Notes under the pieces: model-generated | Told to the model about the DNA's origin: nothing | Database searches by the model: none | The model's input: only the letters and a program-made list of their open reading frames with translations | NCBI GenBank assembly: GCA_947489705.1 | Contig: CANLEQ010000015.1 | Location: 1 to 64,000 of the forward strand | Source of the DNA: an uncultured Paracoccaceae bacterium | GTDB lineage: Bacteria > Pseudomonadota > Alphaproteobacteria > Rhodobacterales > Rhodobacteraceae | Reading direction: 5' to 3' | Length of the DNA stretch: 64,000 bases | Translations under genes and position numbers: made by a program | Shown: piece by piece, positions 1 to 64,000 of the stretch | How positions within the stretch are numbered: position 1 is the first letter of the stretch | Layout: the number at the start of each line of letters is the position of its first letter

Positions 1-23
1 CTTCATCTCAAAATCACCGTCAA

Positions 24-43
24 CCACTTTTTTCTCTAAGTGG
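24..43. repeat. small hairpin near left edge
   Basis: CCACTT (24-29) and AAGTGG (38-43) form a 6-bp stem around an 8-base A/T-rich loop. It lies downstream of the leftward promoter candidate at 109-137, so it would be in that transcript's leader. It has no T-tract on either strand, so I do not call it a terminator. Confidence 0.3.
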
Positions 44-108
44 CCCGGAGACCCGTCAAATCCGCCGCTGGCGTCCCAACCGCGCCTCAGCGCCGCCGGT
101 GAGGGGCT

Positions 109-137
109 ATCTAGGGATATCACAAACACCCCGCAAG
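109..137 (-). promoter_or_regulatory. candidate leftward sigma70 promoter, rRNA-operon-like
   Basis: Read on the minus strand, CTTGCG (132-137) and CTAGAT (109-114) are separated by exactly 17 bases and lie in an unusually A/T-rich patch for this genome. What follows leftwards (CTAGATAGCCCCTCACCGGC, then a long non-coding leader to base 1) resembles, from memory, the leaders before 16S rRNA in Rhodobacterales. No rRNA sequence is inside the window, so the target gene is inferred. The -35 is imperfect (CTTGCG against CTTGAC). Confidence 0.33.
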
Positions 138-280
138 CAGATTCGTCACAAAAACACCGAAAAACATCCAACACCCTGAAACCCGTACCTTTTTCAGACA
201 CCCCGCAACCTCGACGCACATGTTTCCAGCCATGATCCGAAAGATCCCACGGGAATCGCTCACCACACATCGCAAACGGA

Positions 281-1111
281 TCAGTTCGACGGAACGCGAA
301 CTTCCTCTTCCCCCGTCTGCGACCGATCAAGTGCGTCCTGATTGACCTCTTCCTGTGACGTCGTGTCGAAATGGCCGACATCTGGGGATGCGGTCTTCAA
401 CCTGACATATCCCAGGACGCGGTTCTCCCGCTTGGGGTCGATGACGAGCGACTCCCCCTCGTATACGGCGAAGTCCGTCAGCTCCTGGATGTTGGTGAAA
501 TGACTGATCACGAGGAGGGGACCGTCCGCATCGATGCCGTCCCAGCCGGAGACCAGATCGCGCAGATTCGTGACGTTCGGCGCCCCCTGGAGCGACAGCA
601 GCAAATCGGCGCTTTCGTAGGTCTCGACGGGGATCGAGCCGAACGTGCCAGGTGCGGCGGAGTCGTAACCCGTCCTGATCTCGTCGAATGTCTGCTGGTT
701 CCGGCACCATTGACCGACATAGATCTTGCCGAACCGGATGTCGTTGAGGGCCAGCAATGCACCAAAGGCGCGCATGTCCTCGCGTCCCTGTTCGGATAGG
801 ATCCGCTGATTCTCGCAATCCTGCGGTGCCACGTCCGGCGCGTCGAGCTTGTCCCAGTTCGTGGGACCGTGCCGCATGAGGAAGACGACGTCGTCGCGCT
901 GGAACATCTCGGCGAAATTCTGGAGCGGCTCGAATCTCAGCGTGTTTCCGACGTCGTGGACGCCCACGGTATCGCCATTCTCCAGCGGTACGGACATCTC
1001 GCCGACGAACTGGCTGACGGGATCGACCATCTCGGGGGTCGGATCGGACAACGCGGCCGTGGCCGCGAACGCGACCAGGGACGTCGAATAGAGATATGTT
1101 CGCCAAGACAT
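281..1111 (-). CDS. secreted histidine phosphatase family protein
   Basis: 276 aa. The start at 1111 is preceded by AAGGAA at good spacing; a longer upstream reading has no RBS and reads as antisense-like. Residues 1-22 look like a signal peptide, so the protein is probably periplasmic. The histidine-phosphatase signature is R80-H81-G82 in VFLMRHGPTNWDK. R137 in the WCRNQQT segment matches the family's second arginine and H204 (VISHFTN) the second catalytic histidine. The substrate cannot be told from sequence; the family includes phosphoglycerate mutase-like and general phosphomonoesterases. It is a single gene facing left, with no operon partner inside the window. Confidence 0.8.
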   Translation of the reverse strand: MSWRTYLYSTSLVAFAATAALSDPTPEMVDPVSQFVGEMSVPLENGDTVGVHDVGNTLRFEPLQNFAEMFQRDDVVFLMRHGPTNWDKLDAPDVAPQDCENQRILSEQGREDMRAFGALLALNDIRFGKIYVGQWCRNQQTFDEIRTGYDSAAPGTFGSIPVETYESADLLLSLQGAPNVTNLRDLVSGWDGIDADGPLLVISHFTNIQELTDFAVYEGESLVIDPKRENRVLGYVRLKTASPDVGHFDTTSQEEVNQDALDRSQTGEEEVRVPSN

Positions 1112-1722
1112 CGGCAGTTCCTTGTATCGCCGCGGCCTCGAGCCACGGTTCGGGCAATCGAATGAATGAAAGAAGGCGCGAGGCGCCGGACAAAAAGGCC
1201 GTCCGATCTCCCGTCTGTCTATTTCATGAGCTAGCACGCGTACCTCGCAGGCAAATCACATAAACGCGCGCCCTTCCGTTCCCACGTCCTTTCCTCCTCG
1301 GACGGGGCAAGGTCATCGCCGACCCACGACGCAGGATCTTGTTTAAGGGAGGGTTAATCTTCGGCGTGACATAGTGCCCGCGCCACACCCCGATCCGCAA
1401 CCGGAGGAGGAGGATGCGCCCCGCACCGGCATCGTGACGGAGGCAAGGCGCACCGCGATGCCGGCAGCGACTCGGGCTCGATGGCGGCTTCCCCGCCGCC
1501 CCGGAGCCGCATCGCGCCGCCCGCGAAACCTTCGGATACCATTGCGTTTCAATACATCGTGATTGGAAAGCCCCTTCCCGCCCGGCTTAGGCGCCAAAGC
1601 GCCCGGATCAACGGCACACAACCGCGCAGGTCTCGGAAATCAGGTGGATCGCAGGGCGCCGCTTCCCGTTATGGAGGCACGCAGCCGACAACGGCTTACC
1701 AACGATATCTAGGAGACATACA
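1112..1722. other. 611-bp non-coding divergent region
   Basis: This separates the leftward histidine phosphatase from the rightward FAS1 gene. It should hold promoters for both. Several short open frames cross it (for example around 1343-1621), but they are Arg/Pro/Ala-rich, lack RBSs and look like GC-rich noise. I see no convincing -35/-10 pair, riboswitch or RNA gene. The only clear signal is the AGGAGA ribosome site at about 1711-1716 that serves the FAS1 gene. Confidence 0.5.
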
Positions 1723-2208
1723 ATGCTACGTACCACCATGATTTCGCTGACCGCTGCCGCCGCTCTTGCCGCACCTGCCCTCGCGCAGGACGATTCCATG
1801 ACCATCGTGGAGACCGCCCAGAATACCGACGGCTTCTCCACTCTCGTGCAGGCGATCGAAGCCGCGGGACTTGCCGAGACCCTGTCGGGCGAAGGGCCCT
1901 TCACCGTGTTCGCGCCGACCGACGAGGCGTTCGCCGCACTTCCCGAAGGGACGCTCGACAACCTGCTGATGGAAGAGAACCAGCAGCAGCTCGCCGACAT
2001 CTTGACCTACCACGTCGTTCCCGACGCAATCATGTCGAGCGACATCGACGGCGAGACCACCCTCGAGACCGTGAACGGTGCCGAAGCCACGATCATGACC
2101 GATCCCGGCCTCACCTACGAAGGCGCCGAAATTACCGATACCGACATCGAGGCCAGCAATGGCGTTATCCACGTCATCGACAGCGTGGTCCTTCCGCCCG
2201 AGGACTAA
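1723..2208 (+). CDS. secreted fasciclin (FAS1) domain protein
   Basis: 161 aa. Signal peptide 1-21/22 (LAAPALA then QDDS) and then a single FAS1 domain to the C-terminus. Hallmarks visible are FTVFAPTDEAFAALP (H1 region), ILTYHVV, and the closing GVIHVIDSVVLPP (H2 region). FAS1 proteins act in cell adhesion or surface interactions; small single-domain bacterial versions are exported and often abundant. The mature chain is strongly acidic. AGGAGA lies 7 bases before the ATG. A strong rho-independent terminator follows at 2231-2259, so this is a monocistronic unit. Confidence 0.9.
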   Translation: MLRTTMISLTAAAALAAPALAQDDSMTIVETAQNTDGFSTLVQAIEAAGLAETLSGEGPFTVFAPTDEAFAALPEGTLDNLLMEENQQQLADILTYHVVPDAIMSSDIDGETTLETVNGAEATIMTDPGLTYEGAEITDTDIEASNGVIHVIDSVVLPPED

Positions 2209-2230
2209 GTCGGACTTTCGCGGTAAAACG

Positions 2231-2259
2231 GGGGCGTGCGGGTTCGCGCGCCCCTTTTT
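2231..2259 (+). terminator. rho-independent terminator of the FAS1 gene
   Basis: A 10-bp stem (2231-2240 with 2245-2254, one G-T pair) closes a 4-base loop and is followed directly by five T residues (2255-2259). It lies 23 bases past the FAS1 stop codon. Confidence 0.85.
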
Positions 2260-2352
2260 CGTGCCGGCAGGGGATCCGGCGATCCGATCTCGACGCCCGT
2301 CGCGGCATATGTTCAGGATGGCGCGTCCCCAGTTTGCCGGAGCCCCCAGCCC

Positions 2353-2934
2353 ATGCTGATCGCGATCGCCGTCCTCGCCTATCTCCTCGGGTCCGTTCCC
2401 TTCGGGATCGTCATCACGCGGATGTTCGGGCTGGGCGATCTGCGAAAGATCGGGTCGGGCAATATCGGTGCCACCAATGTCCTGCGGACCGGAAGCAAGC
2501 CCGCGGCGCTGCTGACGCTGATCTGCGATGTCGGCAAGGGGGCCTTCGCAGTCCTGCTCGCGCACACGCTCTTCGGCGCGGAAGCCGCCGAGACCGCCGG
2601 TTTCGCGGCCTTTCTCGGGCACTGCTATCCGATCTATCTGGGCTTCAGGGGCGGCAAGGGCGTGGCGACGTTCCTCGGCACGACCCTCGCCCTGGTCTGG
2701 CCCGTAGGGCTCGCGGTCTGCGCCACCTGGATCGTCGTGGCCGCGATCTTCCGCATCTCGTCGCTCGCCGCCCTCGTCGCCGCCGCGCTCAGCCCGATTT
2801 TCGCCATGCTCTTGGGGCTCGAGGGCTTCGCGGTCGGTCTGGGCGGCATGGCGCTGCTGATCTTTCTGCGGCACCGGCCCAACATCGTCCGCCTGATCAA
2901 CGGAACCGAGCCCAGGATCGGAAAGAAGCCCTGA
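2353..2934 (+). CDS. plsY: glycerol-3-phosphate acyltransferase PlsY
   Basis: 193 aa integral membrane enzyme that transfers an acyl group from acyl-phosphate to glycerol-3-phosphate, making lysophosphatidic acid, the first step of phospholipid synthesis. All three PlsY motifs are present: GSGNIGATNVLRTGSK, GFRGGKGVATFLG, and RHRPNIVRL near the C-terminus. The hydrophobic profile fits the usual 5-7 membrane segments. The ATG at 2353 puts MLIAIAVLAYLLGSVPFG at the N-terminus as in other PlsY; an upstream ATG at 2236 only adds non-homologous residues. The stop overlaps the start of the next gene. Confidence 0.95.
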   Translation: MLIAIAVLAYLLGSVPFGIVITRMFGLGDLRKIGSGNIGATNVLRTGSKPAALLTLICDVGKGAFAVLLAHTLFGAEAAETAGFAAFLGHCYPIYLGFRGGKGVATFLGTTLALVWPVGLAVCATWIVVAAIFRISSLAALVAAALSPIFAMLLGLEGFAVGLGGMALLIFLRHRPNIVRLINGTEPRIGKKP

Positions 2935-3188
2935 ACGAGATCCTTGCGGCCTTCGACGCCCTGCCACCGGGCGCGTTCGGCGGCACCTATGAGGGGCGCC
3001 GCTATCTCGTGGTAAAATCGGGTTTCGCCGATGGCCGGAGTGCGAAACTCGTCGCCGAGGAAGCGGGCGGAGGCGATTACGTCAGCCTCAACCTCTATCG
3101 CCTGTCCGATGGACGGGCCCTCATCCGTCCTTGCGAAATGCCGCGCGAAAAGGTGGTGCGGTTCGTGCTCGGACTGAAGGTTCGGTAA
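2931..3188 (+). CDS. conserved hypothetical protein, CTG start coupled to plsY
   Basis: 85 aa. The frame from 2931 to 3188 reads as a well-formed soluble protein (NEILAAFDALPPGAFGGTYEGRRYL and onward), unlike the Arg-rich antisense-like sequence upstream in the same frame. No in-frame ATG, GTG or TTG lies near its beginning. The best initiator is CTG at 2931, whose last two bases are the first two of the plsY stop (CTGA). A GGAAAGAAG stretch 4-12 bases upstream can serve as RBS. I recall similar short proteins near plsY in Rhodobacteraceae, usually annotated hypothetical. Function unknown; coupling suggests co-production with PlsY. Confidence 0.65.
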   Translation: MNEILAAFDALPPGAFGGTYEGRRYLVVKSGFADGRSAKLVAEEAGGGDYVSLNLYRLSDGRALIRPCEMPREKVVRFVLGLKVR

Positions 3189-3208
3189 CGCGCATAGAGA
3201 TCGCGTGC

Positions 3209-3246
3209 ATCGGCCGCCCGGGGGAACTCACCGCCGGGCGACCGAT
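3209..3246. terminator. hairpin between convergent genes
   Basis: ATCGGCCGCCCGG (3209-3221) pairs with CCGGGCGACCGAT (3234-3246) with one mismatch around a 12-base loop. It lies between the ends of two convergent genes. It has no T-run, so it may be a bidirectional processing or stop hairpin rather than a classical terminator. Confidence 0.45.
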
Positions 3247-3255
3247 CGCCTGCAA

Positions 3256-3522
3256 TCAGCAGGCCGCGGTATATTGCTGGCCGCTGGGATACTGATAGAC
3301 GCACTGCCCCTGCTGGCGCGACTGGCCGATGTAATTGCCGGCCGCGGCACCGGCGGCACCGCCGAGAAGGGCGCCGGTCACCCGGTCGTCGTCGCCGGAA
3401 ATGGCTGCACCGGTCGCGGCACCCAGTGCTGCGCCGGTCAACGCACCCTGGTTCGGGTTGTTCTGCATGTTGCAGCCGGCCATCAGGCCGATCACCGGCA
3501 GGGCAAGTAGGATCTTGTTCAT
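3256..3522 (-). CDS. glycine-zipper lipoprotein
   Basis: 88 aa. A lipoprotein signal peptide ends in the lipobox LMAGC (Cys17), followed by an alternating Gly/Ala helix-forming zone (GALTGAALGAATGAAISG and GALLGGAAGAAAGNYIG) typical of glycine-zipper 2TM domains such as Rickettsia 17-kDa antigen or SlyB-type proteins. The tail, with two Cys (CVYQY and terminal AAC), may be disulfide bonded. It is probably an outer-membrane structural lipoprotein. GGGAGA precedes the ATG at good distance. It stands alone. Confidence 0.85.
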   Translation of the reverse strand: MNKILLALPVIGLMAGCNMQNNPNQGALTGAALGAATGAAISGDDDRVTGALLGGAAGAAAGNYIGQSRQQGQCVYQYPSGQQYTAAC

Positions 3523-3635
3523 TCTGGTCTCCCGAGAGTGAGGTTGTTCCGCACCCTGAGAGAGCTACGCGCGGATGCGCGGGGCGGCAAGGCCGGACAG
3601 GGGCATTCTGCGGCTTTCCGCCGTGAAACCTCGGG

Positions 3636-5006
3636 TCAATAGGCGTGCGATCCGAACACCTTGGTGACGTCGCCCCCCCATGCGCCGTGATAGAGTTCCA
3701 GAAGCTCGTCGGCGGGGATGCGTCCGGTCTCGACGCTTTCCTTGAGCGCGTTGAGAAAATGCGTCTCGTCGGGAATGAGGCCGCCGGCGCCCGGTCTGGC
3801 ACGCGCGGCCAGCCCCGCCTGGGCGATCTCGACGCTCTGGCGGGCGATGTCGTGCATGCGGATGCCGTCGACCTCCGCGGCGAGACCGTCGACCGACGCC
3901 GCGATGCGGAGCGCCTCGCGCTGCTCCGCGGTCCAGCGCTTGCAGAGGTCCCACGCCGCGTCGAGCGCGCCCTGATCGTAGGTCAACCCCACCCAGAAGG
4001 CCGGCAGCGCGCAAAGCCTGCGCCACGGCCCGCCATCGGCGCCGCGCATCTCAATGAAACGCTTGACGCGGGCCTCGGGAAACACCGTCGTCAGGTGATC
4101 GGCCCAGTCCGACAAGGTCGGCTTCTCGCCCGGCAATGCCGGGAGTTCGCCCTTGAGGAAATCGCGGAACGACTGGCCCAGCGCATCGACATAGCGCCCG
4201 TCGCGATAGACGAAGTACATCGGCACATCGAGCGCGTACTGCACCCAAACCTCAAACCCGAACCCCTCGTCGAAGACGAACGGCACCATGCCCGTCCGGT
4301 CCGCGTCGAGGTCGCGCCAGATGCGCGAACGCCACGACTTGTGCCCGTTGGGCTTGCCCTCGAGGAACGGCGAATTGGCAAAGAGTGCCGTCGCCACCGG
4401 CTGAAGCGCCACGGCCACCCGCATCTTCTGCACCATGTCGGCCTCGGAGGCGAAGTCGAGATTGACCTGCACGGTGCAGGTCCGGCGCATCATCTGCTGG
4501 CCCATCGTGCCCACCTTCCGCATGTAGCCGTCCATCAGCTTGTAGCGGCCCTTGGGCATCAGGGGCATCTCGTCATGGGTCCAGTGCGGCGCGGCGCCGA
4601 GGCCGATGAAGCCCACGCCGATATCGTCGGCCACGGCCTTGACCTGCGCCAGATGGTCGTTGACCTCGTCGCAGGTGCCGTGGATCGTCTCGAGCGGCGC
4701 GCCCGACAGTTCGAGCTGTCCGCCCGGCTCGAGGCTGATATTCGCCCCGTCCTTCTCCAGACCGATAAGCTTGCCGTCCTCCGCGACCGGGTTCCAGCCG
4801 AACCGGTCCCTCAGCCCCGCCAGCATGGCATGGATCGAGCGGTCCCCCTCGTAGGGCAAGGGCGCCAGGGTGTCCTTGCAATACCCGAACTTCTCGTGCT
4901 CGGTCCCGATCCGCCAGTCTTCGCGGGGCTTGCATCCGTCTGCCAGATATTGCGCGAGCTGGTCGGGATGGTCGATCGGGCCGCCGCCGGATTGAGGAAT
5001 GGACAT
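3636..5006 (-). CDS. gshA: glutamate-cysteine ligase, plant/alphaproteobacterial type
   Basis: 456 aa. Catalyses ATP-dependent joining of L-glutamate and L-cysteine, the first step of glutathione synthesis. Signature stretches include IGTEHEKFGY near the N-terminus, ANISLEPGGQLELSGAPLET, and RTCTVQVNLDFASEADM, all typical of the plant-like GshA rather than the E. coli type. The start is taken at 5006 (MSIPQSGGGPIDHPDQLAQ); a longer reading to 5213 adds only Arg-rich shadow sequence. It is the last gene of a leftward set after rsmE and a small membrane protein. Confidence 0.93.
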   Translation of the reverse strand: MSIPQSGGGPIDHPDQLAQYLADGCKPREDWRIGTEHEKFGYCKDTLAPLPYEGDRSIHAMLAGLRDRFGWNPVAEDGKLIGLEKDGANISLEPGGQLELSGAPLETIHGTCDEVNDHLAQVKAVADDIGVGFIGLGAAPHWTHDEMPLMPKGRYKLMDGYMRKVGTMGQQMMRRTCTVQVNLDFASEADMVQKMRVAVALQPVATALFANSPFLEGKPNGHKSWRSRIWRDLDADRTGMVPFVFDEGFGFEVWVQYALDVPMYFVYRDGRYVDALGQSFRDFLKGELPALPGEKPTLSDWADHLTTVFPEARVKRFIEMRGADGGPWRRLCALPAFWVGLTYDQGALDAAWDLCKRWTAEQREALRIAASVDGLAAEVDGIRMHDIARQSVEIAQAGLAARARPGAGGLIPDETHFLNALKESVETGRIPADELLELYHGAWGGDVTKVFGSHAY

Positions 5007-5061
5007 GGGGCCTCTCAGCGTCTGGGTCTGCGAGGGGAATTGGCCGAGCCACCGGGGGAAG

Positions 5062-5601
5062 TCAATGCGGCAGCCGCTTATTGCCCGATCCCGCCCGCTC
5101 CCATACCAGGAAGCTTCCGGCCCGGGTCTTCGACGAGCCCCTGATCGCGGCCTCGTAATCCACCCCCTCGAGCGGGGCCAGCGCGTCGAAGATCTTGGCC
5201 GCGCCCACCGCATCGCCCGGGATATGGAGCGCCGGCCCCTCCTCGGGCGTCATCACCCAGAAGATGTCGGATTGGTACGGACCGTCGATCGTCGTGTCGA
5301 TATGGACGCGCACCAGGTTGTCGACCGACACGGCGCCGCCGCCATCGGCCGAGAAATACGCGATCTGCCGTTCCGTCACCTCGACCACGCCCGGCCCGCC
5401 GCCGAGGACAGGGCGGCGGGCCCGCGACAGCCCCTCGCGCGCGATGGCGAGCCCGCCGAGGACGAACGCCACCCCCACCCAGCGCATGATCCCCGGATCC
5501 GTGACCGCCCAGTAGAGGCCCAGCGCGGCGGCCCCGAGGCCGATGCCGGCCTCGCGCCAGCGCAGGATCGCCGCGACGGCGCCGGGACGCAGAAAACTCA
5601 T
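5062..5601 (-). CDS. hypothetical membrane protein between rsmE and gshA
   Basis: 179 aa. Two hydrophobic segments (about residues 18-33 and 39-54) are followed by a soluble domain of about 120 residues (VVEVTERQIAYFSADGGG and onward) with a beta-rich, PH-like pattern. Its ATG overlaps the rsmE stop (TGA inside CTCATG read on the plus strand), so it is translationally coupled to rsmE. I do not recognise a named family. It is likely an inner-membrane protein with a cytoplasmic C-terminal domain; function unknown. Confidence 0.75.
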   Translation of the reverse strand: MSFLRPGAVAAILRWREAGIGLGAAALGLYWAVTDPGIMRWVGVAFVLGGLAIAREGLSRARRPVLGGGPGVVEVTERQIAYFSADGGGAVSVDNLVRVHIDTTIDGPYQSDIFWVMTPEEGPALHIPGDAVGAAKIFDALAPLEGVDYEAAIRGSSKTRAGSFLVWERAGSGNKRLPH

Positions 5602-6317
5602 GCCCAATCCCCCAGCCGCGTCTGCCACAGGGTCAGCGCCGCGACGGCGGCCGTGTCCGCGCGCAGGATGCGCGGGCCCAGCGAGACGGGATGCGCCTGC
5701 TCCATCGCGGCGAGCCGGGATCGCTCGGCGTCCGAGAACCCGCCTTCGGGCCCGATCAGCACCGCCCATGGCCCCTTCTCGACGGGCAGTTCCGCGCCCT
5801 GCCCCGCCAGCCCCTCGTCGCAGAACATCACGCGCCGCTCCGCCGGCCAGTCGGCCAGGAGACGGTCGAGCCGGGCGATCTCGGCCACCTCCGGCACGAA
5901 GGTGCCGCCGCATTGCTCGGCCGCCTCGACCGCATGGGCCTGCAACCTGTCGCGGCGCACCCGCTCGGAATTGGTGAAATCGGTCTGCACGGGCAGGATG
6001 CGGCGCGCGCCCATCTCGGCGGCCTTCTCGACGATGAAATCCGTCCGCGCCCGCTTGATCGGGGCAAAGAGCAGCCAGAGATCGGGCGGGTCGCGTTGCG
6101 GCGCCACCTGCTTCGTAACGCGCAGCAGACCGGCCTTCTTGCGCGCCTCGACCACCTCGGCATCCCAGGCACCGGAATGCCCGTCGAACACCTCGATCAC
6201 CTCGCCCGCATCCTTGCGCATCACGCCGAAGAGATAATGCGCCTGGCCCTGGTCCAGAGGAACGGTTTGATCCCGGCCGAGCGCGTGATCTACATACAGG
6301 CGGATTTTCGAGGGCAT
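5598..6317 (-). CDS. rsmE: 16S rRNA (uracil1498-N3)-methyltransferase RsmE
   Basis: 239 aa SPOUT-class methyltransferase that modifies U1498 of 16S rRNA with S-adenosylmethionine. Visible are the N-terminal PUA-like part (RLYVDHALGRDQTV, HYLFGVMRK), the central IKRARTDFIVEKAAEMGA helix, the knot loop LIGPEGGFSDAE, and the C-terminal SLGPRILRADTAAVAAL. ATG at 6317. It diverges from ubiA with only 12 bases between start codons, so at least one promoter lies inside a coding region. Confidence 0.95.
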   Translation of the reverse strand: MPSKIRLYVDHALGRDQTVPLDQGQAHYLFGVMRKDAGEVIEVFDGHSGAWDAEVVEARKKAGLLRVTKQVAPQRDPPDLWLLFAPIKRARTDFIVEKAAEMGARRILPVQTDFTNSERVRRDRLQAHAVEAAEQCGGTFVPEVAEIARLDRLLADWPAERRVMFCDEGLAGQGAELPVEKGPWAVLIGPEGGFSDAERSRLAAMEQAHPVSLGPRILRADTAAVAALTLWQTRLGDWA

Positions 6318-6329
6318 GGGGCGAACGCT

Positions 6330-7283
6330 ATGGCAAGGTCTGACGCGACTGAAGGGCAGGTGGCCGATGCCGTCAAGGGCAACTGGGTCGACCGGCTGGC
6401 CCCCGAAAGGACGCGTCCCTATCTGCGCCTCTCGCGCGCCGACAGGCCGATCGGCACCTGGCTGCTTCTGCTGCCCTGCTGGTGGGGGCTTGCCCTGGCG
6501 AGCGCCTCGACGGGCCGGTTCGGATTGTACGATCTCTGGATCGGGCTCGGCTGCGCCATCGGGGCGTTCCTGATGCGCGGCGCGGGATGCACCTGGAACG
6601 ACATCACCGACCGCAACATCGACGCGTCGGTGGCACGCACGCGCTCGCGGCCCATCCCGTCGGGACAGGTCACCGCGCGTCAGGCGCTGGCCTGGGCGGT
6701 GGCGCAATCGCTGGTCTCGTTCGCGATCCTGCTGACCTTCAACGGGGCCGCGATCTTTCTGGGCATCCTCGCGCTCGCGCCCGTCGCGATCTATCCCTTC
6801 GCCAAGCGGTTCACCTGGTGGCCGCAGGTCTTTCTGGGGCTCGCCTTCAACTGGGGCGCGCTTCTGGCCTGGACGGCGCAGACCGGATCGCTGGGCTGGC
6901 CAGCGGTGATCCTCTATCTCGCGGGGATCGCCTGGACGCTCTTCTACGACACGATCTACGCGTTCCAGGACATCGAGGACGACGCGCTGATCGGCGTCAA
7001 ATCCACCGCACGGCTCTTCGGCGACAGTGCGCGCGGCTGGCTCGCGGGGTTCCTCGCAGGCGCGGCCGCCCTGCTCGCTCTCGCTATCGTGATGGCGCTT
7101 TCGGGCGAGGGCGCGGCACTTCTCGTGGCGCTCGGCGCGCCCCTGGCCTTCGCGCTGCACATGGGCTGGCAGATGCGCCGCCTTGATACGCTGGACACCG
7201 CGCGCTGTCTCACGCTCTTCCGGTCCAACCGGGATGCGGGTCTGCTGGTTGTGCCGTTTCTTGCCGCCGCCGCCGCGCTGTGA
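6330..7283 (+). CDS. ubiA: 4-hydroxybenzoate polyprenyltransferase UbiA
   Basis: 317 aa membrane prenyltransferase that attaches the polyprenyl chain to 4-hydroxybenzoate in ubiquinone synthesis. The two Asp-rich Mg-diphosphate motifs are clear: NDITDRNID and DIEDD (FYDTIYAFQDIEDDALIGVKS). Eight to nine membrane segments are evident. ATG at 6330 gives a 40-residue hydrophilic N-terminus before the first segment; a later start is conceivable given the 12-bp gap to rsmE. Not in an operon with the next gene, which starts 62 bp later. Confidence 0.95.
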   Translation: MARSDATEGQVADAVKGNWVDRLAPERTRPYLRLSRADRPIGTWLLLLPCWWGLALASASTGRFGLYDLWIGLGCAIGAFLMRGAGCTWNDITDRNIDASVARTRSRPIPSGQVTARQALAWAVAQSLVSFAILLTFNGAAIFLGILALAPVAIYPFAKRFTWWPQVFLGLAFNWGALLAWTAQTGSLGWPAVILYLAGIAWTLFYDTIYAFQDIEDDALIGVKSTARLFGDSARGWLAGFLAGAAALLALAIVMALSGEGAALLVALGAPLAFALHMGWQMRRLDTLDTARCLTLFRSNRDAGLLVVPFLAAAAAL

Positions 7284-7345
7284 TTGCGGCCCGCCCGCGC
7301 GCCCTCTAAATCGGGGAACACCTCAGCGATCAGACGGGATACGAC

Positions 7346-9220
7346 ATGCGCCTCAGATCCGCCCTGCCCCTTATCGTGGCCTTTCTTCTCGCCGGCGGCG
7401 TCGCGGTCTTCGCCGCGACCATCGCAGTCAGCCAGATCGAGGAACGCTCGACCACCGGGATCCGCAGCGCCCTCAAAGAGGCGGATCTCGACTGGGCCGA
7501 GGTCTCGGCCGACGGGTTGCGGTTGCAGTTGACCGGCACGGCCCCCGACGAGGCCGCGCGGTTCCGCGCGCTCAGCGTGGCGGGGCAGGTCGTCGACGCG
7601 GCCCGCATCGCCGACGCGATGGAGGTGGAACAGACCACGCCGATCGCCGCCCCGGCCTTTTCGGTCGAGATCCTGCGCAAGCAGGACGAGGTGACGCTGA
7701 TCGGACTCATCCCCGCCGAGACCGACCGGCAATCCCTGTTGGACCGGATCGGCCGCGCGGCCTTCAACACCCCGATCGTCGATCTTCTCGAACAGGCGAG
7801 CTATCCCGTGCCCGAGGGCTGGAACGCCGCAGTCGATTACGGCGTCTCCGCCCTCGACGAGCTGAGCTCGGCCAAGGTCTCGATCCGCAAGGACGCCGTC
7901 GCCATCACCTCGATGGCCGAAAGCGAGGCGGCGCGCGACCGGCTTCAGCGGCGCCTGAAGGGCATGGCCCCGCGCGGGGTCGAGGTCGCGCTCGACATCG
8001 CGGTGCCGCGCCCGGTCGTCTCGCCGTATCTGCTGCGGCTCAACCGCGACGGCGACGCTACGCGCTTCCAGGCCTGCACCGCGCCCGACGCGGAGGCCGC
8101 GGCCGCGATCGTCGACGCGGCCCGCCGCGCCGGCGTGGCCGAGGACGCGACCTGCCGCCTAGGCCTCGGCGTGCCGAGCCCGGACTGGTCCGAGGCCGCG
8201 TCGCGCGCGATCGACGCGCTCGGGGCGGTCGGGGCGGGCCGGCTGACCATGTCGGACCTCTCGGTGCGGCTCGAGGCCGGCGAGGGACAGGATGCCGACC
8301 AGTTCCAGGACGTCGCCGCCGCGCTCGAATCCGACCTGCCCGCCGGCTTCGCCCTGACGGCCGTCCTGCCGGAGGAGGGCCCCCTGGAACCCGAGCTCGG
8401 GCCCGCCGAATTCACCGTGACACGCAGCCCCGAAGGCCTCGTCCAGATGCGCGGCCGGGTGGAAAGCGCGCAGTCGCGCGACGTGGTGTCGGCCTTCGCG
8501 CAGTCGCTCTTCGGCGTGGAAGAGGTGGCGGCTTCGCTCGAGGTCTCGCCGCAGGTGCCGCAGGGATGGGGCCCGCGGATCATGGTCGCCCTCGACAGCC
8601 TGTCGCTCCTGAAGAACGGCGTCGTCGTCGTGACCGAGCAGGATCTGACGGTCGACGGCACCTCCGGCTTGCGCGATGCCGGCGACGAGGTCGCCCGGAT
8701 CCTGACCGCCAAGCTTGGCGAAGCGGCCCGGTTCGAGATCGACGTCGCGTATGACGAGCGCGCCGATCCGACGCTCGGACTGCCCACGCCCGAGGAATGC
8801 GTGCAGCAGATCAACGCCGTCCTCAAGAACCGCCAGATCACCTTCGATCCCGGTTCCGCCGTCATCGATTCGCAATCCCGCGAAAGCGTCGATTCCATCG
8901 CCGAGATCGTGCGCAAATGCGAGGGCGTCGCGATGGAGGTGGGCGGCTTCACCGACAGCCAGGGCCGCGAAGAGATGAACCGCAATCTGAGCCAGCAGCG
9001 GGCCGAGGCGCTCCTCACCGCGCTGATGGCGCAGCGGGTCCTCACCTCGGACCTCGTCGCGCGCGGCTATGGCGAAGAGAACCCGATCGCCGACAACGGC
9101 ACCGAAGAGGGCCGCGAAGCGAATCGCCGCCTTGAATTCAAGCTTCTGGACGGGCAAGACGATTCCGCGGCGGACGCGGCGGAATCCCAGGACGAAGAGC
9201 AGGCGACCCAAGCGGAATGA
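7346..9220 (+). CDS. OmpA-family protein with BON-like N-terminal region and three internal repeats
   Basis: 624 aa. A membrane segment at about residues 7-27 anchors a large periplasmic part. Residues 30-95 and 98-150 look BON-like. Three diverged units begin at W159, W281 and W408 (pattern W, AxxxAL, then a short beta strand and a V/L-V-G-type strand), recalling mycobacterial ArfA. Residues about 495-602 form a C-terminal OmpA peptidoglycan-binding domain (ITFDPGSAVID, GGFTDSQGREEMNRNLSQQRA, RGYGEENPIADN, NRRLEFKL), then a Gln/Asp/Glu-rich tail. It probably ties the inner membrane to the cell wall. The stop overlaps the next ATG (ATGA). Confidence 0.85.
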   Translation: MRLRSALPLIVAFLLAGGVAVFAATIAVSQIEERSTTGIRSALKEADLDWAEVSADGLRLQLTGTAPDEAARFRALSVAGQVVDAARIADAMEVEQTTPIAAPAFSVEILRKQDEVTLIGLIPAETDRQSLLDRIGRAAFNTPIVDLLEQASYPVPEGWNAAVDYGVSALDELSSAKVSIRKDAVAITSMAESEAARDRLQRRLKGMAPRGVEVALDIAVPRPVVSPYLLRLNRDGDATRFQACTAPDAEAAAAIVDAARRAGVAEDATCRLGLGVPSPDWSEAASRAIDALGAVGAGRLTMSDLSVRLEAGEGQDADQFQDVAAALESDLPAGFALTAVLPEEGPLEPELGPAEFTVTRSPEGLVQMRGRVESAQSRDVVSAFAQSLFGVEEVAASLEVSPQVPQGWGPRIMVALDSLSLLKNGVVVVTEQDLTVDGTSGLRDAGDEVARILTAKLGEAARFEIDVAYDERADPTLGLPTPEECVQQINAVLKNRQITFDPGSAVIDSQSRESVDSIAEIVRKCEGVAMEVGGFTDSQGREEMNRNLSQQRAEALLTALMAQRVLTSDLVARGYGEENPIADNGTEEGREANRRLEFKLLDGQDDSAADAAESQDEEQATQAE

Positions 9221-9546
9221 ACCGGACCGAATTCGTCATCGCCATCGCCTTCATCCTGTTCGTGGCCTTCGCACTCGGATGGTTCGCGAACTGGCTGGTC
9301 CACCGCCTCACCCGGGTGAGCCAGGCGGATCTGGGCGAGCTCGACAACATGGCGCGGATGATGCAGGAGGCCGAGGATACCCGCGACCAGGCGATCGCCT
9401 ATATCCAGGAACGCGAGGCCGAGATGGCCAACCAGCTTCACCAGACCGAGGCCGAGCTGCGCGCCACGATGGACGGCCTGCGCGAGGCGCGCGGCGAGAA
9501 CGAACAGTTGCGGGACTATATCGAGCGGCAGAACGCGGCCCGCTAG
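9217..9546 (+). CDS. small membrane-anchored coiled-coil protein
   Basis: 109 aa. One N-terminal membrane segment (about 5-24, FVIAIAFILFVAFALGWFAN) is followed by a long charged helix rich in Glu, Gln and Arg with heptad-like spacing (residues 35-105). The ATG overlaps the stop of the upstream OmpA-family gene by four bases, so the two are coupled and probably act together at the envelope. No named family recognised. Confidence 0.8.
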   Translation: MNRTEFVIAIAFILFVAFALGWFANWLVHRLTRVSQADLGELDNMARMMQEAEDTRDQAIAYIQEREAEMANQLHQTEAELRATMDGLREARGENEQLRDYIERQNAAR

Positions 9547-9557
9547 GCCGCAGGCGA

Positions 9558-9995
9558 TCACCAGCGCCCGAGCGCCGCTTCGTCCGCCGCCTTGGCTGCG
9601 ACCCAGTCCGCCCCGTCATCCCGCACTTCCTTCTTCCAGAAGGGCGCGCGGGATTTAAGGTAATCCATCAGGAAATCGGCCGCCTCGAAGGCCGCGGCGC
9701 GATGCGGCGCCGCTGTCGCCACCATCATGATCCGCGCACCGGGGCGCAGGATGCCGTGCCGATGGATGACGAGCACGTCGCCGAGCGTCCAGCGCTCCAT
9801 AGCCTCGCGCGCGATGCCCTCGATCGCCTTCGCGGTCATGCCGGGATAATGCTCGATCTCCATGTGGCGCAAACCGCCATCGTCGCGCACGAGCCCGGAA
9901 AAGCTTACCACAGCGCCCACATCGTCACGGCCGCCGGCGAACGCGTTGAGCTCGGCGCCCGCGTCGAACGCGTCGGACTGCACGCGGACATCCAT
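9558..9995 (-). CDS. moaE: molybdopterin synthase catalytic subunit MoaE
   Basis: 145 aa. MoaE transfers sulfur from MoaD thiocarboxylate to precursor Z (cPMP) to make molybdopterin. Family segments are VGAVVSFSGLVRD, LEIEHYPGM-like MEIEHYPGM, HRHGILRPGARIM, and SRAPFWKKE with the active-site lysines. Starts three bases after the moaD stop, so moaD-moaE form a coupled pair in the leftward uvrC-pgsA-moaD-moaE set. Converges on the coiled-coil gene with 11 bases between stops. Confidence 0.95.
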   Translation of the reverse strand: MDVRVQSDAFDAGAELNAFAGGRDDVGAVVSFSGLVRDDGGLRHMEIEHYPGMTAKAIEGIAREAMERWTLGDVLVIHRHGILRPGARIMMVATAAPHRAAAFEAADFLMDYLKSRAPFWKKEVRDDGADWVAAKAADEAALGRW

Positions 9996-9998
9996 GGC

Positions 9999-10250
9999 TC
10001 AGCCGCCTGTCATGGGCGGAAAGAACGCCACTTCTCGGGCCGCGCCGAGCGGTGCGTCGAAGGATGTCAGGTCCTGGTCGACCGCCACCCGCAGCGCCGC
10101 GAGATCGGCGAAGGCCGCGGCATAGCGGTCCTCGCGCGCGCGCAGCTCTTCCACCAGATCGGCCACCGTCGCGGCATCGGTCTCGATCCGTTCGCGGGGC
10201 AGCCCAATCCGTTCGCGCACCCATGCAAAATAAAGTACATCGAGCGTCAT
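9999..10250 (-). CDS. moaD: molybdopterin synthase sulfur-carrier subunit MoaD
   Basis: 83 aa ubiquitin-like sulfur carrier ending in the required Gly-Gly (PPMTGG); the terminal glycine is adenylated and converted to a thiocarboxylate. Starts MTLDVLYFAWVRERIG, typical MoaD. Its ATG overlaps the pgsA stop by four bases, and moaE follows by three bases. Confidence 0.95.
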   Translation of the reverse strand: MTLDVLYFAWVRERIGLPRERIETDAATVADLVEELRAREDRYAAAFADLAALRVAVDQDLTSFDAPLGAAREVAFFPPMTGG

Positions 10251-10912
10251 GCTGGCTCCCGCAGGAACGGCAGCGCCTTGCGGAAATAGTCCCAGCCCGT
10301 GATCAGGGTCAGCGCCGCGGCGGTCCAGAGCAGGACCAGCCCGACGAATCCCGTCACGTCGCGCATCTGCGCCAGCCACAGAAGGCCGACCTCGTCGGCG
10401 ATCGCGCCGGTCATGATCCCGTCGAGGGTCTGCGGGTCGAGCTCCGCCGCCCGCGTGAGCATGTGATGCAGGAAGATGTCGCGCGCGAAGAGGACCGCGA
10501 TGGCGATCATCTGCGCCGTCGTCTTCCATTTGGCGAGCTTGGTCACCTGCAGGAGCTTCGCCTGCCCCCCGAGGAACTCGCGCAGCCCCGAGACGAACAC
10601 CTCGCGAAAGACGATGAACGTGGCCGGCAGGACCAGCCAAGGGGTCATCGACGAATAGCCCACGATGACCAGCAGCGCGATGATCACCATCGCCTTGTCG
10701 GCGATCGGGTCGAGCATCGCGCCGAACCGGCTCTCCTGTTTCCACGACCGCGCCAGATAGCCGTCGAACCAGTCGGTGATCGCCGCCCCGAGGAACAGGA
10801 CCAGTGCGAACCAGTCGGCCCAGGGCCTGTTGAAGTAGAGGAACATGACCGCCACGCCGGGGGCGGCCAGGAGGCGCAGGACGGTCAGGGCGTTGGGCAA
10901 GGTCCATTTCAT
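10247..10912 (-). CDS. pgsA: CDP-diacylglycerol-glycerol-3-phosphate 3-phosphatidyltransferase
   Basis: 221 aa membrane enzyme that makes phosphatidylglycerol phosphate. The CDP-alcohol phosphotransferase signature (D-G-x2-A-R-x8-G-x3-D-x3-D) is present in DWFDGYLARSW followed by FGAMLDPIADKAM. Starts MKWTLPNALTVLRLLAAP as is usual for PgsA. Multiple membrane segments. Lies 145 bp downstream of uvrC, a pairing common in proteobacteria, and is coupled to moaD. Confidence 0.95.
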   Translation of the reverse strand: MKWTLPNALTVLRLLAAPGVAVMFLYFNRPWADWFALVLFLGAAITDWFDGYLARSWKQESRFGAMLDPIADKAMVIIALLVIVGYSSMTPWLVLPATFIVFREVFVSGLREFLGGQAKLLQVTKLAKWKTTAQMIAIAVLFARDIFLHHMLTRAAELDPQTLDGIMTGAIADEVGLLWLAQMRDVTGFVGLVLLWTAAALTLITGWDYFRKALPFLREPA

Positions 10913-11023
10913 ACCGAACAGATAGACATACCGTCTGCCGGGGGAAAGGGCACAGAGAGGAACCTGTTCGCCGCGCCGCTTTTTTCCGCATCCCCCTTGC
11001 CGGGGCTCCGCCCGTTCGGGCCT

Positions 11024-11046
11024 GAAACGCTCCACCGGAGCGTTTC
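11024..11046. repeat. perfect inverted repeat between uvrC and pgsA
   Basis: GAAACGCTCC (11024-11033) and GGAGCGTTTC (11037-11046) are perfect 10-bp arms around ACC. A second GC-rich hairpin-forming stretch (about 11000-11022) abuts it. There is no T-tract in the uvrC direction. It looks like a dispersed palindrome of Rhodobacteraceae or a transcript-stabilising hairpin. Confidence 0.7.
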
Positions 11047-11057
11047 CCGGACGGCCC

Positions 11058-12917
11058 TCACCCCCTTTCGTGGAAGTAGTCGTAGATCTTTTCGGCGAGC
11101 CCCTCGCTGATTCCGTCCACCGCCTTGAGATCGCCGAGATCGGCGCGCGCGACGGCCTTGGCCGAGCCGAAATGCGTGAGCAGCGCCCGCTTGCGCGTCG
11201 CCCCCACGCCCGGCACGTCGTCGAGCGGCGTCGCGCTGACCGCCTTCGACCGCCTGGCGCGGTGGGTGCCGATCGCGAAACGGTGCGCCTCGTCGCGCAG
11301 CCGCTGCACGAAATAGAGCACCGGGTCGTTGTGCCGCAGCGCGAAGGGCCGCTTGCCCACGCGGTGAAATTCCTCCTTGCCGGCATCGCGGTCGATGCCC
11401 TTGGCGACGCCCACCATCGCGATGTCCTCGACGCCCCGCTCGCGCATGATCTCGGCCACCGCGCTCACCTGCCCCGCGCCGCCGTCGATCAGCAGCAGAT
11501 CGGGCCAGAGCCCCTTCGAGCGATCGGGATCCTCCTTCAGCAGCCGCTTGAACCGCCGGTTGAGGACCTCCTTCATCATGCCGAAATCGTCGCCCGGCGT
11601 GATCTCGTCGCCGCGGATGTTGAACTTGCGGTACTGGTTCTTCATCCACCCGTCGGGCCCCGCGACGATCATCGCACCCACCGCATGGGCCCCCTGGATG
11701 TGGCTGTTGTCGAAGACCTCGATCCGCTGCGGCGCCGCGTCGAGGTCGAACGCCTCGGCCAGCCCGTCGAGCAGGCGCCCCTGCGTCGCCGTCTCGCTCA
11801 TCTTGCGGGCGAGACTCTCGCGCGCGTTTCTGAGCGCGCCGGCCACGAGGTCCTTCTTCTCGCCCCGCTGCGGCACCTCGATCCGGACCTTGCGCCCGAT
11901 CTTGTCGGCCAGCGCGCCGGCCATCAGGTCGGCATCCTCGATCTCGTCGCTCAGAAGGATCATGGCCGGTGGATCCTTGGTGTCGTAGAACTGTCCGACG
12001 AAGGCCTGCAGGACCTCGGCCGCATCCGCGCCCGCGCCCGTGCGCGGATAGAAGTCGCGGTTGCCCCAGTTCTGGTTCGCGCGGATGAAGAACACCTGCA
12101 CGCAGGCCTGCCCCCCTTCCATGTGGAGCGCGATGACATCCGCCTCGGCCACGCCCTGCGGGTTGATCCCCTGCCCGCCCTGCACATGGGTCAGCGCCCG
12201 GATCCGGTCGCGCAGGGCGGCGGCGCGCTCGAACTCCATCTCCTCGCTGGCCTTCTCCATCTCGCCGGCGAGCTGCGCCTGGACCTTGGTGGTCTTGCCC
12301 TGCAGGAACTGCTCGGCATCCTCGACCAGCCCCGCGTAATCGGCCTCGCCGATCTTGCCGACGCAGGGCGCGCTGCACCGCTTGATCTGATAGAGCAGGC
12401 AGGGCCGCGTGCGGCTCTCGAACATCGAATCCGAACAGTTCCTGAGCAGGAACACCCGCTGCAACTGCGTCAGCGTCCGGTTCACGGCCCCCGCACTGGC
12501 GAAGGGGCCGTAGTAATGGCCCTTCTCGGTCTTTGCCCCGCGATGTTTCTTGATCTGCGGATAGCCGTGATCGCGCGTCACGAGAATGTTCGGGAACGAC
12601 TTGTCGTCGCGCAGCAGCACGTTGAACTTGGGCTTGAGCTGCTTGATGAGGTTCTGCTCCAGCAGCAGCGCCTCGGTCTCGGTCCGGGTCGTCAGGAACA
12701 TCATCGACGCCGTCTCGCGGATCATCCGCGCGATGCGGGGGCTGTGCCCGGTGGGCTTGGCGTAGTTCGATACGCGCTTCTTGAGGTTGCGCGCCTTGCC
12801 CACATAGAGGACCGCCTGCCGCGCATCGAGCATCCGGTAGACGCCCGGCGAATTGTCGAGCGTCTTGAGATAGGACTGGATGCATTCGTGGCCGATGATC
12901 TCGGGCGTGTCGGTCAT
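11058..12917 (-). CDS. uvrC: excinuclease ABC subunit C
   Basis: 619 aa. UvrC makes both incisions flanking a lesion in nucleotide excision repair. An N-terminal GIY-YIG nuclease ([20 protein letters not shown]), the Cys-rich [17 protein letters not shown] segment, a UvrB-binding UVR motif ([15 protein letters not shown]), the RNase H-like C-terminal nuclease ([18 protein letters not shown]), and a terminal helix-hairpin-helix ([19 protein letters not shown]) are all present. ATG at 12917 gives the usual UvrC N-terminus; a 54-base upstream extension exists without support. Confidence 0.96.
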
Positions 12918-13192
12918 GGGGCGGGTCTCGTGATTCTGGGATGCCCTGCAAGATAGGCGGGGCGGCTTCAAGGCGAAAGGCGTCCCCCGAACCTGTGGAC
13001 AAGTCTGGGGGCAAGACTGTGGGACGTGCGAAAAATCGTTTGGTTCTGGCCCCTTCGTTACATTGCCCGGAAATTAGGCTCCTCCGCAAGCCATTGATAA
13101 TGCTATATTTGTTTTTACCGGACGCCAACCCATTGGGATCGTTGCGTGTTCCTTTACAAAAATGTGACGGGTGGGATAAACGGTCGCGCCGA
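12918..13192. other. A/T-rich intergenic region upstream of uvrC
   Basis: Bases about 13035-13170 are clearly A/T-richer than the rest of the window (for example AATGCTATATTTGTTTTTACC). On the minus strand TTGGCG followed after 17 bases by TAGCAT is a possible uvrC promoter, but the match is weak. No convincing small gene, SOS box (GTTC-N7-GTTC type) or RNA was found. The leader to uvrC would be about 160 bases or more. Confidence 0.35.
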
Positions 13193-13804
13193 TCAGGGCG
13201 CGGGGCGCGCAGCGCCGCCGAGCTCGAGGATCTGACCGGTGATCGCGGGCATCTCCACGAGATAGCGCAACGTCGGCAGGAGCACGCCCGGCACCGGATC
13301 GAGGCGCCTGTCCTGCGCCGTGGGATCGGTCTCTTCCGCGCCGCCCCGGATGCCCGCGCCACGCCGCGAGGGGACGATCGCGTTGACCCGGACGCGCGGT
13401 GCCATCTGATGCGCGCCGATCCTGGTCATCGCCACCAGCGACGCCGCGGCGACCGCCATTCCGGCATGACGCGGCGCCGCAATGTCCGGGACCTGGTCGA
13501 TGACGTGGATGATCTGCGCCATGGCGCGCGGCTCGCCCGTCGCATCCCGCTCCGGCGCGGGCGCCGCTGCCGCGAACCGCGCCCCGAGCGTGAGCGCCCG
13601 GTCGAGCGGTTCGATCACCGTCCGTTGCCAGGCCGCCGCATCGGGTGCGTCGAGCGTGTCGAAGGCTGCGACCGAACTCACCGTGACCAGCAGGTCCCGT
13701 CCTGCGGGATCGCCGCCGCGAAGGACATCCGCCCCCATCGCGCGCAGATCGGCGACCACCGCCTCGATCAACGCGCCGTCGTCGCCGACCACGAATGCCC
13801 GCAT
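13193..13804 (-). CDS. degenerate short-chain dehydrogenase-like protein
   Basis: 203 aa. The C-terminal half keeps the SDR framework (AQIIHVIDQ strand, VAMTRIGAHQMAPRVRVNAIVPS), most like the pteridine-reductase/FolM group. The usual catalytic Ser is replaced (VID at about 101-103). The Tyr-x3-Lys pair has no counterpart in PRHAGMAVAAASLVAM, and the N-terminal nucleotide loop is reduced to VVGDDGALI. It is therefore probably not an active oxidoreductase. Its ATG overlaps the stop of the upstream exchanger gene by one base, so it is co-translated with it. Confidence 0.7.
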   Translation of the reverse strand: MRAFVVGDDGALIEAVVADLRAMGADVLRGGDPAGRDLLVTVSSVAAFDTLDAPDAAAWQRTVIEPLDRALTLGARFAAAAPAPERDATGEPRAMAQIIHVIDQVPDIAAPRHAGMAVAAASLVAMTRIGAHQMAPRVRVNAIVPSRRGAGIRGGAEETDPTAQDRRLDPVPGVLLPTLRYLVEMPAITGQILELGGAARPAP

Positions 13805-14745
13805 CACAGCATGACCAGCCGCGCGAGGTAGAGCGCGTAGCCCGCGCAGAAGATCAGCCCCCAGACCCGCCCCATATACCAGTCGCGGAACACGAACGGC
13901 GCGAGCAGCAGCGACGCGGCCAGCATCACCCACAGGTCAAGGACAAGGAATTCGCGGTCCACCGGGATCGGCCCCACCAGCGACGCGATCCCGATGATCG
14001 CCAGCAGATTGAAGAGGTTCGAGCCGATCACGTTGCCCAGCGCCACGTCGGCCTGTTTGCGGAACGCCGCCGCGACCGTCGTCGCGAGCTCGGGCAGCGA
14101 GGTGCCCACGGCCACCAGCGTCAGGCCGATCACCGCATCCGACAGGCCGAACATCTGCGCGATCTGCGTGGCCGCGTTGATCAGCAGTTGCGCGCCGATC
14201 GGCAATCCAACCAGCCCCGCGACGAGGAAGGCGATGATCTTCCACCAGCGCATCGACGGGTCGGCGCCCTCGACCTCGGTCACGTCGGCGAGGCTCCTGC
14301 GGGTGGCGAGGCTCTCGCGTACCTGATCCCCGAGAATGAGCGCGAGCGCGCCGAGCAGGATCAGCCCGTGCCACCAGGTGAGCGGCCCGGCAAAGCTCAG
14401 CCCGATGAACAGAAGCGTGCCGAGGATCATGGTGACGAAGCTCTTGCGCGTCTCCCGGCCCTCCATCGACAACCCCACCAGCAATGCCGGAATGCCCAGC
14501 ACCAGAAGGACGTTGGCCGTGTTGGAGCCCACCACGTTGCCGAGTGCTATGCCCGGCACGTCGTCGAGCACCGCCTGCACCGAGATCAGGAGCTCGGGTG
14601 CCGAGGTGCCGAACGCCACGACCGTCAGGCTGACGATCAGTGCAGGAAGGCCCAGCCGGAGCGCCAGGTTCACGGCCCCGCGCACCAGCGCGTCGCCCGC
14701 GAAGATGAGAATGACAAGGCCGACGGCCGCCCAGACGAAGACCAT
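13804..14745 (-). CDS. calcium/sodium antiporter, CaCA family (YrbG-like)
   Basis: 313 aa, about ten membrane segments in two homologous halves. The two alpha repeats are easy to see: VVAFGTSAPELLISVQA with GNVVGSNTANVLLVLG, and VAVGTSLPELATTVAA with GNVIGSNLFNLLAIIG, carrying the ion-binding Glu/Asn residues. Exchanges Na+ (or K+/H+) for Ca2+ across the inner membrane. It abuts the small zinc-ribbon gene upstream (stop at 14746, start at 14745) and the SDR-like gene downstream, forming a leftward operon. Confidence 0.92.
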   Translation of the reverse strand: MVFVWAAVGLVILIFAGDALVRGAVNLALRLGLPALIVSLTVVAFGTSAPELLISVQAVLDDVPGIALGNVVGSNTANVLLVLGIPALLVGLSMEGRETRKSFVTMILGTLLFIGLSFAGPLTWWHGLILLGALALILGDQVRESLATRRSLADVTEVEGADPSMRWWKIIAFLVAGLVGLPIGAQLLINAATQIAQMFGLSDAVIGLTLVAVGTSLPELATTVAAAFRKQADVALGNVIGSNLFNLLAIIGIASLVGPIPVDREFLVLDLWVMLAASLLLAPFVFRDWYMGRVWGLIFCAGYALYLARLVML

Positions 14746-14910
14746 TCAGCGCTTCCCCTTGCCGCAGGAACAGGGCGCCTTGCCGATGCGATACCGGCCG
14801 CAGCCGTCGCATTTCATGGTCTGCAACTTCTTCTGCCCCGGAAACCGCAGCCGGCCCATCATGGCCAGCACCAGCATCCCGATCAGGAACAGGGTGACGA
14901 TCTTGATCAC
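14746..14910 (-). CDS. 54-residue membrane-anchored zinc-ribbon protein, GTG start
   Basis: Translating 14910 to 14746 gives 54 aa. An N-terminal membrane helix (IVTLFLIGMLVLAMMG) is followed by a basic linker and a Cys cluster C-x2-C-x10-C-x-C (KCDGCGRY then APCSCGKGKR), a small zinc-ribbon-like site. The start is GTG at 14910, just 3 bases after the stop of the S49 peptidase gene, and the end abuts the exchanger ATG, so it is tightly embedded in the operon. It is too short for usual gene finders. Role unknown; its setting suggests membrane quality control with the S49 peptidase. Confidence 0.75.
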   Translation of the reverse strand: MIKIVTLFLIGMLVLAMMGRLRFPGQKKLQTMKCDGCGRYRIGKAPCSCGKGKR

Positions 14911-14913
14911 GGG

Positions 14914-15714
14914 CTAGAGCCCGAACCGCGCGAAGGCCGCGCGATCCTCGATCCCCGAAAGCGCGTCGGCGACCACGCTCGCCCCGAACCGCGACAAAAA
15001 CGGCCGCCGCTGCTTGTAGGTGACGAACCGCGTCTTCTTGCCGAAGCGTTCCTTCATCACCGGGACGATGTGGCCGATCCCGTCGATCAGGCCCATCTCG
15101 CGCGCCCGCTCGCCGACCCAGACCTCGCCCGAGAAGAGCCGCGGATCGTCGGCGAGTTTCGGCCCCCGGCGGGCCTTCACATGGGCGATGAAGCCGTCGT
15201 GGATCTGGTCCTGAAGGTCGCGCAGACGGGCCACGTCGTCGGGGTTTTCGGGGCGGAACGGGTCGAGCATGCTCTTGGACTTGCCGGCGGTATAGACGCG
15301 CCGCTCGATGCCGTAGCGTTCGATCAGCCCGTTGAGCCCGAACCCGGCCGAGATCACGCCGATCGATCCGAGGATGGAATTCGCGTCCGCATAGATCTCG
15401 TCGGCCGCGACGGCGAGCCAATAGCCCCCCGACGCCGCGACATCCTCGACGAAGGCCACGACAGGCACGCCCGTCTCGGACGACAGGCGCCGGATCCGCG
15501 CCGCGATCAGCGACGATTGCGCGGGGCTGCCGCCGGGCGAATTGATCACCAGCGCGACCGCCCTGGGCCTGCCCCGGCGAAACGCCTTCTCGATCAGCGG
15601 GGCGAGGCCCGCATCGCTCAGCCGCACGCCGGCACCGGCCGAGGCGATGATGCCCTGGAGGCGGACGATCGCGACGACGGGGTCCTTGGCAAGGAACGGG
15701 ATCATGTGCTTCAT
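14914..15714 (-). CDS. S49 family signal-peptide-peptidase-like protease (SppA/SohB type)
   Basis: 266 aa. Short S49 form with one catalytic domain. VALVINSPGGSPAQSS is the oxyanion segment, the nucleophile Ser is in VAASGGYWLAVAAD, and the general-base Lys in YTAGKSKSMLDPF. It lacks a strong N-terminal membrane segment (MKHMIPFLAKDPVVAIVRL), so it may be cytoplasmic or peripheral. These enzymes degrade signal peptides and membrane-protein fragments. The start at 15714 is chosen because upstream residues are Arg/Pro-rich shadow. First gene of the leftward S49 / zinc-ribbon / exchanger / SDR operon. Confidence 0.88.
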   Translation of the reverse strand: MKHMIPFLAKDPVVAIVRLQGIIASAGAGVRLSDAGLAPLIEKAFRRGRPRAVALVINSPGGSPAQSSLIAARIRRLSSETGVPVVAFVEDVAASGGYWLAVAADEIYADANSILGSIGVISAGFGLNGLIERYGIERRVYTAGKSKSMLDPFRPENPDDVARLRDLQDQIHDGFIAHVKARRGPKLADDPRLFSGEVWVGERAREMGLIDGIGHIVPVMKERFGKKTRFVTYKQRRPFLSRFGASVVADALSGIEDRAAFARFGL

Positions 15715-15838
15715 GGGTCTCGATCTAGGGGCGACGGGCCCGCCCGCCAAGGCCGGAAGCGGTCGCGGCGGGAAATGAGCACGATCTTCCCGGCGCAAGC
15801 GGCGCGGGGCCGGATCGCGGCGACAAAGGCTTGGCCCC

Positions 15839-16747
15839 ATGCTCCTCATCACGATCTGGCCGATCTTCGCGCTGATCTGCCTCGGGTTCTGCCTTGCGCG
15901 CGGCGGCGTTCCGGGCGCGGGCTTCTGGCCTGCCGCCGAACGGATCAACTACGTGCTGCTCTTCCCTGCCCTGCTGGTGGCCAATCTCGCCGATGCGCCG
16001 TTGAGCGATCCGGCGCTCTTGCGGCTGGGCGGGGCGGTGACGGGCATGATCCTCGTCGCGGCCCTCGCGCTCGGGCTTGTGCGACGGATTCGGGGCACGC
16101 CGCCCGCGCGGCACGGGCCCGTCCTTCAGGGGGTGGTGCGGTTCAACACCTATCTTGGCCTCGCGATCACCGCCGGCCTCTTCGGCGACGCGGCACTCGG
16201 CCGGGCGGCCGTCCTGCTGGCCGTGGCGGTGCCGCTCGTCAACGTGCTGTCGGTGCTGGCGCTGACCGGCGGGGGCGCAGGTCGCGGCCCCTGGGCGCTG
16301 ATCCGGCCGATCCTCACCAATCCGCTGATCCTGGCCTGCGCGCTCGGGATCGCCATTTGCCTGACGGGCCTCGGCCTGCCCTACGGGCTCGAGAGCTTCC
16401 TGGGCTTTCTCGCGCAGGCGAGCCTGCCGCTCGGCCTGCTCTGCGTGGGGGCGGCGCTCAGGCCGCGCGCGCTCGGGCTCGAAGTGGTGACGCTGGCCGG
16501 GATCTCGGCCCTGCGCCTTCTGGCCATGCCCCTGCTCGCGGCGCTCATTGCGCGGCTCTTCGCGCTCGGGCCGCACGATGCGGCGATCCTGGTGATCTTC
16601 GCCGCGATCCCGACCGCGCCCACCGCCTATGTCCTGACGCAGCAGCTCAAGGGAGACGGCAGGCTGATGGCGGGCCTCGTCACGGCCCAGACGGTGGCGG
16701 CGCTTGCCACGATCCCGTTCGTGCTCGGGATGCTCGGCATCGGCTGA
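15839..16747 (+). CDS. AEC family transporter (auxin efflux carrier-like)
   Basis: 302 aa with about ten membrane segments and the AEC pattern (LLITIWPIFALICLGFCLARGG; N-half NYVLLFPALLVANLA; C-half FAAIPTAPTAYVLTQQLKGD). AEC proteins export or import organic acids such as malate or malonate; the substrate cannot be told here. It is rightward, alone, and diverges from the S49 gene across 124 bp. Confidence 0.9.
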   Translation: MLLITIWPIFALICLGFCLARGGVPGAGFWPAAERINYVLLFPALLVANLADAPLSDPALLRLGGAVTGMILVAALALGLVRRIRGTPPARHGPVLQGVVRFNTYLGLAITAGLFGDAALGRAAVLLAVAVPLVNVLSVLALTGGGAGRGPWALIRPILTNPLILACALGIAICLTGLGLPYGLESFLGFLAQASLPLGLLCVGAALRPRALGLEVVTLAGISALRLLAMPLLAALIARLFALGPHDAAILVIFAAIPTAPTAYVLTQQLKGDGRLMAGLVTAQTVAALATIPFVLGMLGIG

Positions 16748-16750
16748 GGA

Positions 16751-17512
16751 TCAGTCGCGGATGCGCCAGCCGGTCTTGAAGATCCAGCCGATCGTGGCGA
16801 TGCAGAGGCCCGAGAATCCGACGATCGCCAGCAGGCTGATCAGCACCGGCACGTCGGCAAGCCCGTAGAACGACCAGCGGAACCCCGACACCAGATACAC
16901 GACCGGGTTGAGATAGGTCACGGCCTGCCACGCATCGGGCAGCATCGAAACCGAATAGAACGCCCCGCCCAGAAAGATCAGCGGTTGCAGCACCAGAAGC
17001 GGCACCAGCTGCAACTGCTCGAAATTGCGCGCCCAGATGCCGATGATGAACCCCAGCAGGCTGAACGACAGGCAGGTCAGCATCAAGAACGCCATCATCC
17101 AGACCGGATGCCGGATCTCGAGATCGACGAAGAAGAACGCGGTGACGAGGATGATGAGCCCGATCGCGAAGGATTTCGTCGCCGCGGCCAGCACGTATCC
17201 GGCAGTGATCTCGGCGAAGGAGGCGGGCGCGGACAGAAGCTCGTAGATCGTACCGATGAATTTCGGAAAGTAGATCCCGAAGGCCGCGTTGGTCACCGAT
17301 TGCGTGAGCACCGTCAGCATGATGAGCCCCGGCACGATGAACGCGCCGTAGCTCACGCCCTCGACCTGGTCGATCCGGCTGCCGATGGCGGCGCCGAAAA
17401 CCACGAAATAGAGCGAGGTCGACATGACGGGGGCCACCACCGATTGCAGCAGCGTGCGGAAGGTCCGCTTCATCTCGAAGACGTAGATGGCCTGGATGGC
17501 GGTAAGGTTCAT
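16751..17512 (-). CDS. ABC-2 type transporter permease
   Basis: 253 aa, six membrane segments. Pattern of YadH/NodJ-type permeases ([54 protein letters not shown]). Works with the upstream ATPase (ATGA overlap at 17509-17512) to export an unidentified small molecule or lipid, or a drug. Converges on the AEC gene with 3 bases between. Confidence 0.92.
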
Positions 17513-18438
17513 CGCGCGTCTCCCTGCGTCAGATCCACGAAGATGTCCTCGAGGCTCGATTGTTCGGTCCGCACGTCGCGCATCTGAAGCCCCGCGGCCT
17601 GGAGGTCGTTCAAGAGCTTGGTGATGCCCGTCCGGTCGCGGCGGCTGTCGTAGTGATAGACGATCTCCGAGCCGTCCCGCCCGACGCTCAGGTCGTAGCC
17701 CGAAAGCGCCTCGGGCACCTTCTCCACATTGGTCGAAAGCTCGATGACGAGCTGCTTGCGGCCCAGTTCGGCCATCAGCTCGGCCTTCTCGCGCACCAGC
17801 CGGATCTCGCCGCCGGCCATGATGCCGATCCGGTCGGCCATGAGCTCCGCTTCCTCGATGTAATGCGTGGTGAGGATGATGGTCACGCCGTGCGATTTGA
17901 GATCGCGCATCGTCTCCCACATCTCGCGGCGCAGCTCGACATCGACACCTGCGGTGGGCTCGTCGAGGAACAGCACCCGCGGCTCGTGGGCCAGCGCCTT
18001 GGCGATCAGCACCCGGCGCTTCATGCCCCCCGACAATTCCTTGGTCTGCGCGTCGCGCTTGTCCCAAAGGCTGAGCTGGCGCAGGACGCGTTCGATATAG
18101 GCGTCGTCGCGGCCTTTGCCGAAGAGCCCGCGCGAGAACATCACCGTGTTCATCACCGTCTCGAACGGCTCGAGATTGATCTCCTGCGGGACGAGCCCGA
18201 TCAGGGCGCGCGCCGCGCGGTATTCGCCGATCGTGTCGTGGCCGCCGACGCTGACCTTGCCCGAAGTGGCGGTGGTGATGCCGCAGATGATCGAGATGAG
18301 CGTCGTCTTGCCGGCCCCGTTCGGCCCGAGGAGCGCCAGGACCTCGCCGTCGCGGATGTCGAGCGACACGTCCTTGAGCGCGCGGAAACCGCCGTCGTAG
18401 GTCTTGTTCAGAGTCTGGACGGAGACGATCGATGACAT
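17509..18438 (-). CDS. ABC transporter ATP-binding protein (YadG/NodI type)
   Basis: 309 aa. Walker [15 protein letters not shown], signature [15 protein letters not shown], Walker [13 protein letters not shown], and H-loop [10 protein letters not shown], followed by a C-terminal extension of about 90 residues ending in [12 protein letters not shown], typical of two-gene exporters (DrrA/NodI/YadG). Start ATG 18438 gives [17 protein letters not shown]. Overlaps the permease by four bases. Confidence 0.94.
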
Positions 18439-18572
18439 GGCGGATCCCGGAATTGCGACCCGCCACACCTAGCGGTGCCACCCTGCCGTGGAAAGGGCCA
18501 CGGGATGCACAAGGCCCGCGGCCCGTTCGCACAACGCTGGAGCCCGCCGCCGCGATATGCGACGGCTGGCGC

Positions 18573-19778
18573 ATGGAATGCGAGGCATTGGTGATAGGCG
18601 GCGGCCCGGCGGGCCTGATGGCGGCGGAAACGCTGGCAAGAGCGGGGTTTCCCCCGCTGCTGGCCGAGGCGATGCCGACCTTCGGTCGCAAGTTCCTGAT
18701 GGCCGGCAGGTCCGGCCTCAACCTCACGAAGGACGCCGGACCTGCGGATTTCGATCGGGCCTATGGCGACGGGGCGGGCCCGGTGCCGGATATCGTGCGC
18801 GGTTTCGACCAGCAGGCCGTGCGCCGCTGGGCCGAAGGGCTCGGGTCCGAGCTCTTCGTGGGCTCCACGGGGCGGGTCTTTCCGACCGCGATGAAGGCCT
18901 CGCCGCTCCTGCGCGCCTGGACCGGGCGGCTCGGGGATCTGGGCGTCCGGCTCCGGACCCGCTGGCGCTGGACCGGGATCGAGACAAGCGGCAAATGTTT
19001 CGCGCGCGAAACATTTCGCGCGGGGTTCACCTTCGAGACGCCCGATGGCGCCGTGACGCTGCGCCCGCGGATCTGCGTTCTGGCGCTCGGCGGTGCGTCG
19101 TGGCGGCGGCTCGGCTCTGACGGGGCATGGGTGCCGTGGCTGCGCGAGCTTGGTGTCGCGGTCGACGATTTCGCCCCCGCCAATGCCGGGCTCGACGTCG
19201 ACTGGTCTGCGCATATGGAGCCTTTGCTGGGCGTCCCCGTGAAGGGCGCGGCGCTGCTCGCAGGCGGCGGGACGCATCGGGGCGAGTTCGTGATCTCGCG
19301 CCGGGGCCTCGAAGGCGGCGGGATCTATGCCGCGAGTCGCGCAGTGCGCGAGGGTGCTGCGCTCCATCTCGATCTGGTGCCCGACCGGGATGTCGGGAAC
19401 GTCGCCGCGCGCCTGGCATCCGCCCGCGGATCGGTGTCGAACCGGCTTCGCAAGGGCCTGCGGCTCGACCCCGCGCGGCTGGCGTTGCTGATGGAATTCG
19501 GCCGCCCGCTGCCCGCGGGACGGGATCTCGCACGCCTCGTCAAGCACCTTCCCGTGCCGCATCGCGGCTTGCGCCCGCTCGACGAGGCGATCTCGTCGGC
19601 GGGCGGCATTGCATGGGACGCGCTCGACCCGGATCTGCAGCTGAAGGCGCTGCCCGGGGTTTTCGCCGCGGGCGAGATGCTGGGCTGGGAGGCGCCGACG
19701 GGCGGCTACCTGCTGACGGCCTGCCTTGCGACCGGGCGGCATGCGGGGCACGCGGCCGTTCGTCTTCTCGGAGACTGA
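18573..19778 (+). CDS. HI0933-like FAD-dependent flavoprotein (TIGR03862 type)
   Basis: 401 aa. N-terminal FAD-binding fold [19 protein letters not shown], then the family stretch [34 protein letters not shown], and the C-terminal FAD loop [22 protein letters not shown]. The reaction of the family is not established; members are soluble flavoproteins related to BaiN/YhiN. Residues 141-148 (KCFARETF) are encoded by a perfect 24-bp palindrome at 18993-19016 using codons rare in this genome. ATG at 18573 is adopted because it begins directly at the FAD fold. It stands 46 bp before zapE. Confidence 0.88.
18993..19016. repeat. perfect 24-bp palindrome in coding DNA
   Basis: Bases 18993-19016 are self-complementary over all 24 positions, with TGTTTC and GAAACA half-sites around a GCGCGC core and AAA/TTT at the ends. 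It starts exactly at a codon boundary and reads K-C-F-A-R-E-T-F. The half-sites equal those of the ParB site parS, but the core is 6 bp instead of 4, so it is not a canonical parS. Confidence 0.9.
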
Positions 19779-19824
19779 GAAGAACCGCTTTTCCTTCGCC
19801 CCGCCCGGCGGATAAGAGGGCGGC

Positions 19825-20895
19825 ATGGCCCGACGTTTCGAAGACATCTATGCCGCCGCCGTCGAGAACGGCGATCTCGAGGCAGACCCCGCGCAGGAAG
19901 GCGTCCTGCCGGAATTCACGCGGATCGCCGAGGCGCTGGAGCGACCTGCATCCAAGCGCGGCTGGTTCTCGCGCCGCGCGGCCCCCGAGGCCGCGACCGG
20001 GCTCTATCTCTGGGGCGGTGTGGGGCGCGGCAAGTCGATGCTGATGGACCTCTTCTTTCGCAACGTCGACATCGAGGGCAAGCGCCGCGTCCATTTCCAC
20101 GCTTTCATGCAGGAGGTTCACAAGGGGATAAACGCGGCCCGCGAACAAGGCGTCGACGACGCCATAGCACCGGTGGCCGACGAGATTTCCGAAGGGCTGC
20201 GGCTCCTCTGCTTCGACGAGATGCAGATCGGCGACATCACCGACGCGATGATCGTGGGGCGCCTCTTCGAGCGGCTCTTCGCGGATGGGGTCACGATCGT
20301 CTCCACGTCGAACCGGGTGCCCGACGACCTCTACAAGGACGGGCTGAACCGGCAGCTCTTCCTGCCCTTCATCGACCTGCTGAAGGCGCGGATGGAGGTG
20401 GTGGAGCTGGCCTCGCCTCGCGACTGGCGGCAGGACCGCATCGCCGGGTCGGATCTCTATTTCCACCCCGCGGATGCCGAGGCGCGCGAGAAGATCGACC
20501 GGCTGTGGGACCGGCTGGCCGACGGCCCCGGAGAGGCGCTGGAGCTGACCGTGTCGGGCCATTCGGTCACCCTGCCCCGCTATTCCGGCGGCGTGGGGCG
20601 CGCGCGGTTCTGGGATCTCTGCGGCAAGCCGCTCGGCGCCGCGGATTACCTCGCCATCGCCGAGCATGTCCGGGTCCTGATGCTCGAGAACATCCCGCGG
20701 CTCGGATCGGACAATTACAACGAGGCGCGGCGGTTCGTGACGTTGGTCGATGCGCTCTACGAGGCGCGGACGCGGCTGATCGCGTCGGCGGCGGATGTGC
20801 CGGAGAACCTCTATATCGAGGGGACCGGCTCGTTCGAATTCGAGCGCACGGCCTCGCGCCTGCGCGAGATGCAAAGTGCCGAGTGGGGCGCCTGA
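19825..20895 (+). CDS. zapE: cell division protein ZapE / AFG1-family ATPase
   Basis: 356 aa AAA-like ATPase. Walker A LWGGVGRGKSMLMDLF (K70), Walker B LLCFDEMQIGD, sensor region TIVSTSNRVPDDLYKDGLNRQLFLPF, and the C-terminal RFWDLCGKPLGAADYLAIA, all characteristic of AFG1/ZapE. E. coli ZapE acts at the Z ring under stress; mitochondrial Afg1 handles respiratory-chain protein turnover. Rightward, probably co-transcribed with the flavoprotein 46 bp upstream. Confidence 0.94.
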   Translation: MARRFEDIYAAAVENGDLEADPAQEGVLPEFTRIAEALERPASKRGWFSRRAAPEAATGLYLWGGVGRGKSMLMDLFFRNVDIEGKRRVHFHAFMQEVHKGINAAREQGVDDAIAPVADEISEGLRLLCFDEMQIGDITDAMIVGRLFERLFADGVTIVSTSNRVPDDLYKDGLNRQLFLPFIDLLKARMEVVELASPRDWRQDRIAGSDLYFHPADAEAREKIDRLWDRLADGPGEALELTVSGHSVTLPRYSGGVGRARFWDLCGKPLGAADYLAIAEHVRVLMLENIPRLGSDNYNEARRFVTLVDALYEARTRLIASAADVPENLYIEGTGSFEFERTASRLREMQSAEWGA

Positions 20896-20930
20896 GGATC
20901 GGGGGCGCGCCGGCCTCCGGCGGTCGGCCG

Positions 20931-20953
20931 TGAGTATTTGGGGACAGATGAAA
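20931..20953 (+). repeat. Rhodobacterales-type intergenic motif (GAGTATTTGGGGACAGATGA)
   Basis: The 75-bp gap between the convergent zapE and folC genes holds a GC-rich self-pairing stretch (about 20905-20930) followed by TGAGTATTTGGGGACAGATG and AAA. From memory, near-identical GC-hairpin plus TATTTgGgGACAGATGAAA strings recur behind genes in Rhodobacteraceae genomes. Function unknown; may mark transcript ends. Only this copy was noticed in the window. Confidence 0.5.
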
Positions 20954-20970
20954 CCCGGGGCGCGGCAGGC

Positions 20971-22251
20971 TCAGCCGTGGTCGCGCAGGATCCGGCCCGC
21001 GAGATAGAGCGATCCGCAGATGAGGATGCGGGCATGGGGCGCGCGGGCGGCGATGTCGCGGATCGCGGCGAGCGGCGTCTCGGCGGTGCGGGCGGTCATG
21101 CCGAGAGCGGTGGCCGCGGCCGCCGTCGCCTCGGCCGGCAGCGTGTTCGCCTCGCCGGGGATCGACACCGCGGCGAGGCTTGCCGCGTGCGGAGCGAGCG
21201 GCGCGAGATAGCCCGCGATGTCCTTGGTGTTGAGCATGCCGCAGACCAGGTGCGTCTCGCGCGGGGTCATGCCCGCAAGCGTCGCGGCGACGGCGTCGCC
21301 CGCGGCCGGGTTATGGCCGCCATCGAGCAGGATCTCGGCGCCGGGTGCCGCATCGACGCAGGGCCCGTGCGTCAGCCGCTGCATCCGGGCGGGCCAGACG
21401 GCATCGCGCAAGGCGGCCTCGATCGCGGGCTCTCCGGCGCCGAGCGCGCGCAAGGCGGCGATCGCGGTGCCGGCATTGTCGATCTGATGCGGGCCCGCGA
21501 GCGCCGGGAGCGGCAGATCCAGGAGGCCCCGTTCGTCCTGGAAGGCGAGGCGCCCGTGCTCGACCCCGACATGCCAGTGCTGTCCGTGTGTCTCGCACCC
21601 GACCCCGAGACGGGCCGCGCGATGCTCGATCACGTCGAGTGCCGCGCCGTCCTGCCGCGCGACGATGGCGGGGACCCCGCGCTTGAGGATGCCGGCCTTT
21701 TCGCCCGCGATGGCCGCGAGCGTGTCGCCGAGATAGGATTGGTGGTCGAGCGCGATGGGCGTGAGGATCGTCAGAGCGGGTTCGGCGACGACGTTGGTGG
21801 CGTCGAGCCTTCCGCCCAAGCCCACTTCGAGCAGCGTGTAATCGGCCGGTTCGCGGGCGAAGGCCAGCAGCGCCGCGCAGGTCGTGATCTCGAAGAAGGT
21901 GATCGGTGCTGCGTCATTCGCGGCCTCGCATTCGTCGAGCAGCGCGGCCAGATCCGGCTCGGAGATCAGCGATCCGGCCACGCGGATGCGTTCGTGGAAC
22001 CTCGCCAGATGCGGCGAGGTATAGGCGTGGCAGCGCGCGCCCTGTGCCTCCAGCCCCGCGCGGATCATGGCGAGCGTCGAGCCCTTGCCGTTGGTGCCCG
22101 CGATGTGGATCACCGGGGGCAGGTCTCGCTCGGGATGGCCCAGCCGGTCGAGCAGGCGCCACATCCGGTCGAGCGACAGGTCGATCACCTTGGGGTGCAG
22201 TGCCATCAGCCGGTCGAGGATCGCGTCGGATCCCTCGCGCGCGCGGGTCAA
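20971..22251 (-). CDS. folC: bifunctional folylpolyglutamate / dihydrofolate synthase
   Basis: 426 aa Mur-ligase-type enzyme adding glutamate to dihydropteroate and folates. P-loop IHIAGTNGKGSTLAM, TSPHLARFHERIRV, YTLLEVGLGGRLDATNV, and LDGGHNPAAGDAVAATL are all FolC motifs. The initiator at 22251 is TTG, 6 bases after the accD stop; the first in-frame ATG (22206) would remove 15 conserved-looking residues (SDAILDRLMALHPK), so TTG is preferred. Second gene of accD-folC. Confidence 0.94.
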   Translation of the reverse strand: MTRAREGSDAILDRLMALHPKVIDLSLDRMWRLLDRLGHPERDLPPVIHIAGTNGKGSTLAMIRAGLEAQGARCHAYTSPHLARFHERIRVAGSLISEPDLAALLDECEAANDAAPITFFEITTCAALLAFAREPADYTLLEVGLGGRLDATNVVAEPALTILTPIALDHQSYLGDTLAAIAGEKAGILKRGVPAIVARQDGAALDVIEHRAARLGVGCETHGQHWHVGVEHGRLAFQDERGLLDLPLPALAGPHQIDNAGTAIAALRALGAGEPAIEAALRDAVWPARMQRLTHGPCVDAAPGAEILLDGGHNPAAGDAVAATLAGMTPRETHLVCGMLNTKDIAGYLAPLAPHAASLAAVSIPGEANTLPAEATAAAATALGMTARTAETPLAAIRDIAARAPHARILICGSLYLAGRILRDHG

Positions 22252-22257
22252 CGCGGC

Positions 22258-23199
22258 TCAGCCCGCCTTGGAACGCTGCGCCGGCTGCTCGGGCAGCGGC
22301 GCGTCGTCGGCGACCGTCTCGGGGCCCGGAAGATCGCCGGCCACCGCGGGCGGCATGCCGCGCAGCATGCGCAGGATCGTGATGAGCTCGTCGCGCATCA
22401 CGCGGCGGTCGGTCACCCGGTCGAGCATCCCGTGGTCGAGCAGGTATTCGGCGCGCTGGAACCCCTCCGGCAGCTTCTCGCGGATCGTCTGTTCGATCAC
22501 CCGCGGGCCCGCGAAGCAGATGAGCGCCCCGGGCTCGGCGATCTGGATGTCGCCCAGCATCGCGTAGGAGGCGGTGACGCCGCCCGTGGTCGGATGGGTC
22601 AGCACCACGATGTAGGGAAGGCCTGCCTCCTTGACCATGTCGACGGCGACGGTCGTGCGGGGCATCTGCATCAGCGACAGGATCCCCTCCTGCATGCGCG
22701 CGCCGCCCGCCGCCGAAAAGAGGATCAGCGGACGCTTGAGCTCCACCGCGCGTTCGGCGGCGGCGAGGATGGCGTTGCCGACATACATCCCCATCGAGCC
22801 GGCCATGAAGCTGAAATCCTGGCCGGCGACGACGACGGGCACGCGGCCGATCTCGCCCTCGGCGACCAGCATCGCCTCCTTCTCGCCGGTCTGGCGCTGG
22901 GCCTGGCGCAGGCGGTCGGGATATTTCTTCTGGTCGCGGAACTGAAGCGGATCGGCGGGGGGCGCGGAGACCGAGACCTCCTTGAAGGCGCCGGCGTCGA
23001 AGAGCACCCGGAACCGGTCGCGCGGGGTCAGGGCCATGTGGTGGTCGCAATTGGTGCAGACGTTGAGGTTCTCGGCCAGCTCCCTGTGGAACAGCATCGT
23101 TCCGCATTCGTCGCATTTCGTCCAGAGGTTCTCGGGCACTTCCCTCCGGGAGAAGAGCGAGTTGATCTTGGGACGGACGTAATTGGCAATCCAGTTCAC
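22258..23199 (-). CDS. accD: acetyl-CoA carboxylase carboxyltransferase subunit beta
   Basis: 313 aa. Carries the N-terminal zinc ribbon (C-D-E-C and C-T-N-C pairs in TKCDECGTMLFHRELAENL and VCTNCDHHMAL), then the crotonase-like carboxyltransferase fold with SAAGGARMQEG and LTHPTTGGVTASYAMLGD. Forms the alpha2beta2 transferase with AccA (not in the window) that makes malonyl-CoA. Its C-terminal tail is Pro/Ala-rich. First gene of accD-folC. Confidence 0.96.
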   Translation of the reverse strand: MNWIANYVRPKINSLFSRREVPENLWTKCDECGTMLFHRELAENLNVCTNCDHHMALTPRDRFRVLFDAGAFKEVSVSAPPADPLQFRDQKKYPDRLRQAQRQTGEKEAMLVAEGEIGRVPVVVAGQDFSFMAGSMGMYVGNAILAAAERAVELKRPLILFSAAGGARMQEGILSLMQMPRTTVAVDMVKEAGLPYIVVLTHPTTGGVTASYAMLGDIQIAEPGALICFAGPRVIEQTIREKLPEGFQRAEYLLDHGMLDRVTDRRVMRDELITILRMLRGMPPAVAGDLPGPETVADDAPLPEQPAQRSKAG

Positions 23200-23275
23200 T
23201 CAGGGCGCTCCATCGAGGTTCCGTGTCGTGTTAACGTATCGGAGCCGGGATACGCGGCGGCCGTGAAAAATGCAA

Positions 23276-24163
23276 TCAGCGGCTCAGGCGCCAGCGCAGC
23301 GCCGCCCAGACGACGATGACGAGCGCCAGATCCGCCATCAGGAGCGGCCCGGTGATCGTGACCTCGCTGGCCGCATAGGGCGTCACGAAAAGCGCGAGGC
23401 CGGTGATCGTGCCCTGCGTCGCGACGAGCAGGATCGCCACGATGTTGTTGGCCAGGTGCAGCCCCCAGGCCGCGCCGATGGAGCCCGTCGCATTGGTCAG
23501 GTCGGCGGCGATGAGGCCGAAGAACGCCGTCGAGCCCACGACGGCCCACGAATTCGAGCCCATCGTGATCGGGTCGTAATGCAAGAGCCCGAACAGAAGC
23601 GAGGGCACCAGCATGTAGATGAGCGGCGTGGCGAAGCGCGCGGCGAGCTGCTGCATGAGATAGCCGCGAAAGAGCAGCTCTTCGGCGCCGGTCTGGATCG
23701 CGACGGCCAGAAGCGACAGCGGCAGCAGCGCGAGCCAGAGGCCCGGCGGCACGTTCGAGAGCGCGTCGAACCCGGTCGACCACACGCCGAGCGTGACGCC
23801 GTAGATCGCCATCGCGATGCCCAGCGCGGCCACGAAATGGCGCAGCACGATCCGGCCCGGCCCGAAGAGCGACGCGACGCTGCGCCGGTGCAAAAGGCGC
23901 ACCGCCGCCATCGGCGCCAGCAGCATGCCGATGAAGGTCGAAAGCAGCAGGAACGTCGTGGCCGGCGTCACGGGATTGGCGAGGCGCGCCATCACCGTCA
24001 TCGCCCGGTCGAGGCCCAGCGCGAAGACCAGGGCACCGGTACTTAGCGCGACCCAGAGCGTCATCACGAGCGCGATCACCACGAGCCCCAGCAGCAGCCG
24101 CCAGATCTCCGGACGGCGTCTGGCGGGCGCGACGAACGCCGTGAATGGCAAAGCCTTCGTCAT
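23276..24163 (-). CDS. CPBP (Abi) family intramembrane metalloprotease
   Basis: 295 aa with about eight membrane segments. The three CPBP motifs are complete: EELLFRGYLMQ (EExxxR), FGLLHYD (FxxxH) and HLANN (HxxxN), so zinc-dependent intramembrane proteolysis is plausible. Substrate unknown; family members process prenylated or small membrane proteins, or confer bacteriocin immunity. Start ATG 24163. Lies 76 bp upstream of accD on the same strand. Confidence 0.88.
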   Translation of the reverse strand: MTKALPFTAFVAPARRRPEIWRLLLGLVVIALVMTLWVALSTGALVFALGLDRAMTVMARLANPVTPATTFLLLSTFIGMLLAPMAAVRLLHRRSVASLFGPGRIVLRHFVAALGIAMAIYGVTLGVWSTGFDALSNVPPGLWLALLPLSLLAVAIQTGAEELLFRGYLMQQLAARFATPLIYMLVPSLLFGLLHYDPITMGSNSWAVVGSTAFFGLIAADLTNATGSIGAAWGLHLANNIVAILLVATQGTITGLALFVTPYAASEVTITGPLLMADLALVIVVWAALRWRLSR

Positions 24164-24330
24164 GGGGGTTTTGCGGTCCTCGGTCGGGTGTCTGCGGACC
24201 CTAACCGTGCCACCGCCCCGGTGCAATTCGTCAATTGGCGCGCGCCCGGGCCGCCGCCTAATGCCTTGTCGAAGGACGCCGCGTCACCTATGCGGGAAGC
24301 CAGCCCACGCCATCCGACGGAGTCCGCGCC

Positions 24331-26094
24331 ATGCTGCGAAACAAGCCCGACAAGTCCAAGCTCCCCTCCCGCCACGTCACGGAAGGGCCCGCGCGGGCGC
24401 CGCACCGGTCCTATTACTACGCGATGGACCTGACGGAGGAGCAGATCGACCAGCCCTTCGTGGGCGTGGCGACCTGCTGGAACGAGGCGGCGCCCTGCAA
24501 CATCGCGCTCAACTGGCAGGCGCAGTCGGTCAAGTCGGGCGTGAAATCGGCGGGCGGCACGCCGCGCGAATTCACCACCATCACCGTGACCGACGGGATC
24601 GCGATGGGCCACGAGGGCATGCGCTCCTCTCTGGCCAGCCGCGAGGCCATCGCCGATACGGTCGAGCTGACCATGCGGGGCCATTGCTACGACGCGCTGG
24701 TGGGGCTCGCGGGCTGCGACAAGTCGCTGCCGGGCATGATGATGGCGATGATCCGCCTCAACACGCCGTCGGTCTTCATGTATGGCGGCTCGATCCTGCC
24801 GGGCAAGGTGCCCGACGGCGCCGACGTGCCCGAGGATTTCGCGACCCGCGACCTCACGGTGCAGGACATGTTCGAGGCGGTCGGCCGCTATCAATCGGGC
24901 GAGGTCACGGACGAACAGCTTGCCGTTCTGGAACGCGTGGCCTGCCCCTCGGCGGGGGCCTGCGGCGGGCAGTTCACCGCCAACACGATGGCCTGCGTCA
25001 GCGAGGCGATCGGCCTCGCGCTCTTCAACAGCTCGGGCATGCCCGCCCCCTACGAGAGCCGCGGACAATACGGCGAAGCGTCAGGCGCCGCGGTGATGAA
25101 CCTGATCGAGAAGAACATCCGCGCCCGCGACATCGTCACCCGCAAGTCGCTCGAGAATGCGGCGCGGGTCGTGGCCTGCACCGGCGGGTCGACCAATGCG
25201 GGCCTGCACATGCCCGCGATGGCGCACGAGGCGGGGATCGATTTCGACCTCTTAGACGTCACCGACATCTTCCGCGACACGCCCTACTTCGTCGACCTCA
25301 AGCCCGGCGGGCAATACGTCGCCAAGGATCTCTACGAGGCCGGCGGCGTGCCCGTCGTCATGAAGGAGCTGCGCCGCGCGGGCCTGATCCACGAAGACTG
25401 CATGACCGCGTCGGGCCGCGCCATCGGCGAGGAGATCGACCGTGTGGAACGCGAGGCCGACGGCCGGGTGATCTATCCCGTGGACACGCCCATCACCAGG
25501 ACGGGCGGCGTCGTGGGTCTCAAGGGCAACCTCGCCCCCGAGGGCGCCATCGTGAAGGTCGCGGGCATGTCCGAGGCCGAGCAGGTCTTTACCGGCCCTG
25601 CGCGCGTCTTCGAGAACGAGGAAGAGGCCTTCGCCGCCGTCAAGGCGCGCTCCTACAAGGAGGGCGAGGTGCTCGTCATCCGCAACGAGGGGCCCGCGGG
25701 CGGCCCCGGCATGCGCGAGATGCTGGCCACGACCGCCGCCCTTTCGGGGCAAGGCATGGGCAAGAAGGTCGCGCTGATCACCGACGGGCGGTTCTCGGGG
25801 GCGACGCGCGGCTTCTGCGTGGGCCATGTCGGCCCCGAGGCGGCGCATGGCGGGCCCATCGCGCTGCTCCAGACCGGCGACGTGATCACCATCGACGCGA
25901 TCCGCGGCGAGATCAGCGTCGATCTCGACGCCGAGACGCTCGATGCGCGGCGCGCCGCCTGGGCCGGCCCGCGCGACACGATCTATGCCTCGGGCGCGCT
26001 CTGGAAATACGCGCAGCTCGTCGGCGATACCCGCAAGGGTGCGGTGACGCATCCCGGCGGCAAGGCCGAGAAGCACGTCTACATGGATCTCTGA
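24331..26094 (+). CDS. ilvD: dihydroxy-acid dehydratase
   Basis: 587 aa. Dehydrates 2,3-dihydroxy-isovalerate/methylvalerate in valine, isoleucine and leucine synthesis. Iron-sulfur cysteines appear in [27 protein letters not shown] and [12 protein letters not shown]; substrate segments are [16 protein letters not shown] and [18 protein letters not shown]. The three-Cys pattern fits the plant-like [2Fe-2S] subtype. A GC hairpin follows at 26104-26126. Confidence 0.96.
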
Positions 26095-26103
26095 TCCCCG
26101 GCC

Positions 26104-26126
26104 GGGGGGCGCGATCTTCGCCCCCC
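26104..26126 (+). terminator. GC hairpin downstream of ilvD
   Basis: GGGGGGCG (26104-26111) pairs perfectly with CGCCCCCC (26119-26126) around CGATCTT, 10 bases past the ilvD stop. No T-tract follows, so termination would be weak or Rho-aided. Confidence 0.45.
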
Positions 26127-26156
26127 GCTCCTGCCTGACGCCGCGTTCGCGGATGA

Positions 26157-28223
<2,067 letters not shown>

Positions 28224-28230
28224 GCGCGGG

Positions 28231-29466
28231 TCAGGCGGCGACCTCCGTCGCCCGGGAGATCCGCCAGGGGGGCAGCCGCAGGATTGCCGTGATCCCCCCT
28301 TCGCCCTGCTGAAGGTCGAAGCGGCCGGCATGCAGCTCGGCGATGCGGCGCGTGATCGGCAGACCGAGGCCGAGTCCCCCCGCCTGCCGGGTATAGACGT
28401 CCTCGCCCACGGAAAAGGCGTGCCAGATCGTGTCGAGACGATCCTCGGGTATCCCGGTGCCGTCGTCCCTGACCGTGATGGCGAGGCCGCCATCCTCCTC
28501 CTCGACCGCCGAGACCTGAGACCATGTTCCGCCATGCGCCCCGACATTGTCGATCAGGCAGATGAGCGCGAGTTGCAGCAGGTTCGGATCGCACGCCATC
28601 TCGAGCGCGGGAATATCGCCCGCAAGCTGCATCTTCTTGCCGGTGAGCCTGAAGATCGTGTCGAAGCGCGATGCCGCGCCGGAGAGCATTTCCGACAGGC
28701 GCACATGCCCCTCCCCGAGGCTGATATCGCCCGAGGCGAGTTCGGTGAACGACAGGATGCTGGCGATGATCCGCCCCAGATGCTCGCTCGAATCGCGGAT
28801 CGCGCCGACGATCTGTGCCTGGTCCTCGTCGGAAGGCTCGATGAACTCGCTGAGGCCGATGATGCCGTTGAGCGGGGTCCGCAGCTCGTGGCCGATCAGC
28901 GACAGGAATTCCTGCTGCGACCGCTCGACGATGTCGTGGAGCCGCTTCACATGCGCGGGATCGGGCTCGGACGGGACCTCGTAGAAGCGGGCGGCCATCG
29001 CGGCGAGATCGACGAGATGGGCGATCTGGTCTTCGCTCGGGGGCGCGTGCGGCACGAGGTCGAGGACGCAGACGGTCCCGACGCAGAAACCGTTCGACAG
29101 GATCACCGGCACGCTCGCCGAGAACCGGATATGGGGCGGGTTCGCAACGATGGGGTGATCGCGGAACCGCGGATCGTCGTGGGTGTCGGGCAGGATGACG
29201 GGCGCGCGCGCGGCGACCGTGAAGGCGCACATCCCGTGGCTGCGCGGAACCTCCTCGAGATCGGCGCCGTCGATCCTGACGAAGGCCTGCGTCTCGCGCG
29301 AGATCAGGGTCAGGAACGCGATCGGCGCGTCGAAGATGCGCCTGGCAGACGCGGTGAGATGCGCGAAGAAGGGATCCTCCTTGCGCCGCTCGATCTGCAA
29401 CTCGTCGATCAGCCGCGCCCGCGCCTGATCGTTGGACGGGATCGGATATGGCTTCTCGCCGGACAT
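28231..29466 (-). CDS. GAF-domain sensor histidine kinase
   Basis: 411 aa with no membrane segment, so cytoplasmic. Residues about 25-165 are a GAF domain (RIFDAPIAFLTLISRETQAF, RSHGMCAFTV, IRFSASVPVILSNGFCVGTV). The H-box LSLIGHELRTPLNGIIGL carries His193; the ATPase has an N-box (CLIDNVGAHGG), G1 VRDDGTGIPED and G2 GGLGLGLPI. The N-box is slightly unusual. No response regulator is adjacent, so its partner is elsewhere. It diverges from the LysR gene across 198 bp. Confidence 0.9.
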   Translation of the reverse strand: MSGEKPYPIPSNDQARARLIDELQIERRKEDPFFAHLTASARRIFDAPIAFLTLISRETQAFVRIDGADLEEVPRSHGMCAFTVAARAPVILPDTHDDPRFRDHPIVANPPHIRFSASVPVILSNGFCVGTVCVLDLVPHAPPSEDQIAHLVDLAAMAARFYEVPSEPDPAHVKRLHDIVERSQQEFLSLIGHELRTPLNGIIGLSEFIEPSDEDQAQIVGAIRDSSEHLGRIIASILSFTELASGDISLGEGHVRLSEMLSGAASRFDTIFRLTGKKMQLAGDIPALEMACDPNLLQLALICLIDNVGAHGGTWSQVSAVEEEDGGLAITVRDDGTGIPEDRLDTIWHAFSVGEDVYTRQAGGLGLGLPITRRIAELHAGRFDLQQGEGGITAILRLPPWRISRATEVAA

Positions 29467-29556
29467 GTCTGACCTTTCGCACTTTGCTCGCCCCGGCTGA
29501 CTGCGCCGCGGCGCGTTAAAGTCGGGTGAATCGTAGTGTTCACCGTTTCCGCCACG

Positions 29557-29578
29557 GCGATGATCCGGCGATCATCGC
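29557..29578. promoter_or_regulatory. inverted repeat, candidate LysR operator
   Basis: GCGATGATC and GATCATCGC form perfect 9-bp arms around CGGC in the divergent region between the kinase and the LysR gene, 87-108 bases before the LysR start. LysR-type regulators often bind such dyads next to their own gene. Two near copies of ATTGTCC (at about 29582 and 29613) lie just downstream. Confidence 0.45.
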
Positions 29579-29664
29579 GATATTGTCCGACCCCCACCGC
29601 AATGTTGCCAGATTGTCCCGCCATAGCCCGGCGCCGAGAATGCCGAGAAGCGAGGTGGGACGAG

Positions 29665-30570
29665 ATGGACAGATTGACGGAGATGGAAGCCTTTGCCGCG
29701 GTGGTCGACCAGGGCGGCTTCACCGACGCGGCGCGGAAGATGGGGATCTCGAAATCGGCCGTGTCGAAACATGTCTCGTCGCTCGAGGCGCGGCTCGGGG
29801 CGCGGCTTCTCAACCGCACGACCCGAAGGGTGAGCCCGACCGAGATCGGGCTGGCCTATTACGACCGGGCGCGGCGCGTGCTCAACGATGCGGGCGAGGC
29901 CGACAGCCTGGTCACCTCGATGCAATCGGCGCCCTCGGGGCTGTTGCGGATCAGCGTCGCGACCGATTTCGGCGTCAATCATCTCAGCCCGGTGCTGGGC
30001 GAGTTCCTGAGGGATTTTCCGGATATCACGGTCAACATGATCCTCAACAACCGCTACGTGGAGTTGATCTCGGAAGGCTTCGACATGGCGGTGCGGATCG
30101 GCGAGCTCGAAGACAGCAGCCTGCGGGCGCGCAAGCTCACCGAGACGTCGAAGCGGATGATCGCCTCGCCCTCCTATCTGCAGAAATACGGCCGGCCGAT
30201 GAAGATCGACGATCTCAACGATCACAAGCTGCTGCATTATACCAGCCAGTCGAACGGCGCGGTCTGGAAGCTGACCGCGCCGTCGGGCGAGAAGCGCCAG
30301 GTCCGCACCGGCGGGTGGCTGTCGGTCAATGACGGGCAATCGCTGCTCAATGCGGCGATCTCGGGGCTCGGCATCGCCTATCTGCCGTCGTTCCTCTGCG
30401 CGGCCGCGCTGCGGGAGGGGTCGGTGGAAGAGGTGATGCCCGTTCCGAGCCGGGAGACGCACGGGATCTATGCCGTCTATCCGCCGGGACGCTTCACGCA
30501 GCCGAAGGTTCGGGCCTTCATCGACTTTCTGGTGCATACCTTCGCCGACAAGGGGCCCGACGACTGGTAG
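29665..30570 (+). CDS. LysR family transcriptional regulator
   Basis: 301 aa. N-terminal winged helix (MEAFAAVVDQGGFTDAARKMG, then SKSAVSKHVSSLEARLGARLL and NRTTRRVSPTEIG), followed by the two-lobed substrate-binding domain. The strict RTTRRVSPTE wing is typical of the large CrgA/DmlR-like subgroup. GAGG sits about 10 bases before ATG 29665, so the longer in-frame extension is not used. The target genes are unknown; the divergent kinase is a candidate. Confidence 0.93.
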   Translation: MDRLTEMEAFAAVVDQGGFTDAARKMGISKSAVSKHVSSLEARLGARLLNRTTRRVSPTEIGLAYYDRARRVLNDAGEADSLVTSMQSAPSGLLRISVATDFGVNHLSPVLGEFLRDFPDITVNMILNNRYVELISEGFDMAVRIGELEDSSLRARKLTETSKRMIASPSYLQKYGRPMKIDDLNDHKLLHYTSQSNGAVWKLTAPSGEKRQVRTGGWLSVNDGQSLLNAAISGLGIAYLPSFLCAAALREGSVEEVMPVPSRETHGIYAVYPPGRFTQPKVRAFIDFLVHTFADKGPDDW

Positions 30571-30573
30571 CGA

Positions 30574-31485
30574 TCACTCCGTCCGGACGATCTCGACCCG
30601 GCGATTGGCGATCCGCCCCTCTTCGGTGTCGTTGGGGCCCCGCGGTGCGAGATAGCCGATGCCGCGCGCGTCGATCTGGTCGGGCGGTATGCCATACCTG
30701 TCGATGAGAGCGCGGCGCACCGACCTCGCGCGCCGCTCCGACAGGGCGATGTTGCCGTCGAGGCCGCCTTCGGAATCGGTATGGCCGACGATCGCGAAGC
30801 TCTGCGCGGGATTGTCGGCGAGATAGGCGGCGACCGCGTCGAGGGCCGAGATCCCGGCCTCGTCGAGCGTCGCCGCACCGCTCGGGAACGCGAGCGCGTC
30901 GAGCGCGGCCCGGCCCGACCCTTCGAGAGCGGCGGCAAGATCGCCGGCCGGCGCGCCGCGGGATTTCGACGAGGTGACGAGCGCCGGCGCCTCCGCGGCC
31001 ACGGGATCGACCTCGGTCGCCTGGACATGGGCGGTCTCTCCGGACCGGCTCACCATCAGCGACAGCAGCGCGCCGTCGCCGCGCTCGGCCAGGAGATAGC
31101 GGTAATTGCCGAGATCGACATACATGCCCGGCGCGGGCAGCGTGTTCGACGCGAACCGGAAATCGTACCCGCCGCACGGCGCGTCGCGGCATTCGAAGAC
31201 GGTTTCCCAGCCGTCCCGCTCAAGCTGGGGCCGCAGGAAATCGACGATCTGGAGCGGCGTCATCATCTGACCGCGCAGGCGCCACGCGGTGCGCCGGAGC
31301 CGGCCTTCGGCCTCGCGCACCGGCACGCGCGCGCCGTCCCAGGGGCCGGCGGGGAAGGCGAGCGTCGTGACGCCGCCCGGAACCTCCGCCGAGAGGACGG
31401 CATTGCCGGGCAGCGACAAAGGCGCCGCGGGGAGCGCCTGCGCCGAAAGGCCGAGCGCGAGGAATGCGGCGTAGATCCTGATCAT
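30574..31485 (-). CDS. secreted OmpA-domain protein
   Basis: 303 aa. Signal peptide about 1-20 (AAFLALGLSAQALPA). The N-terminal half (40-170) has a beta-rich domain with a Cys pair (FECRDAPCGGYDF) that I do not recognise. The C-terminal OmpA domain (about 195-303) binds peptidoglycan: FPSGAATLDEAGIS, IVGHTDSEGGLDGN, LSERRARSVRRAL, RGIGYLAP, NRRVEIV. GGGGAGG lies just before the ATG. It ends three bases from the LysR stop (convergent). Probably periplasmic, anchored to the wall. It is last of cinA-like / GNAT / OmpA. Confidence 0.9.
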   Translation of the reverse strand: MIRIYAAFLALGLSAQALPAAPLSLPGNAVLSAEVPGGVTTLAFPAGPWDGARVPVREAEGRLRRTAWRLRGQMMTPLQIVDFLRPQLERDGWETVFECRDAPCGGYDFRFASNTLPAPGMYVDLGNYRYLLAERGDGALLSLMVSRSGETAHVQATEVDPVAAEAPALVTSSKSRGAPAGDLAAALEGSGRAALDALAFPSGAATLDEAGISALDAVAAYLADNPAQSFAIVGHTDSEGGLDGNIALSERRARSVRRALIDRYGIPPDQIDARGIGYLAPRGPNDTEEGRIANRRVEIVRTE

Positions 31486-31566
31486 CGCCTCCCCGGAGGG
31501 CGAAGATACATATGGCCTCGCATGCCGGTCGCCCCCATGCATCGTCGCTCCATCCGCGCGCCGCCT

Positions 31567-32286
31567 TCACGGCCGTATGCGGTAATGGTAACACGCGCCC
31601 CCGGTCATGCCCAACGCACGATACATGGCATTCGCGGCATCGTTGGCGCGCGTGACCAGAAGCACGAGCGTATGCGCATCGTGGTCTTCGGCCCATCGCG
31701 CGGCATGGACGAGACAGGTCCGGCCGCAACCCTGCCGCCTGTGCCGCTTGGTGGTTTCGAGGGCGTGCACCATTGCGATACCCTCGTGGACGGCGACGAA
31801 GATGGTGCCCGCGGGCTGATCCTCGGCCCGTCCGAGGATCGTCATCTTGGGGCCCGGCACGCGCTCCATCACGCGTAGGCGGGCGGCGCCGATGCCGCCC
31901 AGCGCCCAGATCTCCTTCTGGATCTCGAGCGGCGGCCAGACCGAGAAGCCGGTCGACGGAGGGGGGGCGATCGCGCTCAGATGGCGCACGGGACATTCGT
32001 AGACATTGGTCGGATCGAGGGTGAGATACGTCCGCTCGGTCAGGCGTCGGTCGAGGTCCGTCTGGCCGCTGCGAATCTGGAAGAGAGCCTGCTGGCCCGC
32101 ATCGTCCATCGCACGCTCGGCCATGTCGATCTCGCGCTCCGTCACGTCGCGGCAGGTCGAGGCCGCCGACACCCGCTTGCCACCGCCGCCGCCGTCGCGC
32201 AGCGTCCAGGGGCCGAGCGTGCGGGTCGCGACCGGGGGCCAGGTCGCGGCGAGGACGGCGTCGACGCAATCGGGCGAAAGGGTCAT
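31567..32286 (-). CDS. GNAT family N-acetyltransferase
   Basis: 239 aa. The C-terminal half is a GNAT fold, with the acetyl-CoA loop ETTKRHRRQGCGRTCLVHAA (R/Q-x2-G-x-G/A form) and the closing AMYRALGMTGG. The N-terminal half is longer than a minimal GNAT and may be a second, degenerate GNAT domain. Acceptor unknown. Its ATG overlaps the stop of the upstream CinA-type gene (32283-32286). Confidence 0.82.
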   Translation of the reverse strand: MTLSPDCVDAVLAATWPPVATRTLGPWTLRDGGGGGKRVSAASTCRDVTEREIDMAERAMDDAGQQALFQIRSGQTDLDRRLTERTYLTLDPTNVYECPVRHLSAIAPPPSTGFSVWPPLEIQKEIWALGGIGAARLRVMERVPGPKMTILGRAEDQPAGTIFVAVHEGIAMVHALETTKRHRRQGCGRTCLVHAARWAEDHDAHTLVLLVTRANDAANAMYRALGMTGGACYHYRIRP

Positions 32287-33014
32287 TCGGTGCCCTCGGG
32301 GAAATGGGTGCGCAGGGCCTCCATCGCGGCGTCGAGCGCCTCGGGATCGCTGCCGCGCACCACGACGTTCACCCCGAAGCCGTCATCCCGCGCATAGGGA
32401 TAGGAGCCGACGCTGACGGTCGGATTGTCCTCGGCGACGCGGCTCAGCGCGGCGGCGATGTCGCCCTCGCCGCGGGTCACGCCGAGGGTGCGGCTCTGCA
32501 TTCGTGCGCCGCCCTGCAATCGCGGCAGCAATTCTGCCAGCATCGCCTCGAAGATCGCCGGCACGCCTGCCATCACGTGGATGTTGCCGAGCGTGAATCC
32601 CGGCGCCGCCGAGACCGGATTGTCGATCAGCACCGCGCCGTCGGGGATCCGCGCCATGCGCAGCCGCGCCTCGTTGAGCTCGGTTCCGCGGCTGTCGTAA
32701 TGGGCCTGAAGAATGGCGCGGGCGTCGTCGCGCACGCCGATCGCGGCCCCGCCCGCCGCCGCGATGCAGTCGGCGGTGATGTCGTCATGCGTGGGCCCGA
32801 TGCCGCCGGAGGTAAAGACGTGGTCGTAGCGCCCGGCAAGCTCCCGCGCCGCGTCGGTGATCGCGTCGGACCTGTCGGCGACCACCCGAACCTCGACGAG
32901 GTCGATGCCGTGCTCGGTCAGCCGGCCCGCGAGATGGTGCATGTTGCTGTCGCGGGTGCGGCCCGACAGGATCTCGTCCCCGATGACCAGCATGGCGGCG
33001 GTTGGATTGGACAT
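32283..33014 (-). CDS. CinA/MoaB-like molybdopterin-binding domain protein
   Basis: 243 aa. The N-terminal COG1058 domain of CinA is clear: MLVIGDEILSGRTRDSN, VFTSGGIGPTHDDITADCIAAA, and the following NPVSAAPGF and HVMAGVPAIFEAM. It lacks the C-terminal nicotinamide-nucleotide amidase domain of full CinA (about 410 aa), so it should be an ADP-ribose pyrophosphatase-like or pterin-binding single-domain form. Start ATG 33014. Leads a leftward set with the GNAT and OmpA genes. Confidence 0.88.
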   Translation of the reverse strand: MSNPTAAMLVIGDEILSGRTRDSNMHHLAGRLTEHGIDLVEVRVVADRSDAITDAARELAGRYDHVFTSGGIGPTHDDITADCIAAAGGAAIGVRDDARAILQAHYDSRGTELNEARLRMARIPDGAVLIDNPVSAAPGFTLGNIHVMAGVPAIFEAMLAELLPRLQGGARMQSRTLGVTRGEGDIAAALSRVAEDNPTVSVGSYPYARDDGFGVNVVVRGSDPEALDAAMEALRTHFPEGTE

Positions 33015-33204
33015 TGCGTCGCGGCTCCTTCTTTGGGCGACCCCGAGACCTTGCCAAGCGCATTCACCCGGTGCGGAACCGACATCCTTGCTGCATGCAA
33101 CGTGTGTGCGCCATACTGCGTTCCAAAAGGGCTGCGAACCGTCGGACTGGCCTTCGGGCGCCGTGGGGCCTATATCAGGCGCGTTACCACCGCAGGAGCC
33201 CCAC

Positions 33205-34017
33205 GTGGACGAAACGAACCGCGGCCGTCTGACCCGGGACGGCATCCGCATCCACCACCCCGACGACTTCGCAGGCATGGCGAGGGCGGGGGCGCTGGCC
33301 GCGCGGATCCTCGACGATCTGATCCCCCATGTCGTGCCCGGCGCCACCACCGCGGCACTCGACCGGATGATCGAGGATGCGGTGAAGGATGCCGGCGCCA
33401 CCTCGGCGACGATCGGCTATAAAGGGTACAGGCACGCAAGCTGCATCAGCGTGAACCACGTGGTCTGTCACGGCATCCCGGGCGACAAGGTCCTGAAGGA
33501 CGGCGACATCCTCAATGTCGACGTGACGGTGATCGTCGACGGCTGGTTCGGCGATACGAGCCGGATGTACGTGGCCGGCAAGCTCTCGCGCAAGACCGAG
33601 CGGCTTCTCGAGGTCACGCATGACGCCCTGATGAAGGGGATCGCGGCGGTGAAGCCCGGCGCCACTTTCGGCGATATCGGGCATGCGATCCAGTCCCATG
33701 TCGAGGCGCAGCGCATGTCCGTGGTGCGCGACTTCTGCGGTCACGGGCTGGGACAGGTGTTCCACGCGCCGCCGAACGTGCTCCATTACGGGCGCCCCGG
33801 AACCGGGCCGGAACTCGAGGAAGGCATGTTCTTCACGATCGAGCCGATGGTCAATCTGGGCCGCCCCGAGACCAAGGTGCTGGCCGACGACTGGACCGCC
33901 GTGACGCGCGACAAGTCGCTTTCGGCGCAATACGAGCATTCGGTCGGCGTGACGGCGACCGGGGCCGAGATCTTCACCCTGTCGCCCGCGGGCCGCTTCC
34001 ATCCCACTTATGGGTGA
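33205..34017 (+). CDS. map: methionine aminopeptidase type I, GTG start
   Basis: 270 aa. Removes the initiator Met from nascent proteins; dinuclear metal enzyme. Metal ligands are in VDVTVIVDGWFGDTSRMY (two Asp), CGHGLGQVFHAPPNVLHYG (His), TIEPMVN (Glu) and the C-terminal QYEHSVGVTATG (Glu). The start is GTG 33205 with AGGAG 7 bases upstream; no in-frame ATG exists before conserved sequence. Its stop overlaps the next gene by 8 bases. Confidence 0.94.
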   Translation: MDETNRGRLTRDGIRIHHPDDFAGMARAGALAARILDDLIPHVVPGATTAALDRMIEDAVKDAGATSATIGYKGYRHASCISVNHVVCHGIPGDKVLKDGDILNVDVTVIVDGWFGDTSRMYVAGKLSRKTERLLEVTHDALMKGIAAVKPGATFGDIGHAIQSHVEAQRMSVVRDFCGHGLGQVFHAPPNVLHYGRPGTGPELEEGMFFTIEPMVNLGRPETKVLADDWTAVTRDKSLSAQYEHSVGVTATGAEIFTLSPAGRFHPTYG

Positions 34018-35167
34018 ACGCGGATCGCGCGCGGTCATCTGGACGCTGTCGGCCTCGAACTTCGTCATCGGAATGGGGGCGTTCGTCCTCATCGGGCTGG
34101 TAACGCCGATGTCCGACGACCTGTCGCTGTCGGCCGGACGGGTCGGGGCGGCGATGACCACCTATGCGCTGGCCTATGCGATCCTGTCGCCGCTGATGGT
34201 GTCGGCGACGGGCGCGCTCGGCCGCAGGCGCGTGCTCACCATCGCCATGAGCATCTTCGCGATCGGCAATCTGGGCACCGCGCTGGCCCCGTCGGAACTC
34301 ATGCTGCATCTCAGCCGGGTGGTCGCGGCGGCGGGCGCGGGCATGTTCACGCCCGTCACCTCCTCCGTCGCGTCGGCGCTGGCCCCGCCCGAGGCGCGGG
34401 GGCGCGCACTCGCCGCCGTGGTCATCGGCCTCACCGTGGCGCAGGTCCTGGGCGTACCCGCGGGCAGCTTCATCGGCTACACGTTCGGCTGGCGCGTGGG
34501 CTTCGCGATGGTCAGCGCGCTCGCGCTGCCGTGCCTCTGGCTCATCTGGACGCGGGTGCCGAAGGGGCTCGACATTCCGCCGGCCTCCCTGCGGGTGCTG
34601 GCGAGCACGCTGATGACGGGGCCGGTCGTGCTGGCCATCCTTTTCACCTCCACCTTCCTCGGGGCGATCTACGTCCTCTACACCTATCTCGCGCCGTTGC
34701 TGGAGCAGACGATGGGTTTCGGCCGCAACGGCGTGACCGCGGCGCTCGTCGTGTTCGGCATCGGCGCGGTGGCGGGCAACATCATGGGCGGGCGCATGTC
34801 CGACGCGCTCGGACCGGTGCGGACGCTGGTGATCCTGTGCGTCGCGCAGGCGATCATCGCGCCGGCCTTCTCGTTCCTGCCGGTGCCGGGGCTCTGGATC
34901 TTCGGGCTGCTGGGGCTCTGGTCGCTCTTCGGGTGGTCGTTCATGGCGGGCCAGCAGGTGCGCATCATCGGATTGCTGCCCACCGCGGCGCCGGTGATCC
35001 TGTCGCTGAACGCGGCGGCGATCTATGTGGGGGCGGCGACGGGATCGGCCATCGGGGCGGCGGTCCTGCACAGGTTCGGGATCGACGCGCTCGGGATCGG
35101 GGTTGGAATCGGCGCGCTGGTGGCCCTCCTCCATATCGGCATGTCGCGCTGGATCAGCGGCCGCTAG
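34010..35167 (+). CDS. MFS transporter (DHA1 / arabinose-efflux type)
   Basis: 385 aa with twelve membrane segments. Loop 2-3 reads GALGRRRVL and the middle shows the drug:H+ antiporter motif (GVPAGSFIGYTFGWRVGF). Probably exports drugs or small metabolites; substrate unknown. Starts inside the end of map (8-base overlap), an unusual coupling. Converges on rsmD with a 4-base overlap of stops. Confidence 0.9.
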   Translation: MGERGSRAVIWTLSASNFVIGMGAFVLIGLVTPMSDDLSLSAGRVGAAMTTYALAYAILSPLMVSATGALGRRRVLTIAMSIFAIGNLGTALAPSELMLHLSRVVAAAGAGMFTPVTSSVASALAPPEARGRALAAVVIGLTVAQVLGVPAGSFIGYTFGWRVGFAMVSALALPCLWLIWTRVPKGLDIPPASLRVLASTLMTGPVVLAILFTSTFLGAIYVLYTYLAPLLEQTMGFGRNGVTAALVVFGIGAVAGNIMGGRMSDALGPVRTLVILCVAQAIIAPAFSFLPVPGLWIFGLLGLWSLFGWSFMAGQQVRIIGLLPTAAPVILSLNAAAIYVGAATGSAIGAAVLHRFGIDALGIGVGIGALVALLHIGMSRWISGR

Positions 35168-35718
35168 GCGCTCCGCCGCGCGAGGGTGATCACCGTGTCG
35201 CCGTATCGGCGCTGATCGAGAAGGCTCAGCGCGGGCGGCAGGATCGGCGGCGCGGACTCCTCCCAGACGACGACCGCTTCGGGGGCAAGCCAGCCCTGGT
35301 CGAGCGCCGCCTCCATCGCCCGCTCGCCCATTTCCTTGCCGTAGGGCGGATCGAGAAAGACCAGATCGAAGGCGCGCGGCGCGGCCCCGAGCCGCGTGGC
35401 GTCCTGCGTCGCGACCCGCGCCTCGACCGCCAGGAGCGCGATGTTGCGGCGCAAAATCGCCTGCGCCTTGCGGCCGTTCTCCACGAAGGTGACCGAGGCG
35501 GCGCCCCGCGACAGCGTCTCGAGCCCGAGCGCGCCCGTCCCGGCGAAAAGGTCGAGCACATTGGCGCCCCGCACCGGATCGCCGAACCGCCCCGACATGA
35601 GGACGTTGAAGAGCGCCTCGCGCACGCGGTCGCTCGTGGGGCGCAGATGGGCGGCCGGATCGCCGCTTCCGACGGGCGAGAGCGGCCGGCCGCGATATTG
35701 CCCGCCGATGATCCTCAT
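35164..35718 (-). CDS. rsmD: 16S rRNA (guanine966-N2)-methyltransferase RsmD
   Basis: 184 aa Rossmann-fold methyltransferase for G966 of 16S rRNA. MRIIGGQYRGRPL start, RPTSDRVREALFNVL, SAM loop VLDLFAGTGALGLETLSRGA, and the catalytic motif FLDPPYGKEMG are diagnostic. ATG overlaps the stop of the ferredoxin reductase by four bases. Confidence 0.96.
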   Translation of the reverse strand: MRIIGGQYRGRPLSPVGSGDPAAHLRPTSDRVREALFNVLMSGRFGDPVRGANVLDLFAGTGALGLETLSRGAASVTFVENGRKAQAILRRNIALLAVEARVATQDATRLGAAPRAFDLVFLDPPYGKEMGERAMEAALDQGWLAPEAVVVWEESAPPILPPALSLLDQRRYGDTVITLARRSA

Positions 35719-36926
35719 CCGCGGAGCAGCGGTTTCAGATCGGCCGCGACATCGGCGATCAATTCCGCGGGCGGCGACTTGCCGGCCTCGATCAGGCGCT
35801 TGCCGATCATGTAGGCACGGCCGTCGTTCATCGCGTCGACGGCCAGCAGCGTCCCGCCGCGATAATACCAGTGCGAGAGCTCGCCCGGCCCGCGGCCGGC
35901 CCGCGCCACCACGCGGTCATGGCCGTGATTGAGCCCGGCGATCTGGAGCTTGACGTCGTACTGGTCCGACCAGAACCACGGCGCGGGCCGGTAATCCTCG
36001 TTCGCGCCGAGCATGTTGCGCGCCACCTGCTCGCCCATGTCGATGGCGTTGCCGACCGATTCGATGCGCGTTCGCTGACCGCCGATCTCGAGCGCGGCGC
36101 AATCGCCCGCGGCCCAGACATGGGGGTCGGAGGTTCGACCCTGCGCGTCGACGGCGACGCCGTTGTCGACATGAAGGCCCGCTTCTTCGGCGATGGCGCA
36201 ACGGGGCAGAAGGCCGATCCCCACCACCGCCAGATCGCAGGCGATCCGCGTGCCGTCGTCGAATTCGGCGCCCGTCACCGCCCCGTCGCCGGTGAGCCCG
36301 ACGAGCCCGACGCCTTCGCGGATGTCGACGCCGTGCGCGCGGTGGAGCGCGCGGAAATATTCCGCCGTCTCGGTCGCGGCGACCCGGCCGAGGATGCGTT
36401 TCGCCGTCTCGATCAGCGTCACCTCGACGCCGAACTTGCGCGCCACCGCGGCCGCCTCGAGACCGATATAGCCGCCGCCGACGACGAGCATCCTCCGCGC
36501 GGGCGCCAGAGCGGGCTTCATGCGGTCGACATCGGCGAGGGCGCGGATCGTGAAGACGTTTTCGAGCGCCCCGCCCATATCGTGTGGCAATTGCCGCGGG
36601 ACCAGCCCGGTGCAGATCGCGAGTTGATCGTAGCGGAGCACGTCGTCGCCCACGCGCACGGTCCGCGCGGCGCAATCGAGATCGGTCGCGGGCTTGCCGA
36701 GCCGCAGGGAAATGCGGTTCTCGTCGTAAAAACGCTCGGGCCGCAGGAACAGGCGCTCGCGCGCGACCTCGCCGGTGAGATAGCCCTTGGAAAGTGGCGG
36801 ACGCTGATAGGGCGGGACGGGTTCGGCCCCGACGATCGTGAGCTCGCCCTCATATCCCTCCGCACGCAATCGTCCGACCAGCGCACTCGCGGCCTGGCCG
36901 GCGCCCAGGACGACGATATGTGACAT
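35715..36926 (-). CDS. ferredoxin/rubredoxin-type NAD(P)/FAD reductase
   Basis: 403 aa. FAD fold VVLGAGQAASALVGRLRAEG, the conserved PPYQRPPLSKGYL, the NAD(P) fold MLVVGGGYIGLEAAAVARKFG, and HVWAAGDCAAL are those of class I ferredoxin reductases (PdR/BphA4/CamA type), which feed electrons to a [2Fe-2S] ferredoxin for oxygenases or P450s. The tail contains APWFWSDQYDVKLQIAG, typical of the family. No ferredoxin gene is adjacent. Start ATG 36926. Confidence 0.92.
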   Translation of the reverse strand: MSHIVVLGAGQAASALVGRLRAEGYEGELTIVGAEPVPPYQRPPLSKGYLTGEVARERLFLRPERFYDENRISLRLGKPATDLDCAARTVRVGDDVLRYDQLAICTGLVPRQLPHDMGGALENVFTIRALADVDRMKPALAPARRMLVVGGGYIGLEAAAVARKFGVEVTLIETAKRILGRVAATETAEYFRALHRAHGVDIREGVGLVGLTGDGAVTGAEFDDGTRIACDLAVVGIGLLPRCAIAEEAGLHVDNGVAVDAQGRTSDPHVWAAGDCAALEIGGQRTRIESVGNAIDMGEQVARNMLGANEDYRPAPWFWSDQYDVKLQIAGLNHGHDRVVARAGRGPGELSHWYYRGGTLLAVDAMNDGRAYMIGKRLIEAGKSPPAELIADVAADLKPLLRG

Positions 36927-37012
36927 CTGCGCTCTCCCGATCTGGCGAAGGTCCGGGGGCCAGCCTATAACCGCGGGACCCCAGACAGGCAATGAGCCGC
37001 AAAGGAGCCGTC

Positions 37013-37501
37013 ATGACCATATCCCAAGGCGATACCATCCCCGACGCAACACTGGTCCGGATGGGCGAGAACGGGCCCGAAGAGGTGCAGTTGTCGGAGC
37101 TGACCCGGGGCCGCAAGGTGGTGATCTTCGGCCTGCCGGGTGCCTTCACCGGCGTCTGCACCACCGCGCATGTCCCGAGCTTCATCCGCACCCGCGGGGA
37201 TTTTGCGGACAAGGGGATCGACGAGGTGATCTGCATCGCCGTGAACGATCCGTTCGTCCTCAGGGCCTGGGGCGAGGCCACGGGCGCGGATCGGGCCGAC
37301 ATCACCACGCTGGGCGATCCCGCCGCGGAGTTCACCAAGGCGATCGGCATGAACTTCACCGCGCCGCCGGCGGGTTTCTACGATCGGTCGCGGCGCTATG
37401 CGATGGTGGTCGAGAATGGCCGCGTCGTCACGATCCATGCCGAGGAAAGCCCCGGCGTCTGCGAGACATCGGGCGGCGAGGCGCTCCTCGCCACCCTCTG
37501 A
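37013..37501 (+). CDS. peroxiredoxin, Prx5/atypical type
   Basis: 162 aa thiol peroxidase. Peroxidatic Cys is in LPGAFTGVCTTAHVPSF; a second Cys near the C-terminus (SPGVCETSGGEALL) may resolve or be glutathionylated. VEEDGR-like lid is VENGRVV. The start at 37013 is preferred over 36992 because AAGGAG lies 6-7 bases before it. Glutathione/glutaredoxin is the likely reductant. Diverges from the ferredoxin reductase. Confidence 0.93.
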   Translation: MTISQGDTIPDATLVRMGENGPEEVQLSELTRGRKVVIFGLPGAFTGVCTTAHVPSFIRTRGDFADKGIDEVICIAVNDPFVLRAWGEATGADRADITTLGDPAAEFTKAIGMNFTAPPAGFYDRSRRYAMVVENGRVVTIHAEESPGVCETSGGEALLATL

Positions 37502-37505
37502 CGGA

Positions 37506-38426
37506 TCAGGTGAGTTCTTCGTCCTCGCGCACGTGGTTTTCCTCGGTCGCCGTGCCGATCGAATGGGTCGGCGTGGCGGGCTCGGGCTGCATGTGAAGCG
37601 TGCGCGTGGGGAACGGGATCGGCACGCCCTGCGCGTCGAGCGCCTCTTTCACGCGCCGCTTCATGTCGGCCTGATAGGCGAAGTAATCGGCCGAACTGCA
37701 CCAGACGCGGACCAGGAAGTCGCAGGAGAAATCGCCCAGGTTGTTGATCTGGATGAAGGGTTCCGGCTCGGCCATCGAGCGTTCGTCGGACATGATCGTC
37801 TCGCGGATCACCTTTTCCGCCTTGCCCAGATTGGCCCCGTAGCCGACGCCGAAGGTCCATTCGGCGCGCCGCAGGGGATAGACGGAATAGTTGACGATCG
37901 TGTTCCCCCAGACCTCGGAATTGGGGATGATGATCTGCACGTTGCCGATGGAGGCGAGTTCGGTGAAGTTCAGCGAGATGTCCTTGACGGTGCCCATCTG
38001 GCCGTTGATCTCGACGAAATCGCCGTTCTTGATCGGGCGGAAGAAGATGATCATCACGCCCGCCGCGACGTTCGACAGCGTGCCCTGAAGCGCGAGGCCG
38101 ATGGCGAGACCGGCGGCACCGATGACGGCAACGACGCTCGTCGTCTGAACCCCGAACGTGTTGAGCACGAAGAGGATCGAGAAGCCGATGATGATGTAGC
38201 GGACGATGTTCCCGAGGAAGTTGAACAGCGTCTCGTCGAGATGGGCGTTGCGCCCGCCGACCGACCGTACGCGGCGCCCGGCCCAACCGGCGATGAAGAA
38301 GCCCACCACCAGGATGAGAATCGCGGCGAGGATGTCGCCCAGGACCGAGATCAGGAATTCCAGCGACAGCAGGTCGGCGAGCGACGTGCCGTTCATCAGG
38401 GGATAGGTCAGAATGTCTTCGATCAT
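37506..38426 (-). CDS. mechanosensitive ion channel, MscS family
   Basis: 306 aa. Three N-terminal membrane segments, then the pore-lining helix [21 protein letters not shown] and the beta domain ([40 protein letters not shown]). Opens under osmotic downshock. C-terminal tail is acidic. The ATG overlaps the phhB stop by four bases; last gene of the seven-gene leftward run. Confidence 0.93.
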
Positions 38427-38719
38427 CTGAAAAGGTCGTCCATCTTGTGCGCCAACTCTATATCGAGCGGCGACAGACCATCCACGTCATGCGTTGTCAA
38501 CGTGACGTCGACGGTTCGGTAGACGTTCGACCATTCGGGATGGTGGTTCATCTTTTCCGCGCGGATGGCGATCTGGGTCATCCATCCGAAGGCGGCCGCG
38601 AAATCGCGGAATTGAAACGTCTTGGTGATCGCGTCGCGTTCCGCAGCGAGGGACCAGCCGTTGTCGAGAAGCGCGTTGAGGACGGTCTCGCGCTCGAGAT
38701 CGGTCAGGGCATCGGTCAT
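38423..38719 (-). CDS. phhB: 4a-hydroxytetrahydrobiopterin dehydratase (PCD/DCoH)
   Basis: 98 aa. The PCD signature [20 protein letters not shown] with the two adjacent His and the Trp is complete, and [17 protein letters not shown] follows. Recycles pterin after aromatic hydroxylation or has a moonlighting pterin role. ATGA overlaps on both sides (with MscS and the FemAB-like gene). Confidence 0.95.
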
Positions 38720-39897
38720 TCGGGCTCTCCTTGCGGTTTTCGGAACGGGCCAAAGCTGGTCAGGACCTCGATCTCTTCGTCGACGGCCGCACGTTCGGCG
38801 GTGAGGTATTGCGCGACCGCGCGCGAGAACCCCTCGTCCGCGATCCAGTGCAGCGAATGGGTCTGCACGGGCAGATAGCCGCGCGCCAGCTTGTGCTCGC
38901 CCTGCGCGCCCGCCTCGACGCGGGTGAGGCCGTGGGCCAGGGCCCAGTCGATCGCCTGGTAGTAGCAGAGCTCGAAATGCAGGGCGTTGTGATCCTCCAC
39001 GCAGCCCCAGTAGCGGCCGTAGAGCGTGTCGCGGCCGATCAGGTTCAGCGCGCCCGCGACCGGGCGCCCTTCGCGCATCGCGAGGATCAGAAGGATGTCG
39101 TCGCGCAGACGGTCATGCGCCAGTTCGAAGAAGTCCCGCGTGAGGTACGGCGTGCCCCATTTGCGCGCGCCGGTATCCTGATAGAATTCCCAGAACGCGT
39201 CCCAATGGGCGGGTTCGATCGCGTCGCCCGTGAGATGCACGATCTCGCCCCCGAACATCTGGGCGGTCTGACGCTCCTTGCGGATGTTCTTGCGCTTGCG
39301 GCTGGAAAGCGAGGCGAGGAAGCCGTCGAAATCGCCGTAATCGCGGTCGAGCCAGTGATATTGCTGCCCGGTGCGGCGCAGAAGGCCCATCTCCTCGCCC
39401 GCCTCCGCCTCCTGTTCGGTGCAGAAGGTCAGATGAACCGACGAGAGGTTGTTGTCGCTCGCGATCCTGAGCGCGCCCTGGAGGAGCGCCGACCGGCCCG
39501 CCTCCTCGAAGCCCTCGCGGACGAGCAGCCTGCGGCCCGTGGCCGGCGTGAAGGGCACGGCGACCTGCAATTTGGGGTAATAGCGGCCGCCCGCACGCTC
39601 GTAGGCATGGGCCCAGTTGTGATCGAAGATGTATTCGCCCTGGCTGTGCCCCTTGGCGTAGAGCGGCGCGCAGGCGATCAGCATCCCGTCGATCCGCGCG
39701 GCGAGGTATTGCGGCTGCCAGCCGGTTCCGGGTCCGACGGAGCCCGATTCCTCGAGCGCCAGAAGGAAGCGGTGCGTCGTGAAGGGGTCGATCGGCCGCC
39801 GGGTCGCGGCCTCGGGACAGGCGCAGGCATCCCATTCGGCCGGATCGATTTCCGACAGGCTGGCATGCGCGGTCAATTCTAGGAGCTGCTCGGACAT
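38716..39897 (-). CDS. COG3146 (DUF482) FemAB/GNAT-like protein
   Basis: 393 aa. The segment [55 protein letters not shown], and [10 protein letters not shown] with [15 protein letters not shown] are characteristic of COG3146, a GNAT/FemAB-fold family sometimes annotated as peptidoglycan-related N-acyltransferase. Actual substrate unproven. Start ATG 39897 is chosen; an ATG at 39933 would overlap the GDPD gene. Coupled to phhB. Confidence 0.85.
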
Positions 39898-39929
39898 ATC
39901 TGCGCTAACTGGGCCGTTCGACGAGGTCT

Positions 39930-40682
39930 TCAACCCGGACGGAACCCTTCGAAGGTGATGTTGGACGCGATGCGACGTGCCGCCGCAGCCTCGGCCGGGG
40001 ATCTGATCGTCCAGCAGAGGATCGGCACGCCGCGTCTCCCGAGTTCGGCGAGGCGCGGGGTGTCGAGATCCCGGCGGTCGTGGCTGACGAAGGACGCGCC
40101 CACCCGGTCGAAATCCGCGATGCGCCCCAGCGCGCGGCGCCGGGCGGGCGGAATGTCGTCGGAATACCCGTCTTCGGCCATCGACGTGATGCCGCGCGGG
40201 ATGGCGGGATCGAGCCCGGAGAGCGCCGCGATCGCCTCGGGGTCGAACGACATGATCGCGATCGGTCCCCCATGCCTTTGCAGGGCCGCCGCGGCGCAGC
40301 GCCCCGTGGCCTGCGCGAGCGCGGTCGTCCGGCTCGGTTGCGCCTTGATCTCGATCAGCACGGGCACCCGTCCGGCGACGAGGTCGAGGATCTGGGAAAG
40401 CGGCAGGATGGTGTCGCTTCCCTCCCCGAGGCGAATGCGCGCAAGATCCCGCGCGCGGCGTTCGACGACGGGGCCTGTCTCCCGCGTCAGCCGGTCGAGG
40501 CGCGCATCGTGAAAGACGACCGGCACGCCGTCGGCACTCGGCTGGACGTCGAGCTCGATCCCGTAGGACGCCGCGATGGCCGCGCGGAACGCGCCCGCGC
40601 CGTTCTCGATCACTCCGGCTTGCGCATCGTGCAGGCCGCGATGCGCGAGGGGCCGGTCGAGAAACGGGAGCGGCAAGGTCAT
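39930..40682 (-). CDS. glycerophosphodiester phosphodiesterase
   Basis: 250 aa TIM-barrel enzyme splitting glycerophosphodiesters to glycerol-3-phosphate and alcohol. Signature RPLAHRGLHDAQAGVIENG (catalytic His), GIELDVQPSADGVPVVFHD (metal Glu/Asp, second His), and VPVLIEIKAQ are present; CWTIRSPAEAA is the end strand. No signal peptide, so cytoplasmic. Overlaps ridA by four bases. Confidence 0.93.
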   Translation of the reverse strand: MTLPLPFLDRPLAHRGLHDAQAGVIENGAGAFRAAIAASYGIELDVQPSADGVPVVFHDARLDRLTRETGPVVERRARDLARIRLGEGSDTILPLSQILDLVAGRVPVLIEIKAQPSRTTALAQATGRCAAAALQRHGGPIAIMSFDPEAIAALSGLDPAIPRGITSMAEDGYSDDIPPARRRALGRIADFDRVGASFVSHDRRDLDTPRLAELGRRGVPILCWTIRSPAEAAAARRIASNITFEGFRPG

Positions 40683-41140
40683 GCGATCTGGAAGATGCCC
40701 TCGATCTCGACCATCACGCCCATCGGCAGCGAGGCGGCACTGACCGCGGAGCGCGCGTGTCGGCCCCTGTCGCCCAGCGCCTCGACGAGGAAGTCCGAGG
40801 CGCCGTTGACGACCTTGGGCTGGTCGGTGAAATCGCCGGTGGAGTTGACGAAGCCGGTGAGCTTGACCACGCGGACCAGCCGGTCGAGATCGCCCTCGCA
40901 GGCCGCCTTGACCTGCGCCAGGAGGCTCAGGGCGCAGTTTCGCGCTGCGACGGCCGCATCCTCGATGGTGGCATCCTGGCCGAGCTTGCCGCGGATCAGC
41001 GACCCGTCCTCCATGCTGATCTGGCCCGACACGTGGACGATATCGCCGACCACGACGTAAGGCACGTAATTGGCCGCGGGGGCCGGCGCCTTGGGCAGCG
41101 TGACGCCCAGATCCGACAACCTTTGTTCGATCTTGCTCAT
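40679..41140 (-). CDS. RidA family protein (YjgF/YER057c)
   Basis: 153 aa, trimeric fold. YVPYVVVGDIVHVSGQISMEDG, the mid helix VAARNCALSLLAQVKAA and the C-terminal RSAVSAASLPMGVMVEIEGI (with the conserved Arg) show it is in the Rid superfamily; true RidA hydrolyses reactive enamine/imine intermediates. The length (153) is longer than RidA (about 128), typical of the Rid subgroup found here. Starts 14 bases after the HlyD stop. Confidence 0.88.
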   Translation of the reverse strand: MSKIEQRLSDLGVTLPKAPAPAANYVPYVVVGDIVHVSGQISMEDGSLIRGKLGQDATIEDAAVAARNCALSLLAQVKAACEGDLDRLVRVVKLTGFVNSTGDFTDQPKVVNGASDFLVEALGDRGRHARSAVSAASLPMGVMVEIEGIFQIA

Positions 41141-41154
41141 GTGGGAATGTATCC

Positions 41155-42525
41155 TCAGCTTTCGCGGAATGCGCGGTTGAAATAATCGGCGAGCGGGCGG
41201 ACCAGATAGGCGATGGGCGTGCGGTCCTCGGTCCTGAGGAACGCCTCGACCGGCATGCCGGGAATGAGTACGCGGTTCTCAGGCAGCCGGTCCATCTCGC
41301 CCGGCTTCAGCGCGATCTCGGCGCGGTAATAGTTCCGCTGGCTGGCGTCGTCGACGAAGCTGTCGGCCGAGATCTGCAGCACCTCGCCGAAGAGCTCGGG
41401 CGTGGTGCGGGCGTCGAACGTGCTGAACCGCAGAACGACCTCCTGCCCCACATCGACCTGATCGACATGGATCGGGTCGATCTGCGCCGCGATGATCAGG
41501 GGGCGGTCCTGCGGCACGATATAGGCGACGGGTTCCGCGGGGCGGACGACGGACCGCTCGGCAAAGACGGTGAGGCCGTAGACCACGCCCGAGACGGGGG
41601 CGGTGATCTCGGCCCGCGCGAGCTGTTCGCCAAGACTGTTGACCTCTTCGCGGACCGAGACTTCCTGCACTTCGAGGTCGCGCAATTCGGTGATCGCATC
41701 CTCGCGGCGCTGGGTGTCGAGGGTCAGGATCTGGGTATCGATCTCGGCGATGCGCTCGGCCGATTCGGCCGCATTCGCGGCAAGCTCGCCCACCTGCCCC
41801 TGAAGCCGGGCCTCCTCGCGGCGCAGCGACAGGACGCTGCTGGCCTGGGCGAGGCCGCGGTCGAACAGGGTCTGCTGATCGCCGAGTTCCTCGCGGATCA
41901 GGCCGAGCTGCGAGTTGAGGGCCTCCTGCTGGGAGGTGATCCCCTCGATCTGGCGCGAGATCTGGGTGCTGCGGCCGGCAAGCTGGCTGGCGAGCTGGGC
42001 GGTGGTGTCGCGGCGCGCCGCGAAGAGGCTCCGCTGTCCTTCGAGCAGTTCGGCGGCCTCGGGACCCGCATCGACCAGCGCGTCCGGAACGGTCAGCTCG
42101 TCGGCGCCGTCGCGCTCGGCCTCGAGTCTCGCGCGGCGGGCGAGCAACTCGTGGAGCTGGCTGCGCGCGGTGGAGAGCCGGTTGCCCAGCAGCACGGTGT
42201 CGAGCCTGATCAGAACCTCCCCGGCATCCACCTCCTCGCCCTCGTCGACGAGGATCTCGGTGACGACGCCGCCATCGGGATGCTGGATCACCTGCCTGTT
42301 GCGCTCGACCTCGATCCGGCCCGAGGCGATGATCGCCCCCGAGATCTCGGTCATCGCGGCCCAGCCTCCGAACCCGCCCACGAGAAGGACGAGCGCCGCG
42401 AGCCCCAGGATGACCGGCCCGCGGGCCGACCAGCCGCGCGCACGCGACGGCGCGGGCGGAGCACTGGCCTCGGTCGCGGGAACGCGGTCCGGCTTGATCC
42501 TGGCCAGTTCCGTCCTGTCGGTCAC
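41155..42525 (-). CDS. type I secretion membrane-fusion protein (HlyD family), GTG start
   Basis: 456 aa. One membrane segment (about 32-55), then the split biotinyl-lipoyl/beta-barrel domain around a long coiled coil (residues about 120-300). EISGAIIASGRIEVERNRQV, HPDGGVVTEILVDEGEEV, and AEITAPVSGVVYGLTV identify the T1SS adaptor (PrtE/AprE-like). Bridges ABC ATPase and an outer-membrane TolC. GTG 42525 is preceded by AAGGAGG and overlaps the ABC stop (GTGA). No TolC or substrate gene in the window. Confidence 0.93.
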   Translation of the reverse strand: MTDRTELARIKPDRVPATEASAPPAPSRARGWSARGPVILGLAALVLLVGGFGGWAAMTEISGAIIASGRIEVERNRQVIQHPDGGVVTEILVDEGEEVDAGEVLIRLDTVLLGNRLSTARSQLHELLARRARLEAERDGADELTVPDALVDAGPEAAELLEGQRSLFAARRDTTAQLASQLAGRSTQISRQIEGITSQQEALNSQLGLIREELGDQQTLFDRGLAQASSVLSLRREEARLQGQVGELAANAAESAERIAEIDTQILTLDTQRREDAITELRDLEVQEVSVREEVNSLGEQLARAEITAPVSGVVYGLTVFAERSVVRPAEPVAYIVPQDRPLIIAAQIDPIHVDQVDVGQEVVLRFSTFDARTTPELFGEVLQISADSFVDDASQRNYYRAEIALKPGEMDRLPENRVLIPGMPVEAFLRTEDRTPIAYLVRPLADYFNRAFRES

Positions 42526-44258
42526 GAGATGCCTCCTTGCGGGCTCTTCTGGATCTCGGCGTGGTTCTTGACCATGTCGCGCAGCACCTCGTCGCGGGGG
42601 CCGAAGGCGCGGCGCATTCCGTTTTCCATCACCAGCAGCTTTTCGCAACTCTGGATGGCCGAGGGGCGGTGCGCCATGATGATGACCGCGCCGCCGGCAT
42701 CCTTCATCACCTTCATGGCCTGGTTGAGCGCGAGCGACCCCTCGTTGTCGAGGTTCGAGTTCGGCTCGTCGAGCACCAGCAGCACGGGATCGCCGAACAT
42801 CGCACGGGCGAGGCCGATACGCTGGATCTGGCCGCCGGACAGGCGGCCGCCCGCGCTGCTGACCTGGGTGTCGTAGCCGTTCGGCAGCTTCAGGATCATC
42901 TCGTGCACCGCGGCCTTGCGCGCGGCGGCGACGATGTCGGCGTCATCGGCATCGTCGCGCATCCTGGCGATGTTCTGGGCGATGCTGCCGTCGAAAAGCT
43001 GCACCCGCTGGGGCAGGTAACCGATATGCTGGCCGAGCGTGTCGGGCTCGTACTGGTCGAGGGCGGCACCGTCGAGCCGGATCTTGCCGCCCGCCGTGCG
43101 CCAGACGCCGACGATGGCCCGCGCGATGGTCGACTTGCCGGACCCCGAGGGGCCGATGATCCCGAGCGATTCGCCGGGATTGACCTCGAACGACACCATG
43201 CGCACCGAGGCCTGCGCCTGGCCGGGCGGAATGATCGTCGCCTGGGTGACCGACAGCTTCGCGGCCGGCCGCGGCAGGGAGGTCCGCGCGGGTTCTTCGG
43301 GCACCGTCGAGAGAAGCTGCGCGAGATTGCCCCATCCCTGGTGCGCGCGCTGCCAGAGGGTCCATTGCCCCAGCGCGAGGTCCACGGGGGCGAGCGCGCG
43401 GCCCAGAAGGATCGACCCCGCGATCATGCCCCCGGGCGTCATCTGGCCGCCGAGAACCAGGTAGGCGCCGAGGCCCAGCATCGCCGATTGCAGGAACAGG
43501 CGGAACGTCTTGGTGAGCGCGGTGAACCGCCCGCCTGCATCGCTCGCCGTGATCGTCTCGGAGAGGGAGCGGTCGCGCAGCGTCTGCCAGCGGTTGAACG
43601 TCGCCTGCTGCATCCCGAGCGAACGGACCATCTCGGCCTCCTGCCGGATCTGCTCGGACATGCGCTCGGCGCGGACCTGCGCGCCGTTCGCGGCCATCAC
43701 CGGGCCGCGCGTCGTCACCTGGTTGAGCGCCGCCACCCCGATCAGCAGGATCGAGCCCGCCAGTGCCAGAATACCGAGCCACGGATGCAGGATCGCGATC
43801 ACGCCCAGAAAGATCGGCGTCCAGGGCATGTCGAAGAGCGCGGTCAGCACCGGCGTCGACAGCAGCCGCTGCACCGATTCGAGGTCGCGCAGGTTGTTGG
43901 TCTCGGCATCCGCGTCGGGCATGATCGCGGACTTGCGCACCATGGCGGCAAAGACGCGCCGGTCGAGCCGCGACTGGAACCGCGCACCGATCCGCGCGAG
44001 GATCCGCCCGCGCGCATAGTCGAGCAGCCCCATGATCAGGAACAGGAAGGCCATCAGCGCCGTCAGCGCGACCAGCGTCGCCTCGGACCGCGACCCGAGG
44101 ACGCGGTCGTAGACCTGGAGCATGTAGAGCGGGCCCGTCAGCATCAGCAGGTTCACGAACAGGCTGAAGATCCCGACCGTCCAGAAGAGCGAGCGGCTCT
44201 CGGAACGGGTGCGGGCGAGCTCTTCTCGCCCCTTTTTGGTATCGGTACCTGTCGCCAA
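42522..44258 (-). CDS. type I secretion system permease/ATPase (PrtD-like)
   Basis: 578 aa fused membrane domain and ATPase. About six membrane segments (30-300), Walker A IIGPSGSGKSTIARAIVG, signature LSGGQIQRIGLARAM, Walker B VLLVLDEPNSNLDNEG, and H-loop IIMAHRPSA. The LDEPNSNLD form is typical of PrtD/AprD exporters of RTX-like proteins. The start: a TTG at 44258 has AGGGGA 6-7 bases upstream; a GTG at 44288 has none. No peptidase-C39 domain, so the substrate should carry an uncleaved C-terminal signal. Confidence 0.9.
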   Translation of the reverse strand: MATGTDTKKGREELARTRSESRSLFWTVGIFSLFVNLLMLTGPLYMLQVYDRVLGSRSEATLVALTALMAFLFLIMGLLDYARGRILARIGARFQSRLDRRVFAAMVRKSAIMPDADAETNNLRDLESVQRLLSTPVLTALFDMPWTPIFLGVIAILHPWLGILALAGSILLIGVAALNQVTTRGPVMAANGAQVRAERMSEQIRQEAEMVRSLGMQQATFNRWQTLRDRSLSETITASDAGGRFTALTKTFRLFLQSAMLGLGAYLVLGGQMTPGGMIAGSILLGRALAPVDLALGQWTLWQRAHQGWGNLAQLLSTVPEEPARTSLPRPAAKLSVTQATIIPPGQAQASVRMVSFEVNPGESLGIIGPSGSGKSTIARAIVGVWRTAGGKIRLDGAALDQYEPDTLGQHIGYLPQRVQLFDGSIAQNIARMRDDADDADIVAAARKAAVHEMILKLPNGYDTQVSSAGGRLSGGQIQRIGLARAMFGDPVLLVLDEPNSNLDNEGSLALNQAMKVMKDAGGAVIIMAHRPSAIQSCEKLLVMENGMRRAFGPRDEVLRDMVKNHAEIQKSPQGGIS

Positions 44259-44372
44259 GATGGATCCCCTGAAAGTCGTCGGCAACACCGTTGCGTGCCC
44301 GGATGTATTCTGCCTCTATTTACGTTCCTAAAACCGGTACAGTTTTATTTCGACGAAAACGAGGGCCAATGG

Positions 44373-44792
44373 ATGCGCGTTTCATACCTGATCTGGTTCG
44401 CGACGGCGTCGTGTGCGGGGGCCGCCGCGGCGGGCCCGTTCGACGGTTTGTGGCGTGCGAACCCGACGGTGGAATGCGTCTACCGCGAGGGCGCCGCCGG
44501 TCCGCTCAAGATCGAGGACGGGATCCTCTTCGGCACGGAGAGCCGGTGCGAGATGACCATGCCGGTCAATGTCCGCGACATGGACGCGACCCTCTACGAC
44601 ATGGCCTGCGAGGGCGAAGGCGAGAGCTGGACCGACCGCGCCATGTTCCTTTCGGCCGCCGACGGGGGGCTCTATCTCATCTGGAACGGGTACGCGTTCA
44701 AATACGAGCCCTGCGGCGAGAAGGCGGCCGTGGGGACGGTCGCCACCGCCGACGAGCTCGGGATCACGGGCGTGATCGATACCGGCGACTAG
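44373..44792 (+). CDS. secreted hypothetical protein with four cysteines
   Basis: 139 aa. Signal peptide about 1-19 (YLIWFATASCAGAAAAG), mature chain about 120 residues with Cys in TVECVYREG, SRCEMTM, DMACEGEG and KYEPCGEKA, suggesting two disulfides, and Trp-rich beta pattern (FDGLWRANPTVEC). Starts ATG 44373. Unknown family. It diverges from the T1SS operon across 114 bp and converges with the transglycosylase gene with a 4-base overlap of stops (44789-44792). It is not a typical RTX substrate. Confidence 0.65.
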   Translation: MRVSYLIWFATASCAGAAAAGPFDGLWRANPTVECVYREGAAGPLKIEDGILFGTESRCEMTMPVNVRDMDATLYDMACEGEGESWTDRAMFLSAADGGLYLIWNGYAFKYEPCGEKAAVGTVATADELGITGVIDTGD

Positions 44793-46759
44793 CGCCCCTT
44801 GAGCATGTCGGTGAAGGCCAGCGGCCCCGCTTCGCCGCTCAGCCGGGCGCGATAGACCGGGATCGATTCGGCGACGCGCATGGCGTAGTTCCGCGTCTCG
44901 TCGAAGGGGATGTTCTCGATCCAGTCGATCACGTCCACATCGGGATCGCGCGGATCGCCGTTCGCCGCGATCCACTGCGCCGGGCGGCCCGGCCCCGCAT
45001 TGTAGCCCGACGAGACGAGGACGGGACTGTCGCCGAACCGGTCGATCAGCCCGGCGAGATAGGCGGTCCCGAGCGTGGCGTTGTAGCCGGGATCGCTGAA
45101 GAGCCGGTTGGCGGAATAGGGCAGGCCCAGACCCTGAGCGACCTCGCGCGCCGTGCCGGGCATGAGCTGCATCAATCCTCGGGCGCCCACGCCGCTGGCG
45201 ACGCCGGGGTCGAATTCCGATTCGCGCCGGGCGATCGACAGCGCCAGCGCCATGTCGACCGGATTGTCGATCACCCCCATCTCGACCACCGGATAATAGG
45301 GGCGCGGCAGGGTGATCCCCGCCTGCGCCGCGCGCTTGGCGATCATCACGGCGATATGCGGCTCGCCCAGATCGAGGATCAGTTGGCTCAGCGTTCCGAT
45401 CTCGTCCGCCGCGAGCCCTTCGGTCAGATGGGTCACGAACCTCTCGGCGAGGTCGCGCTGCCCGGCCGATTGCAGGGCCAGTGCGGCCTCGAGCACGGTA
45501 CTGCCGCGGAACGACGCCTCGTGCAGCGGCGGATAGGCCTGCCGTCCCATCAGCTCCGGATCGAGGGCCTGGCCCAGCTTCTCGGCGGCCAGCAGCCCGT
45601 AGAAGCTCGTCTGGTACTCGGCCCCGAGCGCATAGGCCTCCCGCGCCTCCGGCATCTGGCCCAGCGCCTCGTAGGCGCGGCCGGTCCAGTACCCGCCCCG
45701 CCCCAGCGAGATCGGCGTCTCGACAGCGGCGGTGAAGCGCCGGAAATGGGCCAGCGCGCGCTCGGGCTGGTCGAGATAGCGCAGCGCGAGAAATCCCGAG
45801 AGCCATTCCAGGTCCGCGAAATCGGCGCCTTCCTCCAGCCAGTGGCTCGAGGCGACCGCATAGGCGGTGTCGGGGTCGCCCGCGCGCATCTGGCGACGCG
45901 CGAGGTCGCGGCGCTCGCGCGCCCAGTGGGCGGGCCGGCCCAGCGCGGCTTCGGATACGCTTTGCCGCAACAAGATCTCGACCGCTTGCGCGCGGTCGCG
46001 GCGGGCGATCGCCGCGCCGAACCGCTCATGCGCCACGCCCGGATCGGATCTCAGCGCCTCGGGCGTATCCGCGGGAACGCCGCCGGCCCGCGCGGCGAGG
46101 CGGATCGCCGCGCGCCGGCGGTCGGTTTCCGGCACGTCGCGGTCCATGGCGCGCCGCATGGCCGCATCCGTGCCGTCCCAGAACATCTGGTCGAGCCGCG
46201 CGGGATCGAGCGCGCCGAGCGTTTCGGGATAGAAGGCCAGCAGCGTGTCCTCGACGCGGGCCAAGAGGGGGCGCGAGACCCAGGCCAGCGCAGCCTGCGC
46301 CTCGGCGTCGCCCGCACGCCCGAGCCGGCGATAGGCGCGGATGAGGGCCAGGGTGCCCTCGCCCGATACCGGCTCGGCGCCGGCGAAGAAGGCCACGACA
46401 TCGCGGGCCGTGGCATCGTCGGCGATGACCTGCGGCACGCTTTCCTCGGAGCGGCGCCGCAGCAGGTCGAGGCCGGGCCAGTCGGGATTGCGGGAGAGGA
46501 AGGCGAGCGCCTCGTCGAACGTGCCCTGCCCTTCGCGCAGGCGCAGCCATTCGATCACGTCGCGCGCCACCGGCCCCGCCCGGCCGGCCGCATCCAGCGC
46601 GTCGATGAAGCTGCCGCGCGCGAGATCGTCGAACGCATCGGCGAGGCCGAAGGACGGGTCGCTCTCCACCGGATCGAGGTCCGCGGACTGGGCCCAGATC
46701 GCCGGCACGAAGAGCAGCGGCACGAAGAGGGACAGGAGACAGGAACGCATCATCGGCAT
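44789..46759 (-). CDS. slt: soluble lytic murein transglycosylase (Slt70-like)
   Basis: 656 aa. Signal peptide about 1-25 ([18 protein letters not shown]), a long alpha-helical superhelix of tetratricopeptide-like repeats (30-480), and a C-terminal SLT domain with the catalytic Glu ([12 protein letters not shown]), [12 protein letters not shown] and [11 protein letters not shown]. Cleaves the beta-1,4 bond of murein with 1,6-anhydro formation. Start at 46759 ([10 protein letters not shown]) selected; a longer reading to 46843 lacks a signal sequence. Diverges from dapA. Confidence 0.92.
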
Positions 46760-46869
46760 CGATACCCGGCCCGCCCCTTGCAGCCAACTCACGAACTTGG
46801 CAACAGATCGCTCCACGGATAGGGTGCGCCGGTGCGGCCTCATGCAGTTCCACGAGGGAGATTTTCAAG

Positions 46870-47745
46870 ATGTTCAAGGGATCCTACGTCGCAATGGTTA
46901 CGCCGTTCAAGGACGGCGCGCTGGATCTCGACACCTTGAAGGCGCTGGTGGAGTGGCATGTCGAGCAGGGGACGGACGGGCTCGTCCCCGTGGGCACGAC
47001 CGGCGAGACGCCGACGCTCAGCCATGAAGAACACCAGACGACCGTGGCCGAAGTGGTCAAGGCGGCCGCCGGGCGGGTGAAGGTCATCGCCGGGTGCGGG
47101 TCCAACAACACGATCGAGGGGATGGGCCTCATCCGCCATGCGGGCGAAGTCGGGGCGGATGCGGCGCTGGTCGTGACGCCCTATTACAACAAGCCGACGC
47201 AGGAAGGGCTTTATCAGCACTTCAAGACGATCCATGACGCGGCCGACGTACCGATCATCATCTACAACATTCCCGGCCGGTCGGTGGTCGACATGACGCC
47301 AGCCACGATGGGACGCCTCGCCGAATTGCCGCGCATCGTCGGCGTCAAGGACAGCACGGGCGACGTGGTGCGCGTCAGCGAACAGCGCGCCACCTGCGGC
47401 AGGGATTTCGTGCAGCTCTCGGGCGAGGATCCAAGCGCGCTGGGCTTCAACGCGCATGGCGGCGTCGGCTGCATCAGCGTGACGGCCAACGTCGCGCCGA
47501 AACTCTGCGCCGAGTTCCAGCACGCGACGCTGGAGGGCGACTGGGCCCGCGCGCTGGAGCTGCACGACAGGCTCATGCCGCTGCACGAAGCCATCTTCAC
47601 CGAGCCGGGGCTCGTCGGGGCGAAATACGGCCTGTCGCTTCTGGGCAGGTGCCGCGAGGAGGTGCGCCTGCCGCTCGTGGGGCTGAGCGAGGGGACCAAG
47701 CTCCTCATGAAGGACACGATGGCAGCACTCGACCTGCTGGGATAG
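46870..47745 (+). CDS. dapA: 4-hydroxy-tetrahydrodipicolinate synthase
   Basis: 291 aa TIM barrel. First step of lysine/diaminopimelate synthesis. The [18 protein letters not shown] phosphate loop, [17 protein letters not shown] (Tyr), and the Schiff-base Lys in [11 protein letters not shown] are conserved. GAGGGAGA lies about 7 bases before the ATG. Precedes smpB by 51 bases. Confidence 0.96.
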
Positions 47746-47795
47746 CCGGCGGGGCGCCGCTGGACAGTGCCGGTCGCGCCACCTATCTGCATGCC

Positions 47796-48269
47796 ATGGC
47801 AAATGCGAAGGACAATCCGAACTACAAGGTGATCGCCGAGAACCGGCGGGCGCGCTACGATTACGCGATCGAGGACGATCTGGAATGCGGCATCGTGCTC
47901 CAGGGATCCGAGGTCAAGTCGCTGCGCACCGGGCAGTCGAACATCGCCGAAAGCTATGCCGCCGTGGAAGACGGCGAGCTGTGGCTCGTGAATTCCTATA
48001 TCGCGCCCTACGACCCCGCCATGTTCGGCCACGAGGATCGACGGCGGCGCAAGCTTCTGGCCAACCGCCGCGAACTGGCGAACCTGTGGTCAGAGACGCA
48101 GCGCAAGGGCATGACGCTGGTGCCGCTGGTCCTCTACTTCAACCATCGCGGCGTCGCCAAGCTCAAGATCGGCATCGCCAAGGGCAAGCGTGCCCCCGAC
48201 AAGCGCGAGACGGCCGCCAAGCGCGACTGGCAGCGCCAGAAGCAGCGCCTGCTCAAGGATCACGGCTAG
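47796..48269 (+). CDS. smpB: SsrA-binding protein SmpB
   Basis: 157 aa. Partner of tmRNA in trans-translation. [35 protein letters not shown], then [11 protein letters not shown] and the basic tail [21 protein letters not shown]. Slightly modified N-terminus ([11 protein letters not shown]). No tmRNA gene in the window. dapA-smpB adjacency is common in alphaproteobacteria. Confidence 0.97.
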
Positions 48270-48343
48270 CGCCTGCGGGCATTGCCTTGGCGGACGGGCT
48301 TGTTTAACCGGGATCGTGTCTGCGAAAGCTGCGAGGATCCGAA

Positions 48344-49198
48344 ATGAACGACGATTCCGAAACGCTGGTCTCGACCGACTGGCTCGCGCGGCATCTCGAC
48401 GATCCGGATCTGCGCATTCTCGATGCGAGCTGGTATCTTCCGGATGCGAACCGGGATGCCCGCGCGGAACATGCCGCGGGCCACATCCCCGGCGCGCGCT
48501 TCGTCGATATCGACGAGATTTCCGATCACCTCTCGGACCTGCCGCACATGGTTCCGCCGCCCGACGAGTTCGCCGCCGCGATGGGCGCGCTCGGGATCGG
48601 CGATGCCGAGCAGGTGGTGGTCTATGACGGCGCGGGGATCTTTTCCGCGGCGCGGATCTGGTGGCTTTTTCGCCTGATGGGCAAGCGCGAGGTGGCCGTG
48701 CTCGACGGCGGCCTGCCGAAATGGCGATCCGAGGGACGCGCCCTCGAGGATCGCCCGGCCGACATGGCCCCGGCAACATTCACGCCCCGGCGGCAGGACG
48801 CCCTGCTGCGCGACGTGACGCAGGTTGCCGCGGCCGTGAAGCTCTCGGGTCCGCAGATCGTCGATGCCCGCTCGCCCGCCAGGTTTCGCGGCGACGCCCC
48901 CGAACCGCGCGAAGGGCTTCGCGCGGGTCACATTCCCGGCTCGCGCAACCTGCCCTTCGGAGAGCTCCTGCGCGAGGACGGCACGATGAAGGATCCGGAC
49001 GCCCTGCGCGCCGCCTTCGCCGCCGCAGAGGTCGATCTCGAAGAGCCGATCATCACGACCTGCGGATCGGGCGTCACGGCGGCCATCCTGGCGCTGGGCC
49101 TCGCGCGGATCGGGCACGACGAGTGGTCGCTCTACGACGGGTCCTGGTCGGAATGGGGCAGTTCCGGCGATCTCCCCGTCGCCAAGGGAGAGGCATGA
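48344..49198 (+). CDS. sseA: 3-mercaptopyruvate sulfurtransferase (two rhodanese domains)
   Basis: 284 aa. First rhodanese domain 1-135 (DPDLRILDASWYLPD, HIPGARFVDID), second 150-284 with the active Cys in ITTCGSGVTAAILALGL. The CGSGVTA loop is the mercaptopyruvate form; thiosulfate rhodaneses have CRKGVTA. One base separates its stop from the next ATG, so it is coupled to the aminotransferase. The pair may act in cysteine catabolism. Confidence 0.92.
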   Translation: MNDDSETLVSTDWLARHLDDPDLRILDASWYLPDANRDARAEHAAGHIPGARFVDIDEISDHLSDLPHMVPPPDEFAAAMGALGIGDAEQVVVYDGAGIFSAARIWWLFRLMGKREVAVLDGGLPKWRSEGRALEDRPADMAPATFTPRRQDALLRDVTQVAAAVKLSGPQIVDARSPARFRGDAPEPREGLRAGHIPGSRNLPFGELLREDGTMKDPDALRAAFAAAEVDLEEPIITTCGSGVTAAILALGLARIGHDEWSLYDGSWSEWGSSGDLPVAKGEA

Positions 49199-49199
49199 C

Positions 49200-50384
49200 A
49201 TGCTCAACGATCTGAAAGAACAACCCGCCGACAAGATCCTGATGCTCATGCAGGCCTTCCGCGAGGACCCGCGCGAGGACAAGATCGACCTCGGCGTCGG
49301 CGTCTATCGCGATGCGGACGGCAACACGCCGATCATGGCCGCGGTGAAGGAGGCGGAAAAGCGCCTCTGGTCCGCGGAGACCACGAAATCCTATACGGGG
49401 CTGGCCGGAGATCCCGAATACGGGCGCGCGCTGGGCGATCTGATCCTGGGCGACGCGGTCGCGCGGGATCGTCGCGCCGCCGTCGCGACCCCGGGCGGCA
49501 CCGGTGCCGTGCGTCAGGCGCTGGAGCTCATGCGGATGGCCGCGCCCGGGGCGCGGATCTGGGTCTCCGATCCGACCTGGCCCAACCACCTGTCGATCAT
49601 CAAGCATCTCGAACGGCCCAGCAGCCCCTATCGCTATTTCGACGACGCGACGGGACAAGTCGATTTCGACGGGATGTGCGCCGATCTCGACGCCGTGGCC
49701 GAGGGCGATCTGGTTCTGTTGCACGGATGTTGCCACAATCCCACCGGCGCCAACCTCACATCCGAGCAATGGGACAAGGTCGCCGACCTGATCGAGGCGA
49801 AGGGCGCGATCGCCTTCGTCGACATTGCCTATCAGGGCTTCGGCGACGGGCTCGATGCGGATGCCGAAGGGGTGCGCAAACTGGCCGCAAGGCTGCCGGA
49901 AATGTTGATCGCGGCAAGCTGTTCCAAGAATTTCGGCATCTACCGCGAACGCGCCGGCCTTTTGATCGCGATTGCGCCCGATGCCGCGGCGGCCAAGACG
50001 GCGCAAGGCACCCTTGCCCATCTCAACCGCCAGAACTTCAGCTTTCCGCCCGATCACGGCGCGCGGCTCGTCACTATGATCCTGACCGACGGGACGTTGC
50101 GCGCGCAGTGGCAGGAAGAGCTCGAGGAGATGCGGCTCGGAATGCTCGGGCTGCGCCGACAGCTTGCCGACGAGCTTCGCCAGCGGTCGAATTCCGACCG
50201 CTTCGACTTCATCGCCGAGCATCGCGGGATGTTCTCGCGGCTCGGCGCCACGCCCGAGCAGGTCGAGGCGATGCGGCGCGACAACGGCATCTACATGGTG
50301 GGCGACAGCCGCATCAACGTGGCGGGCCTCAACGCGCGCACCGTTCCGATCCTGGCCGCCGCGATGATCGACGCCGGTCTCTGA
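49200..50384 (+). CDS. aromatic-amino-acid / aspartate aminotransferase
   Basis: 394 aa, class I PLP transaminase. LGVGVYRDADGNTPIM, GTGAVRQALELM, HGCCHNPTGANLTSEQWD, and the PLP Lys in ASCSKNFGIYRERAGLL are the AspC/TyrB pattern, with the final RINVAGLN Arg for the carboxylate. The C-terminal signature favours the TyrB/AspC group over branched-chain. Terminator at 50403-50440. Confidence 0.92.
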   Translation: MLNDLKEQPADKILMLMQAFREDPREDKIDLGVGVYRDADGNTPIMAAVKEAEKRLWSAETTKSYTGLAGDPEYGRALGDLILGDAVARDRRAAVATPGGTGAVRQALELMRMAAPGARIWVSDPTWPNHLSIIKHLERPSSPYRYFDDATGQVDFDGMCADLDAVAEGDLVLLHGCCHNPTGANLTSEQWDKVADLIEAKGAIAFVDIAYQGFGDGLDADAEGVRKLAARLPEMLIAASCSKNFGIYRERAGLLIAIAPDAAAAKTAQGTLAHLNRQNFSFPPDHGARLVTMILTDGTLRAQWQEELEEMRLGMLGLRRQLADELRQRSNSDRFDFIAEHRGMFSRLGATPEQVEAMRRDNGIYMVGDSRINVAGLNARTVPILAAAMIDAGL

Positions 50385-50402
50385 CGTCGACGCCAGGATG
50401 CC

Positions 50403-50440
50403 AAAAGGCCGCGCCCGGGATCGGAGCGCGGCCTTTTTTT
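50403..50440 (+). terminator. rho-independent terminator of the aminotransferase operon
   Basis: AAAAGGCCGCGC (50403-50414) pairs perfectly with GCGCGGCCTTTT (50426-50437), with T residues continuing to 50440. It lies 18 bases past the stop. The A-run on the left makes it partly bidirectional. Confidence 0.88.
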
Positions 50441-50458
50441 CGTCGCTTGGACAGAAAA

Positions 50459-50492
50459 GACCCCGACGCGGAGGGAGGATCGCGCCGGGGTC
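50459..50492 (-). terminator. rho-independent terminator of glnK-amtB
   Basis: On the minus strand GACCCCGGCGCG and CGCGTCGGGGTC (50481-50492 and 50459-50470) pair with one mismatch, followed by TTTTCT. It lies 28 bases past the amtB stop. Confidence 0.78.
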
Positions 50493-50520
50493 ATCTTCAC
50501 GCTCGGGACTGGGGAGGAGG

Positions 50521-51867
50521 TCAGCCCCTGGTGAATTCCGGATAGGCTTCCATGCCGAGCTCGCTCACGTCGAGCCCCGCGATCTCTGCCTCTTCGCTGA
50601 CCCGCAGACCCATGACGGCCTTGAGGATAAGCCAGACGACGATGCTGACCACGAAGACGAAGATGCCGATCGCGACAAAGCCGATGATCTGGGTGATGAA
50701 GTTGGTGCCTTCGGTGTAGAAGGGAACCGCCAGCGTACCCCAGAAGCCCGCGATAAGGTGGACCGGGATGGCGCCCACGACGTCGTCGATCTTGAGCTTG
50801 TCGAGCAGCGGGACGGTCACGACCACGATGATGCCGCCCACGGCCCCGATCCAGAGCGCGCCGAAGAGCGTCGGGTCGAGCGGACCCGCGGTGATCGACA
50901 CGAGGCCGGCCAGCGCGCCGTTGAGCACCATTGTGAGGTCCGCCTTGCGGAACGAGAAGGTCGACATGAGCAGCGCCGCGACCGCGCCGGCAGAGGCCGC
51001 CATGTTGGTGTTGGCGAAGATACGGCCCACATCGGTGATGTCGCCGACGGTGCCCGCGGCAAGCTGCGAGCCGCCGTTGAACCCGAACCAGCCGAGCCAC
51101 AGGATGAACGTGCCGAGCGTCGCCAACGGAAGGTTGGAGCCCGGAATGGGCACGACGCGCCCGTCCTTGCCGTATTTGCCGATCCGCGCGCCCAGCACGA
51201 TCGCACCGGCCAGAGCGGCGAACCCGCCCGCGGCATGGACCAGCGTCGATCCGGCGAAGTCGGAGAAGCCCATCTCGCTCAGCCAGCCGCCGCCCCACTG
51301 CCAGGATGCTTCGATCGGATAGATGAAGCCCGTGAGCACGACGACGAAGATCAGGAACGGCCAGAGCTTGATCCGCTCGGCGAGCGTGCCGGACACGATC
51401 GAGGCCGTGGTGGCGCAGAACATCAGCTGGAAGAAGAAGTCGGACGCGACCGACGCGTAGTCGAGAGATGCGTCTTCGGCCGCGAGGCCCACGGGCTCGA
51501 GCGCGGCGGGCGAGAACAGCGTTCCGAGATACCCGGAAATGATCCAGCCATCGCCCGGATACATGAGGTTGAAGCCCACGAACCAGTACATGAGCGAGGC
51601 GATCGAGAAGAGCGCGATGTTCTTGGTCAGCTGCGTGGTGGCGTTCTTCGACCGCACGAGGCCGGCTTCGAGCATGGCGAAGCCCGCCGCCATCCAGAAC
51701 ACCAGAAAGCCGCCGATCAGGAACAGCAGCGTCGTCATGATGTAGGGACCGATCTCGTCGAAACCGGGTGCCGCGGCTTCGGTCGCTTCGGTGACCTCCT
51801 GCGCCGCAGCCGCGAGCGGCAGGAGCACGCTGGCGGCGGTCGCAGATATGGTTGTCGTCAATTTCAT
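50521..51867 (-). CDS. amtB: ammonium transporter AmtB
   Basis: 448 aa. Signal-like N-terminal segment (1-22), then eleven membrane segments. Pore His residues are in TLVHAAGGFAALAG and VHLIAGFWGTLA; WWMAAGF-like FWMAAGFAMLEAGLVRSKN and DFAGSTLVHAAGG are Amt signatures. Imports ammonium and is gated by GlnK. Start 51867 has AAGGGA 8 bases upstream; an ATG three codons earlier is too near it. Follows glnK by 27 bases. Confidence 0.96.
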   Translation of the reverse strand: MKLTTTISATAASVLLPLAAAAQEVTEATEAAAPGFDEIGPYIMTTLLFLIGGFLVFWMAAGFAMLEAGLVRSKNATTQLTKNIALFSIASLMYWFVGFNLMYPGDGWIISGYLGTLFSPAALEPVGLAAEDASLDYASVASDFFFQLMFCATTASIVSGTLAERIKLWPFLIFVVVLTGFIYPIEASWQWGGGWLSEMGFSDFAGSTLVHAAGGFAALAGAIVLGARIGKYGKDGRVVPIPGSNLPLATLGTFILWLGWFGFNGGSQLAAGTVGDITDVGRIFANTNMAASAGAVAALLMSTFSFRKADLTMVLNGALAGLVSITAGPLDPTLFGALWIGAVGGIIVVVTVPLLDKLKIDDVVGAIPVHLIAGFWGTLAVPFYTEGTNFITQIIGFVAIGIFVFVVSIVVWLILKAVMGLRVSEEAEIAGLDVSELGMEAYPEFTRG

Positions 51868-51894
51868 TGGTGTCATTCCCTTCTACGGCCGCGC

Positions 51895-52233
51895 CTAGAT
51901 GGCGTCTTCGTCGGTTTCGCCGGTCCGCACGCGAACGGCGCTTTGCACGTCGAGGACGAAGATCTTGCCATCGCCGATCTTGTCGGTCTTGGCCGTGGTC
52001 GCGATGGTCTCGACCACCTGATCGACCATTCCGGCGCTCACGACGATCTCGAGCTTGATCTTGGGCACGAAATTGACCGCGTATTCGGCACCGCGATAGA
52101 TTTCGGTATGGCCGGATTGCGAGCCGAAGCCCTTGATCTCGGTCACCATCATGCCGCGCACCCCGATGGTGGTCAGCGCCTCGCGGACCTCCTCCAGCTT
52201 GAACGGCTTGATCGCTGCAATGATGAGTTTCAC
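51895..52233 (-). CDS. glnK: nitrogen regulatory protein PII (GlnK)
   Basis: 112 aa. T-loop Tyr51 in YRGAEYAVNFVPK is the uridylylation site. Starts MKLIIAAIKPFKLEEVREAL, and ATP/2-oxoglutarate-binding residues TAKTDKIGDGKIFV and TGETDEDAI are conserved. Paired with amtB, hence the GlnK name rather than GlnB. Upstream region 52234-52497 contains direct repeats that may be NtrC-type control sites. Confidence 0.95.
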   Translation of the reverse strand: MKLIIAAIKPFKLEEVREALTTIGVRGMMVTEIKGFGSQSGHTEIYRGAEYAVNFVPKIKLEIVVSAGMVDQVVETIATTAKTDKIGDGKIFVLDVQSAVRVRTGETDEDAI

Positions 52234-52356
52234 GTCTCTGTCCCCTGTGATTGCGCGGATCGACCCCTCGGCGGGGCGTGTCGCCTCACAAAGCGGTCCA
52301 GCCGGGGCGTGATCAATGTCCGGCAGGCAAAGCGGATGGGCAAAGTCGCGTCATTC

Positions 52357-52373
52357 GCACAATTTTTGCACAA
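52357..52373. repeat. direct GCACAA repeat, one helical turn apart
   Basis: GCACAA at 52357-52362 and 52368-52373 (11 bp apart) lies 124-140 bases from the glnK start and 125-141 from the PBP start, in an A/T-rich patch. Could be an activator site for glnK-amtB; no sigma54 -24/-12 element was found near glnK. Confidence 0.35.
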
Positions 52374-52394
52374 ATCTTTACGTGCGCCTAAAAA
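52366..52394 (+). promoter_or_regulatory. candidate sigma70 promoter for the class A PBP gene
   Basis: TTGCAC (52366-52371), 17 bases, then TAAAAA (52389-52394). It would give a leader of about 100 bases. The match is reasonable for the -35 and modest for the -10. Confidence 0.35.
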
Positions 52395-52497
52395 TTGAGC
52401 GAAAGAGAATCGCCCCGGGTCACGCAAGCGCGTTTCGGACGCCAGTCTAAGACGCTATGATCGCGCCCAAAGAGCAGACAAACAAAAGGACCGGGCC

Positions 52498-54702
52498 ATG
52501 GCCAGCTCCGGCAACGGCAGACGCCCCCTGACGGCGCACAAACGGCCTGCGCGCCGCTCCGCGAAGGCGGCACCCGCGAAAGCGCGGCGTCGCAGGCATG
52601 CACCGCGATCGACGCGGCGCGGACCGATCGGCTGGGCGGCCGGCTTTGTGCGATGGATGTTCCGGCTCGTCTTCGGATTGGTCGTCCGGGGCGCCGCGAT
52701 CGTCGCGCTGATCCTCGCCGTGGCAACGTGGTATCTCTACACGACGCTGCCGCCGGTGGGCGAATTGCTCGACGGCCGGGCCCGCGGGTCGGTCACGATG
52801 CTCGACCGCGACGGGGACGTGTTCGCCTGGCGCGGCGAGCAGTTCGGCGGTCAGATCGACGCCCAGACGATCTCGCCCAACCTGCGCAACGCCATCATCT
52901 CGACCGAGGACCGACGGTTCTACAGCCATTTCGGGATTTCCCCGCGGGGCGTCGCAAGCGCCGTGCGTATCAACCTTCGCGAGGGGCGCGGTCCGCTCTC
53001 GGGGCATGGCGGGTCGACCATCACGCAGCAGACGGCCAAGCTTCTGTGCCTGGGCGAGCCCTACGATCCGGACGTCTGGGAGAACGAGACCGAGTACGAG
53101 GCCGATTGCCGGCGTGGATCGCTCTGGCGCAAGGCCAAGGAGGCCGTCTACGCGCTCGCCATGGAGGCCAAGTATTCCAAGGACGAGATCCTCACGATCT
53201 ACGTCAACCGGGCGTTTCTCGGGGCGGGGTCGCGCGGTTTCGAGGCCGCGGCCCAGCGCTATTTCGGCAAGTCCGCGAACGACGTGACCCCTGCCGAAGC
53301 GGCCATGCTCGCGGGTCTGCTCGTCGCGCCGACGCGCTATGCGCCCACCAACAATCTCGAGCGCAGCCAGAACCGCGCCAACGTCATCGTCGGCTTGATG
53401 GAGCAGGAAGGATACCTCACGGCCGAGGAGGCCCGGCGCGCCCGCGACAATCCCGCCGAACTTTCGGCCGCGGCGGAGGCCCGCGCGGGCGGCTATTTCG
53501 CCGACTGGGTGATGAGCGACGCCCCCGATTTCCTCACCTCCAAGACGACCGAGGACGTCATCCTGAGCACCACCTTCGACCCGGCGATCCAGCGCGCGGC
53601 CGAAGGCGCGCTTCGCGACGTGTTCGAGAGCAAGGTCAGCCCCGATTCGGAAGCCCAGGCCGCGATCATCGTGATGAGTGCCGACGGCGCCGTGCGCGCC
53701 ATGGTCGGGGGCCGCAAGTTCAAGGGCGTGGCGGGCCAGTTCAACCGCGCCATCATGGCCAAGCGCCAGACCGGGTCGGCCTTCAAGCCGTTCGTCTTCG
53801 CCACGGCACTGGAATTCGGGTTCTCTCCCGACGACGTCATCGTGGACGAGCCGGTCTCGTTCCAGATCCCCGGATCGGGCGAGTGGTCGCCGTCGAACTA
53901 CACCCGCGATTTCGCGGGCGAGATGACGATGGCCACGGCCCTCAGGGACAGCCGCAACGTGCCGGCCGTGAAGATCTCCGAAGCCGTGGGCCGCGAGGCC
54001 GTGCGCCAGGTCGCCTCGGATTTCGGGATCGAATCCGATCTGGCGGCCGGGCCGGCCTTGGCCCTCGGCGTGTCGGAATCGACGCTTCTGGAGATGACGG
54101 GCGCCTATGCGGGCATCCTCAACGGCGGCACCTCGGTCGAGCCCTACGGCCTTACGGATCTGCGCCTTCAGGGCAGCGACGAGCCGTTGATCGGCCAGAT
54201 CGGCGGGCTCGGCGAGCGCGTCATCACCGAAACCGCCGCGCGGCAGCTGACCTGGATGATGAGCCGCGTGATCGAGGAAGGCACCGGGCAGCGCGCGAAG
54301 CTCGCGAATCGCGAGGCGGCGGGCAAGACGGGCACCACGCAGGCCGCGCGTGACGCGTGGTTCCTGGGCTTCACCGCCGATTACGTCACGGGCGTCTGGA
54401 TGGGCTATGACGACAACACGCCGCTGACGGGGGTCACCGGCGGGGGACTGCCTGCGGATATCTGGCGCGAGACGATGGAACGCGTGCACGAGGGCATTCC
54501 GCCCCACCCTCTGCCGATGGTGGCGCCCGCCGGCCGGCTTCAGGACCCCGCGGCGCCCGCCCCCGCGCCGGGATATGACGGACGCGTGAGCGAGGCGCAA
54601 AGCGGACAGCCCCGCAAGATCGGCCCTGCCCCGCAACAAGGCCCCGGCAACGTGGCCGAGCAGATCATCAACGACGTGTTGGGGACCATCTTCGGGAACT
54701 AG
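52498..54702 (+). CDS. class A penicillin-binding protein (PBP1-type, GT51 plus transpeptidase)
   Basis: 734 aa. A very basic N-terminal tail (1-42), one membrane segment (about 60-82), then GT51 glycosyltransferase (ISTEDRRFYSHFGISPRG, GGSTITQQTAKLL, YVNRAFLGAGSRGFEAAAQ), and the transpeptidase with S-x-x-K (QTGSAFKPF), S-x-N (DSRNVPAV), and K-T-G (AAGKTGTTQAARDAWF). Builds and crosslinks peptidoglycan. Tail Pro/Ala-rich, cytosol-to-periplasm topology N-in. Confidence 0.94.
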   Translation: MASSGNGRRPLTAHKRPARRSAKAAPAKARRRRHAPRSTRRGPIGWAAGFVRWMFRLVFGLVVRGAAIVALILAVATWYLYTTLPPVGELLDGRARGSVTMLDRDGDVFAWRGEQFGGQIDAQTISPNLRNAIISTEDRRFYSHFGISPRGVASAVRINLREGRGPLSGHGGSTITQQTAKLLCLGEPYDPDVWENETEYEADCRRGSLWRKAKEAVYALAMEAKYSKDEILTIYVNRAFLGAGSRGFEAAAQRYFGKSANDVTPAEAAMLAGLLVAPTRYAPTNNLERSQNRANVIVGLMEQEGYLTAEEARRARDNPAELSAAAEARAGGYFADWVMSDAPDFLTSKTTEDVILSTTFDPAIQRAAEGALRDVFESKVSPDSEAQAAIIVMSADGAVRAMVGGRKFKGVAGQFNRAIMAKRQTGSAFKPFVFATALEFGFSPDDVIVDEPVSFQIPGSGEWSPSNYTRDFAGEMTMATALRDSRNVPAVKISEAVGREAVRQVASDFGIESDLAAGPALALGVSESTLLEMTGAYAGILNGGTSVEPYGLTDLRLQGSDEPLIGQIGGLGERVITETAARQLTWMMSRVIEEGTGQRAKLANREAAGKTGTTQAARDAWFLGFTADYVTGVWMGYDDNTPLTGVTGGGLPADIWRETMERVHEGIPPHPLPMVAPAGRLQDPAAPAPAPGYDGRVSEAQSGQPRKIGPAPQQGPGNVAEQIINDVLGTIFGN

Positions 54703-54887
54703 CCGGGGGGGGCGGCCCGGGAAGCACGTCGGTCACGCCGCCGGCCTGCCGAGGCTATCGGGGCGTATCTCGATCGGAGAGGGCGAAGGGCCGTCGGGAG
54801 GTGGCGAAAGCGACGCTGCCCCGGCCGGGCCCCACGGCGTGAACCGTGGGGAACGATGGCAGGGCGAGCAGTTGCGGCAACCCTTGG
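54703..54887. other. 185-bp region between convergent PBP and rppH genes
   Basis: It holds a perfect 8-bp stem (CCCCACGG 54830-54837 with CCGTGGGG 54844-54851) around a 6-base loop, plus shorter GC stems. No T-run, so termination is not certain. I see no gene in it. Confidence 0.45.
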
Positions 54888-55373
54888 CTAGCCTGCAATC
54901 CTGCCGCGGAACTCACCGAGAACGGCATCGTAGACAGCGCGCTTGAAGGGCACGATCTGCTCCGCCAGCCGCTCCGGCTCGACCCATTCCCAGGCGCTGA
55001 ATTCCGGATCCGCGGTTGCGATGTTCACGTCGTCGTCGCGGCCGGTGAAGCGCATCAGAACCCATTTCTGCTTCTGGCCGCGATACTTTCCGCCCCAGAT
55101 CTTGCCCAGAAGCTCGTCGGGCAAGTCGTAGGTGATCCAGTCGGACGTTTCGGCCTCGATCGTCACCAGATCGGCGGTCACGCCGGTTTCCTCTTCCAGC
55201 TCGCGAAGCGCGGCCTGGCGCGGCGTCTCGCCCGGGTCGATCCCGCCCTGCGGCATCTGCCACGCACCGGCCGCGTGGTCGATCCGCTGCCCCGCGAAGA
55301 CGCGGCCGCCCGCATTGACGAGCACCACGCCCGCGCAGGGACGGTAGGGCAGATCCTCGGCCCGCACGCTCAT
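54888..55373 (-). CDS. rppH: RNA pyrophosphohydrolase RppH (Nudix)
   Basis: 161 aa. Removes pyrophosphate from the 5' triphosphate of mRNA to start decay. Nudix box [22 protein letters not shown] is complete; [20 protein letters not shown] and [19 protein letters not shown] are RppH hallmarks. ATG overlaps the ctpA stop by four bases; last gene of the rsfS operon. Confidence 0.96.
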
Positions 55374-56713
55374 TCCTGCGCGGGCCCCATCGCGGCGAGC
55401 CCCTTGAGGATGTCGATGGCGTAGGCCAGCTGGTAATCCTCGTCGCGAAGTCGTGCAGATTCCTCCGCGGCCTCCTGTTCCTCGCGGATGATCCGCTCTT
55501 CGTCCTCGTCGACGGAATCGTTGTCGAGGGCGCCGCGCAGATCGGCCTCCGACCGGCTGAAGGGGGAACGCTCCTCTTCTTCCGCCTCGTCTGCATTGGG
55601 ATCGATGGCCGGTTGCTGCACCACGATGTCCGGCGAGACGCCGAGGGCCTGGATCGACCGGCCCGACGGCGTGTAGTACCGCGCGGTGGTCAGGCGCATC
55701 GCCCCCTCGCCCCGCAGCGGCATCACCGTCTGGACCGAGCCCTTGCCGAAGCTCTTGGTGCCCACGACGATCGCCCGCCGGTGATCCTGAAGCGCGCCGG
55801 CCACGATCTCGGAGGCGCTGGCCGAGCCGCCGTTGATGAGGACCACGATGGGCTTGCCTTCGGCCAGGTCGCCCTCGGTGGCGTTGAACCGATCGCTGTC
55901 CTCGACCTCGCGGCCGCGGGTCGAGACGATCTCGCCCTCGTCGAGGAACGCGTCGCTGACCTCGATCGCCTGGTTGAGCAGACCGCCGGGATTGTTGCGC
56001 AGATCGATGACGAAGCCGTTGACGTTCTCCATCCCGCCGGCGGCCTCGACCTGAGTCGCGAGCTCCTCCTCGAGCTTGGCGAAGGTCTGGTCGCTGAAGG
56101 TGATGACCCGCAGCACGACGGTATCGCCCTCGATCCGGGAGCGCACGGCGGTCAGTTCGATCGTGTCGCGAATGATGGAGACCTCGAAGGGCTCGTCCAC
56201 GCCCTCGCGCACGACCGTCACTACGATTTCCGAGCCCACCGGACCGCGCATCATGTCGACCGCATCGTCGAGCGTCAGGCCGAGCAGGGATTCCCCGTCG
56301 ACATGGGTGATGTAGTCGCCGGCCATCATGCCGGCATCGTCGGCCGGCGTGCCGTCCATCGGCGACACGACCTTGATGAAGCCCTCTTCCTGCGTGACCT
56401 CGATCCCGAGGCCGCCGAACTCGCCGCGGGTCTGGGTGCGCATCCGGTCCGCGTCCTCGGGCGAGAGATAGCTCGAATGAGGATCGAGCGAGGTCAGCAT
56501 CCCGTCGATGGCCGCCTCGATCAGATCCTGCTCCTCGACCTCGGTCACGTACTGGGCGCGGATCCGCTCGAAGATGTCGCCGAAGAGGTCGAGCTGCTCG
56601 TAGACGTTCGAGCGGTCGGCGTTCTCCTGCGCGATCAGCGGACCGGCGATCTGGGTCGTGAGCAGCACGCCGGCCACCGTGCCGCCGATAGCGGCCATAG
56701 CGAATTTTTTCAT
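55370..56713 (-). CDS. ctpA: carboxy-terminal processing protease CtpA (S41A)
   Basis: 447 aa. Signal/anchor 1-28, PDZ domain about 95-180 ([32 protein letters not shown]), and the S41 core with the nucleophile Ser in [21 protein letters not shown] and Lys324 in [12 protein letters not shown]. Periplasmic protease. A highly acidic Glu/Arg-rich tail (residues about 380-440) is unusual in length. Follows envC by 10 bases; with EnvC it probably controls cell-wall hydrolases. Confidence 0.95.
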
Positions 56714-56723
56714 GAGCCTCGTC

Positions 56724-57818
56724 CTATTCTTGCGCAGGGGCGAACCATTCCGCCGGATCCACGGGGGCGTTCCCCTGTCTTACCTCAACATAAAGCGTTT
56801 CTTCGGCCGATTGGCCAGAACCGCCATTCGTTCCTCCGCCCGGCATCAGACCCAGGGGCGCACCGGCAGGGACGGTGTCTCCGGGCGCACCATATACCGA
56901 CCCGAGGCCCGCCAGAACCATCAGATAGCCGCTCCCGGGCTCGAGAATCATCACGTTTCCGTAGTCGAGGAGCGGCCCGCGATACCGGATCGTCGACGTG
57001 GCGGGTGCGGTCACCAGAGCGTCCGGCGCGGTTGCAAGAACCCATCCCGGCCGCGCGATGCCGGCGGCGTCGCGGGTATTGAACGCCGATTGCAGATCAC
57101 CCGCAACAGGCAGGGCGAGATCTCCCCTGAGCCCGGCGAAATCCGGCGCGCCACGGGATGCGACATTCTTTGGCAAGCCTGCCGCGAAGGCGGCGAGTGT
57201 TTCCGAGGATCGCCCGAGCTCCTTCAGGCGGGCCTCGAGCGCAAGTTCACCCTGCGAGACGGGCCGGCGCGATGCCATCGCGGCCCCGAGCGAGGCCCGG
57301 GCGTCCTGCGCCCCGCGCAGGCCCGCCACGAGATCCGCACGCGCGGCCTCGCGAACCGTGCGCAGGTGCTCGATCCGGTCCAGATCCGCGCGCAGGCTTG
57401 CGACCCGATCGGCGATCGCCGGCGTCACGGCATGCAGGAGCATACCGGCCCGCGCCGTGTCCTCGGGCCCGGCGGGATGCAGGAGCAGCGCCGCCTCCGG
57501 AGCGGCCCCCATGGCCTGGAGCGCGCCGAGAAGCTGGCCGAGCTGCGCGCGCTCGGCTGCGAGGCGGCCTTCGATATGCGCCTCGCGCGCGGCGGTTTCC
57601 CGCAGGGCATCGCGCACAAGGGCGAGGCCCTCCTCGTATGCCCTGACCGAGCGCGTGAGTGCGGCAACGCGCTCCGAGGACGACCCGGCATCGCGCAGAG
57701 CCACGGCCGCCTGGTCGAGCGCCCGGGCCGCCCGGTTTGCGGTATCCTCCGCTCCGGGTGCCGCCGCCCCCTGCAGGGGCAGGGCGAGGCATCCGAGCAC
57801 GAGGGCCAGCCGCATCAT
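56724..57818 (-). CDS. envC: murein hydrolase activator EnvC-like, LytM/M23 domain
   Basis: 364 aa. Signal peptide (MMRLALVLGCLALPLQGAAA), coiled coils about 35-225, and a C-terminal M23 domain (residues about 240-355, IRYRGPLLDYGNVMILEPGSGYLM, GMVYG-like LGSVYGAPGDTV, LYVEVRQGNAPVDPAEW). The zinc-binding HxxxD/HxH of active M23 is absent (YRGPLLDYGN, LYVEVR instead of H-x-H), so it is an amidase activator, not a protease. Four-base overlap with gpmI. Confidence 0.92.
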   Translation of the reverse strand: MMRLALVLGCLALPLQGAAAPGAEDTANRAARALDQAAVALRDAGSSSERVAALTRSVRAYEEGLALVRDALRETAAREAHIEGRLAAERAQLGQLLGALQAMGAAPEAALLLHPAGPEDTARAGMLLHAVTPAIADRVASLRADLDRIEHLRTVREAARADLVAGLRGAQDARASLGAAMASRRPVSQGELALEARLKELGRSSETLAAFAAGLPKNVASRGAPDFAGLRGDLALPVAGDLQSAFNTRDAAGIARPGWVLATAPDALVTAPATSTIRYRGPLLDYGNVMILEPGSGYLMVLAGLGSVYGAPGDTVPAGAPLGLMPGGGTNGGSGQSAEETLYVEVRQGNAPVDPAEWFAPAQE

Positions 57819-59335
57819 CGGCGGATCAGGCTCCGCCCCGTCATCTCGTCGGGTTGCGGGATCTGCATCAGATCGAGAAGCGTGGGCGCCAGATCGGCGA
57901 GACGCCCATCGGCAAGCGTCGCGCCCGTCGGACCGCCGACGAGGATCACCGGGACGAGGTTCAGGGTATGCGAGGTATGCGGGCCACCGGTTTCCGGATC
58001 GACCATGACCTCGCAATTGCCGTGATCGGCGGTGACGATCATCGCGCCGCCGGCTTTCTCCAGCGCATCGAGCACGCGGCCAAGGCCCCGGTCCACCGCC
58101 TCGCAGGCCGCGATCGCCGCATCGAGATCGCCGGTATGGCCGACCATGTCGGGATTGGCATAGTTGCACACGATCAGGTCAAAGCCGGCCTCGATCGCCG
58201 CGACGAAGCGGTCGGAGACTTCGACGGACGACATCTCCGGCTGCAGGTCGTAGGTGGCGACGCCGGGCGATTTCGGCATCGCGCGTTCTTCGCCCTCCTC
58301 CGGGTTTTCCTTGCCGCCGTTGAGAAAGAACGTGACGTGGGGGTATTTCTCGGTCTCGGCCACGCGGAACTGACGAAGACCCTGTTTGGCCACCCATTCG
58401 CCGAGCGTGTTGACGAGCTTGCGCTTGGGAAAGACGGTTTCGAACCAGTCGTTGTGGGATCGGGAATATTCGACCATCCCGAGCCGCGCGGCGAATTGCG
58501 GCCGATCGGGGGTATCGAACCCGCAGAAATCCGGATCGCCTAGGGCCGAGAGGATCTCGCGTGCGCGATCCGCCCGGAAGTTCAAGCAGAAGACGCCATC
58601 CTTGGCCTGCATGCCGTCGTAATCCCCGATCACCGTCGCGGGGATGAACTCGTCCGTCGTATCGTTTGCATAGGCCTGATCGACGGCGGCACGCGCGGTG
58701 GGGGCCCGTTCGCCCTCGGCGCGGACCATGGCGGCATAGGCCGTGGATACCCGCGCCCAGCGATTGTCGCGGTCCATCGCATAGTATCGCCCGATCACCG
58801 TGCCGATCCGTGCATTTAGCGGCAGGCGATCCTCGAGCGCATCGATGAAACCGCGTGCGGAATCGGGCGCGACGTCGCGCCCGTCGGTGATCGCATGGAC
58901 CACGACCGGCACGCCGGCATCGGTGATGATCCGGGCGGCTGCCACGATGTGGTCGATATGGCCATGGACGCCGCCGTCGGAGACCACGCCCATGAGATGC
59001 GCCGCACCGCCAGAAGCCGACAGGTCCGAAACGAAGCCGCGAAGCGCCGCGTTCTCGGCCAGACTTCCATCCTCGATCGCCAGGTCGATCTGGCCGAGAT
59101 CCATGGCCACCACCCGACCTGCGCCGATATTCGTGTGTCCGACCTCGGAATTGCCCATCTGGCCCTTGGGAAGGCCGACATCGGGCCCGTGCGTGATCAG
59201 CCGGGCCGCGGGTCCTGCGTCGCGGATCCGGTCGAAATTCGGGGTGTCGGCAAGCGCCGGCGCATTCGCGTCGGTATCCTCGCGCGCGCCCCATCCGTCG
59301 AGAATGCAAAGAACGACAGGCTTCGGTGCGGACAT
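57815..59335 (-). CDS. gpmI: 2,3-bisphosphoglycerate-independent phosphoglycerate mutase
   Basis: 506 aa alkaline-phosphatase fold. VVLCILDGWG (metal Asp), the catalytic Ser in QMGNSEVGHTNIGAGR, NYANPDMVGHTGD and VTADHGNCEVM are diagnostic. Interconverts 3- and 2-phosphoglycerate in glycolysis, Mn-dependent. Follows rlmH by 66 bases. Confidence 0.97.
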   Translation of the reverse strand: MSAPKPVVLCILDGWGAREDTDANAPALADTPNFDRIRDAGPAARLITHGPDVGLPKGQMGNSEVGHTNIGAGRVVAMDLGQIDLAIEDGSLAENAALRGFVSDLSASGGAAHLMGVVSDGGVHGHIDHIVAAARIITDAGVPVVVHAITDGRDVAPDSARGFIDALEDRLPLNARIGTVIGRYYAMDRDNRWARVSTAYAAMVRAEGERAPTARAAVDQAYANDTTDEFIPATVIGDYDGMQAKDGVFCLNFRADRAREILSALGDPDFCGFDTPDRPQFAARLGMVEYSRSHNDWFETVFPKRKLVNTLGEWVAKQGLRQFRVAETEKYPHVTFFLNGGKENPEEGEERAMPKSPGVATYDLQPEMSSVEVSDRFVAAIEAGFDLIVCNYANPDMVGHTGDLDAAIAACEAVDRGLGRVLDALEKAGGAMIVTADHGNCEVMVDPETGGPHTSHTLNLVPVILVGGPTGATLADGRLADLAPTLLDLMQIPQPDEMTGRSLIRR

Positions 59336-59401
59336 GAATGAGACCTTTCGGGCGTTGTTCGGGCCGAACCCTAACGCCGGCCGGGCCGGTGGGAAAGCAC
59401 C

Positions 59402-59872
59402 CTAATCTCGGTGATAGGGTGTGCCGGCGAGGATCGACGCGGCACGATAGAGCTGCTCGGCCAGCATCACGCGGACCAGCATGTGGGGAAAGACCATGCG
59501 CCCGAACGAGAGGCATTCGTCTGCCCCGTCCCTGAATTCCGGATGCAGCCCGTCCGCGCCGCCGATGACGAATGCCACGTCCGAGCGACCGTCGTCACGC
59601 CATCGCGACAGCATTCCGGCAAGGTCGCGCGAAGATCGCGGCTTGCCGCGCTCGTCCAGAGCGCAGATCAGCGCGCCGTCGGGTACGGCCTTGCGCAACG
59701 CGTCGGCCTCGGCCTCGGGCCCGGCCGCCTTGCGTGGATCGACTTCCGCCTCGAAGAGCGGGCCGAGCGACAGGGGGCGCCCCGTCCGGTCGAACCGCTT
59801 GGCGTAATCGTCGATCAGGGTCCGCTCGGGGCCGGAGCGGATCCGGCCCATGGCGGTGATATGCACCCGCAA
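59402..59872 (-). CDS. rlmH: 23S rRNA pseudouridine1915 N3-methyltransferase RlmH
   Basis: 156 aa SPOUT methyltransferase acting on assembled 70S ribosomes. The C-terminal stretch FVIGGADGLHPEFRDGADE, SFGRMVFPHMLVRVMLAEQLYRA, and TPYHRD is the near-invariant RlmH signature. Begins a base after the rsfS stop. Confidence 0.97.
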   Translation of the reverse strand: MRVHITAMGRIRSGPERTLIDDYAKRFDRTGRPLSLGPLFEAEVDPRKAAGPEAEADALRKAVPDGALICALDERGKPRSSRDLAGMLSRWRDDGRSDVAFVIGGADGLHPEFRDGADECLSFGRMVFPHMLVRVMLAEQLYRAASILAGTPYHRD

Positions 59873-59873
59873 G

Positions 59874-60245
59874 TCAGGCGCGCCTGGCGGCCTCTTCGGG
59901 GGACAGCCACATCTTTTCGAGCTGGTAGAATTCGCGGACCTCGGGCCGGAACACGTGAACGATCACATCGCCCGTGTCGATGAGGACCCAATCGCCGCCA
60001 TCCTTGCCTTCGATCTTGGAACTGCGGCCGTGATCCTGCTTCAGGCGATCCACCAGCTTGTCGCTGATCGACGTGACCTGGCGGGACGAACGCCCCGAGC
60101 AGATGATCATGAAATCGGCCATCTCGGACTTGCCGCGCAGGTCGATCTGCACGATGTCCTCGGCCTTGTCGTCGTCGAGAGAGGAAAGAACATGCTTGAG
60201 CAGGGCCTCCGGCTCGAGCATGGGTTGAGCAATCCGCGCAGTCAT
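59874..60245 (-). CDS. rsfS: ribosomal silencing factor RsfS
   Basis: 123 aa. Binds uL14 and blocks 30S joining when nutrients are short. DDDKAEDIVQIDLRGKSEMADFMIICSGRSSRQV and DGGDWVLIDTGDVIVHVF match the family. ATG 60245 overlaps the stop of an 18-codon upstream frame (60242-60298). An alternative GTG at 60311 adds 22 residues not seen in RsfS I know. Leads the operon of six genes. Confidence 0.9.
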   Translation of the reverse strand: MTARIAQPMLEPEALLKHVLSSLDDDKAEDIVQIDLRGKSEMADFMIICSGRSSRQVTSISDKLVDRLKQDHGRSSKIEGKDGGDWVLIDTGDVIVHVFRPEVREFYQLEKMWLSPEEAARRA

Positions 60246-60298
60246 GTGCGGATTCGAAGCAGCGTCGATCGCTGCATTCTGGCTGAGAGACAGGACAT
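60242..60298 (-). CDS. possible 18-codon leader peptide before rsfS
   Basis: ATG at 60298 begins M-S-C-L-S-A-R-M-Q-R-S-T-L-L-R-I-R-T and stops at TGA 60244-60242, overlapping the rsfS ATG (ATGA). A perfect AAGGAGG (60302-60308) lies 3 bases upstream, the strongest ribosome site in this area. Arg-rich, with Cys. It could be a coupling leader or a spurious frame beside an alternative GTG start of rsfS. Confidence 0.35.
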   Translation of the reverse strand: MSCLSARMQRSTLLRIRT

Positions 60299-60568
60299 CG
60301 TCCTCCTTCACAAAGCGCCGTCATGCCACGACGCAGGCATGATCTGAAGATAAGCATGCTATATGCGGATTCCAACACCGACGTGTCGGCGCGGTCCCGA
60401 ATTTCCGGGCGCGGGGCTTTTGGCGGGGCGAGCCCTTTTCTCGCGCGCGACATCGGGCCTGAATTGGCCTAGAATGGGCGGCGAGAGGTGCGGTGGCGTC
60501 ACGGGATCGCCCCTGCCCCGAGAAACGACAGGCGAGATTTCGGGCCGCCGGTCGGGGAGTGGCACGCG

Positions 60569-61492
60569 ATGGCGGAACGGCGAAACCCGAGGCTGGGCTG
60601 GACGATCTGGTCGCGGGCGATCAAGGGCGTATTCCTTGCATTCAACGACAACAACCTCGGCCTGATCGCGGCAGGGGTCGCATTCTACGGGATGCTGGCG
60701 ATCTTTCCCACGCTCGCCGCGATCATCGCGATATGGGGGTTTTTCGCCGATCCCATCGAGGTCGCGGACCAGCTCGACCTTCTGCGCGGGTTCGTCCCGA
60801 GCGATGCCTTCGCGATCCTCGACACGCAGATCACGTCGCTCGTCACGGCCAACAGCAGTGCGTTGGGGTGGACCACGCTCATCTCGCTCGCGGCCGCGCT
60901 CTGGTCGTCCCGCGCGGGCGTCGCGGCGTTGATCCGCGGGCTGAACGCGATCTACCGCGAGCGCAACCGGGTCGGGGTCCGGCAGATGGCGGCGGCGTTC
61001 GGCGTTACCTTCCTGCTGATCGGCGTCGCCCTCGTCGCGCTTTGCTGCGTCGTCGTGCTGCCCATCATTCTCGCGATCCTGCCGCTCGGCCCGGTCACCA
61101 CGTTGCTGCTCGCATCGGTGCGCTGGGTGGTCGCCCTCGCCGTGGTGGTGATGGCCCTGGGGGTCATCTATCGCTACGGCCCCAACCGCAGGGGCGCACG
61201 CGCGGGATGGCTCACGCCCGGGGCCCTCGTGGCGATCGTCATCTGGGGGGCGATTTCCTTCGGCTTTTCCTACTACATCGCGAATTTCGGAAACTACAAC
61301 CAGATCTACGGCACGCTGGGCGCGGTCATCGCATTGCTGATGTGGCTCTATCTCAGCGCGTTTTCGGTCCTGCTCGGCGCGTCTCTGAACGCGGAACTCG
61401 AGGTCGAATCGAGCGCAGCGCGCGGCAACGCCACGACGCGCCCGGACGAGGACCCCGCCCCCGCCGTGCCCGACACCATCCTCGACGGCTAG
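60569..61492 (+). CDS. YihY/BrkB (RNase BN-like) family membrane protein
   Basis: 307 aa, six membrane segments. NNLGLIAAGVAFYGMLAIFPTLAAII, LWSSRAGVAALIRGLNAIY and YGPNRRGARAGWLTPGALVAI followed by YGTLGAVIALLMWLYLSAF are the YihY pattern. Originally named RNase BN by error; true function unknown. Cytoplasmic N- and C-termini; acidic tail. ATG 60569. Converges with the Crp gene with a 4-base stop overlap. Confidence 0.92.
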   Translation: MAERRNPRLGWTIWSRAIKGVFLAFNDNNLGLIAAGVAFYGMLAIFPTLAAIIAIWGFFADPIEVADQLDLLRGFVPSDAFAILDTQITSLVTANSSALGWTTLISLAAALWSSRAGVAALIRGLNAIYRERNRVGVRQMAAAFGVTFLLIGVALVALCCVVVLPIILAILPLGPVTTLLLASVRWVVALAVVVMALGVIYRYGPNRRGARAGWLTPGALVAIVIWGAISFGFSYYIANFGNYNQIYGTLGAVIALLMWLYLSAFSVLLGASLNAELEVESSAARGNATTRPDEDPAPAVPDTILDG

Positions 61493-62217
61493 AGAAGCGG
61501 GCGGACGCGGGGCGCGAGCTCTGGCATGAGCGCGATTTCCCGCAGGGTTTCGCGATCGTTCAACCGCAACAGGCCGTCGGACCACGTCGCGAGATTGCGC
61601 TCGCGCAGCTTGGCCAACGTCTTGTTGGTGTGCACGAGCGAAAGTCCCAGCGCGTCCGCGAGATCCTGCTGGCGGAACGGAAAGGCGAGTATCCCGTCCT
61701 GCACGAGGCGCAATTCGAAGGCGCGGTCATGGATGTGGACCAGGGCCCATGCGATCCGTTCCAATGCCGATCTCTGGCCCACGGTGGTCAGGGCCTCCCC
61801 GAGGAAATGCTCTTCCTTGCAGACGAGCCAGGTGAGATCGAAGCTTCGCGACGGATGCGCCCGGAAGAGTTTCCATAATTCGGACCGTCGGAAGACGCAC
61901 AGGGTCATGTCGGTCTTCGCCTCGACCGAATATCCAAGATCGTCGAGGATCGCCCCCTGCATGCCGACCAGATCGCCGGGCATGATGAAGTTGGTCACCT
62001 GCCGCCGACCGTCCTCCAGCGACTTGTAGCGGATCCCCATACCCTTGAGAACCGTAAACAATTGCGGGCTCTTGGAATGTTCTATGAGGATCGGCGTTCC
62101 GGCTGCGACGTCCAGTTCTCCTGCCTTGAAGTTCTTGATGAAGGTCAGCTCGTCCTCACGCAGATCCTCGAAGCAAGGCAGGGCGCGTAACGGACACTGA
62201 CGGCAATCCACGGCCAT
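61489..62217 (-). CDS. Crp/Fnr family transcriptional regulator
   Basis: 242 aa. N-terminal cyclic-nucleotide-like beta roll (IKNFKAGELDVAAGTPILIEH, MPGDLVGMQGAILDD) and a C-terminal helix-turn-helix (PFRQQDLADALGLSLVHTNKTLAKLRERNL). Cys5, Cys8 and Cys15 (DCRQCPLRALPCFEDL) plus one Cys in DMTLCVFRRS resemble an FNR-type cluster, but spacing is C-x2-C-x6-C rather than FNR's C-x2-C-x5-C, so redox sensing is uncertain. GAGGA is 7-8 bases before the ATG. Divergent from the pseudo-receiver gene. Confidence 0.9.
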   Translation of the reverse strand: MAVDCRQCPLRALPCFEDLREDELTFIKNFKAGELDVAAGTPILIEHSKSPQLFTVLKGMGIRYKSLEDGRRQVTNFIMPGDLVGMQGAILDDLGYSVEAKTDMTLCVFRRSELWKLFRAHPSRSFDLTWLVCKEEHFLGEALTTVGQRSALERIAWALVHIHDRAFELRLVQDGILAFPFRQQDLADALGLSLVHTNKTLAKLRERNLATWSDGLLRLNDRETLREIALMPELAPRVRPLL

Positions 62218-62259
62218 ATGAAATTCCTCGTCAGCTATGTCACAGATTAATCGACACCG

Positions 62260-62287
62260 TTGCAGTTCATCGCAGCTACGGTATATC
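62260..62287 (+). promoter_or_regulatory. candidate promoter for the pseudo-receiver gene
   Basis: TTGCAG (62260-62265) and TATATC (62282-62287) with a 16-base spacer, 34 bases before the ATG. Lies in the 104-bp gap shared with the Crp/Fnr gene. Confidence 0.4.
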
Positions 62288-62321
62288 ACGCACCGTTTCA
62301 ATCCTTACAGGGAAGGGCACG

Positions 62322-62693
62322 ATGCCCAGAGTTCTAGTAGTTGAAAAGTCGCCACTCGTCGCGACCGACATATTCGAGACGGTTCAGGAGGAGTTTCCGC
62401 ATCTCGACGTGCTGACGGTCAATTCCATCGAGGCGGCCGAAGCGGCGCTGCTGCAGGCGGATCTGGTCGACTTCTGCATCGTGTCCGGCTCGACCACGCG
62501 GGAGCGATTGGTACGCCTCGCCGATGCCCTCGACGGGCATCGCATCGGGACGATCACGATTTCCGACGACGAAACCGTGCGCGCGGTCTTCGACCCTCGA
62601 ACTGTGCATATTTCCAGTCCATTCACGTCGGACATGCTGATCGAGGCGTTGCGTCAGGTCAGCCGCGGCGCCGGAAGGCCCGAGCCGCTGTAA
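62322..62693 (+). CDS. pseudo-receiver: response-regulator fold lacking the phospho-Asp
   Basis: 123 aa CheY-like fold (RVLVVEKSPLVATDI, VDFCIVSGSTTRERL, IGTITISDDETV, SSPFTSDMLIEALRQV). The acidic pair is Glu8-Lys9, the phosphoacceptor position is Ser55, and the Lys of KPF is Ser99, so it cannot be phosphorylated in the usual way. No output domain. It may act by protein binding. Divergent from the Crp/Fnr gene across 104 bp; could be controlled by it. Confidence 0.8.
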   Translation: MPRVLVVEKSPLVATDIFETVQEEFPHLDVLTVNSIEAAEAALLQADLVDFCIVSGSTTRERLVRLADALDGHRIGTITISDDETVRAVFDPRTVHISSPFTSDMLIEALRQVSRGAGRPEPL

Positions 62694-63045
62694 GGCCGAT
62701 CACGAACGCCTGCGCAATACTTGCGGCGGTCATCACGCTTGGCGAGCCTGGGGGAGGCACTGCGGACCTGCGAGGATCGGCCATCGCCGCGGCGCGTTCG
62801 GCCGGAACGATGCGGGGAGGAATTCTCGCGACTAGAAGCACGAGGAGGCCGAGAAACACGAGAAATCCGCCCGCCATGAGATTGGCATTCAGCGCACCGT
62901 AGAGATTGGCGACATAAAGCCACAGAGCCGCACCGAAGAACACGGCACCTAACAGCAGGAAAAGTGCACCGAGCGTGCCGTAGACGGCACGCCTGGCAAA
63001 CATCTTGGCCATCAGTTGCGCGCGAATGACGTAGTTGGCGAACAT
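62659..63045 (-). CDS. phage-holin-like (YqjE type) membrane protein
   Basis: 128 aa. Two adjacent hydrophobic segments (about 23-45 and 51-70) as in the holin superfamily III/YqjE group, a Pro/Ala-rich linker, and a third hydrophobic stretch near the C-terminus (about 105-121). Directly abuts the DUF883 gene, a pairing like E. coli yqjD-yqjE. No phage genes around; probably a housekeeping envelope protein. Confidence 0.72.
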   Translation of the reverse strand: MFANYVIRAQLMAKMFARRAVYGTLGALFLLLGAVFFGAALWLYVANLYGALNANLMAGGFLVFLGLLVLLVARIPPRIVPAERAAAMADPRRSAVPPPGSPSVMTAASIAQAFVIGLTAARAFRRRG

Positions 63046-63369
63046 TCAGCGGCGCGTCATGAAGCCGACGATCACACCCACAAGTGCCGCAATTCCCAGC
63101 GCCGTGGTCGGGTTCTGGCGAACATAGGCCTCGACCTCGTCCATCTTCTCGTCGGCATGTCCGCGCATTTCCTGTGCCCGAAGCTCAGCCTCCGTCCGGA
63201 CGGAGTTAGCGCGACGGCGGGCTTCGTCGGCGTAGCCGCGACCCTTCGCCTTGCCCATATCGGTGATGGTCTCGGTGAGACGCCTGATATCGGCCTTGAG
63301 AAGGTCGACCTGCCGCGACAGGTCCTCGGTCGAAGGATTGGAATCCTTCATCTTCGTCGTCTCAACCAT
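63046..63369 (-). CDS. DUF883 (ElaB/YqjD/YgaM-like) membrane-anchored protein
   Basis: 107 aa. Long charged helix (residues 15-80, coiled-coil-like) and a C-terminal membrane segment (YVRQNPTTALGIAALVGVIVGFMTRR) that is the DUF883 hallmark. E. coli YqjD and ElaB tether ribosomes to the inner membrane in stationary phase. ATG at 63369. The middle gene of the leftward small-membrane-protein operon. Confidence 0.88.
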   Translation of the reverse strand: MVETTKMKDSNPSTEDLSRQVDLLKADIRRLTETITDMGKAKGRGYADEARRRANSVRTEAELRAQEMRGHADEKMDEVEAYVRQNPTTALGIAALVGVIVGFMTRR

Positions 63370-63446
63370 CGGACATCCTTTCAGTCACGTTGTCTCGCGA
63401 GAGCAAACACCGCCCGAGCCGAAAGTTCCAGACTCTCGTGCGATTT

Positions 63447-63608
63447 TTAATCCTTGACGACGTGATCGTCCCCGTCGACGGCAAGGCTGGACGATTGAGT
63501 GTTTTCCTTGCGGTCACGTTCCGTCTCGCGCTTGCTGACGAGCGCGAACACCAGAAATGCCAGTATGGTAAACAATGCCAGGAGCGGGATAAGCCAAGAG
63601 AAGTCCAT
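63447..63608 (-). CDS. 53-residue single-span membrane protein
   Basis: One membrane helix (about 5-26, LIPLLALFTILAFLVFALV) and a charged tail (SKRETERDRKENTQSSSLAVDG). A strong AAGGAGGTG site 6-7 bases before ATG 63608 decides the start; a longer reading has none. First gene after a GGAAC-type promoter (minus strand). Function unknown. Confidence 0.78.
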   Translation of the reverse strand: MDFSWLIPLLALFTILAFLVFALVSKRETERDRKENTQSSSLAVDGDDHVVKD

Positions 63609-63636
63609 ATTGCACCTCCTTGCAACATGGGACTGT

Positions 63637-63662
63637 AACATCGCGGCCGCGCTTCGGGTTCC
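63637..63662 (-). promoter_or_regulatory. candidate ECF-sigma promoter, leftward
   Basis: On the minus strand GGAAC (63658-63662), 17 bases, then TGTT (63637-63640), about 28 bases before the 53-residue gene's ATG. Matches the GGAAC-N16/17-xGTT pattern of EcfG/general-stress-type promoters. Confidence 0.5.
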
Positions 63663-63668
63663 GGAACC
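63657..63668. repeat. palindromic GGTTCCGGAACC shared -35 element
   Basis: A perfect 12-bp palindrome midway between divergent genes; each half supplies GGAAC to one side, so the two -35 elements overlap back to back. Confidence 0.75.
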
Positions 63669-63688
63669 TGCGCTGGATCGGGTGGGTT
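63663..63688 (+). promoter_or_regulatory. candidate ECF-sigma promoter, rightward
   Basis: GGAAC (63663-63667), 17 bases, then GGTT (63685-63688), 21 bases before the PRC-barrel ATG at 63710. Same type as the leftward element. Confidence 0.5.
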
Positions 63689-63709
63689 GAGGGGAAAAGG
63701 AGAAAGCAT

Positions 63710-64000
63710 ATGCCCCTGTCTGCGCGCGACCTATTGAACAGCAAGGCGAAAACGCAAGACGGCGCCTTTTCGATCAGCCAGATCTATTTCATGCCTGAGA
63801 CCTGGCGTCTGCGTCACGTCGTGTTGGATCTGGGAGGCTGGTTTCACTCCGAAGAGGTTCTCGTGAGCGTCGAGAGGTTCGCGATGCCCCAGGGTGGCGA
63901 ATGGCCCTTGAGGATGGATCGCGAGGAACTCGAAGGTGCCCCGAAGATAGACGACACGTCGTACGATTCCACGTCTCTTCCTCCGCTTATCGTGGGGCCA
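63710..64000 (+). CDS. PRC-barrel domain protein (partial, runs off the right end)
   Basis: First 97 residues only. Sequence MPLSARDLLNSKAKTQDGAF, then ISQIYFMPETWRLRHVVLDLG, GWFHSEEVLVSVERFAMP, and onward fits a PRC-barrel (photosynthetic reaction-centre H-like beta barrel). AAAAGGAG is 7 bases before the ATG. Such proteins occur in stress regulons. The C-terminus is not visible. Confidence 0.78.
   Translation, partial: MPLSARDLLNSKAKTQDGAFSISQIYFMPETWRLRHVVLDLGGWFHSEEVLVSVERFAMPQGGEWPLRMDREELEGAPKIDDTSYDSTSLPPLIVGP

Follow-up and report, generated by a model that had tools for sequence, protein, structure and literature searches.

Dispersed copies of a RepA-type plasmid parS palindrome on Rhodobacteraceae chromosomes and the plasmid-type ParB that may act on them

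A palindrome within a flavoprotein gene and its copies in the genome

Why does a flavoprotein gene of an uncultured Paracoccaceae bacterium carry a long, perfectly self-complementary sequence within its reading frame? The sequence, AAATGTTTCGCGCGCGAAACATTT, occupies positions 18993–19016 of the window, by which we mean the whole analyzed stretch of 64,000 nucleotides. An earlier note, made from the letters of the window, had described it as a perfect 24-bp palindrome lying in frame in such a gene, and this description was confirmed: the host gene (18573–19778, + strand; the open frame has its first ATG at 18432) encodes an HI0933-like flavoprotein and matches PF03486 with an E-value of 2.6e-54. 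It is the longest palindrome in the window, the next longest being 20 bp; a second long perfect palindrome, CGGGCGCGACGTCGCGCCCG, of 20 bp, was found at 58864–58883. The 24-bp length by itself is unusual to a moderate degree (when the window was simulated 60 times with a third-order Markov model, one simulation gave a palindrome of 24 bp or more) and is indecisive. Decisive is the recurrence of the sequence across the genome.

As judged from the protein alignment, the site occupies a lineage-specific insertion within a variable loop of the flavoprotein, because the encoded peptide KCFARETF is missing in each of the 13 further members of the genus that were compared, where 11–16 alignment columns are empty at that loop (G005 was poorly aligned). 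The insertion comprises about 12 codons (18987–19022, + strand; the edges are uncertain by a few codons). Protein-level constraint on KCFARETF was thus ruled out, the peptide not being conserved among the orthologous flavoproteins, and the idea of a dispersed palindrome inserted in a tolerant loop, one of those raised in the note, gained support from both the variable loop and the many copies described below. The codons AAA, TGT, ACA, and TTT are indeed uncommon, with shares of 13%, 12%, 2.5%, and 11%, respectively, among their synonyms in the window; they occur here because the DNA word dictates them. The exact fit of the palindrome to eight codons, on which the note had also remarked, is present and carries no meaning: the coding copies elsewhere in the genome occupy all three reading frames (4, 2, and 2 of the 8 exact copies called coding), and the fit is therefore a coincidence.

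The genome of the window (hereafter G000) consists of 4,335,587 bases in 156 contigs. The 18-bp core of the palindrome, TGTTTCGCGCGCGAAACA (18996–19013; no strand is assigned to it or to the full palindrome), occurs there in 28 exact copies, one of which is that in the window, and in 44, 51, and 58 copies at up to one, two, and three mismatches, respectively. For a reversed control pattern, the corresponding numbers at up to one, two, and three mismatches are 0, 0, and 1, which rules out a chance palindrome. The exact sites are spread over 19 contigs, none being on contig C14, and the consensus in G000 is AA-core-T. The positions of 50 of the 58 copies were classified as coding or intergenic. 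The exact copies are mostly intergenic (20 of the 28; 8 are coding), against 89% of the window called coding. The copies with one or two mismatches are less certain, since most of them are coding (16 of the 22; 6 are intergenic). The genes around the 20 intergenic exact copies are convergent in 7 cases, co-directional in 8, divergent in 3, and unclassified in 2. The gene calls come from a custom crude caller based on GC3 bias, by which some parB frames (L068, L297, L302, L306, and L308) were overlooked or lengthened. Finally, the spacing of the G000 sites at up to one mismatch (21 gaps) is more regular than expected at random (CV, 0.49 vs 0.84; P = 0.0014), and the smallest gap between sites is 21 kb (P = 0.0002).

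Relation of the word to RepA-type plasmids

The half-sites of the palindrome equal those of parS, as the note had stated. The chromosome's own parS is nonetheless a different 16-mer, TGTTTCACGTGAAACA, and a variant of the chromosomal parS was thus excluded. In G000, this 16-mer has two copies (G000:C1:301234 and 303124), each with one mismatch, and the chromosomal parB lies on the same contig. As a side observation on the two genomes of the genus that carry the dispersed sites, the chromosomal parS is mismatched in both G000 copies and in one of the two copies of the sister species G007 (G007:C1:2663441), unlike G001, G003, and G006, where pairs of it (two copies less than 2 kb apart) are exact.

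A clue was provided by the relatives with few copies. In these, the sites group on one contig, where a parA–parB pair and an initiator of replication adjoin them. One example is G006 (L066), in which the sites at 12989 and 14012 flank parB (13018–13992), and parA (14032–15396) and an RPA replicase gene (15772–16776) adjoin parB and its sites. Sites close to parB were also found in G002, G004, G011, G014, G015, G018, G120, G161, G321, G359, G368, and G399, and polysaccharide genes are frequently located near the parB-linked sites. G305 is an exception, with no site in the 19 kb around its ParB match. When the G006 ParB was used as a tblastn query, 140 plasmid records were obtained at E ≤ 1e-40, 58 of them from Phaeobacter. 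In Phaeobacter inhibens pPGA1_65, TGTTTCGCGTGCGAAACA is located about 1.5 kb from parB, and in Roseobacter denitrificans pTB2 the related words AGTTTCGCATGCGAAACT and ACTTTCGCATGCGAAACG are present at parB. The replicase family of the RepA-type plasmids is RPA (PF10134), and these are polysaccharide/rhamnose plasmids of Rhodobacteraceae. Because the word flanks the parA–parB pair of RPA plasmids, the palindrome is very probably a parS-type site, namely the centromere, of RepA-type plasmids; chromosomal sites of this kind are written TGTTTCGCRYGCGAAACA. About 44–58 parS copies are present in G000. Of the three options listed in the note, two hold, the dispersed palindrome and the ParB-like site, the latter with the amendment that the cognate protein would be the plasmid-type ParB of RPA replicons and not the chromosomal ParB; a methylation site or a nucleoid factor is not needed for explaining the data.

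The system described here thus has the ParB family, the RPA replicase, the polysaccharide cargo, and the parS word beside parB in common with the parABS of the RepA-I plasmids (pPGA1_65 and pTB2). The difference is that most copies here occur genome-wide and away from parB, and that in G000 none is near parB.

ParB and the sites in G000, its sister species, and the family

The G000 orthologue of this ParB is encoded on contig C14 (L144 12717–13661), next to ParA and RPA. It is 54% identical to the G006 plasmid ParB over 266 residues (55–320), gives no Pfam match at 1e-3, is full length, and keeps the residues that are invariant among 19 aligned ParBs (an alignment with manually assigned starts, without L306, L308, and others). 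Its structural model (pLDDT 83) matches KorB (5e-7) and Noc (1e-6) in Foldseek, with Z-scores of 11.3 for ParB, 10.7 for KorB, and 9.9 for Noc. The protein is thus predicted to have the ParB/KorB/Noc fold, with a ParB N-terminal domain and a helix-turn-helix domain. Residues 17–32 of the model have pLDDT values below 50, and no helix was assigned in residues 1–33, at the N-terminus, where Noc has its membrane-targeting helix. The putative pairing of this ParB with the G000 sites rests on homology and conserved motifs; G000 has further ParB-like genes (10 ParB_N matches). The site was absent from every G000 region inspected along with the C14 parB region.

C14 has two further features. One is that the signature lysine of its ParA is lost: the motif reads ASGVGKT instead of KGGVGK[TS], the latter being present in 20 of the 22 aligned ParAs, with G000 and G007 (VASTGKT) as the exceptions. 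Another is that C14 is a composite plasmid with two partition systems, the second being a RepABC-type RepAB pair with three TTGTACCGCGGTACAA palindromes (L144 13677–13791). The TTGTACCGCGGTACAA word likewise occurs three times on G007:C5. On G000:C6, four CTTATCCGCGGATAAG palindromes (L135 7907, 9068, 9399, and 10481) surround another parAB pair, and CTTATCCGCGGATAAG is apparently another parS word.

G007 allows a comparison of the sites under different states of parB. It carries 24 copies at up to two mismatches, 21 of them on the 2.95-Mb contig C1, and the tblastn search found its parB on C5 as a remnant with two stops and with much of the helix-turn-helix gone. We compared 20 of the 21 chromosomal sites, found at the limit of two mismatches, with G000. 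Four are clearly co-located with G000 sites (L312/L031, L314/L061, L320/L039, and L324/L027) and two probably so (L328/L024 and L325/L028). Two others lie in matched surroundings where G000 has no site among the matches listed, one of these being seen directly in the window, and the remaining 12 showed no convincing synteny in the G000 loci compared. At the six shared places, G000 is exact in five, and G007 has one or two mismatches at each (9 in 108 positions). Under neutral change of 8–10% per lineage, the probability of five exact sites among six is roughly 0.0004–0.003, a value to be read with the facts that two of the sites are coding, that two are only probable pairs, and that the G007 search was limited to two mismatches. 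Such an outcome is unlikely in the absence of selection. Read plainly, the sites persist alongside an intact parB and drift alongside a broken one.

The association between the site and ParB was also examined among 394 Rhodobacteraceae genomes, a sample outside which G007 lies. Both were found in 85 genomes, the site only in 16, ParB only in 33, and neither in 260 (Fisher p = 6e-42, uncorrected for relatedness; site at up to one mismatch, ParB at E ≤ 1e-45). The site is thus present in 101 genomes and ParB in 118; the control pattern matches 2 genomes. The 16 of 101 site-bearing genomes that lack ParB and the 33 of 118 ParB-bearing genomes that lack the site at up to one mismatch count against the reading that ParB serves the chromosome. 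Eight or more copies occur in 16 of the 394 genomes, and ParB was found in 14 of these, the exceptions being G307 and G387 (77% complete). These two exceptions, together with the exact match of the copies to the plasmid centromere, would suit a decoy, in which chromosomal parS titrates the ParB brought in by plasmids of the same group and thereby acts as an incompatibility barrier. We consider such a barrier highly improbable, as most of the many-copy genomes have ParB and, where examined, a plasmid with the same core.

The correspondence between plasmid and chromosome extends to the two central bases of the site, which are GC, AC/GT, or AT. The plasmid site has AC twice in both G177 and G103, and so do all of their chromosomal sites (10 of 10 and 11 of 11, respectively). 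In G064, the plasmid has AT, and the 17 chromosomal sites comprise 7 AT, 5 AC, 4 GC, and 1 other. In G399, the plasmid has GC and AC, four large contigs carry 11 GC and 2 AC, and two more, unassigned GC copies lie on C18 and C19. G044 has five GC sites at parB and 4 GC and 1 AC elsewhere. The chromosomal core bases therefore track the parS of the resident plasmid in four of the five genomes and partly in the fifth (chi-square 52, p = 1.5e-10 for the core-class table, in which sites within one genome are not independent and AC and AT copies were disfavored by the GC-core search pattern).

This sharing of one parS variant by plasmid and chromosome would also be expected if the chromosomal sites were anchors, bridged by plasmid-bound ParB, on which the plasmid rides the nucleoid, and coverage of the whole chromosome would supply such anchors to each daughter. 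However, the 17.6 kb around the C14 parB contain no site at up to three mismatches, and the matches listed place a single site on that contig, about 61 kb from parB and with two mismatches; moreover, chromosomal copies are few or absent in most of the genomes with ParB. We therefore regard hitch-hiking of this kind as unlikely.

The flanking sequences bear on another possibility, namely that a small palindromic element containing parS multiplies selfishly in intergenic DNA, like a REP, with ParB having no chromosomal function. Three kinds of flank were found. One is an element of about 100 bp in G064 that is common to the plasmid copy and 15 of the 17 chromosomal copies (the flank consensus excludes L378 and L380). 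Another is a pair of arms, AGGTCMG...CKGACC, which flank the core in Marivita, Leisingera, Tritonibacter, and others; at least one arm was found at 62 of 139 sites, compared with 59 of 2,340 random positions. Both favor such spread, as do the location of the window's site within an insertion and the patchy distribution of the site over genera. The last is that of G000 and G007, where conservation is limited to the core and its nearest bases (AA-core-T). This restriction, the even spacing in G000, and the exact sites with intact parB in G000 against mutated sites with broken parB in G007 all speak against selfish spread, which we consider rather unlikely as the general explanation; the copies in G064 and in the arm-bearing genera could result from simple spread of an element. 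REP-type elements are, like the present sites, intergenic, palindromic, and multi-copy; they would further have conserved flanks and be spread by their own enzyme. Conserved flanks were observed in G064 and arms in several genera, with neither in G000. The present sites differ from REP-type elements in that the core is constant across genera and linked to the presence of parB. As for dyad symmetry of the flanks, 5 of 25 offsets (1, 5, 13, 14, and 15) gave shuffle p < 0.05 in G000, scattered hits were obtained in G007 and G064, and none in G103 and G177; we make no claim of a longer conserved hairpin.

Distribution on the chromosome and proposed function

Site positions were examined in G000, G007, G044, G064, G103, G177, and G399, and the other many-copy genomes were surveyed by counts or first places. 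Among the latter is Leisingera aquimarina DSM 24565, with the exact core at least twice (L154 and L234) on its chromosome of 4,250,010 bp; this strain has a RepA-I plasmid (PMC3910692). In G044, 5 of the 10 sites are grouped at parB, within an RPA–parA–parB–parS module with five parS copies on contig C1 (L295 9002–13214), about 90 kb from the chromosomal parS. As this contig of 664 kb carries the chromosomal parS, the module is apparently an integrated plasmid module. The parS word (RY pattern) was also seen in eight viral-contig stretches (L344–L351), which may be phages or misassigned plasmids, and at the center of a 6,582-bp perfect inverted repeat (L236, contig MDLF01000102.1), probably an assembly artefact or inversion, which was kept out of the analysis.

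In G103, G177, G064, and G399, 39 of the 40 copies examined are intergenic, lying between convergent genes in 13 cases, co-directional genes in 19, and divergent genes in 6, with 1 unclassified. The 59 sites on the four chromosomes of G007, G064, G103, and G177, whose origins were placed by the chromosomal parS, are uniformly distributed from origin to terminus (KS p = 0.53; 15, 9, 17, and 18 sites in successive quartiles), and clustering at the terminus was thereby ruled out. The spacing in the other four genomes leans toward evenness (P for the CV of 0.06, 0.11, 0.17, and 0.25) and is significant in G000 only; the P value for the smallest gap is 0.025 in G007 and 0.08–0.43 in the remaining three.

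The copies located between convergent genes raise the question of whether the palindromes are operators or bidirectional terminators. Global gene regulation by the plasmid ParB KorB (PMC7022226) and the ParB-type regulator VirB (PMC10676424) would be precedents. We consider regulation or termination extremely improbable. The excess of convergent over divergent gaps (7 vs 3 for the exact G000 copies and 13 vs 6 elsewhere) is not promoter-like, 8 exact G000 copies were called coding, and the core is fixed in its sequence and not merely in its pairing. In addition, no Rfam family was found at the gathering thresholds in the site loci examined (4 + 11), on which ground the palindrome was not taken as part of an RNA family.

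A second precedent is Noc of Firmicutes, a ParB paralogue with short palindromic sites of 16 bp scattered over the chromosome (PMC8429893). The C14 ParB model matches Noc structures, and the likeness thus comprises the predicted ParB fold and the scattered sites; the protein here is, however, of plasmid type, and its sites are those of a plasmid centromere. If ParB on the dispersed sites kept the division machinery off the nucleoid, as in nucleoid occlusion, depletion near the terminus would be anticipated, since Noc sites avoid the terminus. No such depletion is seen in the quartile counts (15, 9, 17, and 18), and the presence of sites up to the terminus is hard to reconcile with classical nucleoid occlusion. 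Furthermore, the C14 ParB scores 18.8 bits with the Noc family model TIGR04285, whose cut-off is 315. A Noc-like role is therefore very unlikely.

As the overall best explanation, we favor dispersed plasmid parS sites bound by a plasmid-type ParB on the chromosome, a reading whose chances of being right appear to be about even. That a plasmid-type ParB acts on the chromosome-wide sites seems somewhat probable. An organizing or tethering mechanism in particular may be proposed with clearly less than even confidence; it fits better than regulation because of the origin-to-terminus coverage, the promoter-neutral intergenic placement, and the even spacing in G000. The ParB clamp loads on palindromic parS and then slides (PMC8429893). 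In the mechanism that we envisage, the plasmid-type ParB, encoded on C14 in G000, would act like ParB, KorB, and Noc and load as a clamp at the chromosomal sites; from origin to terminus, ParB-coated islands would form at intervals of a few tens of kilobases. Through ParB–ParB bridging and ParA, these islands may join plasmid and nucleoid, so that the partition machinery would be spread over the whole chromosome. In G000, a chromosomal job may be what remains for ParB, because a RepABC-type pair has been gained, no parS is near parB, and the ParA lysine has been lost.

Somewhat short of even confidence, we suggest that the role of a chromosome-wide organizer has fallen, probably on more than one occasion, to a plasmid partition protein, and that in the lineage of the window this protein serves the chromosome alone and has left plasmid partition. 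It would then be an alphaproteobacterial counterpart of Noc or a second centromere system. The mostly coding position of the G000 copies with one or two mismatches and the restriction of significant spacing to G000 count against an organizer.

Plasmid centromeres are expected on their own plasmid, and the compatibility rules assume so. In the literature searched, mostly without subscription papers, we found no account of a plasmid parS scattered over host chromosomes and no match to the letters of the word. Related systems differ in several respects. In Pseudomonas aeruginosa, one ParB likewise has many chromosomal sites with a proposed role in topology (PMC7022226); there, they are hundreds of heptamer half-sites of the chromosomal ParB, whereas here they are tens of full palindromes of a plasmid-type ParB. 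RepABC plasmids also have palindromic centromeres, in which single-base changes separate compatibility groups (PMC5613091), but their parS very rarely lies outside the repABC operon or its vicinity (PMC9040568) and is not on the chromosome as here. In Streptomyces, no chromosomal binding was observed for two plasmid ParBs (PMC13245405), and the binding of plasmid ParB to the chromosome is therefore not the rule.

A plasmid of the RepA type considered here is carried by Phaeobacter inhibens DSM 17395. Its curing has reportedly been published by Frank et al. in 2015, which makes the question of a chromosomal role for ParB directly testable. If the proposal is true, host and plasmid would have one segregation network in common where the chromosome carries from 8 to about 50 centromeres that match. 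This would bear on plasmid stability, on incompatibility, on the taming of plasmids into chromids, and on the origin of ParB paralogues such as Noc.
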